The notes under the pieces were generated by a model, which saw only the letters and a list, made by a program, of their open reading frames with translations, searched no databases and was not told the origin of the DNA. Positions 1 to 54,734 of a stretch of DNA of 54,734 nt are shown piece after piece (the first letter of the stretch is position 1; each line of letters begins with the position of its first letter). Location: NCBI GenBank assembly GCA_019748065.1, contig JAIEQB010000006.1, forward strand, positions 1 to 54,734, read 5' to 3'. Made by a program: the position numbers and the translations under genes. Source of the DNA: Alphaproteobacteria bacterium (GTDB lineage: Bacteria > Pseudomonadota > Alphaproteobacteria > UBA9655).

Positions 1-155
1 CCATTGACTTTACGACAGGAACGCTTGCAGCAGCTGCTCCAGCAGCTGGCGGTGGTGGGACTGAAGCTCCTGCTGCACCACCTGCAGCAGGAGCTGCAGG
101 TGGCGATACAGGTGGTGGCGATGCCGGGGGTGGAGGAACACCTGCAGCTGGCTAA
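1..155 (+). CDS. C-terminal tail of an unidentified protein (5' partial)
   Basis: The frame starting at base 3 is open from the window edge to a TAA at 153-155. It encodes about 50 residues made almost only of Ala, Gly, Pro and a few Thr and Asp, a low-complexity flexible tail. A terminator follows about 37 bases later, which supports this frame as the real gene end. The other frame open here gives a Leu/Gln-rich product that looks like a shadow. The rest of the protein lies outside the window, so its function cannot be told. Its position just before tssE makes another type VI secretion component possible, but nothing in the tail shows this. Confidence 0.5.
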   Translation, partial: IDFTTGTLAAAAPAAGGGGTEAPAAPPAAGAAGGDTGGGDAGGGGTPAAG

Positions 156-191
156 ACCTAAAGCTCATCTTAATCTCTCCTTTCTTAACTC

Positions 192-223
192 AAAAAGCAG
201 CTCTATCAAGGGCTGCTTTTTTT
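192..223 (+). terminator. Rho-independent terminator
   Basis: The arms AAAAAGCAGC and GCTGCTTTTT form a 10-bp stem around a 10-base loop, and a run of T follows. It lies just after the stop of the partial gene at the window start and separates it from tssE. Confidence 0.85.
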
Positions 224-296
224 AACGTTTTTTTTGTAGGGAATGCTTTTAAAAAATGCTAAACTTAAAATAGAGAGGACTGAAAGAAGGATCATC

Positions 297-782
297 ATGG
301 AAAAAAATAAGATTCAAAGAGGAGTTCTTCCTCCCTTATTTGATCGGATTATTCAACAGAAGATAGATCAAGTGATAGGTAAGCAGCTTTTGGACGCTCA
401 GGGACTCCAAGAGTCAATTATTAAAGAATTGTCTTTGATACTAAACACACGGTGTACGGTCAGAAAAGTAATTTATGATAGTCATATTGATGAAATTCCA
501 ATCTTTGGCCTACCAGATTTTTTTGGCCTTGAAGATTTTAGTAATTTTGATCCTTCAAATCAGCAAACATGGCCAAAAACCGCTCGGGTTATCGCCACAG
601 CCATTAAAGCTGCCGAGCCGCGTCTCAGAAACATTCATGTTAAAATTAAAGGTTATAATACCTCTCTTCGATCTTTAGAGGTCGCTGTTTCTGCCTTATT
701 AAAAGAAACAAAACTTTTAAAAGAGATCCATTTTTCTCTAGGGCTTCTTCATAACTTACAAGAACCGCAGATAGCAGCTTAA
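297..782 (+). CDS. tssE: Type VI secretion system baseplate subunit TssE (gp25-like)
   Basis: This 161-residue protein matches the TssE/gp25 family, the wedge subunit of the T6SS baseplate related to T4 phage gp25. Visible family features are an LNTR motif near residue 49, the IPIFGLPDF stretch at about 67-75, and EPRLRNIHV at about 107-115. The ATG at 297 is chosen because AGAAGG lies six bases upstream; an in-frame ATG at 243 has no such site and would add an untypical leader. Length is normal for TssE. A terminator lies upstream, so it may have its own promoter. Its stop overlaps the convergent prmC stop by four bases. No other T6SS gene is visible in the window, so the rest of the system must be to the left or elsewhere. 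Confidence 0.85.
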   Translation: MEKNKIQRGVLPPLFDRIIQQKIDQVIGKQLLDAQGLQESIIKELSLILNTRCTVRKVIYDSHIDEIPIFGLPDFFGLEDFSNFDPSNQQTWPKTARVIATAIKAAEPRLRNIHVKIKGYNTSLRSLEVAVSALLKETKLLKEIHFSLGLLHNLQEPQIAA

Positions 783-1636
783 GAGATAGAATTCATTTCA
801 AAGGCGAGGGTTCGTTCAATTCCTTGAAGATCTTTCAAAGTAAAAACGTACTGAAATCTTTGCTCTTGAAAGAGAGAAATTACAGCGTCGCTTTGTCCTA
901 CGCCAACTTCAAGAACAACTAGACCTCCAGGAGCTAAAAGAGAGGGAATATTTTTTGCAAGCTGAGCGTAACAATCAAGGCCCTCTTCACCTCCAAAAAG
1001 CGCTTGGGGGGGATCGTAGTATAGGACAGCTTTCTCCAAAGTTTCTTTCTCCTGCAAAGGGATATAGGGAGGGTTGCTGACAATAATATCAAACTCTTCA
1101 CAAATCCCTTCTCCCCAATTGGAAATTTGAAAGCGCGCGCGCGGCAAAACGCCATTAAGCTCCGCATTGTTTTGTGCCATAGAGAGAGCTTTTTCCTCAA
1201 TATCAACTCCAACACCGGAGGCATTTTTGAGTTCATGCAATAGGGAGATCAGAAGACACCCGGACCCTGTTCCTAAGTCCAAGAGGCGCCACGGCTCTTT
1301 GGTGCGAGGGCCAATCCATTTTAAAACGGCCTCGATAATGAGTTCTGATTCGGGGCGTGGATCAAGGGTATACGCGTTTAATTGAAAGGACAGGCTCCAA
1401 AATTCTCGCAAGCCTTTAATACGGGAAAGGGGTTCTCCTTTAAGGCGGCGCGCAAGCCACTCCTGAATGGTCCCCTCCTCTGAAAGACTTGGGATATAGG
1501 TTGGATTTAAAGTTACAAAGGCTCCGTCACGATTAATTGCAGCTCCTAACAGCCATTTAGCTTCTTGAGAGGCCTCTCGGAAGCCAGCCTGGATCATTTC
1601 TCCTTCAATCTCTTTTCGCCACTCAGCGAGCGTCAT
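779..1636 (-). CDS. prmC: Peptide chain release factor N5-glutamine methyltransferase PrmC
   Basis: PrmC (HemK) methylates the glutamine of the GGQ motif in release factors RF1 and RF2, using S-adenosylmethionine, and so helps translation termination. The 285-residue protein has the helical N-terminal domain, a SAM-binding DLGTGSG motif at about 120-126, and the catalytic NPPYIP motif at about 188-193. Length is typical. It is the last gene of a seven-gene minus-strand operon; its ATG overlaps the nth stop in a 4-base ATGA junction, which suggests translational coupling. It is not next to prfA, its common partner in other bacteria. Confidence 0.95.
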   Translation of the reverse strand: MTLAEWRKEIEGEMIQAGFREASQEAKWLLGAAINRDGAFVTLNPTYIPSLSEEGTIQEWLARRLKGEPLSRIKGLREFWSLSFQLNAYTLDPRPESELIIEAVLKWIGPRTKEPWRLLDLGTGSGCLLISLLHELKNASGVGVDIEEKALSMAQNNAELNGVLPRARFQISNWGEGICEEFDIIVSNPPYIPLQEKETLEKAVLYYDPPQALFGGEEGLDCYAQLAKNIPSLLAPGGLVVLEVGVGQSDAVISLFQEQRFQYVFTLKDLQGIERTLAFEMNSIS

Positions 1637-2289
1637 AGAGGATCCGGCGTTTTATGGGGATAATGGCATTCTTCTTGAACGGGACAGGTGAGACAAAGGG
1701 GCCTGCGTGCCTTACAAATATAGCGCCCATGGAGAACAAGCCAATGGTGAGCTTTTAAAAGCCACTGGGGCGGGATTCGTTTCATGAGCTGTTTTTCAAC
1801 TTCAAGAGGCGTTTTGCCATGAGCGAGCCCCGTTCGATTGGATACGCGGAAGATATGAGTATCCACAGCAATCACTGGCTCTTGAAAGGCCGCATTCAAA
1901 ACTACATTGGCAGTTTTACGCCCCACGCCAGGCAAGGATTCAAGATCCTCTCTTTTATCAGGAACAATCCCATTAAATTGACTCACGAGCTTTTGACAAA
2001 GCCCCATTAAATTGCGTGCTTTGGCGTTGTAAAGACCAATGGTGTTGATGTATTTTTTAAGGCCTTCTTCTCCTAAAGCGAGCATTTTTTCAGGCGTATC
2101 TGCCACCTTAAAAAGCTCGACAGTGGCCTTGTTGACTCCTTTGTCCGTGGCTTGAGCTGACAAAACAACGGCAACCAGAAGGGTAAATGAATTTATTGAG
2201 TAGAGCTCTCCTTTAGGGTTAGGGTTTTGAGCTGATAACTTTTCAAAGAAGTGCTTAATTTCTATAGAGTTCATAAGGGACGATGTCAT
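1633..2289 (-). CDS. nth: Endonuclease III (DNA glycosylase/AP lyase)
   Basis: Endonuclease III removes oxidised pyrimidines from DNA and cuts the abasic site, in base excision repair. The 218-residue protein carries the helix-hairpin-helix LPGVGRKTA at about 119-127, including the catalytic Lys, the catalytic Asp in VDTHIFR near 143, and a C-terminal [4Fe-4S] ligand set C-X6-C-X2-C-X5-C at about 192-208. The ATG at 2289 is preferred because it makes an exact 4-base ATGA overlap with the dapB stop, as at other junctions of this operon; a TTG two codons upstream is also possible. All catalytic and cluster residues are intact. Confidence 0.95.
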   Translation of the reverse strand: MTSSLMNSIEIKHFFEKLSAQNPNPKGELYSINSFTLLVAVVLSAQATDKGVNKATVELFKVADTPEKMLALGEEGLKKYINTIGLYNAKARNLMGLCQKLVSQFNGIVPDKREDLESLPGVGRKTANVVLNAAFQEPVIAVDTHIFRVSNRTGLAHGKTPLEVEKQLMKRIPPQWLLKAHHWLVLHGRYICKARRPLCLTCPVQEECHYPHKTPDPL

Positions 2290-3080
2290 TGGCAAAAACC
2301 TAACACATGATCGATAGTATAAAGGCCTGGCACTTTGTCCTTAAGCCACAATGCTCCTTTAATGGCACCTTGGGAAAAGAGGGAAGGATCAAGGGTGCGA
2401 TGCTCAAGGGTAATCATGTCTTTTTCTCCAGCAAAGATGACAGAGTGATCTCCCACAACGCCTCCGCCCCTTAAGACAGCACACTCAATGGTATGAGGAA
2501 GGCGCGGAGATTGGGAAGGGTAGGGGGGGGAGTTGTGGTTTAAATCCATGTCTTCAACAAGGGCCTTTGCAAGAGAAAGAGCGGTTCCTGAAGGTGCATC
2601 GGCTTTATGGCGATGATGCATTTCAAGAAGGCTAATATCATAGCTAGGGCCAAGAGCTTTTGAGGTTATTTTTATGAGTTGTTTCAAAAGGGCGATTCCG
2701 AAACTTGTATTGGGAGCTAGCAGAATAGGAATTTGGAAGGCGGCCTTTTTTAATGCATCTTGTTGCATATTGCTTAAGCCAGTCATGCAGACCACATAAG
2801 GTTTTTCTTGTTGGAGGGCTTCTAAAAGATGAAGCTCCAGCCCCTCGGGATGGCTAAAATCAATAATGACGTGAGCGTCTACAAAGGCTTTTTTCGGAGA
2901 ATCGGTAATAGAAATATTTATAGGAGGCATCCCAATGAGAATTGCTGCATCTGATCCTACCAAAGGATTACCTGATCGCGTTAAAACGCCTGTAATTTCA
3001 ACATCGCAGTGCTCTGTTATTTCTTTAAGGGTTAATCGTCCCATTCGTCCTGTTGCGCCAGCAACGGCTATATTAAGCAT
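2286..3080 (-). CDS. dapB: 4-hydroxy-tetrahydrodipicolinate reductase DapB
   Basis: DapB carries out the NAD(P)H-dependent reduction step of the diaminopimelate/lysine pathway, which feeds peptidoglycan synthesis. The 264-residue protein has the nucleotide-binding GATGRMG motif at about 8-14 and the signature HHRHKADAPSGTA at about 155-167, holding the catalytic His and Lys. Length is normal. It overlaps hprK by eight bases and nth by four. Keeping this gene fits a bacterium that still makes its own cell wall, together with the peptidoglycan amidase at 41217. Confidence 0.95.
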   Translation of the reverse strand: MLNIAVAGATGRMGRLTLKEITEHCDVEITGVLTRSGNPLVGSDAAILIGMPPINISITDSPKKAFVDAHVIIDFSHPEGLELHLLEALQQEKPYVVCMTGLSNMQQDALKKAAFQIPILLAPNTSFGIALLKQLIKITSKALGPSYDISLLEMHHRHKADAPSGTALSLAKALVEDMDLNHNSPPYPSQSPRLPHTIECAVLRGGGVVGDHSVIFAGEKDMITLEHRTLDPSLFSQGAIKGALWLKDKVPGLYTIDHVLGFCQ

Positions 3081-3495
3081 TTTTTATTCCCATTTTTAAT
3101 TCTATCTTAATGGCTCCTAGAGGATCATACTTGGCTAGTTTTAAGGAGGGAATAGGGATATTATGATATTGAACAAAAGTGGGGTCGGGCAGCCGGAGGA
3201 TTTCATCGAGCTCACAAATTTCAACGACAAGATTTAAGGGAGATTTTCTCTGAGAAGGAAAGGGGCAAATACCAACACCGCGCACCTCTAGAAGACCTTT
3301 TAAGGCGTCAGGACATGCAGCATATACCTCTCCCTTCTCAAGGGTAAGATATGTTTGATCATCGGCCACAAGCCGCGCTCCACGATCGATAAGCTGTAAG
3401 GCAAGAGATGATTTTCCTATCCCTGGTTTTCCCGTAAGAAGTACTGCTTTTCCTTGTATTTCTATGGCTGTACCGTGGAGGGTTAAGAGCGTCAT
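3073..3495 (-). CDS. hprK: HPr kinase/phosphorylase, short alphaproteobacterial form
   Basis: The 140-residue protein matches the short HprK form of alphaproteobacteria, which keeps only the C-terminal catalytic domain and acts on HPr or NPr of a regulatory phosphotransferase system. The P-loop GKPGIGKSS lies at about 22-30, followed by the DDQTYL segment and the LLEVRGVGI segment near the family signature. The N-terminal domain of Gram-positive HprK (about 300 residues) is absent, as expected. No HPr or EI gene is visible nearby, unlike many alphaproteobacteria where ptsH or a PTS EIIA gene follows. It overlaps its neighbours by four and eight bases in the operon. Confidence 0.85.
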   Translation of the reverse strand: MTLLTLHGTAIEIQGKAVLLTGKPGIGKSSLALQLIDRGARLVADDQTYLTLEKGEVYAACPDALKGLLEVRGVGICPFPSQRKSPLNLVVEICELDEILRLPDPTFVQYHNIPIPSLKLAKYDPLGAIKIELKMGIKNA

Positions 3496-4775
3496 AAAGT
3501 GCCTTTAATAAATTTTGCGGCAAAGAAGCCATCGGTGTTATTTTGTAAGGGAGAAAGAGTTAAAAAGGGCGTTTCCTGAAGGCCACAATTGACCAGGGTA
3601 AAGTCAGGATTGTCTTTTAAGAAAGCTTGAGCGATATCTTCATTTTCCTCGCAGAAGAAGGAACAGGTGGCATACACAAGGCTTCCTCCAGCCTTTACCA
3701 AGGCTGCAGACCCATTAATAAGACTTTTTTGAAGAGCTGCCAGCTCAGCAATATCTTGAGGGGTAATGTTCCATTTTTGATCGGGGTTGCGCCGCCAGGT
3801 GCCGCTGCCAGAGCAAGGGGCATCTACTAAAACATGATCAAAACGTTCTTTTTGCCGTTTCAGCCATTTGTCCGTTATACCCGAAATTTCGCGCAGCTCC
3901 ACATTGCAAACCCCCGCTCGTTTGAGGCGCTCCTTGGTGCGCTTGAGGCGCCAGGCCGCTGTATCCGTTGCGATAACGCGCCCCTTATTGTTGAGGAGCG
4001 CTGCAAGAGCCAAGGTTTTCCCTCCTGCGCCTGCACACAGATCCAAGACGCTTTGGCCAGGTTGAATCTCTAAAAGCTTGACAACCATTTGAGAGCCTTC
4101 ATCTTGAACCTCAATAAGTCCCTCTTGGAAGGCTTTTATTTGGGTAATATTTTCACGGCTCTTGATACGCAGCCCCCAAGGAGAATAGGGGGTTATTTCA
4201 GCATCAAGTCCCGTGTTGTTCAAATTCATTAAGGCCGCTTCACGGGTTGTTTTCAAAAGATTAACACGTAAATCTAAGGGCGCTTGCTCTAAAAAGGAAC
4301 GGGCTTCATTCTGTAGAGCGTCTCCAAAGCGGCGCTTTAAAAAGGGAAAAAGGGACTCGGGATATTCCCCCTCAACCCAAGGAGGAAGCTTATCAAGTTC
4401 TGGAAGCACTTCAAAGATAGAACATTCCTTATCGGACAGTCTTTCTGGAGCGTATTTTTCCCCTGAAAATAAGATGCCGAATTTTTCTCGGGGCATTTTT
4501 TCAAAGAGCCAAAGATAGGAGAGAAGGCGAATGCGTGCCGCTTCAAAAGGGGCCATTAAAAGGGGAGAAAGACCTCGTTCCAAGGCCCACCAATCACAAG
4601 AGGCTCTATGGCGTATAATGGCGTAAACGAGAGCTGAAATCGATTGACGATCTTTGGCGCCAATGTAGCGGCGGGTTTTAAAGTAGCTATGACTCAGTTG
4701 ATCAAGCGGTTTTTTCTCAGCTCCATGGAGCGTCAAAATCTCAATTACGCTTTGAAGACGGGCCGCATCCTTCAT
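3492..4775 (-). CDS. rsmB: 16S rRNA (cytosine-C5) methyltransferase RsmB family
   Basis: RsmB-type enzymes methylate a cytosine of 16S rRNA (C967 in E. coli) with SAM. The 427-residue protein has a helical N-terminal RNA-binding region of about 150 residues and a Rossmann methyltransferase domain with LDLCAGAGGKT near 244-254. The two catalytic cysteines of the NOL1/NOP2/Sun family are seen in DAPCSGSG (near 321) and ATCSFF (near 371). The ATG forms a 4-base ATGA overlap with the rlmE stop. It could modify a different cytosine from the E. coli enzyme, so the exact target is inferred. Confidence 0.9.
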   Translation of the reverse strand: MKDAARLQSVIEILTLHGAEKKPLDQLSHSYFKTRRYIGAKDRQSISALVYAIIRHRASCDWWALERGLSPLLMAPFEAARIRLLSYLWLFEKMPREKFGILFSGEKYAPERLSDKECSIFEVLPELDKLPPWVEGEYPESLFPFLKRRFGDALQNEARSFLEQAPLDLRVNLLKTTREAALMNLNNTGLDAEITPYSPWGLRIKSRENITQIKAFQEGLIEVQDEGSQMVVKLLEIQPGQSVLDLCAGAGGKTLALAALLNNKGRVIATDTAAWRLKRTKERLKRAGVCNVELREISGITDKWLKRQKERFDHVLVDAPCSGSGTWRRNPDQKWNITPQDIAELAALQKSLINGSAALVKAGGSLVYATCSFFCEENEDIAQAFLKDNPDFTLVNCGLQETPFLTLSPLQNNTDGFFAAKFIKGTL

Positions 4776-5443
4776 AGGTGAAATCCTATGGCGATTACAT
4801 ACATTTCTGCTGAATCAGCTCGACTTGCCGGCGGTTTAAAATGGATCACTTTTTTAAAATGTTTTTTCATTAATGTTAAAATTTCCTTCTCAGCGCCACC
4901 GCGTAAGACTTTTATCACGAGAGAGCCGTCCATTTCTAACACTTCTTGAGCAAAAAGATAGGCTTCTTCTGCAAGGGCCATGATGCGCAAATGATCCGTT
5001 TGCGTATGTCCTGTGCTGGAGGCAGCCATATCACTTAACACCACGTTGACAGGTCCTCCTAAAGCCTCTTTTAGGGATTTGAGGACCGTAGGATCCGTAA
5101 AGTCTCCACAAATGAAATGAACATCCTTAATCGGCTCCATGGGATTCAAATCAATGGCAATAACTTTTCCTTGCGAACCAATGCGCTCGAGAGCCACTTG
5201 ACACCACCCCCCGGGAGTTGCCCCAAGGTCAACTACATGGGCCCCCGGTTTCAAGATTTTAAATTTATCATCAATTTCCCGCAGTTTATAAGCGGCTCGG
5301 GAGCGGTAATTCTCCTTTTTTGCTTTTTGTACATAAGGGTCATTCAATTGCCGTGTCAGCCATCTTTGGGAGGATATTTTTCTACCCCGCGCTGTTTTAA
5401 GGCGCACAGAAAGGGGACGGCCCGAGGTATTTTTACTTTTCAT
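4772..5443 (-). CDS. rlmE: 23S rRNA (uridine-2'-O)-methyltransferase RlmE (FtsJ/RrmJ)
   Basis: RlmE methylates the 2'-hydroxyl of U2552 in the 23S rRNA A loop at a late step of 50S assembly. The 223-residue protein shows the SAM-binding DLGATPGGW at about 72-80 and the K-D-K-E catalytic set: Lys in AAYKLRE near 53, Asp in LSDMAAS near 138, Lys in VIKVLRGG near 178 and Glu in ADSAEMYV near 213. A basic N-terminal extension of about 35 residues is common in alphaproteobacterial versions. It overlaps the upstream phosphatase gene by 11 bases. Confidence 0.95.
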   Translation of the reverse strand: MKSKNTSGRPLSVRLKTARGRKISSQRWLTRQLNDPYVQKAKKENYRSRAAYKLREIDDKFKILKPGAHVVDLGATPGGWCQVALERIGSQGKVIAIDLNPMEPIKDVHFICGDFTDPTVLKSLKEALGGPVNVVLSDMAASSTGHTQTDHLRIMALAEEAYLFAQEVLEMDGSLVIKVLRGGAEKEILTLMKKHFKKVIHFKPPASRADSAEMYVIAIGFHL

Positions 5444-6428
5444 GGGATATCAAATCCAAAAGGATTCCTTCACGTACGCCACGATCCGCGACGCGCACAG
5501 GATTTATTGGAAAGACATCATAGATGCCTTGAAAAATGGCCATGCCCCCCAGAACCAATTCAGAGCGCATGGGCCCAATACAGGGATGAATCAACCTCTC
5601 TTCAATACTCATGGAAAAAAGTGAGGAAATGGTTTTATTAATCATCTCTGGGGTTAATAATTGGCCGCTCACCCGTGTTCTATCATAGCGCTCAAGTTTC
5701 ATGTGAATGGCTGAAATCGTTGTTACAGTTCCGCTCGTTCCAATAAGTTGAACGTTATTCTTGCGCATTTGCGGGTAGATATGAGCTTTGTCAGAAAAAC
5801 TTTTGGCTTCTTTTGCCACTAATTTTCGAATTTTTTGAAGGCAAGCCAAAGGTGTTTTATTAAACCGTGTCATTTCAGCAACAGTCAACACGCCCAGTGG
5901 AAGAGACATACACTCAATGATTTCGGGATGCTTTTGGGAGAAAAGTTCCATCCACATAATTTCAGTGCTTCCGCCTCCAATATCAAAAGCGATCGCATAC
6001 TTGGTGCTGGAGTTCAAAAGATCGGCACAAGCAAGAATGGCAAGCCGTGCTTCTTCTGCAGGAGAGATAACTTCTAACTGAATACCCGTTTGTGAACGAA
6101 TCGTATCAAGAAATGCTTGACGGTTTGATGCCTGACGACAGGTGGCTGTGGCAATGTAACGTCCTCGGGTAATGGCGTAAGTTTTAAGCTTTTCGGCACA
6201 AATTTTAAGAGCAGAAAGAGCTCTACGCGCGCCTTCCTTTGATATATGTCCCTTGGTAGCGAGTTCATCGCCCAGGCGAACCACTTTAACAAAAGAATCA
6301 ACAACTTTGGGACCATTTGGCGTGATTTCCGCAATTAAAAGGCGACATGTGTTTGTTCCCAAATCAAGAGAAGCAATATACTCCTTGGGAGTTGAGCTAG
6401 CACTATCTTTTAAAACACCTTCATCCAT
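5433..6428 (-). CDS. Ppx/GppA family exopolyphosphatase or pppGpp phosphatase
   Basis: This family degrades inorganic polyphosphate or turns pppGpp into ppGpp. The protein has the ASKHA-fold phosphate-binding loops: SLDLGTNTCRL near the N-terminus, FDIGGGSTEIMW in the middle, and a GTSGTVTT segment. Length (about 331 residues) matches the short GppA-like form without the C-terminal HD domain of E. coli Ppx. The ATG at 6428 is preferred, though no clear ribosome site precedes it; an in-frame TTG at 6467 would add 13 residues. It is the first gene of the operon reaching to prmC. In alphaproteobacteria a Ppx/GppA gene is commonly next to rlmE, as here. Substrate choice cannot be settled from sequence. 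Confidence 0.88.
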   Translation of the reverse strand: MDEGVLKDSASSTPKEYIASLDLGTNTCRLLIAEITPNGPKVVDSFVKVVRLGDELATKGHISKEGARRALSALKICAEKLKTYAITRGRYIATATCRQASNRQAFLDTIRSQTGIQLEVISPAEEARLAILACADLLNSSTKYAIAFDIGGGSTEIMWMELFSQKHPEIIECMSLPLGVLTVAEMTRFNKTPLACLQKIRKLVAKEAKSFSDKAHIYPQMRKNNVQLIGTSGTVTTISAIHMKLERYDRTRVSGQLLTPEMINKTISSLFSMSIEERLIHPCIGPMRSELVLGGMAIFQGIYDVFPINPVRVADRGVREGILLDLISHEK

Positions 6429-6512
6429 AACACACACTACACTAAAGCGAGTTCTTCTTATGAGCAACTTTTATATCATGTGATAAAAATCTTTAATCAA
6501 TAAGCTTTAGTC

Positions 6513-6728
6513 TTAGGCTCCGTGAACAAAATTTTGCGAGATCAACTCATAAAATCTGACTGTGTCATCTCCTCCATACTGCTCTAAGAGGTGCAATTGA
6601 TGGGGAGGAAGTAATGGCCACGGGCTTGTTGGGAGAAGTTTAAAAAAACTACCGTCACATACAGTGAACCCGATATTTTGCCCTATTCTGATAGCCTCCA
6701 TGTTTCCATCAATGAATAAGTTCTCCAT
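6513..6728 (-). CDS. Small hypothetical protein
   Basis: A 71-residue open frame with no family that I recognise. It has no signal peptide or membrane segment; a proline-rich stretch, PTSPWPLLPP, lies in the middle. Composition looks protein-like rather than random. An AGG lies only a few bases before the ATG, so the ribosome site is poor; a GTG one codon upstream could also be used. It could be a real short gene or a remnant of a longer one. It lies between the ppx promoter side and the small secreted protein at 6876. Confidence 0.35.
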   Translation of the reverse strand: MENLFIDGNMEAIRIGQNIGFTVCDGSFFKLLPTSPWPLLPPHQLHLLEQYGGDDTVRFYELISQNFVHGA

Positions 6729-6875
6729 CACCTAAAAACTTTTCGGAAGAAAAGGAGCTTGATAGCATCTCTTAAAATTCAAGTATTCATTGAACACTCA
6801 AACGAAAGTTAGAAAGTGAATGTTCTGAAGTTATAATTTTCTGTAAACCTATTCCAGGCCCTGAAAAAGCTTAAT

Positions 6876-7070
6876 TTACCTTCCTAAGCCAGGCATTTTA
6901 ATACCTTCTTTTTCTTCATGCTCTGTTTTGTCACTATCATCTCTACCTCCTCTATCATCTTGATGATGATGTCCCCTGACTTCTTCTAATTTGACAGAGG
7001 AGCTTGCTAGTACTGTTGAGATGTTTCCCAGCATCAGGATTAAGGATAATGTGAATTGTGTTAGCTTCAT
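6876..7070 (-). CDS. Small secreted His/Asp-rich protein
   Basis: A 64-residue protein starting with a classical signal peptide (MKLTQF, then a hydrophobic run ending in VLASS). The mature part is only about 40 residues, strongly charged, with a HHHQDD cluster followed by RGGRDD and repeated Glu and Lys. A good ribosome site, GGAGAG, lies six bases before the ATG, which supports it as real. No known family is recognised. The His/Asp cluster could bind a metal ion; this is inference only. It is 25 bases downstream of the PHA synthase gene on the same strand, so it may be cotranscribed with it. Confidence 0.6.
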   Translation of the reverse strand: MKLTQFTLSLILMLGNISTVLASSSVKLEEVRGHHHQDDRGGRDDSDKTEHEEKEGIKMPGLGR

Positions 7071-7095
7071 CGTTTCTCTCCGTTTATAAAGGCTT

Positions 7096-8901
7096 CTACT
7101 TTTCTAAAACATAAATTCCGGGAGCCTCTCTCAAAATAGGATATCCCTTGCCTGGATTACCCATGGGGGGAGGGGCTGATTTTTTTGTTGAATGTTCAGA
7201 AAGCCATTGCTCCCAAGTAGGCCACCACGATCCTTGGTGATGGGGCGTTATTTTAAACCATTCATCGGGATCAATATATTTATCTGACTTTTTATGAGTT
7301 GACACTTGATAACTTCGGTGATGATGTCCAGGTTCACTGACGATGCCTGCGTTATGTCCACCGCTTGTAAGTAAAAAAGTTATGGTGCTATCGATAAAGA
7401 GATGAATTTTATAGACTGACCTCCAAGGAGAAATATGATCCTTTTGGGTTCCAACTGTAAAAATGGGTAATTTAATATTATCAAGAGCAATGAGTTGTTC
7501 TCCAATCTTAAATTTACCGTTGGTAAGCATATTATGAAGAAAAAGTTTGCGAAGGTATTCGGAATGCATCTTATAAGGCATGCGCGTTGCATCATCATCC
7601 CAGGCCATAAGGTCGGTGTACAGAAGTCTTTTTCCCATGAAATATCGTTCTATTCCCTTTGACCAAACAAGATCATAAGAGCGCAACATATCAAATGTTC
7701 CAGCCATACGGGATGAATCGAGGTACCCCTTCTCCCACATGACATCTTCGATAAAGGTAATCTGGCTTTCATCAATAAACAGAAGAAGTTCTCCTGCATC
7801 TTCATAGTCAAGCTGTGAGGCAAAGGTAGTCATGGTTTTTAACCGATCATCTTTTTTTTGCGCCAAAAGAGCGGCTGCCATGGAGAGAAGTGTTCCTCCT
7901 AAACAGTACCCTACGGAGTGAATTTTCTTCTTTTGTGTAATGGCCGATATAGCCTCTAATGCCTCCATAACCCCTAGATTAACATACTCTTCAAATCCAA
8001 GGTCCCGATCATTACTATCAGGGTTCTTCCATGAAATCATGAAGACCGTATGGTTGTGCTCGATGAGGTATTTTACAAGTGAGTTATGAGGGGATAAATC
8101 CAGAATATAATATTTCATGATCCATGCCGGTACAATGAGAATGGGCTCAGCATAGACATCCTCTGTTAAGGGAGAATATTGGATAAGTTCAATGAGGCGA
8201 TTTTGATAAATGACTTTTCCTTTTGTAATAGCCATATTTTTCCCGACCTTGAACTTTTCACTTCCTGCTGGAGCTTCCTTTTTAAGATGACGGATCATAT
8301 CTTCTTCAAAGTTTTTCGCGCCTTTGATTAAGTTCACTCCCTTAAGCTTAACAGTTCTTTCGATGACTTGTGGATTTGTGAAGGGAAAGTTAAGAGGGCT
8401 CCACATGTCAAGGTATTGGCGCGTGAGAAAGGGAAGAACTTCAGAGTTATGTTGAGAGACACCTCTGACAGTACTTGTGGATTCATTCCACCAATCTTCG
8501 GCTAATAAAAAGGCTTGTTGATAGATATTGTAAGGCCAGGTTTGCCAACTTTTATCCTCAAATCTCCTGTCATAGGGATGAGAAGGGATGCAACATTTCG
8601 TAGCTATTCCAGCTGTTGTCCAGAAGATATAATGAGATAAGCTTCTGCTTCTCCGTAAGGCTCCTTCTAAAAGGGAAAATTGCTTGCCAGGGGACATTGC
8701 AAGGTGGGTAAACCAATCAAAATAGGCACCTGAAATAGAAGCCGGGGAGAGGGCAAAAAACTTACCGAGCCTTGCATGAAACTCTCTATCAAAACTTGTT
8801 GTAAAGAGATGATTTGAATGGTGCGAAACTTCCCTTGAAAAAAGAGTATAGTTTTCCCTATTTTCTTCGTTTGCAGATTCTTGATTATCTTTAGATGCCA
8901 T
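7096..8901 (-). CDS. phaC: Polyhydroxyalkanoate (PHB) synthase PhaC, first paralog
   Basis: PHA synthase polymerises (R)-3-hydroxyacyl-CoA into polyester granules. The 601-residue protein has the class I/alpha-beta hydrolase layout: a helical N-terminal region, then the lipase-like box GYCLGG with the catalytic Cys at about 333, the catalytic Asp in TQKDHISPW, and the catalytic His in TSGGHNAG. Length is close to class I enzymes (about 590). The ATG at 8901 has a GGGAG somewhat far upstream, so the start is not certain. A second, clearly different synthase lies at 13332 on the other strand, so the two are distinct paralogs rather than a recent duplication. All three catalytic residues are present. 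Confidence 0.92.
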   Translation of the reverse strand: MASKDNQESANEENRENYTLFSREVSHHSNHLFTTSFDREFHARLGKFFALSPASISGAYFDWFTHLAMSPGKQFSLLEGALRRSRSLSHYIFWTTAGIATKCCIPSHPYDRRFEDKSWQTWPYNIYQQAFLLAEDWWNESTSTVRGVSQHNSEVLPFLTRQYLDMWSPLNFPFTNPQVIERTVKLKGVNLIKGAKNFEEDMIRHLKKEAPAGSEKFKVGKNMAITKGKVIYQNRLIELIQYSPLTEDVYAEPILIVPAWIMKYYILDLSPHNSLVKYLIEHNHTVFMISWKNPDSNDRDLGFEEYVNLGVMEALEAISAITQKKKIHSVGYCLGGTLLSMAAALLAQKKDDRLKTMTTFASQLDYEDAGELLLFIDESQITFIEDVMWEKGYLDSSRMAGTFDMLRSYDLVWSKGIERYFMGKRLLYTDLMAWDDDATRMPYKMHSEYLRKLFLHNMLTNGKFKIGEQLIALDNIKLPIFTVGTQKDHISPWRSVYKIHLFIDSTITFLLTSGGHNAGIVSEPGHHHRSYQVSTHKKSDKYIDPDEWFKITPHHQGSWWPTWEQWLSEHSTKKSAPPPMGNPGKGYPILREAPGIYVLEK

Positions 8902-9075
8902 GAGTTGGATCTCTCCCTACATAATGTCTTAAGCTTAGCTGAAAAAGTCTTAATTTTTTAATAACGGAAGCTCTTATTGTTTTCATTTTGCAATCCTTCT
9001 TTTTGGTGGAATTTTTAGCAAAAGATAAACTATTTTTTTTGACTTATCAGTTGGTTACCTAAAATGACGGGTGGC

Positions 9076-9135
9076 TTGACTTGTATATTGTTGCATGAAA
9101 TATTAAATTAAAATTAGAAATTAATGTTGTATAAT
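9076..9135 (+). promoter_or_regulatory. Putative promoter region of the duplicated secreted-protein gene
   Basis: Two candidate sigma-70 signals are seen. TTGACT at 9076-9081 and AATATT at 9099-9104 are separated by 17 bases. A perfect TATAAT lies at 9130-9135 but with only a weak -35 match. The rest of the 300-base gap upstream (8902-9075) holds nothing else that I recognise. In the second copy the first signal (10754-10782) is cut off from the gene by the IS200 element, while TATAAT (11332-11337) stays with it. Which signal is used cannot be decided from sequence. Confidence 0.4.
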
Positions 9136-9220
9136 TAAATAGTAAAGATTTTTTTATAAAACGCTTGAAGAGCATCTCAATGTATTGTATAGGTAATGTG
9201 TAATTTATAAGGTGATTAAA

Positions 9221-10687
9221 ATGAATATAGTAAAGAAATTGAAATTAGCCCTCTTAGCAACGAGCGTTATGCTTTTTCCCAAAGCAGGACATACCATGAT
9301 GAAGCCTGAGGATGAAAAACCTTCAGCAGGACCATCAAGACAGCTTTCATCTGGGCCTGAACTAGAGCATCCAAATTTCAATAGCTTCCTCCCAGCAAGT
9401 TCTTCAAATCAAATCCCAACAGCCACCCGAGCTATGTCACCCCATTTAACAGGTCCACGGGAGATGGACCATCTTTTTGGCCGAGATTTTTTACCAACTG
9501 AACAGATTAACAAACAGTTAGCTTCTCTTCGCGCTACAGAATCTCCTGAAGTGGTTAATGCTCTCACAAATGCTATTCGTACACAAATTGTAGAAAAGTT
9601 TTTTCCTAAGGTGTTGTATGGACGTATTGTTCCTTACTCTAAATCTTCTCTACAAGATATTGTTTCCCGTGCGTTGACTCTTTCCAATGAAGATATAGAG
9701 AAACGTTCAAACCAGTTGATGCGTACAATAGTTGACTTAGAAAAAGCTATGCCAGAGGATAGAAGAGGATACGCTCTGGTACCGAATTCTCCTAGCGTTC
9801 CTCTGACAGAGGAACAAATATCTCAAAGATATTTTCAGTCTTTTGAAAGACTGTTTAGTGATACTCCTAATTTAATGTCTTTTTTTACAAATCTGTTGGA
9901 CCTTAATCATAATCAAGTAAAGAACCGCACCGCGGCAATTACAAAGTATGCTAATTTTTTGCTGCCAAATAATAGATAATATTTCTATAGAGACTCTGTA
10001 AGTACCAAAGAAAACTTTTTCTCTACAACAGCATCTTTAATGAATCTTGGAACTGTCTCCATTGTTGAGCGAGCAGAGTCTATGCTCAAGCTTCTCTTTG
10101 AAGGGCTAGCAGAGTTTACTGAGAACAACTCTATAAAAGAGGCAGCGCTTCTTTTAGAAAACGCTCAATTAGAGGAAAGAGTAAATACATTTGTTGCAAC
10201 TTTAAAGGAATTACCTGATTTAGAACCCCAACAGAGACAGTTGGCTTATCTTTCATTAAAACTTGAGCCTACGATTTTTACTTCTTTTGTTAATTCAACA
10301 GAAAAAGATAATCTGGTACAAATGCTGTCTTCTTATTCTGATAGCCGTTTTCTAGACAGCTTATTTAAGCTAGACCAGCTTGTTCCACAGATTAATCAGG
10401 ATTACGGTAGTGCACGCAGCATCGCGAGTACTAGTGGCCCTTCACGATCTGAATCTATGGACAGGTCTTATGAAGACTATTTCAGAGGAGAATTTCTTCA
10501 AAGAATGGGAGATTCATTCAGGGAATATAATCGTTCTACCCTTTCGGATGATGCAATTCTTAAAGTTCTTTTCCCTAACCTTCCAGAGGGAGAAGTTCCT
10601 TCTCTAGAGGTAGCAAAAGCAAGATTTTCAGAACTAGCAAAAGCAGGAAGGCCTTATGCAAAGCTCTTTACTCCTTCTGAAGAATGA
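9221..10687 (+). pseudogene. Secreted-protein paralog 1, interrupted by an in-frame stop
   Basis: This is the first copy of the duplicated gene. The ATG at 9221 follows an AAGGTGA ribosome site and begins a signal peptide (MNIVKKLKLALL, ending near KAGHT). The frame runs to a TAA at 9977-9979 and then stays open in the same frame to the TGA at 10685-10687. At the stop, the intact paralog has AAC. A further 18-base in-frame difference follows shortly after. Conserved sequence on both sides shows one former gene of about 488 codons. It may now make only the N-terminal 252 residues, or the downstream part from an internal ATG at 10040. It has one copy of the C-terminal module that is doubled in the paralog. 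No known family is recognised. Confidence 0.8.
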
Positions 10688-10786
10688 GAAAAGTTAGACC
10701 TCTAAAAACTCTTTTTTTGACTTATCAGTTGGTTACCTAAAATGACGGGTGGCTTGACTTGTATATTGTTGCATGAAATATTAAAT

Positions 10787-11310
10787 CTCCTTAGGGTTGT
10801 ATTCCCCGCCGCTTGCGGCGTAGAATACTCGCGTGAGCGAGTATATACATAAGAGCCATAATGTTACGGTGCTGATGTACCATCTTGTATTTCCAGCGAA
10901 GTACAGGTGAGCTGTGTTTGATAAAGATGTGGACAATGTTCTAAAGGAAATATGTTTGGACATTGAATAGCGTTATCAAATGAAATTTTTAGAAATTGGT
11001 ACAGACAAAGATCATGTGCACTTTTTGGTGCAATCAGTGCCGATGTATAATGTAGCAAAAATAGTAACGATCATAAAAAGTCTTACAGCCAGAGAAATTT
11101 TCCGGCGATGTCCCCAAGTAAAAAAGCAATTATGGGGCGGAGAATTTTGGACGGATGGTTATTTTGCAAGCACGGTAGGAAAGCATGGAGATGAAGGAAA
11201 AATAGCTAATTACGTGAAGAATCAAGGAAACGAATACAATAAGTTACATGATGATCGTCAGTTGAGGCTCTTCTAAAATACCCCGCTGCTTGCGGCGGGG
11301 TGATTTATTT
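10787..11310 (+). mobile_element. IS200/IS605-family insertion element, inactive
   Basis: The boundaries come from comparing the upstream regions of the two duplicated genes: the sequence departs after TATTAAAT and rejoins at TAAAATTAG, giving about 524 bases with no target duplication, as is normal for this family. Imperfect hairpins lie at both ends: CGCCGC-TT-GCGGCG near 10808-10821 and CCCCGCTGC-TT-GCGGCGGGG near 11281-11300. The only gene inside is a TnpA transposase with two stops. The exact ends are uncertain by a base or so. Confidence 0.88.
10833..11276 (+). pseudogene. tnpA: IS200-type Y1 transposase TnpA, broken by two stop codons
   Basis: TnpA is a single-strand DNA transposase of the HUH/Y1 type. 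Reading from a GTG at 10833 gives an N-terminus with YHLVFPAKYR, then a TGA near 10893, more homologous sequence, a TAG near 10965, and an intact rest from 10980. The HUH motif is visible as DHVHFLV, and the C-terminal part contains GYFASTVGKHGDEGKIANYVKNQ, where the catalytic Tyr is expected. Both stops can come from single-base changes of Arg and Lys codons. The product should be dead unless supplied in trans from another copy. Confidence 0.85.
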
Positions 11311-11421
11311 TAAAATTAGAAATTAATGTTGTATAATTAAATAGTGGAGATTTTTTATAAAACTCTTGAAGAGCATCTTAATGTATTGTATAGGTAATGT
11401 GTAATTTATAAGGTGATTAAA

Positions 11422-13065
11422 ATGAATATAGTAAAGAAATTGAAATTAGCCCTCTTAGCAACGAGCGTTATGCTTTTTCCTAAAGCAGGACATACCATGA
11501 TGACGTCCGAGGATGAAAAGCCTACAGTAGGATTATCAAGACAGTTTCCATCTGGGCCTGAGCTTTTTGGCCCAGATTTTCAATTACGGGAGATGAACCA
11601 TCTTTTTGGCCGAGATTTTTTACCAACTGAACAGATTAACAAACAGTTAGCTTCTCTTCGCGCTACAAAATCCCCTGAAGAGGTTAATGCTCTCACAAAT
11701 ACTATTCGTACACAAATTGTAGAAAAGTTTTTTCCTAATATTGTGTTATATGGACATATTGTTGCTTACTCTAAATCTTCTCTACAAGATATTGTTTCCC
11801 GTGCGTTGACTCTTTCCACTGAAGATATAGAGAAACGTTCAAACCAGTTGATGCGTACAATAGTTGACTTAGAAAAAGCTACGCCAGGATACGCTCTGGT
11901 ACCGGATCCTAGCGTTCCTCTGACAGAGGAAGAAACATCTCAAAGATATTCTCACTCTTTTGAAACACTGGTTAGTCATACTCCTGATTTGATGTCTTTT
12001 TTTACAAATCTATTGGACCTTAATTCTGATCAAGTAAAGAATCGCACCGAGGCAATTATAAAGTATGCTGATATTTTGCTGCCAAATGATAGAAACTATC
12101 TCTATAGAGACTACTTTTTCCGCAGAGTAGCATCTTTTATGAATCTTGAAACTGCCTCCATTGTTGAGCGAGCAGAGTCTATGCTCAAGCTTCCCTTTGA
12201 GGGGGCAGCACAGGCGATTGAGAACAACTCTATAAAAAATGCAGCGTTTTCTTTAGAAAACGCTGCATTAGAGGAAAGAGTAAATACATTTGTTGCAACT
12301 TTAAATAAATCACCTGATTTAGAACCCCTAAAGAGACAGTTGGCTTATCTTTCATTAAAGCTTGAGCCTACGATTTTTACTTATTTTGTTAATTCAACAA
12401 AAAAAGATAATCTGGTACAAATACTGTCTTCTTATCCTGATAGCCGTTTTCTAGACAGATTAAGGATAGACCAGCTTGTTCCGGATTACGATAGCGTACG
12501 CGGCCTCGCGAGTACTAGTGGCTCTTCACGATCTGAATCTATGGACAGGTCTTATGAAGACTATTTCAGAGGAGAATTTCTTCAAAGAATGGGAGATTCA
12601 TTCAGGGAATATAATCGTTCTACCCTTTCGAATGATGCAATTCTTAAAGTTCTTTTCCCTAACCTTCCAGAGGGAGAAGTTCCTCCCCTAGAGGTAGCAA
12701 AAGCTAAATTTTCAGAACTAGCAAAAGGAGGAAGACCTTATGCAAAGCTCTTTACTCCTCCTGAAAGCGTTGGCAGTAGTTCTGAGAGTAGTAGTGGCTC
12801 CTCGAGTAGTAGTGGCTCTTCACGATCTGAATCTATGGGTAGGTCCTATGAAGAGTATTTCAGAGGAGACTTTCTTCAAAAAATGGGAAATTCATTCAGG
12901 GAATATAATCGTTCTACCCTTTCGGATGATGCAATTCTTAAAGTTCTTTTCCCTAACCTTCCAGAGGGAGAAGTTCCTTCTCTAGAGGTAGCAAAAGCAA
13001 GATTTTCAGAACTAGCAAAAGCAGGAAGGCCTTATGCAAAGCTCTTTACTCCTTCTGAAGAATGA
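11422..13065 (+). CDS. Secreted protein of unknown function, paralog 2 (intact)
   Basis: This 547-residue protein starts at an ATG after an AAGGTGA ribosome site and has a signal peptide ending around residue 25 (KAGHT). The mature protein is mostly helical-looking and hydrophilic. Its last 200 residues hold two near-identical modules of about 80 residues, each beginning near SRSESM.RSYE.YF and ending near RPYAKLFTP, joined by a Ser/Gly-rich linker. No known family or catalytic motif is recognised. It could be a host-directed or periplasmic factor; that is a guess from export, repeats and lineage. The IS200 element sits 112 bases upstream of its start codon, between one candidate promoter and the gene. 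Confidence 0.8.
   Translation: MNIVKKLKLALLATSVMLFPKAGHTMMTSEDEKPTVGLSRQFPSGPELFGPDFQLREMNHLFGRDFLPTEQINKQLASLRATKSPEEVNALTNTIRTQIVEKFFPNIVLYGHIVAYSKSSLQDIVSRALTLSTEDIEKRSNQLMRTIVDLEKATPGYALVPDPSVPLTEEETSQRYSHSFETLVSHTPDLMSFFTNLLDLNSDQVKNRTEAIIKYADILLPNDRNYLYRDYFFRRVASFMNLETASIVERAESMLKLPFEGAAQAIENNSIKNAAFSLENAALEERVNTFVATLNKSPDLEPLKRQLAYLSLKLEPTIFTYFVNSTKKDNLVQILSSYPDSRFLDRLRIDQLVPDYDSVRGLASTSGSSRSESMDRSYEDYFRGEFLQRMGDSFREYNRSTLSNDAILKVLFPNLPEGEVPPLEVAKAKFSELAKGGRPYAKLFTPPESVGSSSESSSGSSSSSGSSRSESMGRSYEEYFRGDFLQKMGNSFREYNRSTLSDDAILKVLFPNLPEGEVPSLEVAKARFSELAKAGRPYAKLFTPSEE
12520..13060 (+). repeat. Internal direct repeat, 294-base period
   Basis: The segment from GGCTCTTCACGATC at 12520 to about 12766 recurs at 12814 to about 13060, 294 bases (98 codons) apart and in frame. 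The spacer encodes Ser/Gly repeats (AGTAGT and GGCTC units). The tandem paralog at 9221-10687 has only one module, so this looks like a later expansion. Confidence 0.9.
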
Positions 13066-13110
13066 GAAAAGTTAGATCTCTAAAAACTCTTTTTTTGTCC
13101 TTACGTTGAT

Positions 13111-13153
13111 CGAGTAGCCCAGGGCTATTACCCCCAGGTTATTCGATTATTTT
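13111..13153 (+). terminator. Rho-independent terminator
   Basis: CGAGTAGCCC and GGTTATTCG arms, with G-T pairs, make a hairpin at 13111-13145. ATTATTTTTT follows. It lies after the intact secreted-protein gene and before the second PHA synthase. The remaining bases up to 13331 show no gene that I can support. Confidence 0.6.
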
Positions 13154-13331
13154 TTATAAATGCCGTTATTATGCAATGGTCTCTGCTTTTAAACAAACTC
13201 GACTCCCGCATTCCGATGAGAAGTGAGCTGTAATCGCACTCTGGAATTAAAAAAATATATTTCTTAACGAATTGGTAAGAAAATCACCGTACCATGGCAA
13301 CAAATAGCATCAGCCTTGAGAAGAGAAAAAG

Positions 13332-15071
13332 ATGTCGCCAAAAGAAAACATAAATGATTTTAATGAATGCTGGGGAAATTTTCTAGAAACCTTTCAAGAA
13401 CAAAACCAACGGATGACAGAAACCTTTTTTAAAGGTATGCAGCAGCATCTTCCTTTCCCCCCTACGGTGATGGGGGATGTCTTTATTAAAACTGCTCAAG
13501 CTCTTCTCAAGAATCCTTCCCATCTCCTCAACGCTCAAGAGGAACTTTTAGGAGAAATTCAAGATCTATGGAAAAAAATGCTGATTCCTGAGAAGGAAAA
13601 TATTTCTCCGATTCCATCAGATAGGCGCTTTCGTCACGATGCTTGGGAAAGTCAGCCTTATTTTTTATTTATGAAAGAATATTATCTTATTACGTCCCGT
13701 TGGCTTCAAAAGCTTGTTTCCGAGCTCGAAGGGCTTGACCATCAAACAACAGCTAAGATTCAGTTTTATATGAAGCAATTAACAGATGCTGTTTCTCCAA
13801 CGAACTTTCCCTTAACAAATCCTGAAGTTCTTGAAGAATTTATGAACTCAAAGGGGGACTCTCTTAAAAAGGGATTTGAAGCCCTTATGAAAGATATGGA
13901 AGGGGGGCAATGGATGAAAATGACTGATTCCTCCGCTTTTGAGGTTGGAAAAAATATTGCTTCTACCCCAGGAGATGTTGTATTTCGTAATAAACTTTTT
14001 GAACTCATTCATTATGCGCCGCAAACAAAAAAACAATATAGCGTCCCTCTTCTCATCATTCCTCCTTGGATCAATAAGTATTATATTTTTGATTTAAGTC
14101 CAAAGAACTCTTTTGTGAAATGGATGATTGAAAGAGGCTATAATGTCTATATCGTTTCTTGGATTAATCCGGGATCTGAACTTGCTTCTAAAACTTTTGA
14201 AGACTATCTTCTCGAAGGTGCTTATCAGGCATGTCAGGAGGTTTCTGCGCTCTCTGGTAGTTCTTCCCTCCATGGAATGGGCTACTGTGTAGGAGGTAAT
14301 CTTCTTACAGCTCTTAATGCTTATCTTTCTAAAGTACCTTCAAACTTTTCTCTTCAAACTATGACTCTTCTTGCGACCATTGTTGATTTCACAAAAGTGG
14401 GAGATTTAAAAGTTTTTATGGATGATGATCATCTTCAATGCATAGAAGAAATGATGACACAAAAAGGAGTTTTGGATGCTGAGGTGATGAAGTCTATCTT
14501 TAGTATGTTGAGACCAAATGAATTGGTGTGGTCATTTTTCATAAAAAATTATCTTTTGGGACAAGTTCCCCCAGCCTTTGATTTTCTTTACTGGAATTCT
14601 GATGCAACAAGGCTTCCTGCAAATCTCCACCGTTTTATCCTTCGAAAGTGCTTTCAAAAAAATCTTTTTATGAAGCCGGGTGGAATTCAGATCAAGGAGA
14701 CACCTCTCAATTTACAGGAAATTACAACGCCAACATTTCTTCTTTCAACCCAAGAAGATCATATCTCACCGTGGGAAAGCTCTTACCCAGCAACCCAGCT
14801 TTTTAAAGGACCCGTTGAATTTGTCCTTGCAGGTTCAGGGCATGTGGCAGGGGTTATTAATCCCCCTTCACAAAGCAAATATTATTTTTACACAAACCCA
14901 GATTTTCCTGAAGATGTAAGTGAATGGATTAAAATGGCCACAAAAAATGAGGGATCCTGGTGGACAAAATGGGATGAATGGACTTCTTCATTAAGCGGAG
15001 AAAAAATTAATCCTATCCTTCCTAAGCTTTCTCTTGGAGAGGCGCCTGGGTCTTATGTGAGAAGACACTAG
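13332..15071 (+). CDS. phaC: Polyhydroxyalkanoate (PHB) synthase PhaC, second paralog
   Basis: A 579-residue class I-like PHA synthase. The lipase-like box GYCVGG places the catalytic Cys at about 319; the Asp is in TQEDHISPW and the His in GSGHVAG. It keeps the helical N-terminal region of PhaC. GAGAAG lies about eight bases before the ATG. It is followed 55 bases later by the thiolase gene on the same strand, the usual phaC-phaA pairing, so this is probably the main PHB synthase, with the copy at 7096 as an accessory one. A GTG or ATG further upstream is not in this frame. Confidence 0.93.
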   Translation: MSPKENINDFNECWGNFLETFQEQNQRMTETFFKGMQQHLPFPPTVMGDVFIKTAQALLKNPSHLLNAQEELLGEIQDLWKKMLIPEKENISPIPSDRRFRHDAWESQPYFLFMKEYYLITSRWLQKLVSELEGLDHQTTAKIQFYMKQLTDAVSPTNFPLTNPEVLEEFMNSKGDSLKKGFEALMKDMEGGQWMKMTDSSAFEVGKNIASTPGDVVFRNKLFELIHYAPQTKKQYSVPLLIIPPWINKYYIFDLSPKNSFVKWMIERGYNVYIVSWINPGSELASKTFEDYLLEGAYQACQEVSALSGSSSLHGMGYCVGGNLLTALNAYLSKVPSNFSLQTMTLLATIVDFTKVGDLKVFMDDDHLQCIEEMMTQKGVLDAEVMKSIFSMLRPNELVWSFFIKNYLLGQVPPAFDFLYWNSDATRLPANLHRFILRKCFQKNLFMKPGGIQIKETPLNLQEITTPTFLLSTQEDHISPWESSYPATQLFKGPVEFVLAGSGHVAGVINPPSQSKYYFYTNPDFPEDVSEWIKMATKNEGSWWTKWDEWTSSLSGEKINPILPKLSLGEAPGSYVRRH

Positions 15072-15126
15072 GGTTTTATAGACAAGAAATCTCAAAAACG
15101 ATAACCTAATGAAAATGGAGGAAAAT

Positions 15127-16314
15127 ATGACAGAGGAATCAATTGTTATTGTTGCGGCTAAACGTATCCCCACAGGCGCGTTTCAAGGAGTCTATCAAAA
15201 CTTAAGTTCAACACAATTAGGTGCTGCGGCTATAAAGGGGGCCTTAGAAGCTGCAGAGATCTCAGGAGAGGATGTAGATGAAGTTTTGATGGGATGTGTA
15301 CTTCCTGCGGGTTTGGGGCAAGCTCCGGCGCGACAAGCGGCTCTTCATGCAGGACTCCCTCAGAAAGTTGCATGCGTAACCCTTAACAAAGTTTGTGGAT
15401 CGAGCTTAAAAACAGTGATGGTTGCCCACGATTTAATTAAAGCAGGTTCGATTAACGTTGCTATTGCAGGAGGCATGGAAAGTATGACCAACGCGCCTTA
15501 CCTGTTGCCTGGAGCAAGGTCAGGGCTTCGGATGGGGACGGCTCAAGTTCTCGATCATATGTTGCTTGATGGTTTAGAGGATTCCTTTACAGGAGGAACG
15601 TCGATGGGGGTTTTTGCGGAAAGGACGGCCGAGAAGTATGGATTTACCCGTGAAGAGCAAGATGCTTTTGCCATTGAAACAGACAAACGTGCTCTTGAGG
15701 CTATGAAAAAAGGATGCTTCAAGGAAGAAATCGTTCCTGTTGAAGTCATTCAGAAAAAAGAAACAATGACTGTAGACGAAGATGAACCTCCTAAAAAAAT
15801 TAATTTTGAAAAGATTCCTCTACTCAAACCCTCCTTTAGCAAAGAGGGGACAGTAACACCCGCCAATTCAAGCTCTATCAGTGATGGCGCTGCTGCTGTC
15901 GTTGTGATGAAGGAAAGTGAAGCTAAAAAGAGAAATCTAAAACCTCTTGCAAGAATTGTTGCCCATGCCCAGTATTCCCGTGAGCCAGAGTGGTTTACCC
16001 TTGCTCCTAGTGGTGCCATTGAAAAAGTCCTCAAAAAAGCAGGATGGAATAAAGACGAAGTTGATTTCTATGAAATCAATGAGGCCTTTGCTGTTGTTGC
16101 AATGGCTGTGATGAAAGATTTAGGATTGGACCGTGAGAAAGTAAACGTTCATGGAGGAGCGTGTGCTCTAGGACATCCTATTGGCGCTACAGGAGCAAAA
16201 CTTCTTACAACTCTTCTCTATGCCCTTAAAACCCATGGGAAGAAAAAGGGGGTGGTTGCTCTTTGTATCGGCGGAGGCGAAGCTGTCGCCATGGCCGTTG
16301 AGAGTATCAATTAA
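15127..16314 (+). CDS. phaA: Acetyl-CoA acetyltransferase (thiolase, PhaA type)
   Basis: The enzyme joins two acetyl-CoA into acetoacetyl-CoA, the first step to PHB, and can run in reverse. The 395-residue protein shows the nucleophilic Cys in NKVCGSS at about 90, the NEAFA motif, and the C-terminal ALGHPIGATG and CIGGGEA motifs with the catalytic His and second Cys. The ATG at 15127 is chosen because GGAGG lies six bases upstream; an ATG at 15109 would add six residues. It follows phaC and ends in a 4-base convergent overlap with osmC. It could also be named for other short-chain thiolases; the PHB setting favours PhaA. Confidence 0.92.
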   Translation: MTEESIVIVAAKRIPTGAFQGVYQNLSSTQLGAAAIKGALEAAEISGEDVDEVLMGCVLPAGLGQAPARQAALHAGLPQKVACVTLNKVCGSSLKTVMVAHDLIKAGSINVAIAGGMESMTNAPYLLPGARSGLRMGTAQVLDHMLLDGLEDSFTGGTSMGVFAERTAEKYGFTREEQDAFAIETDKRALEAMKKGCFKEEIVPVEVIQKKETMTVDEDEPPKKINFEKIPLLKPSFSKEGTVTPANSSSISDGAAAVVVMKESEAKKRNLKPLARIVAHAQYSREPEWFTLAPSGAIEKVLKKAGWNKDEVDFYEINEAFAVVAMAVMKDLGLDREKVNVHGGACALGHPIGATGAKLLTTLLYALKTHGKKKGVVALCIGGGEAVAMAVESIN

Positions 16315-16727
16315 TCCTTCTTTGCTCCTAAAGTCGTTTTTATTTTGGAAGAGTGCTCTAGTGTTTTATGAACGGGGCACTTTTCTGCAATCCTGAGAAG
16401 ATCTTCTTTTTGTGTGGAGTTAAGATCGCCCCCTAAATAGAGAATGCAATGAATAACATCTTCGTCGTCAACTTTCTGATGGTCCAAGCTTATGAGTATG
16501 GTTTTTAAAGGTATATTTTTCCTTATAGCATACATCCTTAATGTGATAGAGGTACACGCCCCAAGACTGGCTAAAAGAAGGTCATAAGGATTGGGGCCAT
16601 TATCATTTCCACCAACCACTTCCGGCTCATCAGCAGTAATGATATGCTTCCCCATGCGGATTGATTGGGTGAAGTTGCCTTCTCCAGTTTCAGTAACTAT
16701 AATTTCGTTTCGATTATAAAGTCCCAT
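16311..16727 (-). CDS. OsmC family protein
   Basis: A 138-residue OsmC-like protein. This family includes peroxidases that reduce organic hydroperoxides with two redox cysteines. Visible are NPYDLLLASLGAC near the middle, with one Cys, and the second Cys in AEKCPVHKTL about 60 residues later, both as expected for an active member. The ATG at 16727 has AAGGAGA about eight bases upstream. The start lies inside the end of ackA (14-base overlap), so it is likely the last gene of the minus-strand SDR-maoC/pta-ackA-osmC operon. Its substrate is unknown. Confidence 0.88.
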   Translation of the reverse strand: MGLYNRNEIIVTETGEGNFTQSIRMGKHIITADEPEVVGGNDNGPNPYDLLLASLGACTSITLRMYAIRKNIPLKTILISLDHQKVDDEDVIHCILYLGGDLNSTQKEDLLRIAEKCPVHKTLEHSSKIKTTLGAKKD

Positions 16728-17925
16728 TGTTTTTTTCTCCTTGTATGAGTTTAAACACATCCTGAACTATGACAATTTCTTCATTGGTAGGAATAATCCA
16801 AACAGCTATTTTACTTTCTAGGGTGCTGATTCGGGCGGCAGCTGGAGGACGAAATGAAGTATTAAGCTCTTTATCCAATTCTACATTGAGCCATTTTAAC
16901 CCATCACACACCTTTTGTCGAACTTGCCAAGCGTTTTCACCAATGCCTCCTGTAAAGACGATAATATCAAGTCCTTCAAGGGCCGGCACCAATGAGGCGA
17001 GTTGCCGCCTGACTTGGTAACAAAAATAATTAATGGCTTCGGTGGCTTGGGGTGTTTTACTTTGAAGAAGCTCTTTCATGTCGCTGCTGACACCAGAAAG
17101 GCCAAGAAGACCTGATTTTTTATAAAGGAGATCAGAGAGCTCTTGAGTTGAGTAGCCTTTCTCTGAACTTAAATACAGCAGAACGCCAGGATCTATGTTT
17201 CCGCATCGTGTTCCCATGGGAAGGCCATCCAGGGCCGTTAACCCCATAGTAGTGGCAATGCTCTTTAATCCTTTGATAGCACACATGCTCGCGCCATGGC
17301 CTAAATGAGCAACGATAACACGACCCAAAGCTTTGTCGCCTATGAGCTTTGGGAGAGTTTCAGCTATATATCGATAGGAAAGTCCATGAAAACCAAAACG
17401 GCGAATGCCTTCTTCCCAGAAGGGGGAGGGAAGGGCAAAAATGGTAGCTAAACGAGGATTCGTATGGTGAAAAGAAGTGTCAAAACAAGCGATTTGAGGA
17501 AGGGTTGGATGGAGGGCCTGTAAGGTGCGAACTCCTTCCAAGTTGTGGGGCTGATGAAGGGGGGCTAAGGGTGATAGGGTCTCTAAATAGCTGAGAACGT
17601 CTTGGTTAATGATAACTGATTCTGTATAACGTTCTCCTCCGTGAACAATACGGTGGCCGGCAGCGCTTAAAGTCAGTTGAGGAAAGGTTACATTTACCCA
17701 CTTGAGGAGATAACTGAGAGCTGTTTGGAAATTAGGATTCTCCTCAATCATCTTATCCTCCAAGGTGCCATGGGCATCATGGGCTGAAAAATGAAGAGTG
17801 TTTGGAATCCCTTCAAATTCACCCTGGCAAAGAAGAGAAATCCTGTGAGATATCTTCTCAGCAGAATAAAGGGCAAATTTTATGCTAGAAGAGCCAGAAT
17901 TGAGGGTGATTACAGTCTGACTCAT
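16714..17925 (-). CDS. ackA: Acetate kinase
   Basis: Acetate kinase makes ATP and acetate from acetyl phosphate and ADP, reversibly. The 403-residue protein, of typical length, has TLNSGSSSIKF at the N-terminus (family signature 1), FDTSFHHT (signature 2) and the ASKHA phosphate loops such as VFTGGIGEN. Its ATG overlaps the stop of the MaoC-Pta gene in a 4-base ATGA junction, so the two are translationally coupled and surely act in series. Related kinases use propionate or butyrate, so an acyl substrate from PHB or propionate breakdown is also possible. Confidence 0.95.
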   Translation of the reverse strand: MSQTVITLNSGSSSIKFALYSAEKISHRISLLCQGEFEGIPNTLHFSAHDAHGTLEDKMIEENPNFQTALSYLLKWVNVTFPQLTLSAAGHRIVHGGERYTESVIINQDVLSYLETLSPLAPLHQPHNLEGVRTLQALHPTLPQIACFDTSFHHTNPRLATIFALPSPFWEEGIRRFGFHGLSYRYIAETLPKLIGDKALGRVIVAHLGHGASMCAIKGLKSIATTMGLTALDGLPMGTRCGNIDPGVLLYLSSEKGYSTQELSDLLYKKSGLLGLSGVSSDMKELLQSKTPQATEAINYFCYQVRRQLASLVPALEGLDIIVFTGGIGENAWQVRQKVCDGLKWLNVELDKELNTSFRPPAAARISTLESKIAVWIIPTNEEIVIVQDVFKLIQGEKNNGTL

Positions 17926-19337
17926 GCCCCCTCTTTTGCTTCTTCTGCTTTTAAAGCAAACATCTTATTAACGACGGTGACAGCAAGCGCACTTGAGGCT
18001 AAACGTGTAATGGGCTTATCCGAACGGCTTGTTAAAATGATGGGGACCTTGGCTCCTAAAACGATTCCTGCACTTTGAGCCTCGCTGAGATACTCCAGCT
18101 GCTTTACAAGAAGATTCCCTGACTCTAAATCGGGCGTGATAATCACATCCGCTTTGCCTGCAACGAGCGAAACGATTCCTTTGATCTTAGCGGCTTCTTT
18201 AGATACAACGTTATCAAAGGCAAGGGGGCCATCTAAAATACCGCCTTTAATTTGTCCACGATCAGCCATCTTACAAAGAGCAGCGGCATCGAGTGTGCTC
18301 TGGATTTTAGAGGAAACAGTTTCAACGGCCGAAAGAATGGCAACCTTGGGAAGCTCGATGCCAATATCAAGGGCAAGATCAATGGCATTTTGAACAATAT
18401 CTTTTTTGTCATCTAAATTGGGATAGATATTAATGGCTGCATCACTGACAAGGAGCAATCGTGGATAGTTGGGAATATCCATAACAAAGACATGACTCAT
18501 GCGACGGTCGGTTTGGATCCCAGAGTCTCTATCTAAAGCAGCGTGCATTAACTCATCAGTGTGGAGTGCCCCTTTCATTAAAGCTCCTACAGCACCTTCT
18601 CGTGCCAAAGAAACTCCTTTTTCAGCGGCAGCATGGCTATGGGGCATGGCTATAATTTCATAAGGACTTAAATCAATTTTAAACTTCTCTGCAGCAGCTT
18701 TGATTTTAGCTTCTGGGCCGACGAGGATAGGAATAATAAGGTTGGCCTGTGCCGATTCAATGGCCCCTAAAAGGGAAACCTCATCAACCGGGTGCACCAC
18801 GGCGGTTTTAACCGGTTCAACCTTATGGAGCTTTTTAACAAGGTCTCGATAAAGTTCACCAGGTTTGCGAAGAATAAGTTCAGGCAATTCAATCCGTGGG
18901 CGACGAATTTTTTCAGTAGGAGCTCGAACAACAGCCACTCCCTCTGTGACTTCTTCATTCTTTTGATTAGTTATTGTACAAAGAAAAGTAATAATTTTTT
19001 TTAAGGGATTTTTTTCTTTAGCCGTGACTTTTACCGTGACCGTATCTCCAATCCCGATTGGTTTTTTAAAGTTCAAAGATTGCTCTATATATATTGTTCC
19101 TGGACCAGGCAATTTCGTTCCTAGAACCGTTGAAATGAGGGACCCTCCCCACATGCCATGAACAATAATTTTGTGAAAATAATTATTGTGAGCAAAAGTT
19201 TCATCAACATGGGCAGGATTGACATCTCCTGATACTGTTGCAAATAATTCGATATCATTCCATGTGAGGGTACGCACAATCTCGGCGGACTCTCCAACTT
19301 TAATCTCATCAAATGTCTTATTCTCAATATATTCCAT
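17922..19337 (-). CDS. Bifunctional enoyl-CoA hydratase (MaoC)/phosphate acetyltransferase fusion
   Basis: The 471-residue protein joins two enzymes. Residues 1 to about 140 are a MaoC hot-dog fold with the (R)-hydratase motif SGDVNPAHVD, holding the catalytic Asp and His. Residues about 165-471 are a phosphate acetyl/butyryltransferase domain with segments such as HTDELMHAAL and TPDLESGNLL. The fused form is known from other alphaproteobacteria. It could interconvert crotonyl-CoA and (R)-3-hydroxybutyryl-CoA and transfer acyl groups to phosphate for AckA. The gene starts 3 bases after the SDR stop and overlaps ackA by four. Substrate chain length is inferred from the PHB context only. Confidence 0.9.
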   Translation of the reverse strand: MEYIENKTFDEIKVGESAEIVRTLTWNDIELFATVSGDVNPAHVDETFAHNNYFHKIIVHGMWGGSLISTVLGTKLPGPGTIYIEQSLNFKKPIGIGDTVTVKVTAKEKNPLKKIITFLCTITNQKNEEVTEGVAVVRAPTEKIRRPRIELPELILRKPGELYRDLVKKLHKVEPVKTAVVHPVDEVSLLGAIESAQANLIIPILVGPEAKIKAAAEKFKIDLSPYEIIAMPHSHAAAEKGVSLAREGAVGALMKGALHTDELMHAALDRDSGIQTDRRMSHVFVMDIPNYPRLLLVSDAAINIYPNLDDKKDIVQNAIDLALDIGIELPKVAILSAVETVSSKIQSTLDAAALCKMADRGQIKGGILDGPLAFDNVVSKEAAKIKGIVSLVAGKADVIITPDLESGNLLVKQLEYLSEAQSAGIVLGAKVPIILTSRSDKPITRLASSALAVTVVNKMFALKAEEAKEGA

Positions 19338-19340
19338 TCT

Positions 19341-20093
19341 CTATCTTGCCGTGTAGCCGCCATCAATAATAAGTTCGCTCCCTGTCATATAAGAAGATTC
19401 ATCAGAAGCTAGCATAAGTACGGGCAGGGCAACTTCTTCAGACTTTCCTGGGTGCTCCATGATCGTAGTTAATAAAAGTTCTTTTGTTTTTTCAGGATTT
19501 TTAATTGTGTCCTGTGTCATAGGGGTGTCAATTAAACCTGGGTGTACCGAGTTGACACGAATTTTATATTTTGCAAGGTCTGCTGCGGCTGCTTTAGTAA
19601 GTGCTCGAACGGCTCCTTTGGAGGCTTCATAAGCAGCTGCATTCGGTGCACCAATGATCCCATAAACTGAGGCTATGTTAATGATAGAACCTCCGCCTGC
19701 CTTTTTCATCCCTTCAACTGCATGCTTACACCCAAAAAAAACACCCATGACATTCACCTGAAAAACATGCCTCCATTCTTCTTCAGATGTTTCTTCTAAG
19801 GGTTTTAAAAGTAGGATACCTGCATTGTTTACAAGAACATCCAGCTTGCCATATTTTTCGAGAATAGCCTTCGTTACCTGCTGCCATTCTGATTCATTTC
19901 TAACGTCTAATTTCATAAATTCGGCTTTGTACCCTGCTTTTTCAATTTTTTTAACCGTATCCAGACCAGCTTCTTCGTTAATATCAGTAGCAATAACTTT
20001 TGCCCCTTCTTGAGCAAAAAGAATCGCCTCAGTTTCACCTATTCCCATTCCTGCCCCAGTAATTAGTGCAACTTTTCCTGAAAGACGAGCCAT
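19341..20093 (-). CDS. Short-chain dehydrogenase/reductase (SDR)
   Basis: A 250-residue classical SDR. It has the NAD(P)-binding TGAGMGIG motif at about 13-20, NNAG at about 89-92, the catalytic Ser in IASVYG, and the Tyr-Lys pair in YEASKG. An Asp after beta-strand 2 (ATDIN) points to NAD(H) rather than NADP(H). A strong ribosome site, AAGGAGG, precedes the ATG. It is the first gene of the operon with maoC/pta and ackA. In this context it may be a 3-hydroxybutyrate dehydrogenase or an acetoacetyl-CoA reductase replacing PhaB, which is not otherwise visible here; the sequence alone does not decide. Confidence 0.88.
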   Translation of the reverse strand: MARLSGKVALITGAGMGIGETEAILFAQEGAKVIATDINEEAGLDTVKKIEKAGYKAEFMKLDVRNESEWQQVTKAILEKYGKLDVLVNNAGILLLKPLEETSEEEWRHVFQVNVMGVFFGCKHAVEGMKKAGGGSIINIASVYGIIGAPNAAAYEASKGAVRALTKAAAADLAKYKIRVNSVHPGLIDTPMTQDTIKNPEKTKELLLTTIMEHPGKSEEVALPVLMLASDESSYMTGSELIIDGGYTAR

Positions 20094-20182
20094 TCGTATC
20101 CTCCTTACGTTCTAAATAATTTTATGACAATGTGGTTAAATTAGGATTAAAATCGAAGAAGTTGCAGTAAGGGATACAAGAG

Positions 20183-20950
20183 ATGAAGAGTCTAAAAGGT
20201 AAAAAAGGTTTGGTTGTGGGGATTGCCAATAAGGAATCTATAGCTTGGGGATGCGCAAAAGCTCTTTACGATGCTGGAGCTGAGCTTGCAATTACCTACC
20301 TTAATGAAAAGGCTGAACCATATGTGAGGCCTCTTGCGGAAGAAGTTGAGGCAGCAATTATCATGCCACTCAATGTTCAAAATGATATTCAAATGGATAC
20401 CTTATTTAAGGTGATAAGGGAAAAGTGGGGAAAACTTGACTTCCTCCTTCATTCGGTCGCTTTTGCTCCAAAAGAAGATTTACAGGGGAGAGTCACCGAT
20501 TGCTCACGGGAAGGGTTTTTGATGGCAATGGATATTTCTTGCTACTCTTTTATACGTCTTGCTCACTTAGCTGAACCTCTTATGAAAGAGGGGGGAGCTT
20601 TGTTGACAATGACATATTTAGGAGGCGAAAAAGTTGTTGAGCACTATGGTGTCATGGGGCCAGTCAAAGCCGCTTTGGAAGGGGCTGTAAAATATCTAGC
20701 CGCTGATTTGGGGAGAAAAAAAATTCGTGTTAATGCCATTTCTCCTGGGCCTATTTTAACGCGTGCGGCGAGCGGCATCCCCAACTTTGATTCTCTACTT
20801 CAATTGGCACGTGAGAAATCTCCAGAACATGAGTCCGTTACGATCCAATCCGTTGGCGCGTATGCTAGATTTCTAGCAAGTGATGAAGCAGCTCTCGTTA
20901 CAGGAAGCACAGTTTATGTGGATGCTGGATTTAATATTATGACAGTATAA
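20183..20950 (+). CDS. fabI: Enoyl-[acyl-carrier-protein] reductase FabI
   Basis: FabI carries out the last reduction in each round of type II fatty acid synthesis with NADH. The 255-residue protein shows the family-specific features: the GIANKESIAWG nucleotide motif, the first Tyr in TYLGGE, the catalytic Tyr-X6-Lys in YGVMGPVK, and ISPGPILT. Length is typical. It is divergent from the SDR gene with an 89-base gap that must hold both promoters. FabI-like genes beside Pta/AckA and PHA synthase genes are known in other alphaproteobacteria, so it may serve acyl-CoA metabolism as well as the main fatty acid pathway. Confidence 0.93.
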   Translation: MKSLKGKKGLVVGIANKESIAWGCAKALYDAGAELAITYLNEKAEPYVRPLAEEVEAAIIMPLNVQNDIQMDTLFKVIREKWGKLDFLLHSVAFAPKEDLQGRVTDCSREGFLMAMDISCYSFIRLAHLAEPLMKEGGALLTMTYLGGEKVVEHYGVMGPVKAALEGAVKYLAADLGRKKIRVNAISPGPILTRAASGIPNFDSLLQLAREKSPEHESVTIQSVGAYARFLASDEAALVTGSTVYVDAGFNIMTV

Positions 20951-20954
20951 AAAA

Positions 20955-21155
20955 TCAAAGTTTTAGATAAGAAAAAATACGAATTTTTATGAAACCTATA
21001 AGAAAAAGATAAAAAGCTGTAGCGCTAAGTAGGCCCAATATTACAGCTGGGGGAAGTGGAGCAACAAGAATTCCATAGATCGCCATTAAACTCACAATCA
21101 AAATATCCATAAAAGTGGCGAAGAACAGTCTAAGGCATAGCTTTCTTCCCTTGGA
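20955..21155 (-). pseudogene. C-terminal remnant of a P-type cation ATPase
   Basis: Reading the minus strand from about 21155 to the TGA at 20955 gives a hydrophobic peptide with DILIVSL, LVAPLPPAV and GFIKIRIF. This resembles the last two membrane segments of bacterial proton-efflux-type P-type ATPases, where an APLP-like turn and a short basic tail are typical. Further upstream the frame is lost. The matching N-terminal fragment of the same family lies at 22877-23020 on the same strand. The rest of the 325-base gap (21156-21275) shows only further decay. Confidence 0.55.
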
Positions 21156-21275
21156 GCAGCAGTTGGAAATACCTTAGTGCTGTAAGTGATAGCATTCGCG
21201 GAGATGATCTTAGCCTATGCTTCTTTCGTCCTTTTCTTAGATAAGTGAGCAGAAGCTAAAAAGTACTCCCTTGAA

Positions 21276-21821
21276 CTATTCTTTCAATAAATTAGAAAGT
21301 GGTTCCTTATAAATTAATTCAAGGCGGCCTTTCTCCCAACTTAAATAATTAGTCTCTTCCTTCAAAAATCCTGCATTTGGAGATTCTTTGTACTTTTGCT
21401 TCAACCCCTCTGTGGGAGGATTAAGAATCAATAAGTTACTGTCAATACGATAAGTTGCTCCTAAGCTAGAAAAAAACTTTCCTAAGACTTTTCCGTTATT
21501 TGCATCTACTATCCACTGACTTTGGCAGTTTGTACCGCAGCCTATTGTTACGACAACATAATGTCCTGCAAAGTTAGGCCCTGCTTTCACGCCATCTTGT
21601 AGACGGGTTCTATATTTATACGCCTCTGGATAAGATTTAAGGTCTACAGGGGAAACCTTTCCTTTATAAGCTTCCAACGAAGGAAAATCTTTAAATTTAG
21701 GAAGATTAGAAGGCGAGTAGATTACCTTATTTAATATCTCATCCTTTGCAATTACTGAATTTACAGAAAGAAATAAGGATACAAAAAGAAAGGCATATTT
21801 TATTTTTGATAAGCTTCTCAT
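21276..21821 (-). CDS. Secreted protein of unknown function
   Basis: A 181-residue protein with an N-terminal signal peptide (hydrophobic run FLFVSLFLSV, cut near VIA-KD). The core contains GPNFAGHYVVVTIGCGTNC followed by a QWIVDANNGKV stretch. Similar secreted proteins with a GPNFAGHY..V..GCGT.C pattern are found in many bacteria but, to my knowledge, have no assigned function. The two close Cys residues may form a disulfide in the periplasm. It lies between the two ATPase remnants with its own spacing, and reads in the same direction. Confidence 0.75.
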   Translation of the reverse strand: MRSLSKIKYAFLFVSLFLSVNSVIAKDEILNKVIYSPSNLPKFKDFPSLEAYKGKVSPVDLKSYPEAYKYRTRLQDGVKAGPNFAGHYVVVTIGCGTNCQSQWIVDANNGKVLGKFFSSLGATYRIDSNLLILNPPTEGLKQKYKESPNAGFLKEETNYLSWEKGRLELIYKEPLSNLLKE

Positions 21822-21940
21822 AATTTTCCTTTCATAGGCAAATAAGATTACTCATTTAATGTATGAGTTCAACTAATATTCCTTCTAGCATTCAATTATA
21901 TTGCTAGCATGCTTCTAAAAAAGCAAGAGAATACTTAATT

Positions 21941-22774
21941 TCATTTAGTATCAGAGCCATATCCATCATAAAATTGCTCACGCTCTTCATCCGTGCTTGA
22001 TTCGTGAGAATCGAAGGTGACTGGGAGAGTTACAACACTTGGTGGAATATATGCGGAAGGTTGGGTTGATAGGACATAAGATGAAGGTTCGCTCAGTGAA
22101 AGAGCAGGGCTAACTTTCGAAGATTGTAGGTGAAAAAGAGTAAGATTACACTTATCCTTATAATGTCGTGTTTCGAGAAAATTATGTTCAAATATTTTTA
22201 AGTTATAGCGATCGTCGTCAACACCTGCAATGTGAGTAAAAACTTTTCCAGGATAGACAACTTCAAGAGCAAAAGCTTTTTGACGGAAGTAATGGTTAAT
22301 TGAAAAAATGGATCTTAAAGCCACAATTTTTCCGTTTCTATGTCCCTCAAGTTGAGTGTTTCCCTCAGAGCCAACTGAAAAATATTTTAATAGTGTTTTT
22401 TTTCCAGGGGTTACTTCAAAAAAATCGCCTAATCCTAAATTTATAATGGCATATTGGACAACTGCATCTAGATCATCCCAAGCAGTGGCAACTACGACTG
22501 AAACTTTTTCATCATGAAAGTATTTAAGAGCCTCTAAGATATTATCTTTTAATGTATGAGAAGTGTGATGGCTCTCTTCATTAGTGATAACACCATGGCA
22601 ATCAAGGATGATGCCTATTTTCTCTCCACTTATCCCCCTGCTTCGAAGAGAACGAACATGATCTATGACTTTATCAAGAGAGTCTATTTCTATAGGGTTT
22701 GCAGAAAGCTTTAGAGGGAATATGTAAGAAGTGAAGAAAAGGATTATAACAATAAAAAATCGAGAAAAAAACAT
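21941..22774 (-). CDS. Exported HAD-like protein
   Basis: A 277-residue protein with a signal peptide or N-terminal anchor (residues about 1-25, ending LSANP). The mature part looks like a HAD-superfamily domain: motif I as ILDCHGVIT (Asp near 58; the second Asp of DxD is replaced by His), motif II as VVVATAWDD (Thr near 97), and a late acidic motif in GVDDDRYN. A comparable group of exported HAD-like proteins (DUF2608) is known in Legionella-like and Chlamydia-like bacteria. The DxH change may reduce phosphatase activity. The C-terminal 60 residues are Ser/Pro-rich. The substrate is unknown. Confidence 0.7.
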   Translation of the reverse strand: MFFSRFFIVIILFFTSYIFPLKLSANPIEIDSLDKVIDHVRSLRSRGISGEKIGIILDCHGVITNEESHHTSHTLKDNILEALKYFHDEKVSVVVATAWDDLDAVVQYAIINLGLGDFFEVTPGKKTLLKYFSVGSEGNTQLEGHRNGKIVALRSIFSINHYFRQKAFALEVVYPGKVFTHIAGVDDDRYNLKIFEHNFLETRHYKDKCNLTLFHLQSSKVSPALSLSEPSSYVLSTQPSAYIPPSVVTLPVTFDSHESSTDEEREQFYDGYGSDTK

Positions 22775-22876
22775 GGAAAACCTTTAAATTGTAATACGGT
22801 GCAATGATCTTTATTTCTTTATAAATTCATTGTTCCTTAAAAGCTATACTTTTATGTCCACTTTTTTTAAGCCACC

Positions 22877-23020
22877 TCAGATAATTATGCCCCATAAATT
22901 TTCAAGAACGGGCTTTTTCTTTTCTGGAAGGGCATTTTCTCCATATTGCTTGAGGCGTGATGCTGCTTCCTTATCACTTAAGCCAGTAGCAAGATCTGTT
23001 TTTTTGTTGGAAGAATTCAT
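22877..23020 (-). pseudogene. N-terminal remnant of a P-type cation ATPase
   Basis: A 47-codon frame begins at an ATG with an AAGGA ribosome site and ends at a TGA. It contains TGLSDKEAASRL, QYGENALPEKK and LENLWG, the pattern of the N-terminal cation-ATPase domain just before the first membrane helix. The remaining 700 or so residues are missing; a C-terminal piece of the same family lies at 20955. It starts 19 bases after the MFS transporter stop, so the ancestral gene was probably in an operon with it. A truncated peptide could still be translated. Confidence 0.7.
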
Positions 23021-23039
23021 GCTTTTCCTTTTAAAATGA

Positions 23040-24347
23040 CTACACTACCTTTTCCTTGTAGCGATCTTTCATAAAAAATATGGCAATGGCTGAAATAAGG
23101 CTAGCAATACCTAAATAGAGGGCAGGGGCTGCATTATTATTGGTAAGATGAATAAGTCCTGTTGCAATAAACGGAGCCGTCCCTCCAAAGACGGCCATGC
23201 TGATGCTATGAGCAATGGAAAGTCCTGAATAACGGACAGTTAAAGGAAATAGCTCAACCAAGGTTGCTGGAATAGGAGCAAAGAACACACCCATGATAAA
23301 AGAAAGAGCTATTTGTGCAAGCAGTGCATGCATAAATCCACCCTCAAGAGAGAGAAAAAGAGGATAGGCAAAAAATGTGAAGGTAAGGGCGCCTGTAATC
23401 AAAACAGGTTTACGGCCTATCTTATCTGAAACCCAGCCAAAACAAAGAATCGATACTCCCATAGCCACCATACTTATGGTCGTCATGATCAGGCTTGAGG
23501 CCATATCAAAGTTAAGCAATGCCGTAAGAAAATTATTGATAAAAGTGACAATCAGGTAAAAACCAATGGAAAGGGTCAACTCAATAGTAATGACATAAGC
23601 AATTGTTTTTGAGTGATGTCTAAAAAGCTCAAGAAGGGGGGAAGCTTTCTCTTTGTGATGTTCTTTGGCTATTCTAAATTGTTCAGGTTCGTTGATAACC
23701 CGACGCATTATGGAGCCTACAAAACCTCCTACCACACTTAGAATAAATGGAATCCGCCATCCCCATGCCAGTACTTGATCCTCAGAGAGTAGAGTGCAGG
23801 TGGATGTGGCAACCATTGAGCCCACTAAAATTCCAATGAGAAGACTAAAAACAACCCAACTTCCATAGAGGCCTCGGTTGTGTTGTTGGGCATTCTCAAC
23901 CACAAAGATCATGGATCCTGTAAATTCACCTCCCATAGAGAGACCTTGGGCTAGGCGAATAAACGTCAAAAGTAAGGGCGCAAGCCATCCAATTTGTTCA
24001 TAAGTTGGCAGCAAACCAATAAGGGTTGTTGGAATCGCCATCAAGTAAATAGACCATAAAAGGGCTTTTTTGCGGCCAATTTTATCTCCTATATGACCAA
24101 AAATAGCTCCTCCTAAAGGACGCATGATAAAACCTGCTGCGAAAACGCCAAAAGTGGCTAAGAGTGAAGCAACAGTGCTGAATTTTGGAAAAAAGAGAGA
24201 ACCAATAGTTGTTGCAAAGTATCCATAAAGAGCAAAATCATACCATTCAAGAGCATTTCCAATCATGCAAGAAAGAATAACACGTTTAATATAGCTCCCT
24301 TCTTCTGGAAGATTTGCAGCTTCATAGGTAAGATTTTCTGTTGTCAT
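23040..24347 (-). CDS. MFS transporter, metabolite:H+ symporter (MHS/ProP-like) family
   Basis: A 435-residue protein with 12 predicted membrane segments. It shows the MHS-family N-terminus IGNALEWYDFALYG and the MFS motif GHIGDKIGRKKAL in the first cytoplasmic loop, with a second copy as WVSDKIGRKPVL. The family carries proline, betaine, dicarboxylates or related metabolites with protons into the cell. GGGAGAAAAAA precedes the ATG. The substrate cannot be told. Such ProP-like carriers are numerous in intracellular alphaproteobacteria, where they take up host metabolites. Confidence 0.9.
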   Translation of the reverse strand: MTTENLTYEAANLPEEGSYIKRVILSCMIGNALEWYDFALYGYFATTIGSLFFPKFSTVASLLATFGVFAAGFIMRPLGGAIFGHIGDKIGRKKALLWSIYLMAIPTTLIGLLPTYEQIGWLAPLLLTFIRLAQGLSMGGEFTGSMIFVVENAQQHNRGLYGSWVVFSLLIGILVGSMVATSTCTLLSEDQVLAWGWRIPFILSVVGGFVGSIMRRVINEPEQFRIAKEHHKEKASPLLELFRHHSKTIAYVITIELTLSIGFYLIVTFINNFLTALLNFDMASSLIMTTISMVAMGVSILCFGWVSDKIGRKPVLITGALTFTFFAYPLFLSLEGGFMHALLAQIALSFIMGVFFAPIPATLVELFPLTVRYSGLSIAHSISMAVFGGTAPFIATGLIHLTNNNAAPALYLGIASLISAIAIFFMKDRYKEKVV

Positions 24348-24543
24348 TTTTTTCTCCCTTTAACAAACAATATTTTTAGTTAAAGACCATTAAAGCTCTG
24401 AATTATTTAAAATTTTGTTAAAATGAGAAAATTAAACCACGCTACCCGTCACTTTTTTAAAAGATAACATTTTCCGCCCTTTCCAAAAGATTGCAGATGA
24501 CTTTAATTGCTCATAAAATTCTCTCTTGTCATTTTTTTAATCA

Positions 24544-24561
24544 AAAAGCCTTAAGGCTTTT
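24544..24561 (-). terminator. Possible terminator overlapping the phytase pseudogene stop
   Basis: AAAAGCC-TTAA-GGCTTTT forms a 7-bp hairpin that includes the TAA of the phytase remnant. On the minus strand it runs straight into a short T-run. The rest of the gap to the MFS gene (24348-24543) shows no further feature that I can support. Confidence 0.5.
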
Positions 24562-25325
24562 GAAGACCCTGCGCAATATCTTCCCAAGGTACAAGCTTGA
24601 AATTCGACCCGCCGCCTTTAGAAATACGGTTATCATGGGCCACAAAGAGGCCCATTGTGTAAGGGCCGCCGAGATTTGCAGGGGTGACGTCAATGCCGTC
24701 CGTCTCTTCCGTGCCTTCTTGGGCGCCTTTTGTAATTTTAAAAGAGCCTAAAAAACTATAGGGAGGGGAGGGGTGGTAGATATTATAACTACTGCTTCCT
24801 TGGCTTGAAGCGATCAGGTACTTATCCTCATAAAGGGCGAGACCTTCCACATCAGCTGTAAGGCCATTCTCGCCAACCTTAGCGAGCATCTGAGGCGATT
24901 TTCTCCATATGTAGCCCACCATCTTCCGCCCAAAATTTCCACTTTTCAGCGCCGCTAAATTTAAAAGTAACGACCGCATAGAAGTCATTGCCTTGCTTTT
25001 GAAGGCAGACGCCATAGGGTTTTTTCTCAAATGTGTGGTCTCCAAGGCCTAAATATGTGATTTTGCCTGTGTTTGGGGCGATGCCAAAGAAAGCAAGGCG
25101 TTTTTCAGGCTTAAAAGTAGTAACTGCAATGTCTGTCAGTGTATGGGCCATAGGAAAACCCGTTCTCAGATCCACATTGTTTATGGGGCCAATTTGAAGA
25201 GATTCTTTTAACTTTCCATCTAATGAATACACATAAAGGCCGCCATAGGGTTGTTCTTTGTTTGTGTCAAGGATCAGGCTTTGTTCAGGATATTTCTGGT
25301 TCACCCAAATGACGGGATCATCCAT
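24551..25325 (-). pseudogene. 3-phytase (beta-propeller) pseudogene
   Basis: Two overlapping frames carry consecutive parts of one beta-propeller phytase. The upstream frame (25325 to about 24950) has DDPVIWVNQ, GGLYVYSLDGK and NNVDLRTGF. The downstream frame, ending at 24551, has GLTADVEGLALY, YLIASSQGSSSYNIY, ETDGIDVTPANLGG and NFKLVPWEDIA. A frameshift near 24950 separates them. The family segment with EGCVADDE is missing, so there was also an internal deletion. The signal peptide and first strand expected before DDPVIW are absent. The enzyme releases phosphate from inositol phosphates in free-living relatives; here it should be inactive. Confidence 0.85.
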
Positions 25326-25434
25326 GATGTCGGATTTTTATAGGGTGTTGTTCTTATTAGCATCTATTTTCCATAATATATATTATGCGTTATTTTTGTA
25401 TCTCGTATGCCATCTATTCCCAAACCCAATCTCT

Positions 25435-26721
25435 TCACATTCCTTGGTGAACACCAGAATAGAGTTTCCCGATGGTTTCATCATCAAAACGAGAACCAAT
25501 GAAAAGCATCGCTTTATCAGACCATTTTTTTAGCTGAGCCATTTGACGCCTAGGGCCAAAGTTTTCCTTTTTACCAAGTGTCACTAGGTCTCTAAAGCCC
25601 TCATTGTAATGTTCCTCAAAAATGGCTTGGTTTAAGGAAAAAGTGTTAATTGTAGAAGGAACAAGCAACCCAAGCTTAACTATGAGCGATGAAGTTGAGC
25701 TTTCTAAAGCTGACCAGCCTTGAAAAAGTTTTGGAAGCGTGTGAAGAGCAGCATTAATCGTTGCAAGCCCACCAAAGCCCTTTCGAAGCCATTGAAAGTC
25801 AACAAAATGCCTTACGGAAAATGTTTTTAACCAATTTTTTAAGTTATTCTGATGAAGTTTAAACTCAATAATTCCTCGAAAAGACGTATCTAGCAAGGCG
25901 ACACTCCAAAAAGAGGCCGCTTCTGCGGAAGTGCTTGCATCTAAGCCCAGAGTACCTCCTGACAAAATTGTTGAAGTGTGTAGCGGATAAATTTCAGTAT
26001 CTGCAAGAGCCCCTGCCCCAACAATACAAGCTGTGAGGGTATCCAGAAAGTCCTCCTTCAAAGAAACTTTTATGACATCTAGGTCTTGCTTAAAGTTGAC
26101 AGCACCAGTTTCAGACCTCATTTCTTCTTCGTCTGCTTCAACGCGTACTTTATCTTTCATCATTAAAAGGCTAATAGCTGAAATGTAATGCTCCTCAGCT
26201 TCTTGATCTCCTTGAACATTCTTTTTAGCCTTTTGTTCTAAAATGAGCTCATATACCCTTTTGGCATAAGCTGAATATCGTGGATCAGCAATTTTTTTCT
26301 GAAACTGCCGGATCCTTTCAATTATTATCTTTCTTTTCTCACGGCTATCTTCTTCGCTGACTTGTCCCTTTCCTATATAACTATAATGACTAAATAAGTC
26401 CCACAAACTTTCACTTCCAAAATTATAGTAATTTTCGCCGTAATGGAGTCCAACAAATCCTGCTAAAATATAACTCAAAAGAAAATCGTTAAGCTCATCC
26501 TTATCAAAATCTTGGTAGGTGAGAATCGTTATCATTGAATAAAGAAGAGCATTGAGCGCAGAGCTTGGAATAAGAGCAATTTGAGCTGCCTTATGGGCTT
26601 TTGATTTTTTAAAAATGTGAGGTGTTGATCGTTCGGGGTTGTGTATCTCATCCTCGGATTTAATGACTCCTCCTATAACGCCCTCTACAGGAACTCTATA
26701 TTTCTTATTAAAAAGTTTCAT
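25435..26721 (-). CDS. Putative membrane protein of unknown function
   Basis: A 428-residue protein with no family that I recognise. Hydrophobic stretches lie around residues 44-70 and 80-95, and others around 230-270 and in the last third (LIVKLGLLVPSTI), with a charged, Lys/Glu-rich middle part that may be helical or coiled. There is no clear signal peptide. The ATG overlaps the stop of the upstream gene in a 4-base ATGA junction, so the two proteins are probably made together and may interact. It looks lineage-specific. Confidence 0.65.
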   Translation of the reverse strand: MKLFNKKYRVPVEGVIGGVIKSEDEIHNPERSTPHIFKKSKAHKAAQIALIPSSALNALLYSMITILTYQDFDKDELNDFLLSYILAGFVGLHYGENYYNFGSESLWDLFSHYSYIGKGQVSEEDSREKRKIIIERIRQFQKKIADPRYSAYAKRVYELILEQKAKKNVQGDQEAEEHYISAISLLMMKDKVRVEADEEEMRSETGAVNFKQDLDVIKVSLKEDFLDTLTACIVGAGALADTEIYPLHTSTILSGGTLGLDASTSAEAASFWSVALLDTSFRGIIEFKLHQNNLKNWLKTFSVRHFVDFQWLRKGFGGLATINAALHTLPKLFQGWSALESSTSSLIVKLGLLVPSTINTFSLNQAIFEEHYNEGFRDLVTLGKKENFGPRRQMAQLKKWSDKAMLFIGSRFDDETIGKLYSGVHQGM

Positions 26722-27539
26722 ATCCTCTTCAAGAGAAAAAAATTTTCCTTATCAATAATTGTTCCAACCCTTTTCCAGAGTTGTCTTACGGAAACAGGAG
26801 CAACATTGACAGTGATCCATACAGAAAGAGTATCGGAAAGCCACCCTCCAGAAGGAAAACCAAAAACATTGCCGATACTATAAAGAATAATTCCACAAAT
26901 CGGTAAGGGAGCAACACACCCGAAAGCTCCAGCAATCACTTTCGGAGTTATGTTTTTGCATGTCTCTGGTTCTTCTTTGAAAAAACTTTCATCTAACCTG
27001 AAGATAAACCTGGGAATAGAATCCCACCCCTCATCGGGTTTGTGTATCTCCTGCACTGGAAAAGATAGTAGTCCCGTCTCTTCATTAACCATTCCCCTTC
27101 CGTCTTCTAAAAGACGGTGCAATTCCTCTTGGATTAATTGCTGGGCATTTTTTTCTTTTCGTCCGTGAGCTTTAGGACGTTCTTCAGGTGTTACGCCCAA
27201 GGAGTTAGGAAGAATAAGAAAGACGAGATTAGGCTCCCCCTTTTGAAGCCTGGGATATCCAAGTAATAAGGATTTGATGATTTGAGGGTCACATTCTTCT
27301 ATCTTAAGATTTTTTATATTTCTAAATCTTTTTCTTAACTTTTGACGTATTTCTTGAGCAATTTCATTTCCAGCAGGATTTTGTAAACTCTCTTCTTCTG
27401 CTTTGCCTTTACTTCGTTTTGGACGTTTTAAAAGTTCTTCTTCCTCTTGGCCTTCTGCCTCCATTGCTATGGCAGGTGCACCATAGAAACAAAAGAAATT
27501 CACTAAAATAAGAAGAGAAAACAAAGACTTAAGTAGCAT
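26718..27539 (-). CDS. Exported protein of unknown function with a C-terminal membrane segment
   Basis: A 273-residue protein. A signal peptide of about 25 residues ends near APAIA-ME, followed by a very acidic and basic stretch (EEEELLKRPKRSKGK). A hydrophobic segment near residues 200-225 (GCVAPLPICGIILYSIG) may anchor the C-terminus in the membrane. No catalytic motif is recognised. It is coupled to the next gene by a 4-base overlap, so the two form a bicistronic unit of unknown role. The 141-base gap before it may hold the promoter, shared divergently with the small gene at 27681. Confidence 0.65.
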   Translation of the reverse strand: MLLKSLFSLLILVNFFCFYGAPAIAMEAEGQEEEELLKRPKRSKGKAEEESLQNPAGNEIAQEIRQKLRKRFRNIKNLKIEECDPQIIKSLLLGYPRLQKGEPNLVFLILPNSLGVTPEERPKAHGRKEKNAQQLIQEELHRLLEDGRGMVNEETGLLSFPVQEIHKPDEGWDSIPRFIFRLDESFFKEEPETCKNITPKVIAGAFGCVAPLPICGIILYSIGNVFGFPSGGWLSDTLSVWITVNVAPVSVRQLWKRVGTIIDKENFFLLKRI

Positions 27540-27680
27540 TGGCGGTTCCTCGTCAATAAGAATAAGCTTATTTTCTTTTAACTTATAGACAGATAAAAAT
27601 TAATCTCTTACAGAAATTAAGAAATTTTTAATTGATTGCATGTAAAATAAAAAGTATTAAATAATAATTGGAGGCTATTT

Positions 27681-27902
27681 ATGATATACTCGCGAAAATT
27701 TATACAAAAAATCTTTCTTGGATTCATTTGTATGATAATTTTTCAAGGAGTAGAAGGAAATTTTTCTTCTGCAAAGGCAATGAATCTTATGGAAAAAGAA
27801 GCTACAAATCAATTAAAAAACGATGAAGTGTTTCAACTTAACTCTAATGAAAATAGCTGTTCTTTAACAGATCCTCGTTGTTCAACAAACGAACAGCTAT
27901 AG
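27681..27902 (+). CDS. Small secreted protein of unknown function
   Basis: A 73-residue protein with a strong GGAGG ribosome site seven bases before the ATG. The N-terminus is basic and then hydrophobic (KIFLGFICMIIF), a likely signal peptide. The short mature part ends in SCSLTDPRCSTNEQL. This tail is encoded by a 48-bp imperfect palindrome that is shared, on the other strand, with the end of the convergent gene at 27833-28636. The two genes overlap by 70 bases. Confidence 0.6.
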   Translation: MIYSRKFIQKIFLGFICMIIFQGVEGNFSSAKAMNLMEKEATNQLKNDEVFQLNSNENSCSLTDPRCSTNEQL

Positions 27903-28636
27903 TCTTTCTCTACCATAGCATTTTCTTTTACTTTTACGGAAGTAATGGTGGGAAAGGAGCTTCTCAGCTTAGTGAGCAGTTCTGGAGAGATTTCGCCAAT
28001 CAGAGACACATCCGCTAGTTTTTTTAGTTTTTCCCCATCGACTGTACATAATTCCTGCAGAATTTCTGGTAAGTTTTGACTTGTGAGAGAAAGCGTTTCT
28101 ATATGAAGACAGTGATTCCATATCATCAGCAAAGCTTTTTTTATAAAGGGCCCTTCAAAGATAAATTCTTTAATCTCTGGGCATGTAGAGCTTGCTGCAG
28201 CAGAACTCAAACGGTATGGTATTGAGGTAGCAAATTCTTCTTTTTTAAAAGTTAAATGAAGAGAGTCATAAGATCCAAGCTCAAAGTACGTTCTTATTAT
28301 TTTTTCATCTTTCAAAGTAGCGTTGAAAAGAGTTATGTTAATTCTTTTTTGTGGCCTAAGTAGCATTACAAACTCGTCCTTTTCCTCTGTTATATTCTCT
28401 ACAGTGATAATAAGAGACGGGGGTATAACTTCTTTAATGAACTGTACCACCTCACCTTTTCTTTTAGCTTGCCATACCTCCATCCTTCTTTTAATAGAAG
28501 ATCCCCACTTTTCCAGTAATGATTCATCTTCTGAATATCCTTTCATACAGTACACTGGCCCTAAGCCCATTACAGTTACGAAAAAAAGACTACAAATGAG
28601 GCAAGCGGCTTTCCCTGTAAATTTCATGAATATCAT
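27833..28636 (-). CDS. Secreted protein of unknown function
   Basis: A 267-residue protein. The ATG at 28636 is chosen because GGGAG lies seven bases upstream; a longer frame to 28702 lacks a ribosome site and would bury the signal peptide. A signal peptide (hydrophobic ACLICSLFFVTVMGLG) is followed by a mature part with regular Leu-spaced segments such as IKEFIFEGPF, LHIETLSLTSQNL and KLKKLADVSLIGEI. These resemble degenerate leucine-rich repeats, but I would not assign that fold firmly. Its 3' end overlaps the convergent small gene by 70 bases. Confidence 0.65.
   Translation of the reverse strand: MIFMKFTGKAACLICSLFFVTVMGLGPVYCMKGYSEDESLLEKWGSSIKRRMEVWQAKRKGEVVQFIKEVIPPSLIITVENITEEKDEFVMLLRPQKRINITLFNATLKDEKIIRTYFELGSYDSLHLTFKKEEFATSIPYRLSSAAASSTCPEIKEFIFEGPFIKKALLMIWNHCLHIETLSLTSQNLPEILQELCTVDGEKLKKLADVSLIGEISPELLTKLRSSFPTITSVKVKENAMVEKDYSCSFVEQRGSVKEQLFSLELS
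27853..27900. repeat. Imperfect palindrome shared by two convergent gene ends
   Basis: ATAGCTGTTC and GAACAGCTAT form perfect 10-base arms, and similarity to the reverse complement continues inward. Read on either strand in the gene frame it gives a SCS....R.S..EQL-type peptide. It may act as a bidirectional transcription stop, but no long T-run follows on either side. Confidence 0.65.
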
Positions 28637-28832
28637 TTGATTTCTCCCTGCCCTATAGGCTTGTAAATATGAGGTTCCATGAGTGAAATTGCATCTTAGC
28701 AAAATAGATATCTCAACACTATATAAAAAACGTCAAATAAACCTCCTTCTATTCCAATTCTAAAGGTCTTTCTTATTCACAAAAAGATTGTTAGGGTATT
28801 GTAAATTAATCATAGCAACGCAGAAGAAAACC

Positions 28833-29279
28833 ATGACCGATGTTGGCTTTTATCATTTGACCACGTCTCCTTTGGAGAGGGCCCTCCCCCTCCTCCTTGA
28901 GAAAACCCTTGCGGCACAAAAACGCGCTGTTGTGATGTGTGTTAGTGATGAACGCCTCGATTATCTTAATAGTGCCTTGTGGACCCTTGGACGGATTAGC
29001 TTTATCCCCCATGGCAGCGCTAAGGAAGGCATGGCGGAAGATCAACCGGTATGGCTCACAACTCTTGATGAAAACCCCAATGGAGCTCAATTTTTGTTTC
29101 TCACGGAAGGAGCTAACTCCCCTTCCCTCGCCTCCTATGAGCGATGCCTTGATATCTTTGATGGCAATGATTCTGCGGCCCTTGCAGCCGCCAGAGCCCG
29201 CTGGAAAGCCTATAAGGATGCGGGGCATGCGGTGACCTACTGGAAACAGAATGAGGCTGGCGGATGGGAGAAAGGGTAA
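28833..29279 (+). CDS. holC: DNA polymerase III subunit chi (HolC)
   Basis: The chi subunit links the clamp loader to single-strand-binding protein at the replication fork. The 148-residue protein begins VGFYHLTTSPLERALP and has KRAVVMCVSDERLDYLNSALWT and the C-terminal RARWKAYKDAGH, all typical of alphaproteobacterial HolC. The start at 28833 gives the family N-terminus; an AGAAGA lies a few bases upstream. Its usual neighbour pepA is not seen here. thrS follows about 100 bases later on the same strand. Confidence 0.9.
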   Translation: MTDVGFYHLTTSPLERALPLLLEKTLAAQKRAVVMCVSDERLDYLNSALWTLGRISFIPHGSAKEGMAEDQPVWLTTLDENPNGAQFLFLTEGANSPSLASYERCLDIFDGNDSAALAAARARWKAYKDAGHAVTYWKQNEAGGWEKG

Positions 29280-29382
29280 CTAAGAAGAAGTCCTAAAAAT
29301 GTGGTTTTTTCAGTTGTCTTGGGCTCTTATTAGGATTACAAATTAAAGAATGCAGACAGCAACAAATAAAATTGAGGGTTCC

Positions 29383-31299
29383 ATGATTACGATTCGCTTT
29401 CCTGATGGTTCACATCGGGAATTTCCAAAAGGTATTACGGGATGGGAAATCGCGAAAAATCTCAGCACTAGCCTTGCGAAAGAAGCGGTTGCCGTGCGCG
29501 TGGATGAGGATCTTTGGGACCTGACCCGTCCGATTGAAGCGGATGTAGCATTTGAAGTGATCAAGCGCCCCTCAGAACATGGCCTTGACGTTTTACGCCA
29601 TGATGCGGCCCACGTCTTTGCGGAAGCGGTGAAGGAACTCTATCCGGAAACGCAAATCACCATCGGCCCCTCCATTCAAGATGGTTTTTACTATGATTTG
29701 TATCGTGAAGAATCCTTTACGCCAGAAGATCTGAAACGCATTGAAGAGCGTATGCACGACATTGTGAATCGGGATGAACCCTTGACCCGGGAAGTTTGGG
29801 ATCGCAACGAAGCTATTAAGTACTTTAAGGATCTGGGTGAAATTTTTAAGGCTGAAATTATCTCTGACCTCCCTGAGGACAGTGAAATCACCATTTATCG
29901 CCAAGGAAATTTTGTGGATTTGTGCCGTGGCCCTCACCTCCCCTCCACAGGAAAACTGGGACACGCCTTTAAATTGATGAAACTTGCAGGCGCTTATTGG
30001 CGTGGCGACCCCAAAAATCCTGTATTGCAACGCGTTTATGGAACAGCCTGGTCTACAGAAAAAGATCTTCAGGATTATTTAACACGTCTTGAAGAAGCAG
30101 AAAAAAGAGATCACCGCAAACTGGGAAAGGAAATGGACCTTTTCCACATGCAAGAAGAAGCTCAAGGAAGCGTATTTTGGCACCCCAAAGGTTGGACCCT
30201 TTATCGCCTGCTGCAAAATTATATTCGGGACAAAATTTCTGCAGAAGATTATGTGGAGGTTAATACGCCCCAACTTTTGGATAGCTCCTTTTGGAAAGCC
30301 TCTGGCCACTGGGATAAGTTCCGCGAAAACATGTTTGTGGTGGAGGATGTGGATAAAACCCTCGCTTTAAAGCCTATGAACTGCCCTTGTCATGTTCAAA
30401 TTTTCCGTCAAGGTATCAAGAGCTATCGGGACCTCCCCCTACGTATGGCTGAATTTGGCTCCTGCACACGCAATGAACCTTCAGGAGCTCTTCATGGACT
30501 CACGCGCGTACGGTCTATGGTTCAGGATGATGCCCACATTTTCTGCCGTGAAGATCAAATTGAAGAAGAGACGCGGAAATTCTGCCTTCTTTTGCTTAAT
30601 GTATATCGTGAGTTAGGTTTTGAAGAACTAACGGTCAAATTTTCTGACCGTCCTGCAGTTCGTGCCGGTGAAGATGCGGTCTGGGATAAGGCGGAGGCTC
30701 GTCTTGAAGCCGGCGCACGCGCTTCGGGCCTTAGCTATACATTGAATCCTGGCGAAGGGGCTTTTTATGGACCTAAACTTGAATTTATTTTGAAAGACGC
30801 CATTGGCCGTGATTGGCAATGCGGAACCCTTCAGCTGGATTTCGTCCTTCCTGAAAGGTTAGAGGCTTCCTACATTGGTGAAGATGGTCAAAAACACCGC
30901 CCCGTGATGCTTCATAGGGCTATTCTAGGATCACTTGAACGTTTTATTGCCATTTTCATTGAACACTATGCAGGAAAATTCCCTCTCTGGGCAGCTCCCC
31001 TTCAAGCGGTTGTGGCCACCATTACCCAAGAAGCTGATGTATATGCCCAAAAGGTTTGTGAAAAACTCAAAGCTGCGGGATTGCGAGTAGAATTGGACAT
31101 TCGTAATGAGAAAATTAACTATAAGGTGCGGGAATTAAGCCTTCAAAAGGTTCCCTATATCCTTGTTGTTGGCAAGCGTGAGGCTGAGGAAGGGACAGTT
31201 GCGTTACGTAAATTAGGGGGTGAGGCTCAAGAAGTCCTTGATCTTAATGAAGTATTAGGTAAAATGTTACAAGAAGCGCTACCGCCCCATAAGCGGTAA
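29383..31299 (+). CDS. thrS: Threonyl-tRNA synthetase
   Basis: ThrRS charges tRNA-Thr and edits mis-charged Ser. The 638-residue protein has the N-terminal TGS domain (about 1-60), the editing domain with [11 protein letters not shown] near 72, and a class II catalytic core with MNCPCH (zinc ligand), a motif 2 region near LPLRMAEFG, and motif 3 in [14 protein letters not shown]. The anticodon-binding domain closes the protein. The ATG at 29383 has GAGGG at proper spacing and gives the family start MITIRFPDG; an upstream ATG at 29350 lacks a good site. infC follows, the conserved thrS-infC order. A tRNA-Thr gene is also in the window at 36933. Confidence 0.97.
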
Positions 31300-31337
31300 G
31301 AGTTTTATTTTTTTTAATTAAACATTGGAGTCGTTAC

Positions 31338-31880
31338 ATATCTAAATATACGAACGAAGACAAGGGAAACGCCTCAAATGGCCCCCGCGTCAATGAAAAA
31401 ATTTCTTCCCTTAAAGTCAGATTAGTTGATGAAAATGGGGAAATGGTTGGTGTGCTATCACAAAAAGAAGCTCTTGAAAGAGCCTATAAAGCAGGTCTTG
31501 ATTTAGTCGAGGTATCTCCGAACGCCGATCCGCCTGTATGTAAAATCTTGGATTATGGCAAATATAAATTCGAAGAGCAAAAGCGCCGTGCTGAAATGCG
31601 CAAGAAACAAAAAATTATTGAAATAAAAGAAGTGCAGCTCCGCCCCGGCATTGATAAGCATGACTTTGAGGTCAAAATGCGGAGTGCGCGGAAATTCATT
31701 GATGACGGAGATAAGCTAAAAGTGACTCTTCGCTTCAGGGGGCGTGAGCTTTCTCACCAAGAACTTGGGATGGACGTTCTCAACCGTGTAAAAGAGACGC
31801 TTCAGGACATTGCTAAAGTTGAGCATGACCCGAAATTTGAAGGTAAAAGGGTTATCATGATCCTTGCACCTTTGAAGTAG
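31338..31880 (+). CDS. infC: Translation initiation factor IF-3, with an apparent AUA start codon
   Basis: IF-3 binds the 30S subunit and checks start codon choice. From the first ATG (31443) the protein would lack the conserved N-terminal segment GPRVNEKI...VRLVDENGE, which is fully encoded upstream in the same frame. No ATG, GTG or TTG exists in that frame from the conserved segment back to thrS. An ATA at 31338 has GGAG seven bases upstream and gives a product of 180 residues, normal for IF-3. E. coli infC uses a rare AUU start and is self-regulated by IF-3's rejection of such codons; the same control is likely here. The rest of the protein (KVTLRFRGRE, HDPKFEGKRV) is typical. Confidence 0.9.
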   Translation: MSKYTNEDKGNASNGPRVNEKISSLKVRLVDENGEMVGVLSQKEALERAYKAGLDLVEVSPNADPPVCKILDYGKYKFEEQKRRAEMRKKQKIIEIKEVQLRPGIDKHDFEVKMRSARKFIDDGDKLKVTLRFRGRELSHQELGMDVLNRVKETLQDIAKVEHDPKFEGKRVIMILAPLK

Positions 31881-31892
31881 GTTAGCTTTTCT

Positions 31893-31940
31893 CAGATCCT
31901 GAGACCTTGAGCGTAGCGAAAGGTGTTCAGGATCTGTTTT
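31893..31940 (+). terminator. Palindromic element acting as likely infC terminator
   Basis: CAGATCCTGA (31893) pairs with TCAGGATCTG (31927-31936), with partial pairing further in around the loop GAGCGTAGCG, and TTTT follows. The loop and arm sequence look like a dispersed intergenic repeat, not a simple terminator. It lies between infC and the RNase J gene. Confidence 0.6.
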
Positions 31941-31997
31941 CACACTAACTCAGCTAAGTATATGAAAACTTCTAAATATCTTTTACAATAGGACACT

Positions 31998-33644
31998 ATG
32001 GAACTGGATCCAAAAAAACTCTATTTCTTGCCCCTGGGGGGATCGGGGGAAATTGGGATGAATCTCAATCTCTACCACATCCGCGGTAAGTGGTTGATGG
32101 TAGACCTGGGGGTTACATTTGACCAAACACCTGGCATTGAAGTTCTCATGCCGGATACAGCTTTTATTGAAGAGCACGCCCAAAATCTGGCGGGTCTTGT
32201 CCTCACCCATGCCCATGAGGATCACATTGGCGCTATTCCATACCTCTGGCCACGCCTGAAATGTCCTATGTTTGCAACACCTTTCACCGCTTCTCTCATT
32301 CGCCATAAGCTTAAAGAAGCCGGTCTTCATGCACCACTTAATGAAATTCCCCTCTCAAAGGGCGTGGATATTGGCCCCTTCACCGTTGATTTTTTTGGCA
32401 TTACCCATTCCATTCCTGAGCCCAACGTTTTAGCCATTCGTACCGCTGCGGGAACGATTGTGCATACGGGCGATTGGAAAATCGACCCTGATCCCCTGAT
32501 TGGAGAGCCCACAGATATAGCGGGCCTTAAAAAACTGGGGGATGAAGGCGTTTTAGCCCTTGTATGTGACTCAACAAACGTCTTTGTGCCAGGCAGGTCT
32601 GGCTCGGAAAAACCAATTCGGGACAACTTGATTAAGCTTGTCAGCGAATTTCCAGGGAAGCGCGTTTTAATTGCTTGCTTTGCTTCAAACGTGGCGCGGG
32701 TTTCCAGCTGCGCCGAGGCTGCCATTGCCAACCACCGCCATGTTGGCCTTGTGGGCCGTTCTCTTCACCGTGTGAATGAAGTAGCCCGCGAATTGAATTA
32801 CTTTAAAGAGTACCCTCCTTTTCTTAGCCATCATGATGCGGGCTTTCTTGAGCGCCATGAGACTCTTCTTATCTGCACTGGAAGCCAAGGCGAGCAAAGA
32901 GCCGCTCTTTTACGTATCGCTAAAGGGGAAGACAGACACATTTTTTTGGAGACAGGTGATGTGGTTATCTTTTCTTCACGGCAGATCCCTGGCAATGAAA
33001 AGGCAATTTCAGCCCTCCAAAATCTTCTTGTGCGCAATGGCGTTCAAGTGATTACGGCTAATGAAAACGACATCCATGTCTCGGGCCATCCTAACCGTGA
33101 TGAACTCGTAGAGATGTATTCTTGGATTCGCCCGAAAATTGTCGTTCCAGTTCATGGGGAAGATCACCATATTGTAGAGCAAGCCAAATTGGCTTCCGAT
33201 CATAAAGTACCCTTTGTCATTACGCCTCATAATGGAGATTTAATTGAACTCTCCCCTAAAGGGCCGCAACTGATTGGCGAAGTTCCCTCGGGACGCCTTG
33301 CCCTTGATGGCAGAAAACTTATCCCCTTACGCGGAGAAGTGATGCATGAAAGGCACCGCTTGATGAGCACTGGCCATGCTCTTGTGACTCTTCTTTTGAA
33401 ACAAGATGGCGCCTTTAAGTATCCGCCCACAGTTCTTTTGACGGGAATTGCGGCAGGAGAACAGCTAGATATTCTCACAGCCCATTGCATTGGCGCTGTA
33501 GAAGAAGCTTTTATGGCCCTTCCCATCGAAGATAGAAAAGAAGATGATGTGGTCTCTGAGGCAGCTCGTCTTGCCACTCGACGCGTTTTGGGGGCATACT
33601 ACGGGAAGAAAACATTAACCCACGTGCAGGTATATCGCGTTTAA
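31998..33644 (+). CDS. rnj: Ribonuclease J (metallo-beta-lactamase/beta-CASP RNase)
   Basis: RNase J is a 5' exonuclease and endonuclease in RNA maturation and decay, acting in the cytoplasm. The 548-residue protein has the N-terminal PLGGSGEIGMN motif, the zinc-binding HAHEDH motif at about 71-76, GDWKIDPDP, and a beta-CASP domain with SGHPNRDEL and PVHGEDHH near the C-terminal third. Length is typical. Alphaproteobacteria often carry both RNase J and an RNase E family enzyme, and both are in this window (see 51257). The gene is followed 11 bases later by the epimerase gene. Confidence 0.95.
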   Translation: MELDPKKLYFLPLGGSGEIGMNLNLYHIRGKWLMVDLGVTFDQTPGIEVLMPDTAFIEEHAQNLAGLVLTHAHEDHIGAIPYLWPRLKCPMFATPFTASLIRHKLKEAGLHAPLNEIPLSKGVDIGPFTVDFFGITHSIPEPNVLAIRTAAGTIVHTGDWKIDPDPLIGEPTDIAGLKKLGDEGVLALVCDSTNVFVPGRSGSEKPIRDNLIKLVSEFPGKRVLIACFASNVARVSSCAEAAIANHRHVGLVGRSLHRVNEVARELNYFKEYPPFLSHHDAGFLERHETLLICTGSQGEQRAALLRIAKGEDRHIFLETGDVVIFSSRQIPGNEKAISALQNLLVRNGVQVITANENDIHVSGHPNRDELVEMYSWIRPKIVVPVHGEDHHIVEQAKLASDHKVPFVITPHNGDLIELSPKGPQLIGEVPSGRLALDGRKLIPLRGEVMHERHRLMSTGHALVTLLLKQDGAFKYPPTVLLTGIAAGEQLDILTAHCIGAVEEAFMALPIEDRKEDDVVSEAARLATRRVLGAYYGKKTLTHVQVYRV

Positions 33645-33655
33645 AGGAGAACTTT

Positions 33656-34216
33656 ATGATTGGAAACTTAAATCACGTTGCCATTGCTGTCCCTGACTTA
33701 GATGCTGCCATAAAGCAATATCAAACTGTTTTTGGCGCCTTTGTGACTAGTCCTCAAGACCTTGCTGATCATGGTATTCGCCTTGCTATCGTAAATCTTG
33801 CCAATACAAAGATCGAATTAATAACGCCCTTGGAAGATGCCTCCCCTATTGCTAAGTTTCTTGAACGAAACCCCGCAGGCGGTCTTCATCACCTCAGCTA
33901 TGAGGTGCCTGATATTATTGCCGCCCGGGATCAACTTACGGCTGCAGGTCTAGAGGTGATTGGCGATGGAACGCCTCAAACGGGGTATCATAATACACCT
34001 ATCCTCTTCTTTAATCCCAAGGACTGCTTGGGCGTTTTGATTGAGTTGGAAGAGGTAAAAACGACCCTCCAACAAGAGCGGATTAAAATTACTTCTGCCG
34101 TTCACACGAGTCATTATTCAAAAGAACCTTCCTTAGAAGGGGTTGAGGGGATCGGCATTGGGCTTAATGTGGACTTTAGAGCGTCTACTCCCAAGGATAA
34201 TTTGGAAGAGAATTAA
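33656..34216 (+). CDS. mce: Methylmalonyl-CoA epimerase
   Basis: The enzyme interconverts the (R) and (S) forms of methylmalonyl-CoA in the propionyl-CoA to succinyl-CoA pathway. It is a small VOC-fold metal enzyme. Metal ligands are seen in LNHVAIAV (His 7), GGLHHLSYEV (His near 83) and GVLIELEE (Glu near 139). The protein has 186 residues, about 45 more than the usual enzyme; the extra C-terminal part after IELEEVKT is hydrophilic and unknown. AGGAGA precedes the ATG. The pairing with RNase J and DUF1467 genes is common in alphaproteobacteria. Confidence 0.92.
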   Translation: MIGNLNHVAIAVPDLDAAIKQYQTVFGAFVTSPQDLADHGIRLAIVNLANTKIELITPLEDASPIAKFLERNPAGGLHHLSYEVPDIIAARDQLTAAGLEVIGDGTPQTGYHNTPILFFNPKDCLGVLIELEEVKTTLQQERIKITSAVHTSHYSKEPSLEGVEGIGIGLNVDFRASTPKDNLEEN

Positions 34217-34248
34217 CCGATGCGAGGAATCCAAGAAGAGATTTCCTC

Positions 34249-34461
34249 ATGACCTTTATGACCGGCCTTCTCCTTTATGTGGTCATTTGGGTTGTCGTCC
34301 TTTTTATGGTTCTCCCTTGGGGTGTTCACGTTCCCGAAAAAATCGAAAAAGGCCACGCTACCAGCGCCCCAGAAAATCCGTATATGGGGATTAAACTCCT
34401 GGTGACAAGCTTGATTGCAATCCTTCTCTGGATTGTGGCTTATTTGGTCTTAAGGCCTTAG
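34249..34461 (+). CDS. DUF1467 family membrane protein
   Basis: A 70-residue protein with two membrane segments: LLLYVVIWVVVLFMVLPWGV and LVTSLIAILLWIVAYLVL, with a short hydrophilic loop containing PENPYMGIK between them. It matches DUF1467, a small inner-membrane family found in alphaproteobacteria, often after mce. Its role is unknown. Its stop overlaps the convergent gene at 34458 by four bases. Confidence 0.88.
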   Translation: MTFMTGLLLYVVIWVVVLFMVLPWGVHVPEKIEKGHATSAPENPYMGIKLLVTSLIAILLWIVAYLVLRP

Positions 34462-35300
34462 GATAGGCCCTCTTCCTCTACTTCTACAGGCCGCGTCACC
34501 AGCGTGCGAAATTGTGGAACGCCATCTTTAGGGTAAAACCAACCAAATCCTTCATCAGCATCTGCAGTAAAACTACTTGCTTGAAAAGCCCCTATATTGG
34601 GATCAGAGGGATGGAACAAACTGACTGCCATATAAGGTAAGGTTCCTTCTACCGGCAACGTTTTTTTACGCTCTGTAAATTTACATACCAGCTCATAAGC
34701 AGCTTCTACAGCTCCTGCTCTATCCTCTTGCGAAATCTCAGAGGTAAAAAGTGGTAAAATCATAGCCAGCCCTCGGTTTTGAATACGCTCCAGGTTAGCA
34801 TCATTAACTCCCCCTTCTGAGTCTATTTGCCTTGTAATCCCGAGACTTATCCACTTTTGGATAATAGGATGATGTGCTGTCGGATGAGCTTCACTTCCTT
34901 CAGCATAGCCACGAGAAGGCATGCGCCCAAATTGAATAAATCCAAGGGAAATTTTATCACTCCCGTCAACTTGAGAGAAAAGAGAGTAAAGATGATAGGG
35001 ATTTTTAGCTCCTTGACGATTAGTGTTTTGAAGCATAAAACGTCCTTCTGAGCCTTCCTCAGCAGGATATCCCTCCTTTATAGGAAGAGCGGCAAGAACT
35101 CCTTTATAACTCTCCAAAGACTCAAGTTCAGCTGAACTTAAAAAAAACCTTCTATCTCCTGCCGGATTTTTCCAAACAGCATGTATCCTTTGGCCATCCT
35201 CTTCTGTATCAATTTCCTCAAATGACTCCCAGTTAGCAAAGCTTTGGCCGATAGATAAGGGGAATGCTACGGAAACAAGAAGGGCAATTTTTTTAAACAT
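34458..35300 (-). CDS. Secreted protein of unknown function
   Basis: A 280-residue protein beginning MFKKIALLVSVAFPLSI, a signal peptide cut near SFA-NW. The ATG at 35300 is chosen because GGAG lies six bases upstream; a TTG four codons earlier overlaps that site. The mature protein is soluble-looking with Cys only once, and has no motif that I recognise. It is a single gene on the minus strand, upstream of nothing cotranscribed, and resembles the other exported orphans of this window in style. Confidence 0.7.
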   Translation of the reverse strand: MFKKIALLVSVAFPLSIGQSFANWESFEEIDTEEDGQRIHAVWKNPAGDRRFFLSSAELESLESYKGVLAALPIKEGYPAEEGSEGRFMLQNTNRQGAKNPYHLYSLFSQVDGSDKISLGFIQFGRMPSRGYAEGSEAHPTAHHPIIQKWISLGITRQIDSEGGVNDANLERIQNRGLAMILPLFTSEISQEDRAGAVEAAYELVCKFTERKKTLPVEGTLPYMAVSLFHPSDPNIGAFQASSFTADADEGFGWFYPKDGVPQFRTLVTRPVEVEEEGLS

Positions 35301-35397
35301 GAAAGTCTCCAAGGTTAATGTTAAAATGCTTACTTATTACTTATAAAATTTGGCTGGAAAACAATCAAGAAAATTTGCATTTGTGAAAATGAAGCCT

Positions 35398-36852
35398 TTA
35401 TACAAAGGCAGGTTTTTTCATGAGGGCTTCTTTCTCTGATGTCATCATCAAGCCATAAGTTACGGCAGAGATGAAAAGGCCAATAAACCATGCATAGTGA
35501 TAGAGGGGCACAAGGAATTCAAAGGCAGATCCCACTGATAACACCTTTATTTGAACGAGGAAGCCAGGAATATTTGGCAAAACGCCCAAGACAAGGGCAG
35601 AAATGGCTTTGAGATTGTAACCGCGCCAATAGGTGTAATCCCCTTCTCTCTTATAGAGGTCCTTAAGGTTCAAATTTGTGCGGCGGATGATGTAGTAATC
35701 CATCAGGATGATACCTGCAATGGGTCCGAGAAGGGCTGAGTAACCAATCAACCACGTAAAAATGTAACCTGAAGGGTCTGCCAATAGCTTCCAGGGCATC
35801 ATAAGAATGCCCAGGATTCCGGTAATGAGACCGCCGGTTTTAAAGCTGATATGCTTCGGCGCGAGATTTGAAAAGTCATTAGCGGGACTAACTACATTGG
35901 CAGCAACGTTGGTGGTGAGGGTGGCTAGCACAACGGTGATGACAGACAAAATAACAATCACGGGGTTGTCAAATTTTTGGATCAAGATGATGGGATCCCA
36001 AATGGCCTCCCCATAAATGGCAAGGGTGGCGCTGGTCACCACAACGCCAATAAAAGCAAAGAATGTCATGGTGGTGGGAAGGCCCAAAGCTTGCCCATAA
36101 ATTTGTGCCTTTTGATCCTTGGCGTAGCGGGTAAAGTCGGGAATATTAAGACTTAATGTGGCCCAAAAGCCAATGATTCCGGTAACGGCGGCAAAGAAAT
36201 AAGGATAAAATTCAGCATTGCTTTCAAATTTAGAGGCAGTTTGAAAAACCTTATGTAAGCCTTCTGCATTTTGATAGGCCCAATAGAGAAGCGCAATGCC
36301 TCCTAAAATCAGGAAAGGCGCGCATAAGGTCTCAAGCCATTTAATGGAGTTGAGTCCTTTGCACACAAAGAAAATATTCATCAACCAAAAGATCATAAAG
36401 CAGACAAACGGCATAAATCCAACGCCTAGGATCTCTCCTGGGATATGGGCCGCATGAGGCCAGAACAAAAGCACCAGGGTGTAAATGGCTGTCCCGCCAA
36501 TCCAGGTTTGGATGCCAAACCAGCCGCAGGCGACGAAAGCTCTGAGAAGAGCAGGAATATTTGATCCTAAAATACCAAAGCTGGCCCGGGTAAAGACAGG
36601 AAACGGAATGCCGTATTTCACACCCACGTGACCATTCAAAATCATGGGGATGAGGACAATCAGGTTGCCCAAGAAGATTGTCATCAGCGCCTGTAGCCAA
36701 CTCATGCCACCTTCAATCAAGGAAGAGGCCATCATGTATGTGGGGATTTGAACGGAAAGACCAATCCATAAAGTGAAAAAATTAAAACTGGTCCAATTTT
36801 TTTGAGAGCCCTCAATGGGAGCTAGATCTTTGTTGATAAGATCATCGGTCAT
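35398..36852 (-). CDS. NCS1 family permease (nucleobase/hydantoin/allantoin type)
   Basis: A 484-residue integral membrane protein with about 12 helices. The N-terminus NKDLAPIEGSQKNWTSFNFF is typical of NCS1 carriers such as the hydantoin transporter Mhp1; other family segments are FPVFTRASFGI, GWFGIQTWIGG and NVVSPANDFSNL. The family moves purines, pyrimidines, hydantoin, allantoin or thiamine with Na+ or H+. The exact substrate is not clear. Uptake of nucleobases fits a host-associated life. No catabolic gene is next to it. Confidence 0.92.
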   Translation of the reverse strand: MTDDLINKDLAPIEGSQKNWTSFNFFTLWIGLSVQIPTYMMASSLIEGGMSWLQALMTIFLGNLIVLIPMILNGHVGVKYGIPFPVFTRASFGILGSNIPALLRAFVACGWFGIQTWIGGTAIYTLVLLFWPHAAHIPGEILGVGFMPFVCFMIFWLMNIFFVCKGLNSIKWLETLCAPFLILGGIALLYWAYQNAEGLHKVFQTASKFESNAEFYPYFFAAVTGIIGFWATLSLNIPDFTRYAKDQKAQIYGQALGLPTTMTFFAFIGVVVTSATLAIYGEAIWDPIILIQKFDNPVIVILSVITVVLATLTTNVAANVVSPANDFSNLAPKHISFKTGGLITGILGILMMPWKLLADPSGYIFTWLIGYSALLGPIAGIILMDYYIIRRTNLNLKDLYKREGDYTYWRGYNLKAISALVLGVLPNIPGFLVQIKVLSVGSAFEFLVPLYHYAWFIGLFISAVTYGLMMTSEKEALMKKPAFV

Positions 36853-36932
36853 GATTCAACACCATATTAGAATTTACCTTTTTTACGGTAATCTTTAAGT
36901 CAATGTCAAACATAAAATCGTGCTTTGTAGCC

Positions 36933-37007
36933 TGGTGCCGTCGGAGAGAATCGGACTCTCGACCTCACCCTTACCAAGGGTGTGCTCTACCACTGAGCTA
37001 CGACGGC
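36933..37007 (-). tRNA. tRNA-Thr (anticodon GGU)
   Basis: The reverse complement folds as a full tRNA. The acceptor stem GCCGTCG pairs with CGACGGC, followed by discriminator A and an encoded CCA. The D arm has AGCTCAGTGGTAGAGC. The anticodon stem-loop ACCCTTGGTAAGGGT has GGT in the loop position. The T arm is GAGAG-TCCGATT-CTCTC, with C instead of T at the second loop base. No intron is present. Confidence 0.97.
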
Positions 37008-37112
37008 AAGATTCGCGCAAGATGCCACACTGTCGCTCTGCAATCAAGAGCTGAGATAAAGGTTTGAAAAAAAATTTGACGATACCTTTAGAAAATGTTT
37101 AGGATGCCTCCT

Positions 37113-37277
37113 ATGACAATATCTCTTCCCCCAAAAAAGCCCCCTCACCCATCGATCCTTGAAAGGAAAAAGTTAGTTGAGGCGAGGGAACGGCGCCTTG
37201 CGGAAGCTCTTCGTGAAAATTTAAAAAAACGGAAAGAGCAGTTGCGGGGGCGAAAGCCTCCGGTTATTAGTGATTAG
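37113..37277 (+). CDS. Small basic hypothetical protein
   Basis: A 54-residue protein rich in Lys, Arg, Glu and Pro (LPPKKPPHPSI, then a charged helix with ERRLAEALRENLKKRKEQL). The ATG at 37113 follows AGGA at about eight bases; an ATG at 37095 is also possible. It could be a small nucleic-acid-binding or ribosome-linked protein, but no family is recognised. It lies between two tRNA genes on opposite strands. Confidence 0.5.
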   Translation: MTISLPPKKPPHPSILERKKLVEARERRLAEALRENLKKRKEQLRGRKPPVISD

Positions 37278-37341
37278 AAACAATTTGTCTCATTTTCTCA
37301 TTGACCCGCTTTGAAATTCGGGTATTTTAAACATAATTCTT

Positions 37342-37417
37342 GGGCCTGTAGTTCAGTGGTCAGAACCCTCCGCTCATAACGGAGTTGTCGCAGGTTCGAA
37401 TCCTGCCGGGCCCACCA
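37342..37417 (+). tRNA. tRNA with CAU anticodon, probably tRNA-Ile2
   Basis: A 76-base tRNA: acceptor GGGCCTG pairs with CGGGCCC, then A and an encoded CCA. Anticodon stem CTCCG/CGGAG encloses CTCATAA, so the anticodon is CAU. The short D loop (TTCAGTGGTCAGAAC) and the variable region TTGTCGC are closer to tRNA-Ile(CAU), whose C is changed to lysidine by TilS, than to elongator tRNA-Met; initiator features (unpaired first acceptor base, three G-C pairs in the anticodon stem) are absent. Elongator Met cannot be fully excluded. Confidence 0.93.
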
Positions 37418-37451
37418 TCCGCCTTACTATTTTATAGGAGTAACTTTTTTT

Positions 37452-39140
37452 ATGGCATCTCAACAATATATATATGTTATGAAGGGCCTGACAAAGGTTT
37501 ATCCGGGCTCACGAGAAGTTTTTAAGGATATTTGGCTGTCTTTCTACCCTGGCGCTAAAATTGGCATCATCGGTGTCAATGGTTCAGGAAAATCTACTTT
37601 GATGAAAATCATGGCTGGGATGGATAAAGAATTTAATGGAGAAGCCTGGGCTGCAGACGGTACAACCGTGGGTTACCTTCCTCAAGAACCAGAACTTAAT
37701 CCCAATTTGACTGTTGAAGAAAACGTGATGGAAGCCCTTTCGGAAACAAAGATGCTTCTTGACAAGTTTGAAGCCATTAGCGCGCGCTTTGCCGAGCCTA
37801 TGGAAGACGATGAGATGACCGCCCTTCTGGCTGAGCAAGCTGAACTCCAGGATAAAATTGAAGCGGCCGAGGGCTGGGATATTGGCCGTAAGGTTGAAAT
37901 TGCCATGGATGCTTTGCGTTGTCCTCCGGGAGATGCAGACGTAAAGAATCTTTCTGGTGGTGAAAAACGACGAATTGCCCTGTGCAAGCTCCTTCTTCAA
38001 CAACCAGATATTCTTCTCCTCGACGAGCCCACAAACCACCTGGATGCGGAATCAGTAGCTTGGCTTGAGCGTCATCTCCAAGAATATAAGGGGACTGTTA
38101 TTCTTGTTACCCACGATCGCTACTTCCTGGATAATGTTGTTAAGTGGATTTTAGAGCTAGATCGTGGCCAGGGGATTCCTTTTGAAGGAAACTATTCTGC
38201 CTGGCTTGAGCAAAAACAAAAGCGCCTTGAGCAAGAAGGTAAGCAAGAAGGGGCACGACAGAAAACTCTTGCTCGAGAGTTAGAATGGATTCGTCAGTCA
38301 CCTAAAGCCCGCCAAGCCAAAAGCAAGGCGCGTATTCAATCTTATGAGGAATTGCTAGCTCAAGATGCGCGCAAATCTCAAGAAACGGCCCAAATTATCA
38401 TTCCTGCAGGACCTCGCTTGGGCGCAACAGTTATTGAAGCTCAAGAGCTTTCCAAAGGCTTTGGGGATCGCCTTCTCATCGAAAAACTGAATTTTAAGCT
38501 GCCTCCAGGAGGCATTGTCGGCGTTATTGGTCCTAATGGTGCTGGTAAAACCACCCTCTTTAAACTCATTACAGGACAGGAAAACCCTGATGAAGGAACT
38601 TTCCGCGTGGGTGAGTCAGTTGTCCTTGGTTATGTGGATCAATCCCGAGATACACTGGCTTCCAATAAAACTGTTTGGGAAGAAATTTCGGAAGGGAATG
38701 AAGAGATTGAGCTCGGCAAACGCAAAATGCAAAGTAGAGCCTATTGCGCTAGCTTTAACTTTAAAGGCGCCGATCAGCAGAAAAAAGTAGGGCAGCTTTC
38801 CGGTGGAGAGCGTAATCGTGTCCATTTGGCCAAAATGTTGAAATCGGGTGTGAATGTTCTCCTCCTCGACGAGCCCACCAACGATTTGGATATTGATACC
38901 TTACGTGCTCTCGAGGAAGCTCTTCTCGAGTATGCCGGCTGCGCTGTTGTCATTAGCCACGACCGCTGGTTCCTTGACCGAATTGCAACTCATATCCTGG
39001 CCTTTGAGGGCGACAGCCATGTGGAATGGTTTGAAGGAAACTACCAAGCCTATGAGGAGGACCACAAGCGGCGCTGTGGGATAGATGCTGACCAACCCCA
39101 TCGTTTGAAGTATAAGCCTTTGGTTAGGAAAATAGCTTAG
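37452..39140 (+). CDS. ettA: Energy-dependent translational throttle protein EttA (ABC-F)
   Basis: EttA binds the ribosomal E site and tunes early elongation to the ATP/ADP ratio. The 562-residue protein has two ABC ATPase domains without membrane parts. The N-terminal one has Walker [21 protein letters not shown] and DEPTNHLD; the C-terminal one has [20 protein letters not shown] and DEPTNDLD. The EttA-type arm insertion and the linker with [19 protein letters not shown] are present. It begins [18 protein letters not shown], as usual. AGGAG precedes the ATG. It follows a tRNA gene and is followed by a second ABC-F gene. Confidence 0.96.
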
Positions 39141-39195
39141 TACACAAATCTGTAAATCACCAAGGAGATCCTAAGTGTCCCCCTCGTCTTGCTCT

Positions 39196-39275
39196 GGACC
39201 TCAGGATGAGATATCTTTTATATTTAAATACAAAGAGTTGTCATCCTGAGGAGCCCTTTAGGGCGAACTCAGGGT
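39196..39275. repeat. Palindromic intergenic repeat
   Basis: CCTCAGGATGA (39199-39209) and TCATCCTGAGG (39241-39251) are perfect inverted arms, and a second hairpin, CCTGAG...GCCC-TTTA-GGGC...CTCAGG, lies at 39245-39273. It sits in the 270-base gap between ettA and the next ABC-F gene; no gene is seen there. It may also end ettA transcription. Confidence 0.65.
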
Positions 39276-39410
39276 CTCTTCAATAACATAGTTGACGACA
39301 GAAATATGTCATTTTCCTTGGCGTATGAAAATCCGTCAGATGGTAAGAATAGCTGTAAGTTTTTCTCATGACAATGCTCCTTGCCTTATCACCCTCTTCC
39401 TTTTAAGAAT

Positions 39411-41213
39411 ATGGTTATGAATGCAACGCCGCCCCTTTTAACCCTGAATAATGCGCACCTCCGGTTTGGAGAGCGGATCATCTTTGACGATGTCTCTCTC
39501 TCCCTATTTCCGCGCGATCGCGCGTGCCTTGTGGGGCGGAATGGAAGTGGCAAATCAACCCTTCTTAAAGTCATCACAGGACGGCTTGATCTAGATCGGG
39601 GAGAGCGCTTTTCAAAGCCTCACCTTAAAATTGGCATTCTCGATCAATCCTTGGCTCCTTCAAAACCTCTTTCCATTCAAACTTATTTAGAGAGTCAGCT
39701 GGAGGGCAAGGTTGAAACCCATCATCTTGGGGAAACCTTAAGTCACCTCGAGCTTGCGCCTGAAAAAATGCTGAACGACCTTTCAGGAGGTGAATCCCGG
39801 CGCGTCATGTTGGCAAAGACCCTTGTGGGAAAGCCAGATGTGCTTTTGCTGGATGAGCCCACCAACCATCTGGATCTCCCCACCATTGAATGGCTTGAGG
39901 ATTATCTTAAATCCTACCCAGGGGCCATCCTTATGATTAGTCATGATCGCACCTTTCTTACAAAGCTATCTCAACGCACCTTTTGGCTGGATCGAGGAGA
40001 GCTACGCATTCTTGAAAAAGGCTACCCCGAATTTGATGATTGGGCGGAGACCATTCTGGAGCATGAAATACGCACCCAAGAAAAACTTTCCCAGAAAATT
40101 GCTCAAGAAACGGAATGGCTCCATAAGGGGGTAACTGCGCGCCGGCGCCGAAACCAGGGCCGCCTTCGCAATCTTCTTTCTCTGCGCCAGGAAAAAAAGC
40201 AGCACCAGGGTCCACAAAGTTCCATTGTGATTTCAAATCAAGAAGACATCTCCGGGAGCAAATTAGTTTTTGAAGCCAAACATGTGTTTAAAAGTTTCAC
40301 GGGTCGCCCTTTGATCAAGGATTTTTCTTGCCGCATCCTAAGGGGAGAGCGCATCGGCATCATTGGGCCCAATGGTGCTGGGAAATCTACTCTTTTGAAA
40401 CTTTTGACAGGGGAACTCTCTCCTGACAAAGGCAACATTCGGCGGGCAAAAAACTTGGAAATTGCTCTCTTTGATCAAACTCAAGGCTCTTTAGATTTGG
40501 AATCAACGCCTTGGCAAACTCTTTGTGAGGGCGGCGGCGATCAAGTCATGGTCCAAGGCACACCGCGTCATGTGATGGGATATCTGCAGGACTTTCTCTT
40601 TGATCGCAAGCAAGCTCTGACTCCTTTAAAAAGTCTGTCGGGGGGCGAGCGCAATCGTCTTTTGCTGGCAAAAATCCTTGCAAAGCCCAGCAATCTCTTG
40701 ATCCTCGATGAGCCCACCAATGATTTGGATATGGAAACCTTGGATCTTCTCCAGGAATATTTGGCCGATTATCCTGGAACTTTGCTCCTTGTCAGCCACG
40801 ATCGCGACTTTCTCGACCGCACAACCACCAGTATCCTTGCCCTCGAGGGAGAAGGCCGCGTGCAAATGTACAGGGGCGGGTATACGGATTATGTGGTGCA
40901 GCGCCCCTCTCAAAAAGTTTTAAAAGAAGAGAAGAAAAAAAGTGAGTCGCCGCCCCCTCCTCCCAAAGCAAAAGAAAAACTGACCTATAAGGACGCGCGG
41001 GATTTGTCCCTTTTGCCGCAAGAAATTGAGGATCTTACGGGGCGAATTCAATCCTTAGAAAAGCGAATGGAAGATCCAACTTTTTATCAAAAAGATCCGG
41101 AAGGTTTTGACAAAGTCATCGCCGAGCTTCAAGATTTAAGGCACCGCATCACGGAAAAAGAAGAACGCTTGATTGCCCTTTTAATCAAGGAAGAAGAGCT
41201 CCAAAAAGGATAA
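39411..41213 (+). CDS. uup: ABC-F family ATPase, Uup-like
   Basis: A 600-residue cytosolic protein with two ABC domains: Walker A GRNGSGKST and GPNGAGKST, signature LSGGESRRVML and [11 protein letters not shown], and DEPTNHLD and DEPTNDLD. The C-terminal 80 residues (LTYKDARDLSLLPQEIE followed by a charged coiled coil) match the DNA-binding coiled coil of Uup. Uup proteins are linked to transposon excision and to ribosome or DNA branch binding. The ATG at 39411 or 39417 gives the usual start; a TTG at 39381 is less likely. It shares a unit with the amidase gene, which begins four bases later. Confidence 0.92.
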   Translation: MVMNATPPLLTLNNAHLRFGERIIFDDVSLSLFPRDRACLVGRNGSGKSTLLKVITGRLDLDRGERFSKPHLKIGILDQSLAPSKPLSIQTYLESQLEGKVETHHLGETLSHLELAPEKMLNDLSGGESRRVMLAKTLVGKPDVLLLDEPTNHLDLPTIEWLEDYLKSYPGAILMISHDRTFLTKLSQRTFWLDRGELRILEKGYPEFDDWAETILEHEIRTQEKLSQKIAQETEWLHKGVTARRRRNQGRLRNLLSLRQEKKQHQGPQSSIVISNQEDISGSKLVFEAKHVFKSFTGRPLIKDFSCRILRGERIGIIGPNGAGKSTLLKLLTGELSPDKGNIRRAKNLEIALFDQTQGSLDLESTPWQTLCEGGGDQVMVQGTPRHVMGYLQDFLFDRKQALTPLKSLSGGERNRLLLAKILAKPSNLLILDEPTNDLDMETLDLLQEYLADYPGTLLLVSHDRDFLDRTTTSILALEGEGRVQMYRGGYTDYVVQRPSQKVLKEEKKKSESPPPPPKAKEKLTYKDARDLSLLPQEIEDLTGRIQSLEKRMEDPTFYQKDPEGFDKVIAELQDLRHRITEKEERLIALLIKEEELQKG

Positions 41214-41216
41214 AAC

Positions 41217-41969
41217 ATGCTAAACTTTCACAAAGCTCCCTCCCCTCATTTTAATGAGCGCGCCCTGCCCCTTGATTCCATCATTCTCCACTACACCGAT
41301 ATGCCAACTGCAGATGAGGCTCTTGCCTGGCTGTGTCATCCCACGTCACAGGTCAGCGCTCATTACCTTATTGATGAGGCCGGAAAGACTTATCACCTGG
41401 TTGAGGATGAAAAACGGGCCTGGCATGCGGGAGAGAGCTTTTGGCAAGATTGCACAGATATAAACAGCTGCTCCTTGGGAATTGAACTTTCCAATCCTGG
41501 CCATAGTCATGGGTATCAGCCCTTTCCAGAGGCTCAAATTGACGCTCTTCTTCAGTTGTGTGAACAATTAAGTGCCCGCTGGGGTATTCCCAAAAACCGG
41601 ATTTTGGGCCATTCCGACATCGCTCCCCGCCGCAAGCAAGATCCGGGCCATCTTTTTCCTTGGGAAGTACTTTCAAGAGAAGGATTAGGGTTGTGGCCAA
41701 CTTCATCAGATGCCTACTCTGAATTGACGCCCTGCGACTTGATCGCGGGGTCCAGGAAAACGTCACAATGGATCCCGCGGTCGAGCCGCGGGACGTCAAG
41801 TTTTATAGAAGAGGGATTAACCACCATCGGTTATGAAACCGTCTCCCTTCCCCATACGATCAGAGCCTTTAAGCGTCATTTTCAACCCCATCAAGGAGAT
41901 GACCGGGCTGATGGAGAGACCCATCTTTTGATTCAAGGCTTGTTAGATAGCCTAAAAATGCATATATAA
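41217..41969 (+). CDS. N-acetylmuramoyl-L-alanine amidase (AmiD-like), with in-frame palindromic insertion
   Basis: The enzyme cuts the bond between MurNAc and the stem peptide in peptidoglycan and its fragments. The 250-residue protein has the amidase_2 core: LHYTDM with a Zn ligand, SAHYLIDEAGKTY, and GHSDIAPRRKQDPGHLFPW with further ligands. After GLGLWP a stretch of about 25 residues (near 170-195) comes from a 76-base palindromic element at 41724-41799. The usual helical tail (IGYETV..., AFKRHFQP, DGETHLL) follows in frame. So the insertion sits in the linker between domains. AAGGA precedes the ATG. No signal peptide is seen, so it may act on recycled muropeptides in the cytoplasm. Confidence 0.9.
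   Translation: MLNFHKAPSPHFNERALPLDSIILHYTDMPTADEALAWLCHPTSQVSAHYLIDEAGKTYHLVEDEKRAWHAGESFWQDCTDINSCSLGIELSNPGHSHGYQPFPEAQIDALLQLCEQLSARWGIPKNRILGHSDIAPRRKQDPGHLFPWEVLSREGLGLWPTSSDAYSELTPCDLIAGSRKTSQWIPRSSRGTSSFIEEGLTTIGYETVSLPHTIRAFKRHFQPHQGDDRADGETHLLIQGLLDSLKMHI
41724..41799. repeat. Palindromic element inserted inside the amidase gene
   Basis: The first 31 bases (from TTGACGCCC) match the reverse complement of the last 31 (ending GGGACGTCAA) at 25 positions, and all six differences are transitions. The 3' arm itself contains CCCGCGG-TCGAG-CCGCGGG. The element is open in the amidase frame. In position and behaviour it is like the palindromic elements that insert in Rickettsia genes, though I cannot assign it to a named family. 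Confidence 0.8.
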
Positions 41970-41976
41970 AAGAGAA

Positions 41977-42320
<344 letters not shown>

Positions 42321-42321
42321 T

Positions 42322-44037
42322 TTACTCTTCGCCTTTTTTCTCCACGCTGACCATCCATTTTTGCTTGCGGAAGGAATCAACCAACTGGTTAATTTCTTCA
42401 GGGGCCATCCCCAGCACATGGAGTAAGGAAGTCGCTAACTGAGCTGTGGGTTCAACGGTTTCTGGCACCACAAGGCGAGCGCCCGACTTCATCAATTTTT
42501 CATGATGTTTGTGATCTTTAACCCGCACACAAATAGGCAAATCAGGGAACCGGCGTCTTAACATCATCACAACCCGAACAGAAGAGCTGGCCTGGTTGAG
42601 GGTAATCACAACAACCTTTGCTCTCGCAGCCCCAATAGATTGCATCACCTTAAGTTGCTTGGCATCCCCAAAAAAGACGGGATAACCCTTATCTCTTCCT
42701 TCGGTCACTCGCCGCATATCCGTATCAATAGCCACAAAAGGAATCATACGTGACGCCAACAAATCCCCCAGCATTTGCCCCACACGTCCAAAACCTGCAA
42801 CGATCACATGGTTTTGAAACTCCCGAATTTCTTCTTCCTCAATAGTAGGATCCGCATGAGTCTCACGCATTAAGAACTTATCAGAAATCCATTTGCCCAG
42901 AATAGCCAAAAGAGGCGTCAGCACCATGGAAAGGATCACCACGAGGAAAAGAATATCTTCATACCCTTGAGGCAAAAAATCTCGCGCAACGCCGGGGGAA
43001 AAAATAACGAAAACAAATTCGCCTCCCCCCGCTAATAACAAAGATGTGCGTAGAGCTAAGGAGACCTTAAGGACATTGAAACGGCAGAGAACAAAAGTAA
43101 CGGCAATTTTTAAGACCAAGACAAAGGCTAAAAGTCCCAAAACAAGCAAAACTGAGTTTAGAAAGATTCCCAAATTAATGCCCATACCAACGGACATAAA
43201 GAAAACTCCCAGCAACAGACCTCTAAAGGGCTGAATGTCGGCTTCTATTTGATGGCGATATTCGGTCTCTGCCAAAAGGATCCCGGCCAAAAAGGCCCCT
43301 AATTCCCTGGAAAGACCAGCAAACTCAGTCAAAAAGGCTGTCCCTAGAATCACTAAAAAGGTGGTCGCCATAAAAAGTTCGGAACTGCCACTTTGAGCAA
43401 CCGCACGATAGAGAGGCCGAAAAACAAGGCGGCCCAAACCGCCAATGGCTAGCAACACAAACAAGGCCTTCATAATAGCAAAGGAGAGCGCTACTATAAG
43501 GCTTTCCTCTTTTCCACTAAAGGTTGTTGCCAAGATGAGAAGGAATACAACCGCAATGTCCTGGAATAAAAGGATAGAAAAAGAAATGCGCCCAAAGCGA
43601 TAGGCCATCTCTCGGCGGTCACTAAGAACTTGCAACACAACGGCTGTTGAAGAGAGGGAAAGAGCGCCGCCGACCAAAATGGCAGCTTCCTTCGAAAAAC
43701 CAGCCGCCATGCCAATAAAAGCAAAAAGAGCCCCGGTGATCACAACCTGGGGTACCCCCAAACCAAAAACGTATTTTTTTAAGGAATTGAGGCGCTGGAG
43801 AGGCAGCTCAAGCCCGAGAGTAAACAGCAAGAAAACAACCCCGATTTCGCCTAAAAACTGAGTATCCGTTGGATCTTTTATGATTTGTAACATATGGGGA
43901 CCAACAAGCATGCCAGCGGCAAGATAACCCAAGACAGGACTTGCCTTCATGCGCCGAAAGAGAAATACAACCCCCACAGCCGCCATTAAAAAGGCTAAAA
44001 TCGTATATAAATAGTGTACGTTTGGATCCACGCCCAC
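42322..44037 (-). CDS. Kef-type K+/H+ antiporter (CPA2 family) with RCK domain
   Basis: A 571-residue protein with an N-terminal Na+/H+ exchanger domain of about 12 helices (segments FRRMKASPVLGYLAAGMLVGP and FLLFTLGLEL are typical) and a C-terminal TrkA-N/RCK domain beginning VIVAGFGRVGQMLGDLLA. The layout matches KefB/KefC, glutathione-gated K+ efflux systems that acidify the cytoplasm against electrophiles. No KefF/KefG partner is visible. The start is a GTG at 44037, with GGGAG upstream; a second GTG lies two codons later. It is convergent to rnpB with a one-base gap. Confidence 0.93.
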   Translation of the reverse strand: MGVDPNVHYLYTILAFLMAAVGVVFLFRRMKASPVLGYLAAGMLVGPHMLQIIKDPTDTQFLGEIGVVFLLFTLGLELPLQRLNSLKKYVFGLGVPQVVITGALFAFIGMAAGFSKEAAILVGGALSLSSTAVVLQVLSDRREMAYRFGRISFSILLFQDIAVVFLLILATTFSGKEESLIVALSFAIMKALFVLLAIGGLGRLVFRPLYRAVAQSGSSELFMATTFLVILGTAFLTEFAGLSRELGAFLAGILLAETEYRHQIEADIQPFRGLLLGVFFMSVGMGINLGIFLNSVLLVLGLLAFVLVLKIAVTFVLCRFNVLKVSLALRTSLLLAGGGEFVFVIFSPGVARDFLPQGYEDILFLVVILSMVLTPLLAILGKWISDKFLMRETHADPTIEEEEIREFQNHVIVAGFGRVGQMLGDLLASRMIPFVAIDTDMRRVTEGRDKGYPVFFGDAKQLKVMQSIGAARAKVVVITLNQASSSVRVVMMLRRRFPDLPICVRVKDHKHHEKLMKSGARLVVPETVEPTAQLATSLLHVLGMAPEEINQLVDSFRKQKWMVSVEKKGEE

Positions 44038-44102
44038 CCCATTCTCCCTTACTTTTTTCTAAGTATAACACGCGAATTGGAAATTCATAGTGCACAGGTA
44101 TC

Positions 44103-44135
44103 GCCCACCCGTGTTAGCTTGAAACATGGGTGGGC
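44103..44135. other. Perfect hairpin between two minus-strand genes
   Basis: GCCCACCC(G/A)TGTT and AACATGGGTGGGC pair over 13 bases around a short loop. It lies upstream of the Kef gene and 91 bases downstream of the gene at 44226. There is no T-run on either side, so it may be a regulatory or processing hairpin instead of a terminator. Confidence 0.5.
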
Positions 44136-44225
44136 AATATAATCGTCATCATTTTAATCAAAACACAAAATGGGTTTGTGTAAAATCAATTCACATATAT
44201 GATTACAAGTTTAACCACATCAATT

Positions 44226-44750
44226 TTACTCCGTCTCCACCCATCGAAGCTCAGGAAAAATAAGATTTTCTTCAGAAGTCCCCTCACTAACACCAGGTAA
44301 AATAAGCATTTTTGCAGAATCTAGTTTTTGAATTAGCTCATCAGGAGTCTTAGCTTCCAAAGTTAGGTTCCATCCTCCTGGTACAGGTGACGGCATACCG
44401 TATGGTACTTCAACATTAACGTCAAAATAGAAGCCTTCTATCTTCCCCCCCCTGCCTTGAATTGTTCTTATAACGCTTTTGAATGAATCATTTTTGAGCC
44501 CAGCATGATGAAAATTCACTACTTTTCCAACTTTCAAAGCATGCTTATACTCCCCTTCGGGAAATTCTATGGATTCAACATCGTCTCTCCCATCTATCTG
44601 GTAAACTACCCAGGCTCTAAGCGAAGATTTAAATTCCTGTCCCGAGTCGTTCTCCACCCTTAGCGCACTCCCGTCAGTTGACATGGTAGCAAATACGCAA
44701 AGAGCTAACCCTAAAGCCCGCACTGATGCCCAGAGAAATTTTTTATGCAT
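44226..44750 (-). CDS. Secreted protein of unknown function
   Basis: A 174-residue protein. From the ATG at 44750 it begins MHKKFLW and then a hydrophobic run (ALGLALCVFATM), a likely signal peptide cut near GSALR. An AAGGA lies nine bases upstream; an in-frame ATG at 44768 is weaker. The mature part has regular beta-like segments (AWVVYQIDG, GGWNLTLEAKTPDEL) and no Cys. No family is recognised. It is a single gene, divergent from the cysteine desulfurase gene. Confidence 0.65.
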   Translation of the reverse strand: MHKKFLWASVRALGLALCVFATMSTDGSALRVENDSGQEFKSSLRAWVVYQIDGRDDVESIEFPEGEYKHALKVGKVVNFHHAGLKNDSFKSVIRTIQGRGGKIEGFYFDVNVEVPYGMPSPVPGGWNLTLEAKTPDELIQKLDSAKMLILPGVSEGTSEENLIFPELRWVETE

Positions 44751-44986
44751 GTCTAATAGTCCTTTCATTTGGTTATCATCCCCGATATAGCGCAGATGGA
44801 GGGGGAGGTTAATAAACATCTGCAAATCGTTTCTTTTTATCTTAGAATAATATGGAATAATTCTTAATATTTTGTAAAGAGGAAAACATTACAGCAATAG
44901 AATTGCTTATGATAAAAGAATTAATTTGTAAGAGAATACAGAAAATGTTATTTTATGAGTTATTGAAAATAAAAAAAGGATTTTCA

Positions 44987-46261
44987 GTGAAAAAAAAGAT
45001 CATCTATTTCATCCTTGCAGGGTTACTCTCTACACAAGCTAATGCTGATCCTATCTATTTAGATTACCAAGCAACAACGCCTGTAGATCCACGTGTCTTA
45101 GAGTCGATGTTGCCTTATTTTACAAAAGAGTTTGGCAATCCCCATTCAACGACTCATGTTTATGGAACTCGAGCCCATGAGGCTGTTGAGCGAGCCAGAG
45201 CACAAGTTGCGAACGTTATAAACGCAGATCCTCAAGAAATTATCTTTACTTCTGGATCAACGGAAGCAGATAACATCGCCATTTTAGGTGTTAGCCGCGC
45301 TTTAAAAAATCAAGGAAAGTCTGAAATTATTAGTGTGGTGACAGAGCATAAAGCTGTCCTAGAACCGCTTAAAGCTCTTGAACGAGAGGGATTCAAGGTT
45401 ATACTTCTCCCCGTCCAAAAAAATGGAATTATAAATATAAGCGATCTCAAAAAAAACCTATCCTCGAAAACAGCCCTTGTTTCTGTAATGGCCGTTAATA
45501 ATGAGATTGGCGTTCTTCAGCCTATTCAGGAAATTGCTAAGTTGGCCCATGAACATGGGGCTCTTTTTCATACGGATGCTGCCCAAGGATTTGGTAAAAT
45601 TCCTATTGATGTTAAAAAAGATGACATCGACCTTTTAAGCCTTTCAGGCCATAAAATCTATGGCCCTAAAGGAATAGGAGCTCTTTTTATTAAAAAGGGA
45701 ACACCCGTCATTCCTCTTGTTTATGGAGGGGGACAGGAAAGAAAAATAAGACCGGGAACCGTGCCTACCCCTTTATCTGTTGGCCTAGGAAAAGCGGCTC
45801 AAATTGCTGAGCAAGAACGTATTCCTGAATCAAAACGTCTTTTAGCTTTGCGTAACAAACTGCTAAATATTTTACAGAAAAATCTTACAGGAGTCATTGT
45901 TAATGGAGACCTTGAGAAGAGGCTTCCTGGAAACTTAAATCTTAGCTTTGCTGGCGTTGATAGTGCGCCTCTTTTATCTAATCTTAAAGGTATTGCTGTT
46001 TCGGCGAGTTCGGCTTGTAGCTCAGATAGTTTAGAATTATCCTATGTTATCCAAGCGATTGACCCTGAGCATACGCTTCCCCCTGCTGTCATTCGCTTAA
46101 GTCTGGGACGTTTTACAACTGAGGCAGAAATAGAAAAAGCTGCTGAAGAAATCATTAGAGTTGTCAACGACTTAAGAGAGAAGAACCCGACGGGAGGAGC
46201 CCGTTCCTGTAAAGCTGAAGATGTTGACAAAATAAAAAAAGAACTCTTAAAAAACATGTAA
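44987..46261 (+). CDS. Cysteine desulfurase (IscS/NifS family) with an N-terminal signal peptide
   Basis: Cysteine desulfurases take sulfur from Cys with PLP, for Fe-S clusters and thiolated tRNA. The core is complete: PIYLDYQATTPVDP, His in VVTEHKAV (near 121), PLP Lys in LSGHKIYGPKG (near 223), and active-site Cys in SSACSSDS (near 344). Before it lies a Sec-type leader of 20 residues: three Lys, a hydrophobic run (IIYFILAGLL), and ANA before the expected cut. The GTG at 44987 has AAAGGA six bases upstream; a longer frame from 44903 also keeps the hydrophobic run. No iscU, iscA or sufE gene is near. It is divergent from a secreted protein gene. It could be an exported enzyme or a membrane-anchored one. 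Confidence 0.88.
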   Translation: MKKKIIYFILAGLLSTQANADPIYLDYQATTPVDPRVLESMLPYFTKEFGNPHSTTHVYGTRAHEAVERARAQVANVINADPQEIIFTSGSTEADNIAILGVSRALKNQGKSEIISVVTEHKAVLEPLKALEREGFKVILLPVQKNGIINISDLKKNLSSKTALVSVMAVNNEIGVLQPIQEIAKLAHEHGALFHTDAAQGFGKIPIDVKKDDIDLLSLSGHKIYGPKGIGALFIKKGTPVIPLVYGGGQERKIRPGTVPTPLSVGLGKAAQIAEQERIPESKRLLALRNKLLNILQKNLTGVIVNGDLEKRLPGNLNLSFAGVDSAPLLSNLKGIAVSASSACSSDSLELSYVIQAIDPEHTLPPAVIRLSLGRFTTEAEIEKAAEEIIRVVNDLREKNPTGGARSCKAEDVDKIKKELLKNM

Positions 46262-46386
46262 TTTACCGCGGAGTTGTAAGAAACTTACTCCATAAGAATA
46301 AAAAGCTTTCGATAATTCACATATGATTCTTGTCATGCCTTCCATAAACAAGCTATCGTAAAGTCTACTTTTAATAGGGATAAATG

Positions 46387-46754
46387 ATGAATTGTCTTTT
46401 GTGCAATGATAATAAAATAACAAGAATTGGCGAAAAGAATAGCTATGAATTGATTGTCTGTAAATCTTGTGACTTGAAATTTACGGGCTGAATGCCAACG
46501 GCTCATGAATTAGAGACATATTATTCTGATTACTTTGTCGAGAAAAATATCCAAAGTGCAGAGAAAAAGAAAAAACGACTTAAGAGGCTTATTCGTCTTA
46601 TATCATTTTTGTCAAAAGTGAAGACCTTTTAGATGTAGGTTGCAGCACTGGGTTTGCAGTGGGAACTGCGAAGAAGTTAGGTTATAAAAATATGGGAATA
46701 AATTTAAGCGATAAGGCAATCTAGGCGGCAAAGGCTCTTTTCACAAGTTTGTAG
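46387..46754 (+). pseudogene. SAM-dependent methyltransferase pseudogene
   Basis: The first frame has a zinc-ribbon start (CLLCND, then VCKSCDLKF) of the type seen before methyltransferase domains in sugar or lipid biosynthesis genes, and is stopped by TGA at 46489. Homology resumes after it (HELETYYSDYF) and then needs a frameshift near 46620 to reach the SAM motif DLLDVGCSTGFAVGTAKKLGY and GINLSDKAI; a TAG follows in that frame. It ends by 46754, so most of the domain is also missing. Several defects show a long-dead gene. Confidence 0.75.
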
Positions 46755-46770
46755 ATTTAGATGTCAAAAA

Positions 46771-46812
46771 GATTAACCCTGTTTCCCTGCTTACGCAGGG
46801 ACAGGGTTAAAT
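46771..46812 (-). terminator. Terminator of the rseP-bamA-skp operon (palindromic)
   Basis: TTAACCCTGT..CCCTG and CAGGG.CAGGGTTAA pair around the loop CTTACG. On the minus strand, TCTTTTTG follows the hairpin, about 30 bases after the skp stop. The core CCTGCTTACGCAGG is reminiscent of dispersed repeats that carry a GCTTACGC centre. Confidence 0.7.
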
Positions 46813-46839
46813 TCCGGGATGACAGTTTTTTAAGTAATA

Positions 46840-47448
46840 TTATTGCTGAGCTTGAGGCTGAGGCTGGGCTTGAGGCAATTGTTGGGTAAGTTGCTTCTTC
46901 ACATCAGCTTCTGACTTAAAAGAAACCTTCACATTTGGAAGGTCCTTATTCAATTTATCAAGAACCTTTGGCGTCAAATCAAAGCCACTATTGGCGGTGA
47001 TGATGGTTTCCTTGTAAATCATAACGTTTGCGCCTACCTCTTTCATAATCTCTTCAGCGGCCTTTAAGAAAGCTTGATAAACTGTCTTTTTGGCTTCTTC
47101 AACACCCAATTCCATTTGAGCTCTTCTGACTTCAAGTTTTTCTTGAACTTCCTGAACACGCTTTTCAAAAGCTTGACGTTGAGTAGTGAGATCTTTTTCA
47201 GAGAGCTTCTTAGCATTTTCTGAAAGTTCTTTGTCCTTCTTCTTTAGTTCTTCTTCATAAGCTGCCATTTCTTTTTGTACTTCAGTACGCTTTTGATCAA
47301 CTTGTTTAATGATATCTTGGAACGCAGCTGACTTATCAAGAGTGGCTTGCTCTACAATACCGATAACGGGTGCGGGTAAGTTTTCAGCATAGACTGAAAC
47401 AATGGAAGCTGCTGAAATAAACAAGGTGGATAATAGTATTTTCTTCAT
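46840..47448 (-). CDS. skp: Periplasmic chaperone Skp/OmpH family
   Basis: Skp holds unfolded outer-membrane proteins on their way from the Sec channel to BamA. The 202-residue protein has a signal peptide (cut near VYA-EN), the OmpH core starting IGIVEQATL, and a long Lys/Glu-rich coiled coil at about 45-120 that forms the tentacles of the trimer. The last 15 residues are a Gln/Pro/Ala repeat (QAQPQPQAQQ), not seen in E. coli Skp. AAGGAGA precedes the ATG. It begins 14 bases after bamA, the conserved order. Confidence 0.92.
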   Translation of the reverse strand: MKKILLSTLFISAASIVSVYAENLPAPVIGIVEQATLDKSAAFQDIIKQVDQKRTEVQKEMAAYEEELKKKDKELSENAKKLSEKDLTTQRQAFEKRVQEVQEKLEVRRAQMELGVEEAKKTVYQAFLKAAEEIMKEVGANVMIYKETIITANSGFDLTPKVLDKLNKDLPNVKVSFKSEADVKKQLTQQLPQAQPQPQAQQ

Positions 47449-47462
47449 TTTTCTTTTCTCCT

Positions 47463-49748
47463 TTAAAATGATGTTCCAAAGTTAACTCTAAATTGCTCAG
47501 TTCGGTCAACCCCTTTTACACGTAGAAAGGGTTGAGCAAGGCTGACGCCAATAGGACCAAAGGGAGAACGCCAAGTAGCTCCTATACCAACGCTGGCTCG
47601 CAGCTTTTGATTATTGCTAAGAATAAAGTTTGGCGGTTTAACCTTGTCTCCACTATGCCAGACACTTCCTATATCAGAGAACATGCTGCCACGGATCCCT
47701 AGCTCTGGCGGCAGGCCTAAGGGAATGGCAAGCTCAACAGTGCCTTTATAATAGTAAAGCCCCCCCAAGGCATCTTTTGTTTTACTATCTCTTGGACCAA
47801 TACCAGAATCTGTAAAACCCCGGAAACTATCACCGCCTAATTCATAGCGATCAACAACACGGGTCACTTTTCCAAGACCTGACATAGCCCCTGCAGAGCC
47901 TTTGATGGCAACAACCCACTTGTGATCATCATCGATAGGAATATAGGTTCCTGCGCGAATAGCATTTTTAAAATAACGCACATCTCCTCCAAGACCAGAA
48001 AGATCATCTACAAGACCTGCATAATAGCCCTCAGTTGGGTCAATACTACTATCTCTCTTGTCTAAGAATAGATTATGACCTGCTTCCGACACAATCCAAG
48101 TTCCGCGTTGAGCTCGCAAGTAGGGAGAAGAGTTGGGACTGATATCATTGATGACATCACGTCGAATGGTATAACTCCAAGATTGTCCCAAATATTCATA
48201 AAGGTCATACCCTAACGTTGCCGAGCTTCCCGTTCTAATCTGTTGATAACCCGTCTGATTTTGAGCTTTTGTATTGTACTTACGGGATGAGTGAAAAACA
48301 TCGATGCCTCCAAGCAAAGGCCTACCCAAGAAATAAGGGTTTTGAAATCCAAGGCGAAAATCAGTGGCTCGCTTTGACACCATAGCACTTCCATAAAGAT
48401 CATAGCCTTTGCCCATAAGATTTCGTTCATTCATGGTAACGGTACCTATAGGACCATCGGTTGTCGAATAGCCAGCAGAAAACTGGAGAGAACCTGTGGG
48501 CTTGTCTTCCACTTCAACTTTCAGATCAATTTTATCAGGAACGTTTGTTTCCTCACGTTTAACTTCAACTCTCTTAAAATAATCAAGGTTTTCAAGGCGT
48601 TGCTCCGATCTCTTTAACTTAACGCTGTTATAGGGGTCTCCTTCGGCAAGTCGTATCTCGCGGCGTATAACATCATCATCGGTCCGGTCATTGCCGACAA
48701 TGTTGATACGATTGATATAGACATGGCGTCCTTCCTTAATGACAAAATCAATATCAACCTTTAAATCCTTGGGATTACGGTGAAGTTTTGGTTCAATGTC
48801 AACAAAGGCAAAACCTTTTTCGCCGATAGCCATATTTAATTTATCAACTGTCCGCTCTACTTCCTTACTATCAAACCATTCTCCACATTCAACCGTAATT
48901 AAATTCTCTAATTCTTCTATCTTTAGAGCAGGAAGATTATTCGTAATTTTAACAGCACCAAATTGATATCTCTTCCCTTCAGAAAGGGTATAAGTGATGT
49001 AGAACTCTTGAGAATCAGGATCAAGTTCTGCCACAACAGAATCAACTTTAAAATCTGCATAACCTTGCCTGTGATAATATTTACGGAGCAATTCCTTATC
49101 ATAGGAAAGACGGTCCGGATCATAAGTATCATCAGAGCTAAAGAAACGGTACCAACGCGTTTCTTTCGTCATAATAATAGACTCTAGACGGGATGTACTA
49201 AAGTGTTCATTACCCACAAAGATAATTTTATTAATGCGCGTGGGTCTTCCTTCCGTAATTTCAAAAATAAGGTCCACACGACTTTGTTCACGTTCAACAA
49301 TAGTGGGAACAACCTTAGCTCCATAACGGCCGCTTAAGCGGTACATGTCACGAATTTTTTGAGCCGCTTGCTGAACTTTTGCCGGCGTGTAAACTTCCCG
49401 AGGTCGAAGACCAATTTCAGCGTTGAGGATATCGTCTTTTAAGCGATCATTTCCTTCAAAGGCAATACGGTTAATAATTTTATTTTCAACAACTTTAATG
49501 AGAAGACGATCCCCATGCTCTTCAATCACAACATCAGCAAATAGACCTGTGGCAAAAAGATTTTTAAGGATTTCTTCAATTTTACTTTCTGTAATATTGT
49601 CCCCAATTTTAAGGTCAATATAGGTCATAATCGTCGGAGTTTCCACACGCTTATTCCCTTCAACGTCAATGACCCGAATAACCCCAGCCCATAGTTCGCT
49701 AGTCAAAAGAACAAGACCTAGGGTAAGAACAAGAAAGCGGTGAAACAC
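47463..49748 (-). CDS. bamA: Outer-membrane protein assembly factor BamA
   Basis: BamA is the core of the BAM complex that folds beta-barrels into the outer membrane. The 761-residue protein has a signal peptide, five POTRA domains (about 20-420; starts such as IRVIDVEGNKRVE and INRINIVGNDRTD are typical) and a 16-strand barrel with the conserved RGF motif in DSFRGFTDSGIGPRD. It ends in Phe, as needed for barrel insertion. The start is a GTG at 49748 with AGAGG at proper spacing. Length is normal. Confidence 0.97.
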   Translation of the reverse strand: MFHRFLVLTLGLVLLTSELWAGVIRVIDVEGNKRVETPTIMTYIDLKIGDNITESKIEEILKNLFATGLFADVVIEEHGDRLLIKVVENKIINRIAFEGNDRLKDDILNAEIGLRPREVYTPAKVQQAAQKIRDMYRLSGRYGAKVVPTIVEREQSRVDLIFEITEGRPTRINKIIFVGNEHFSTSRLESIIMTKETRWYRFFSSDDTYDPDRLSYDKELLRKYYHRQGYADFKVDSVVAELDPDSQEFYITYTLSEGKRYQFGAVKITNNLPALKIEELENLITVECGEWFDSKEVERTVDKLNMAIGEKGFAFVDIEPKLHRNPKDLKVDIDFVIKEGRHVYINRINIVGNDRTDDDVIRREIRLAEGDPYNSVKLKRSEQRLENLDYFKRVEVKREETNVPDKIDLKVEVEDKPTGSLQFSAGYSTTDGPIGTVTMNERNLMGKGYDLYGSAMVSKRATDFRLGFQNPYFLGRPLLGGIDVFHSSRKYNTKAQNQTGYQQIRTGSSATLGYDLYEYLGQSWSYTIRRDVINDISPNSSPYLRAQRGTWIVSEAGHNLFLDKRDSSIDPTEGYYAGLVDDLSGLGGDVRYFKNAIRAGTYIPIDDDHKWVVAIKGSAGAMSGLGKVTRVVDRYELGGDSFRGFTDSGIGPRDSKTKDALGGLYYYKGTVELAIPLGLPPELGIRGSMFSDIGSVWHSGDKVKPPNFILSNNQKLRASVGIGATWRSPFGPIGVSLAQPFLRVKGVDRTEQFRVNFGTSF

Positions 49749-49758
49749 GAATTACCTC

Positions 49759-50874
49759 TTATTGTTTTACAAAAATATGGACAATATCATTCCATGTGGC
49801 AAAGAGCATCAAGCCTACAATAAGTGCAAACCCAGCCCGAAAACCCCATTCCTGAGCTTTTTCCGATAGTGGTTTTCCTCGTAATACCTCAAGGATATAA
49901 AACAGCAAGTGCCCTCCATCAAGCATCGGAACAGGAAATAAGTTAATCAGGCCCAAATTGACAGAAAGAAGCGCCATAAACCAAATCAGGGCCAGAATAC
50001 CATTCTGAGCAATTTCCCCAGACAATTTTGCAATCATGAGAGGTCCGCCCAAGCCATCTGATGATTTAGCACCTATAAGAACTTGCCCTAAGGCTTTGAG
50101 AGTTTGCCCGCTTAAAGAAATGGCTTCCTTACCAGCATACCACCATGAATTCCACCAAGCATGTTTGATATAACCTGCTTCCGCGCTTCTAACACCTAAA
50201 AGACCTACCTTATGAACATGGCCAAAATTATCTGTAATTTCTGACAAAACTGGCGTGACGGCAAGAGTAAGAATATGGCCATTACGGTCAACAACAAATT
50301 GAAGTACATCTCCGGGATGTTGTTGCACAATAAATTGCATATCCTCAAAGCGTTCAATCATCTCGCCATTAATGGATTTAATGCGATCCCCCTTCAGAAA
50401 ACCTGCTTTTTCAGCTGCACTTTCGGGTTGAAAATCTTGAATGATTGGAAGCGTGTACTTTTCACCGATGGTTGCAAAAAGAACGGAGAAGATAAAAATT
50501 GCAAAAAGGTAATTAGAAAGGGGACCGGCTGCAGAAACCGCAATACGTTGCCACACTGTTTTATAAAATAGAGAACGCTCACGCATCTCTTTTTCCATTT
50601 TTTTAAGGGCTTCTAAGTCAGGGGTGCTCGCAGCATCCGCATCCCCTACCATTTTTACATACCCCCCTAAAGGAAACCAACTAACCTTCCAGCGAGTACC
50701 AGCTTTATCGTGCCATCCAAAAACTTCGGGACCAAAGCCAATAGAAAAAACATCAACACCAACGCCATTATAACGGGCGACTAGGTAGTGACCGAGTTCG
50801 TGAATAAAAACGAGAATGGACAAAACAATTAGAAACGGTATGACATACCAACCCATGCTTATAATATATTCCAT
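49759..50874 (-). CDS. rseP: Site-2 intramembrane metalloprotease RseP
   Basis: RseP cuts anti-sigma factors and leftover signal peptides inside the inner membrane. The 371-residue protein has the zinc motif HELGHYLVARYNG (HExxH near residues 25-29), one PDZ domain in the middle (GFLKGDRIKSINGE), and the second active-site motif in NLFPVPMLDGGH near the C-terminus. About four membrane helices are seen. E. coli RseP (about 450 residues) has two PDZ domains; one is common in alphaproteobacteria. It heads the rseP-bamA-skp unit. The 196 bases before it (50879-51071) show no gene. Confidence 0.95.
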   Translation of the reverse strand: MEYIISMGWYVIPFLIVLSILVFIHELGHYLVARYNGVGVDVFSIGFGPEVFGWHDKAGTRWKVSWFPLGGYVKMVGDADAASTPDLEALKKMEKEMRERSLFYKTVWQRIAVSAAGPLSNYLFAIFIFSVLFATIGEKYTLPIIQDFQPESAAEKAGFLKGDRIKSINGEMIERFEDMQFIVQQHPGDVLQFVVDRNGHILTLAVTPVLSEITDNFGHVHKVGLLGVRSAEAGYIKHAWWNSWWYAGKEAISLSGQTLKALGQVLIGAKSSDGLGGPLMIAKLSGEIAQNGILALIWFMALLSVNLGLINLFPVPMLDGGHLLFYILEVLRGKPLSEKAQEWGFRAGFALIVGLMLFATWNDIVHIFVKQ

Positions 50875-51071
50875 TTTCTCTCTACTCCCTCCGTCATTGA
50901 GACTTTATTCATAGCTCCAAGACTTTGAGAACACAATCCCTTACATGAGAAGAAATTAGAAAAAAACGAAAGAATTTATTTATTGGAATCAGATGCCCCA
51001 AAAAGATTTTTAATTGTCACAGCAAGATCCATTAGTTTATGTGCTCCCCTTCAGAAGGTTTTTTATAACAT

Positions 51072-51245
51072 CTATTCTTCTTTAGCTTCTTCAGTGTTTT
51101 CTTCATCCTTTGCTTCCTCTTCTCCGGGAATTTTATAATCGCCGCGGAACCAACGGGCCAAATCAATGTCGGCACAACGCTTTGAGCAAAAAGGGCGATA
51201 CTCAAAAACAGAAGGCTTTCGACATATAGGACAAATGGAGCTCAT
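51072..51245 (-). CDS. yacG: DNA gyrase inhibitor YacG (zinc-binding)
   Basis: A 57-residue protein that is easy to miss. It has the four-Cys zinc site CPIC near residues 5-8 and FCSKRC near 19-24, followed by [17 protein letters not shown], the YacG signature, and an acidic tail. In E. coli YacG binds GyrB and blocks gyrase. It lies 11 bases after the RNase E/G gene, in the conserved alphaproteobacterial infA-maf-RNase-yacG unit. The acidic tail ([15 protein letters not shown]) is longer than in short forms. Confidence 0.93.
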
Positions 51246-51256
51246 AACAAGTCACC

Positions 51257-52243
51257 TTAGTTAAGTTGAAATTTTAATCTTTGAGGAAGTGAAAGCCGTT
51301 TTCGCCGCCGTGTCAACTCTAGAAGTCCCATAGGAGATACTCCCCAGATTTCCGTATCTGTGGGTATACTTAGTCCTTTTAGGCAAGGGGTTATATCTTG
51401 AGGAGGACGAACCAAATCAATCACAATTTTGCCGCCCAGCTCCCGCAACGTAATTTGGAGAAAAGTTTCTTCAATGGCCATACGATTAAAAGGCAAGGCA
51501 TAATGGAGAGCCCCCTGACTATTGACATCAATCACTGTCAAACCATGGGTTTCTTCAATATATATATTGCCTCCTTTTAGAAGAGGAATTTCTTGGGAAG
51601 AAAGGCTCTCCCAGACTTCTTCACAGCGATCATCAAAGGCTTTTACGCGCGCGAAGTGATCGGAAGGTGTTAGAGAGCGCATAGTTCGCTCTAAAAGGGT
51701 TGGAGATGGCCACTCCATTTTCCTTTGAATCTCTTCCCATTCCTCCCGTAATTGGGTCAGGTTTTGCTGGAAATTCTCTTCCGGGTGAGCGTTATGACGA
51801 AGGATAACCCCATCCCCTGGCTCCAAAGTCAAAAGATTTTTAAATATCTGGCGATTTTCAAGGCGCCGAGAAAGGCTTAATCCCGATTTAAAGGGGGTGT
51901 AAAGAAGGCTGCCTAAAGACAAGGTAATGAGGCGGGTCAAGCGAACGCCTTTGTTTTCAAGAGGATTTTCCGTACGGCTGACTTGCACCAATACCCGATC
52001 ACCGTGCTTTAAAGACGGCAGATCTCCTTCCTTCAGAGGAAGCATTCCTGGCTTTGAAAGGCCAATTTCGACAAAAGCCACATGCAGGGGTTTTTGAATT
52101 TCCACAACGCGACCACCATAAATGCCTCCTAAAAGGGAAAGAGGTTTATCTTGAAGTTCAAAATCTAAGGAGACAACTCGACCTTCTTCAAGGCGCGCCA
52201 TGCGGTGAAGATTTTCAGAAACCGTATAGAAAACCTCAGCCAT
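51257..52243 (-). CDS. Short ribonuclease E/G family protein
   Basis: A 328-residue member of the RNase E/G family. The S1-like part is visible as GGIYGGRVVEIQ...AFVEIG, and the catalytic DNase I-like part as LTVIDVNS and GGKIVIDLVR, whose two Asp match the Mg2+ ligands of RNase E (303 and 346). The zinc-link Cys motif and the C-terminal domain of full RNase E/G (about 480 residues or more) are absent. Such short forms with maf and yacG are usual in alphaproteobacteria. It may process rRNA or mRNA. It overlaps maf by eight bases. Confidence 0.85.
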   Translation of the reverse strand: MAEVFYTVSENLHRMARLEEGRVVSLDFELQDKPLSLLGGIYGGRVVEIQKPLHVAFVEIGLSKPGMLPLKEGDLPSLKHGDRVLVQVSRTENPLENKGVRLTRLITLSLGSLLYTPFKSGLSLSRRLENRQIFKNLLTLEPGDGVILRHNAHPEENFQQNLTQLREEWEEIQRKMEWPSPTLLERTMRSLTPSDHFARVKAFDDRCEEVWESLSSQEIPLLKGGNIYIEETHGLTVIDVNSQGALHYALPFNRMAIEETFLQITLRELGGKIVIDLVRPPQDITPCLKGLSIPTDTEIWGVSPMGLLELTRRRKRLSLPQRLKFQLN

Positions 52244-52805
52244 GAAAGCCGATTCCCTTCAAGAGGCAATCGGTTTCATAAAGGGGCAAGCCCACAACGT
52301 TTGTATAGGAACCAGAAATAAACTTCACGAACTTAGCCGCCCTCCCTTGAATGGAATAAGCCCCCGCTCTCCCTTCCCATTCACCGGTTGCCACATAGGC
52401 GTCGATTTCCTGAGGACTGAGACGTTTAAATCTAATGCGAGTGGTCACAAGGCGTGACGCTTCCTTTCCCTCTGGAGAAAGGGCACAAATGGCCGTATAC
52501 ACCCGGTGGCGACGTCCGGAAAATAATTCCAGCATTTTTCGGGCCTCTTCCGGGGTTTCTGCTTTGAGAAAAATTTGACGCCGGGCCTCAACAGCCGTAT
52601 CGGCGGCAAGCACATAGGCTGCGGGATTTTGGGCATGGATGGCGCGAGCCTTTAAAAGGGCAATGCGCTGGACATACGTTTTAATGTTCTCCCCTTTTAA
52701 GGGCGTTTCATCCACATGGGGCCCAAGAATTTGATCGGGAACAATCCCAATGGATTCGAGCAATTCTTTGCGACGAGGAGAGGAAGAGGCAAGGATAAAT
52801 GGCAT
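52236..52805 (-). CDS. maf: Maf-like nucleoside triphosphate pyrophosphatase
   Basis: Maf proteins hydrolyse non-standard or methylated NTPs to NMP and pyrophosphate, keeping them out of nucleic acids. The 189-residue protein starts with the signature ILASSSPRRKELL, has the AADTAVE segment with the catalytic Asp, and GRAGAYSIQGRAA near the C-terminus. Length is normal. It shares one base with the infA stop, so the two are translationally coupled. Confidence 0.93.
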   Translation of the reverse strand: MPFILASSSPRRKELLESIGIVPDQILGPHVDETPLKGENIKTYVQRIALLKARAIHAQNPAAYVLAADTAVEARRQIFLKAETPEEARKMLELFSGRRHRVYTAICALSPEGKEASRLVTTRIRFKRLSPQEIDAYVATGEWEGRAGAYSIQGRAAKFVKFISGSYTNVVGLPLYETDCLLKGIGFHG

Positions 52806-53023
52806 TATTTATGACGAAAGGTGATCCGCCCTTTTGTCAAGTCATAGGGGGTCATTTCAACGGTTACCTTATCTCCCGCAAGAACACGGATTCTATTTTT
52901 GCGCATTCTGCCCGATGTGTGAGCAAGGACCATGTGTCCATTTTCAAGTTGTACTCGAAAAGTTGCATTGGGGAGCAATTCTAAAATTGTTCCACTAAAT
53001 TCCATAAGATCTTCTTTAGACAT
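52805..53023 (-). CDS. infA: Translation initiation factor IF-1
   Basis: IF-1 binds the ribosomal A site during initiation. The 72-residue protein has the standard OB fold sequence: [39 protein letters not shown], and [13 protein letters not shown], cut here into its parts. Length is exactly typical. It heads the infA-maf-RNase E/G-yacG operon; its promoter must be in the 152-base gap shared with the divergent gene at 53176. Confidence 0.98.
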
Positions 53024-53175
53024 TCATACTCCAGGCTGTCTGTGATTATTTATTATCTCTCAGTATACCAGCTTCTCCAAGAAAGCAAAGAGTTTGTAAA
53101 AGAGATTCTGCAAGATATGTCTTTATTCTTTAAGAAAAATTAGACATAATCAGAAAAAATAATTGAGGAGTTTCC

Positions 53176-53556
53176 ATGAAAAAGCTTGCCCTATTTTTGT
53201 GCATAGTTTGTTTCGCAGCGCCGCTTTACGGCGATAGTGTTACCAACCAAGAACTTTTGGCGGCATGTAAAGATAAATCTTCCGCCACGCAAAATTTTTG
53301 TTATGGATTTATTATTAGTGCTGCCAATGCGGCTCAATTTTATCGCAACATTGTTGATGTGGAGCAGGAATTCATCGACATTTGCTTGCCAGAAAAGGTC
53401 TCTAACCAAGAAGTCGTGGATCTTTATATTTCTTGGGCAGAAAAGCATCTAGATCTTGCTAAAGGTCCTGCATTTTTAGGGGTAACAACTTCCTTTTCAC
53501 AAAAGTATAGTTGCCCTCCTGAGCAAAAAACTAAACAGAAAGTGACCGCTTTTTAA
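53176..53556 (+). CDS. Secreted Rap1a/Tai-like protein
   Basis: A 126-residue protein with a signal peptide (hydrophobic LALFLCIVCFAAPL, cut near YG-DS) and the Rap1a/Tai pattern: a first Cys in LLAACKD, FCYGFIISAANA, then DICLPEKVSNQEVVDLYISW and a last Cys in KYSCPPE. Rap1a and Tai4 proteins protect bacteria in the periplasm against T6SS amidase effectors; many family members have no proven partner. TGAGGAG lies about seven bases before the ATG. No effector gene sits next to it. A T6SS gene is at the left end of the window, but 53 kb away. Confidence 0.75.
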   Translation: MKKLALFLCIVCFAAPLYGDSVTNQELLAACKDKSSATQNFCYGFIISAANAAQFYRNIVDVEQEFIDICLPEKVSNQEVVDLYISWAEKHLDLAKGPAFLGVTTSFSQKYSCPPEQKTKQKVTAF

Positions 53557-53617
53557 AAATTCAACATAGCTAATCGTCTTTCTTGAAGCACTGGAATCTT
53601 GCAATTTGCTTATGAAT

Positions 53618-54496
53618 CTACTGTTTCATTTTCACAGCCACAATACTGACCATAATAAGTATCATTCCAATAATTTTAATGGTGTTGAGAGCTTCATCAT
53701 AAATCACCCACCCCAGAAGTGCCCCTGTAACGGGGGCTAAAAAGAGAATAACCGCTGTGTAGTTGGCAGGAATTTTTCCTATGGAATAAGCAAGCAGACT
53801 TTGCCCCAGGGTATGGACAAGAATTGCCTGCCCAAAAACGCTGATGATATCCTTTAAGGTGAGGGGCGACAAAGATTCGCCAAAAAGATAGGCCAGAAAG
53901 AATAGAAAAAGGACAGCCACAAAACCGGTCCAAAACATGATAAAACCGGTTGCCGTATCGGCGCGAATAAATTTTAAGGCTATAAGGTAAAGAGCGACAG
54001 CAAAACCAGAAAGAAGCGCTACCATATCCCCAAGAAGGTTCGTGTAACTAATGGAAAAGCTTTCTCCGACAAGGCAAATACAGCCCACAAAACCGATAAG
54101 AGCCGCAAGGCTATACTGAAGGGTTGGTTTTTGACTGAATCCAATCCACATGATAAGGGGCACAAAGAAAGCGGCCGTGTTATTAAAAAGAGTTGAATTC
54201 ACAATAGTTGTGTAGTCAATGGACCAATTCCATAAGGCAAGGTCCAGGGCAAAAAAAGCTCCGGCTAGAAAAAGCACTCCCCCATGTTTTATCGGTAAAA
54301 CAGAGGGAATAATTTCGTCGTGGCGCTCCCACATCACCCAAACGCCTAAGAGAGGAAGCGCAAAGAGCATCCGATAAAAACCAGTTGTAAGGGGCCCTAA
54401 ATCAGACAAACGAACGAAAATGGCAGATGAGCCAATCAAAGCACTGCCCAAGCATGAAAAAAGTACAGCTTGAAGTTGGGAGATATTTTTAAGCAT
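53618..54496 (-). CDS. EamA/DMT family transporter
   Basis: A 292-residue membrane protein with ten hydrophobic segments arranged as two EamA repeats (SALIGSSAIFVRLSDLGP and GLTTGFYRMLFALPL-like start; second repeat from LLGDMVALLSGFAVALYL). The Pro in FLAPVTGALLGW near the end is typical of the family. Drug/metabolite transporters of this kind export amino acids or other metabolites. The substrate cannot be told. It is convergent to the Rap1a-like gene. Confidence 0.9.
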   Translation of the reverse strand: MLKNISQLQAVLFSCLGSALIGSSAIFVRLSDLGPLTTGFYRMLFALPLLGVWVMWERHDEIIPSVLPIKHGGVLFLAGAFFALDLALWNWSIDYTTIVNSTLFNNTAAFFVPLIMWIGFSQKPTLQYSLAALIGFVGCICLVGESFSISYTNLLGDMVALLSGFAVALYLIALKFIRADTATGFIMFWTGFVAVLFLFFLAYLFGESLSPLTLKDIISVFGQAILVHTLGQSLLAYSIGKIPANYTAVILFLAPVTGALLGWVIYDEALNTIKIIGMILIMVSIVAVKMKQ

Positions 54497-54734
54497 TGCT
54501 ATAACTAACCATTTTAGAAGATGGAGAGAGTGTAGAATGGATAATGTCTGAGGATCAAGGGAATATTGTTGGTTATGTTATATGTCACAATTGAACATTC
54601 TCCTCAAATGTGATGTTTCACTACATACGCTACAAAAGGGCTTAACTTTTTGAACAAGATCAGATAAGAAATAAGAAAAAAATTAATTTCTATAAAATGA
54701 GAGAAAAGCACAGGAAGGCTAAGGCTAGAGCAAC
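54497..54734. other. Gene-free end of the window
   Basis: These 238 bases upstream of the EamA gene are A+T-rich and hold no open frame, RNA fold or repeat that I can support. The promoter of the EamA gene is expected in the first part. A gene may begin beyond the window edge. Confidence 0.5.

Follow-up and report, generated by a model that had tools for sequence, protein, structure and literature searches.

A palindromic repeat pair carried in frame by an alphaproteobacterial amidase gene, and its family within one genus

A peptidoglycan amidase gene of an alphaproteobacterium (assembly GCA_019748065.1, contig JAIEQB010000006.1) contains a long palindrome and keeps its reading frame, which raises the questions of what the element is, how it came to lie there, and whether the coding sequence that it adds is more than tolerated. 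Judging by the title of Ogata et al. 2002, protein-coding palindromes were reportedly at first called a unique feature of Rickettsia. A preliminary description of the whole stretch of DNA analysed (54,734 nt, hereafter the window) compared the palindrome with the Rickettsia palindromic elements (RPEs) and considered a separate family that makes coding sequence. Here, the whole genome of the window's species (G000, 1.93 Mb in 83 contigs) was searched together with 38 relatives, and the amidase was aligned across 15 genomes of the genus; the genomes used are fragmented assemblies, and those that bear a name are MAGs.

The amidase gene and its insert

The features of the locus, in window coordinates, are the following:

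41217..41969, + strand: N-acetylmuramoyl-L-alanine amidase gene (250 aa) bearing the insert; ORF, with Pfam PF01510 at residues 18-144
41697..41801, + strand: linker codons 161-195, the stretch of lowest predicted confidence (pLDDT < 50, predicted disordered)
41724..41799, + strand: 76-nt head-to-head REP pair with its tags outside, in frame and corresponding to an insert of some 25 residues; from the inverted repeat, the fold and the ortholog alignment, covariance model R1 matching both strands
41724..41754, + strand: C-type arm, TTGACGCCC...GGGGTCCA, with its own hairpin (9-bp stem, 41729-41737 with 41743-41751; 5-nt loop; CCA tail)
41755..41768, + strand: 14-nt spacer separating the two arms; in the sister species G010, an 18-nt repeat duplicates it in frame
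41769..41799, - strand: T-type arm, TTGACGTCCC...GGGATCCA, read on the - strand, with its own hairpin (41772-41780 with 41786-41794)

The amidase frame is open through the palindrome, from the ATG at 41217 to the stop codon at 41967-41969, and the insert (about residues 170-195) follows the Amidase_2 domain (Pfam, E = 5e-38) and precedes predicted helices at residues 193-245, which confirms the position between catalytic domain and helical tail given in the preliminary description. The inverted repeat itself is also as described there, with arms of 31 nt that are complementary at 25 of 31 positions around a 14-nt loop. As RNA, the long hairpin folds at -51.1 kcal/mol, compared with -26.4 ± 3.4 for dinucleotide shuffles (z = -7.4; none of 200 as good), and is thus strongly non-random. 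The reading of the mismatches as fold-keeping G-U pairs applies to four of the six, the other two being A.C in the mRNA. No Rfam family matched the 76-nt element at its gathering threshold; the best match below it, mir-5429, scored 29.7 bits where 80 are required and was rejected as a generic hairpin.

Length differences among the 15 amidases fall mainly in the linker between the GLW and IGYE motifs, with the exception of a further N-terminal insert in G008, where a second in-frame CGTC-type pair lies near the N-terminus (L025:1300-2205, VLPAKAGIQ...DPRLRGED). This linker has about 43 residues in G000, 49 in G010, and 17-21 in most species. Insertion into the linker is as previously proposed, but the net gain relative to orthologs lacking a large insert is 22-23 codons and not a clean 25, because the flanking linker bases differ too. 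An AlphaFold2 model built on a 14-sequence alignment (mean pLDDT 69) predicts the insert to be disordered.

The G010 amidase carries the element with the same boundaries as G000, apart from its duplicated spacer. The element is absent from the amidases of G003 and G009, which are 92-93% identical over residues 1-165, and likewise from that of G012; in the amidase comparison, the segment is also absent from orthologs outside the genus. A tree based on 540 nt, with the linker left out, placed G000 with G003 (99/98), followed by G009 and G010. Since the insert is present in G000 and G010 and absent from G003, the nearest in the tree, loss or recombination has to be assumed and not one simple gain.

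Two further observations concern the neighbourhood: a class A RNase P RNA (window 41976-42324, + strand) starts 7 nt past the amidase stop codon, and an aminotransferase/cysteine-desulfurase-like ORF (window 44903-46261, + strand) is preceded by an apparent signal peptide (FILAGLLSTQANA), which a cytoplasmic enzyme would not usually have.

Arm structure, pairing and range of the family

The preliminary reading withstood both of the refuting conditions set for it, the orthologs outside the genus being without the segment and further copies existing elsewhere. These copies were found by BLAST and the covariance model in G000 and four related species of the genus (G003, G009, G010 and G012), while the other 10 genomes of the genus yielded no member (BLAST; covariance model E <= 1e-4). 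The model gave 20 matches in G000, 22 in G003, 43 in G009, 142 in G010 and 35 in G012, the true number of places being lower because palindromes match on both strands. Two weak BLAST matches in G019 belong to another family of the same class. Across 84,980 species genomes, an exact degenerate pattern matched 25 stretches, located in four alphaproteobacterial MAGs (G009, G010, G012 and G003) and one contig binned as Flavobacteriales; no record titled Rickettsia in genome_contigs was matched, and a plasmid search returned no match to the family. The Flavobacteriales match (JALEGO010000527.1, 1148-1178; L129, a 3.4-kb contig) is the sole exact unit outside alphaproteobacteria and may be mis-binned.

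Each arm of about 31 nt consists of TTGAC, a 9-bp stem enclosing a 5-nt loop, and CCA. In 16 aligned head-to-head pairs, covariation within arms reached 0.157 against 0.086 in shuffles (0 of 500 as high), the pair that closes the loop alternating between A-U and G-C, whereas the double changes of the long hairpin were equalled or exceeded in 497 of 500 shuffles. Structural constraint therefore acts on the arm and not on the long hairpin. Two arm types occur, T (GACGTCC..GGATCCA) and C (GACGCCC..GGGTCCA), and nearly every classifiable pair combines one of each with the polarity T arm - spacer - C arm. The 23 head-to-head and 23 tail-to-tail pairs follow this rule except for a single pair with two arms of one type and a small number of decayed arms, and a second sample repeated it. 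Selection need not be invoked for such pairing, which may go back to descent from a single master pair.

Tail-to-tail pairs (L004, L071, L074, L083, L088, L090 and others) often share a related spacer of 23-26 nt and have further units beyond, as if within longer composite repeats. A TLC-type ATP/ADP translocase gene (L005:125-1537 in G000; L095 in G009) ends inside a single T-type unit, from which its last residues come; a translocase of this type suggests an intracellular lifestyle.

Copies inside genes and the reuse of linkers

Other genes bearing the element were also found. In-frame head-to-head pairs are present in five Pfam-assigned genes, namely the amidase (G000 and G010), CcmF, HscA and an acyltransferase/AMP-binding protein (all G010), and LpxB (G010 and G012); a second sample of pairs added no copy in a conserved gene. 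Seven of the 23 head-to-head pairs lie inside long frames, compared with none of the 23 tail-to-tail pairs (Fisher p = 0.009; 5/21 when counted by independent sites). Along the gene, all seven coding copies show the C arm before the T arm, a regularity that, across five independent sites, is only suggestive. For HscA and CcmF, close orthologs in G000, G003, G009 and G012 lack the insert, G010 being the only occupied genome among those aligned. The CcmF-CcmH linker of G010 (L051/L169, about G010:C73:61070-61170) holds a second, different palindrome.

The in-frame copies in five genes bear on the proposal of a family that makes coding sequence. The capacity to code does not exceed what base composition gives, with on average 2.91 of six frames open per pair, against 2.87 in shuffled sequence. 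On each strand, the TTGA end of a pair shuts one frame in almost every case. Because most copies are found outside long frames, coding looks like a tolerated by-product.

The amidase and LpxB linkers have been filled repeatedly, as elsewhere in the genus they are occupied by other palindrome families. In LpxB (L134-L138), the linker is filled by the present family in G010 and G012; G000 has a CGTCATTGCGAG-type pair there, G003 a shorter CGTCATTGCGAG-type form that looks like a collapsed G000 pair, and G009 a TGTCATCCTGAG-type palindrome. The CGTCATTGCGAG type is also a repeat within these genomes. The amidase linker contains a different palindrome (TGTCATCCTCGCGAAAGCGAGGATCCA...GGATGACA, of a type that is multi-copy in G014, G008, G000 and G010) in G014, a different CGTC-type pair in G008, and a CTCGCAATGACG-type unit in G001. 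Short palindromic stretches in the amidase linkers of G003 and G009 (CATTACGAGTAATAA, CATTGCGAGCAATGA) look like remnants of collapsed copies.

Relation to known repeats and a proposed origin

The CGTC-tagged REPs defined by Di Nocera et al. 2013 are palindromic units of 20-40 bp with a stem of 8-9 bp, a loop of 4-5 nt, an unpaired CCA tail and an unpaired CGTC (or TGTC/CCTC) tag directly before the stem, and form mostly head-to-head dimers, tail-to-tail ones being rare (PMC3733652). Our units agree with families 3/4 of that class in their 9-bp stem with within-arm compensation, 5-nt loop, unpaired CCA tail and dimeric state, and these families likewise have no linked transposase, occur mainly in alphaproteobacteria and are sometimes intragenic, their dimers encoding 20-30 residues. 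In contrast, the first stem pair is G-U here and A-U there, the tag before the stem is TTGAC (TGAC, not CGTC), with CGTC found two bases later and in T arms only, and tail-to-tail pairs were as numerous as head-to-head ones in the first sample. REPINs (PMC3116915) resemble the family as mobile units of two inverted REPs with a short spacer, similar in length and accompanied by decayed singlets; the fixed polarity of the doublet found here fits this class, but no RAYT gene flanked by units was seen among the Y1 genes inspected, a GTAG tag is lacking, and copies regularly lie inside genes.

The likeness to RPEs noticed earlier holds in that an in-frame palindrome occurs in several unrelated genes. 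RPE-4, RPE-6 and RPE-7 are also short in-frame palindromes at solvent-exposed or linker positions of unrelated genes, with a TGAC-containing end motif and no dedicated transposase reported (PMC3733652, PMC3767692). Orthologs of one Rickettsia gene can bear different RPE groups near one another, for which hot spots or divergent descendants have been asked about (PMC3767692). Unlike these groups, the present family is 76 nt long (84-142 bp among the RPE lengths listed), has true empty sites in close relatives and a fixed T/C arm pairing, and its hosts, by record title, are Alphaproteobacteria bacterium MAGs and the one Flavobacteriales contig, not Rickettsia. The suggestion of a separate family is thus supported, the repeat being distinct, restricted to the genus and set apart from the RPE groups by their descriptions, and no earlier account of it was found in the literature searched. 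Because the CGTC tag fails and tail-to-tail pairs are as frequent, we file it neither as a CGTC REP nor as an RPE; it is probably best placed as a new REP-doublet family behaving like RPE-4/6/7.

Y1 transposase genes are present in G000, G010 and G012, and a search of G003 and G009, both carriers of the family, found none. The Y1 genes inspected are IS200-like, mostly with different end hairpins of their own, and none is flanked by family units; an apparent exception (L067, L106) came from a single palindrome, 0.5-1.4 kb away from the gene, that had been reported twice, once per strand. The window contains a Y1_Tnp (IS200-like) gene with two stop codons (10863-11225, + strand). The IS200-like copies L068 (G012) and L104 (G010) have end hairpins CCACGGGG-CTAG/CTTG-CCCCGTGG, whose 8-bp stem is spelled with the letters found in some C arms (CCCCGTGG..CCACGGGG), the loop lying on the opposite side; the likeness may be due to chance. 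At HscA, CcmF and LpxB, no clean or recognisable target-site duplication was seen.

We consider it very probable that the insert is a copy of a non-autonomous, REPIN-like REP doublet of five related species that landed in the amidase linker and left the gene open. The doublet, two inverted hairpin units of about 31 nt, would spread as a unit of fixed polarity, its T-type end differing from its C-type end, presumably through a single-strand enzyme of the IS200/RAYT type supplied in trans. Landing in the linker would have lengthened the protein by about 23 residues in frame, and the gene could stay open because the element is GC-rich and open in about three to four of six frames and the linker is predicted to be disordered. 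Only harmless in-frame copies would survive, and old ones may later collapse or be replaced. This explanation as a whole is held at that strength with the lack of a flanking transposase, the lack of a recognisable target duplication, the conflict of the amidase pattern with the tree and the fragmented state of the assemblies counted against it.

Two other readings place selection on the insert itself. The long hairpin could be a selected RNA structure (an attenuator, or a signal for the stability or processing of the mRNA beside the RNase P RNA gene) with an incidental coding effect, for which its very stable fold and the 7-nt distance to that gene speak; we regard this as extremely improbable, as covariation is confined to pairs within the arms and close relatives keep the downstream region without this hairpin. 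Alternatively, the REP family could make useful coding sequence, the segment being selected as protein. Seven in-frame gene copies at five sites are compatible with this, as is their uniform C-arm-first orientation, by which the message contains the purine-rich strand of the spacer, but the G000 and G010 amidase inserts differ mostly by amino-acid-changing substitutions (alignment read by eye), and the predicted disorder, the shuffle-like number of open frames and the location of most copies outside long ORFs also make this very unlikely.

A further alternative concerns only the tolerance step of the REP-doublet explanation, namely that the linkers are true sequence-targeted hot spots and not tolerant sites where copies survive. 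Different families in the amidase linkers of G008 and G014, remnant-like palindromes in G001, G003 and G009, and the three fillings of the LpxB linker (G000/G003, G009, G010/G012) lend it some weight; it nevertheless seems somewhat unlikely, since neither a common target sequence nor a duplication was seen, of the genomes aligned only G010 has an element at HscA and CcmF, and survivor bias accounts for the linkers equally well. More speculatively, and in our view rather doubtful, T and C may be obligatorily paired ends moved in trans by some enzyme, with linker landing sites repeatedly shared and exchanged with other palindrome families, so that one genus would be continually rewriting the linkers of its conserved enzymes.

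The genus offers a further system beside Rickettsia, in which five genes have served as targets, close species show true empty sites, and several families of palindromes compete for shared linkers. In such a system, targeted insertion can be tested against merely tolerated insertion, as can the means by which REPs lacking a transposase of their own are mobilised.
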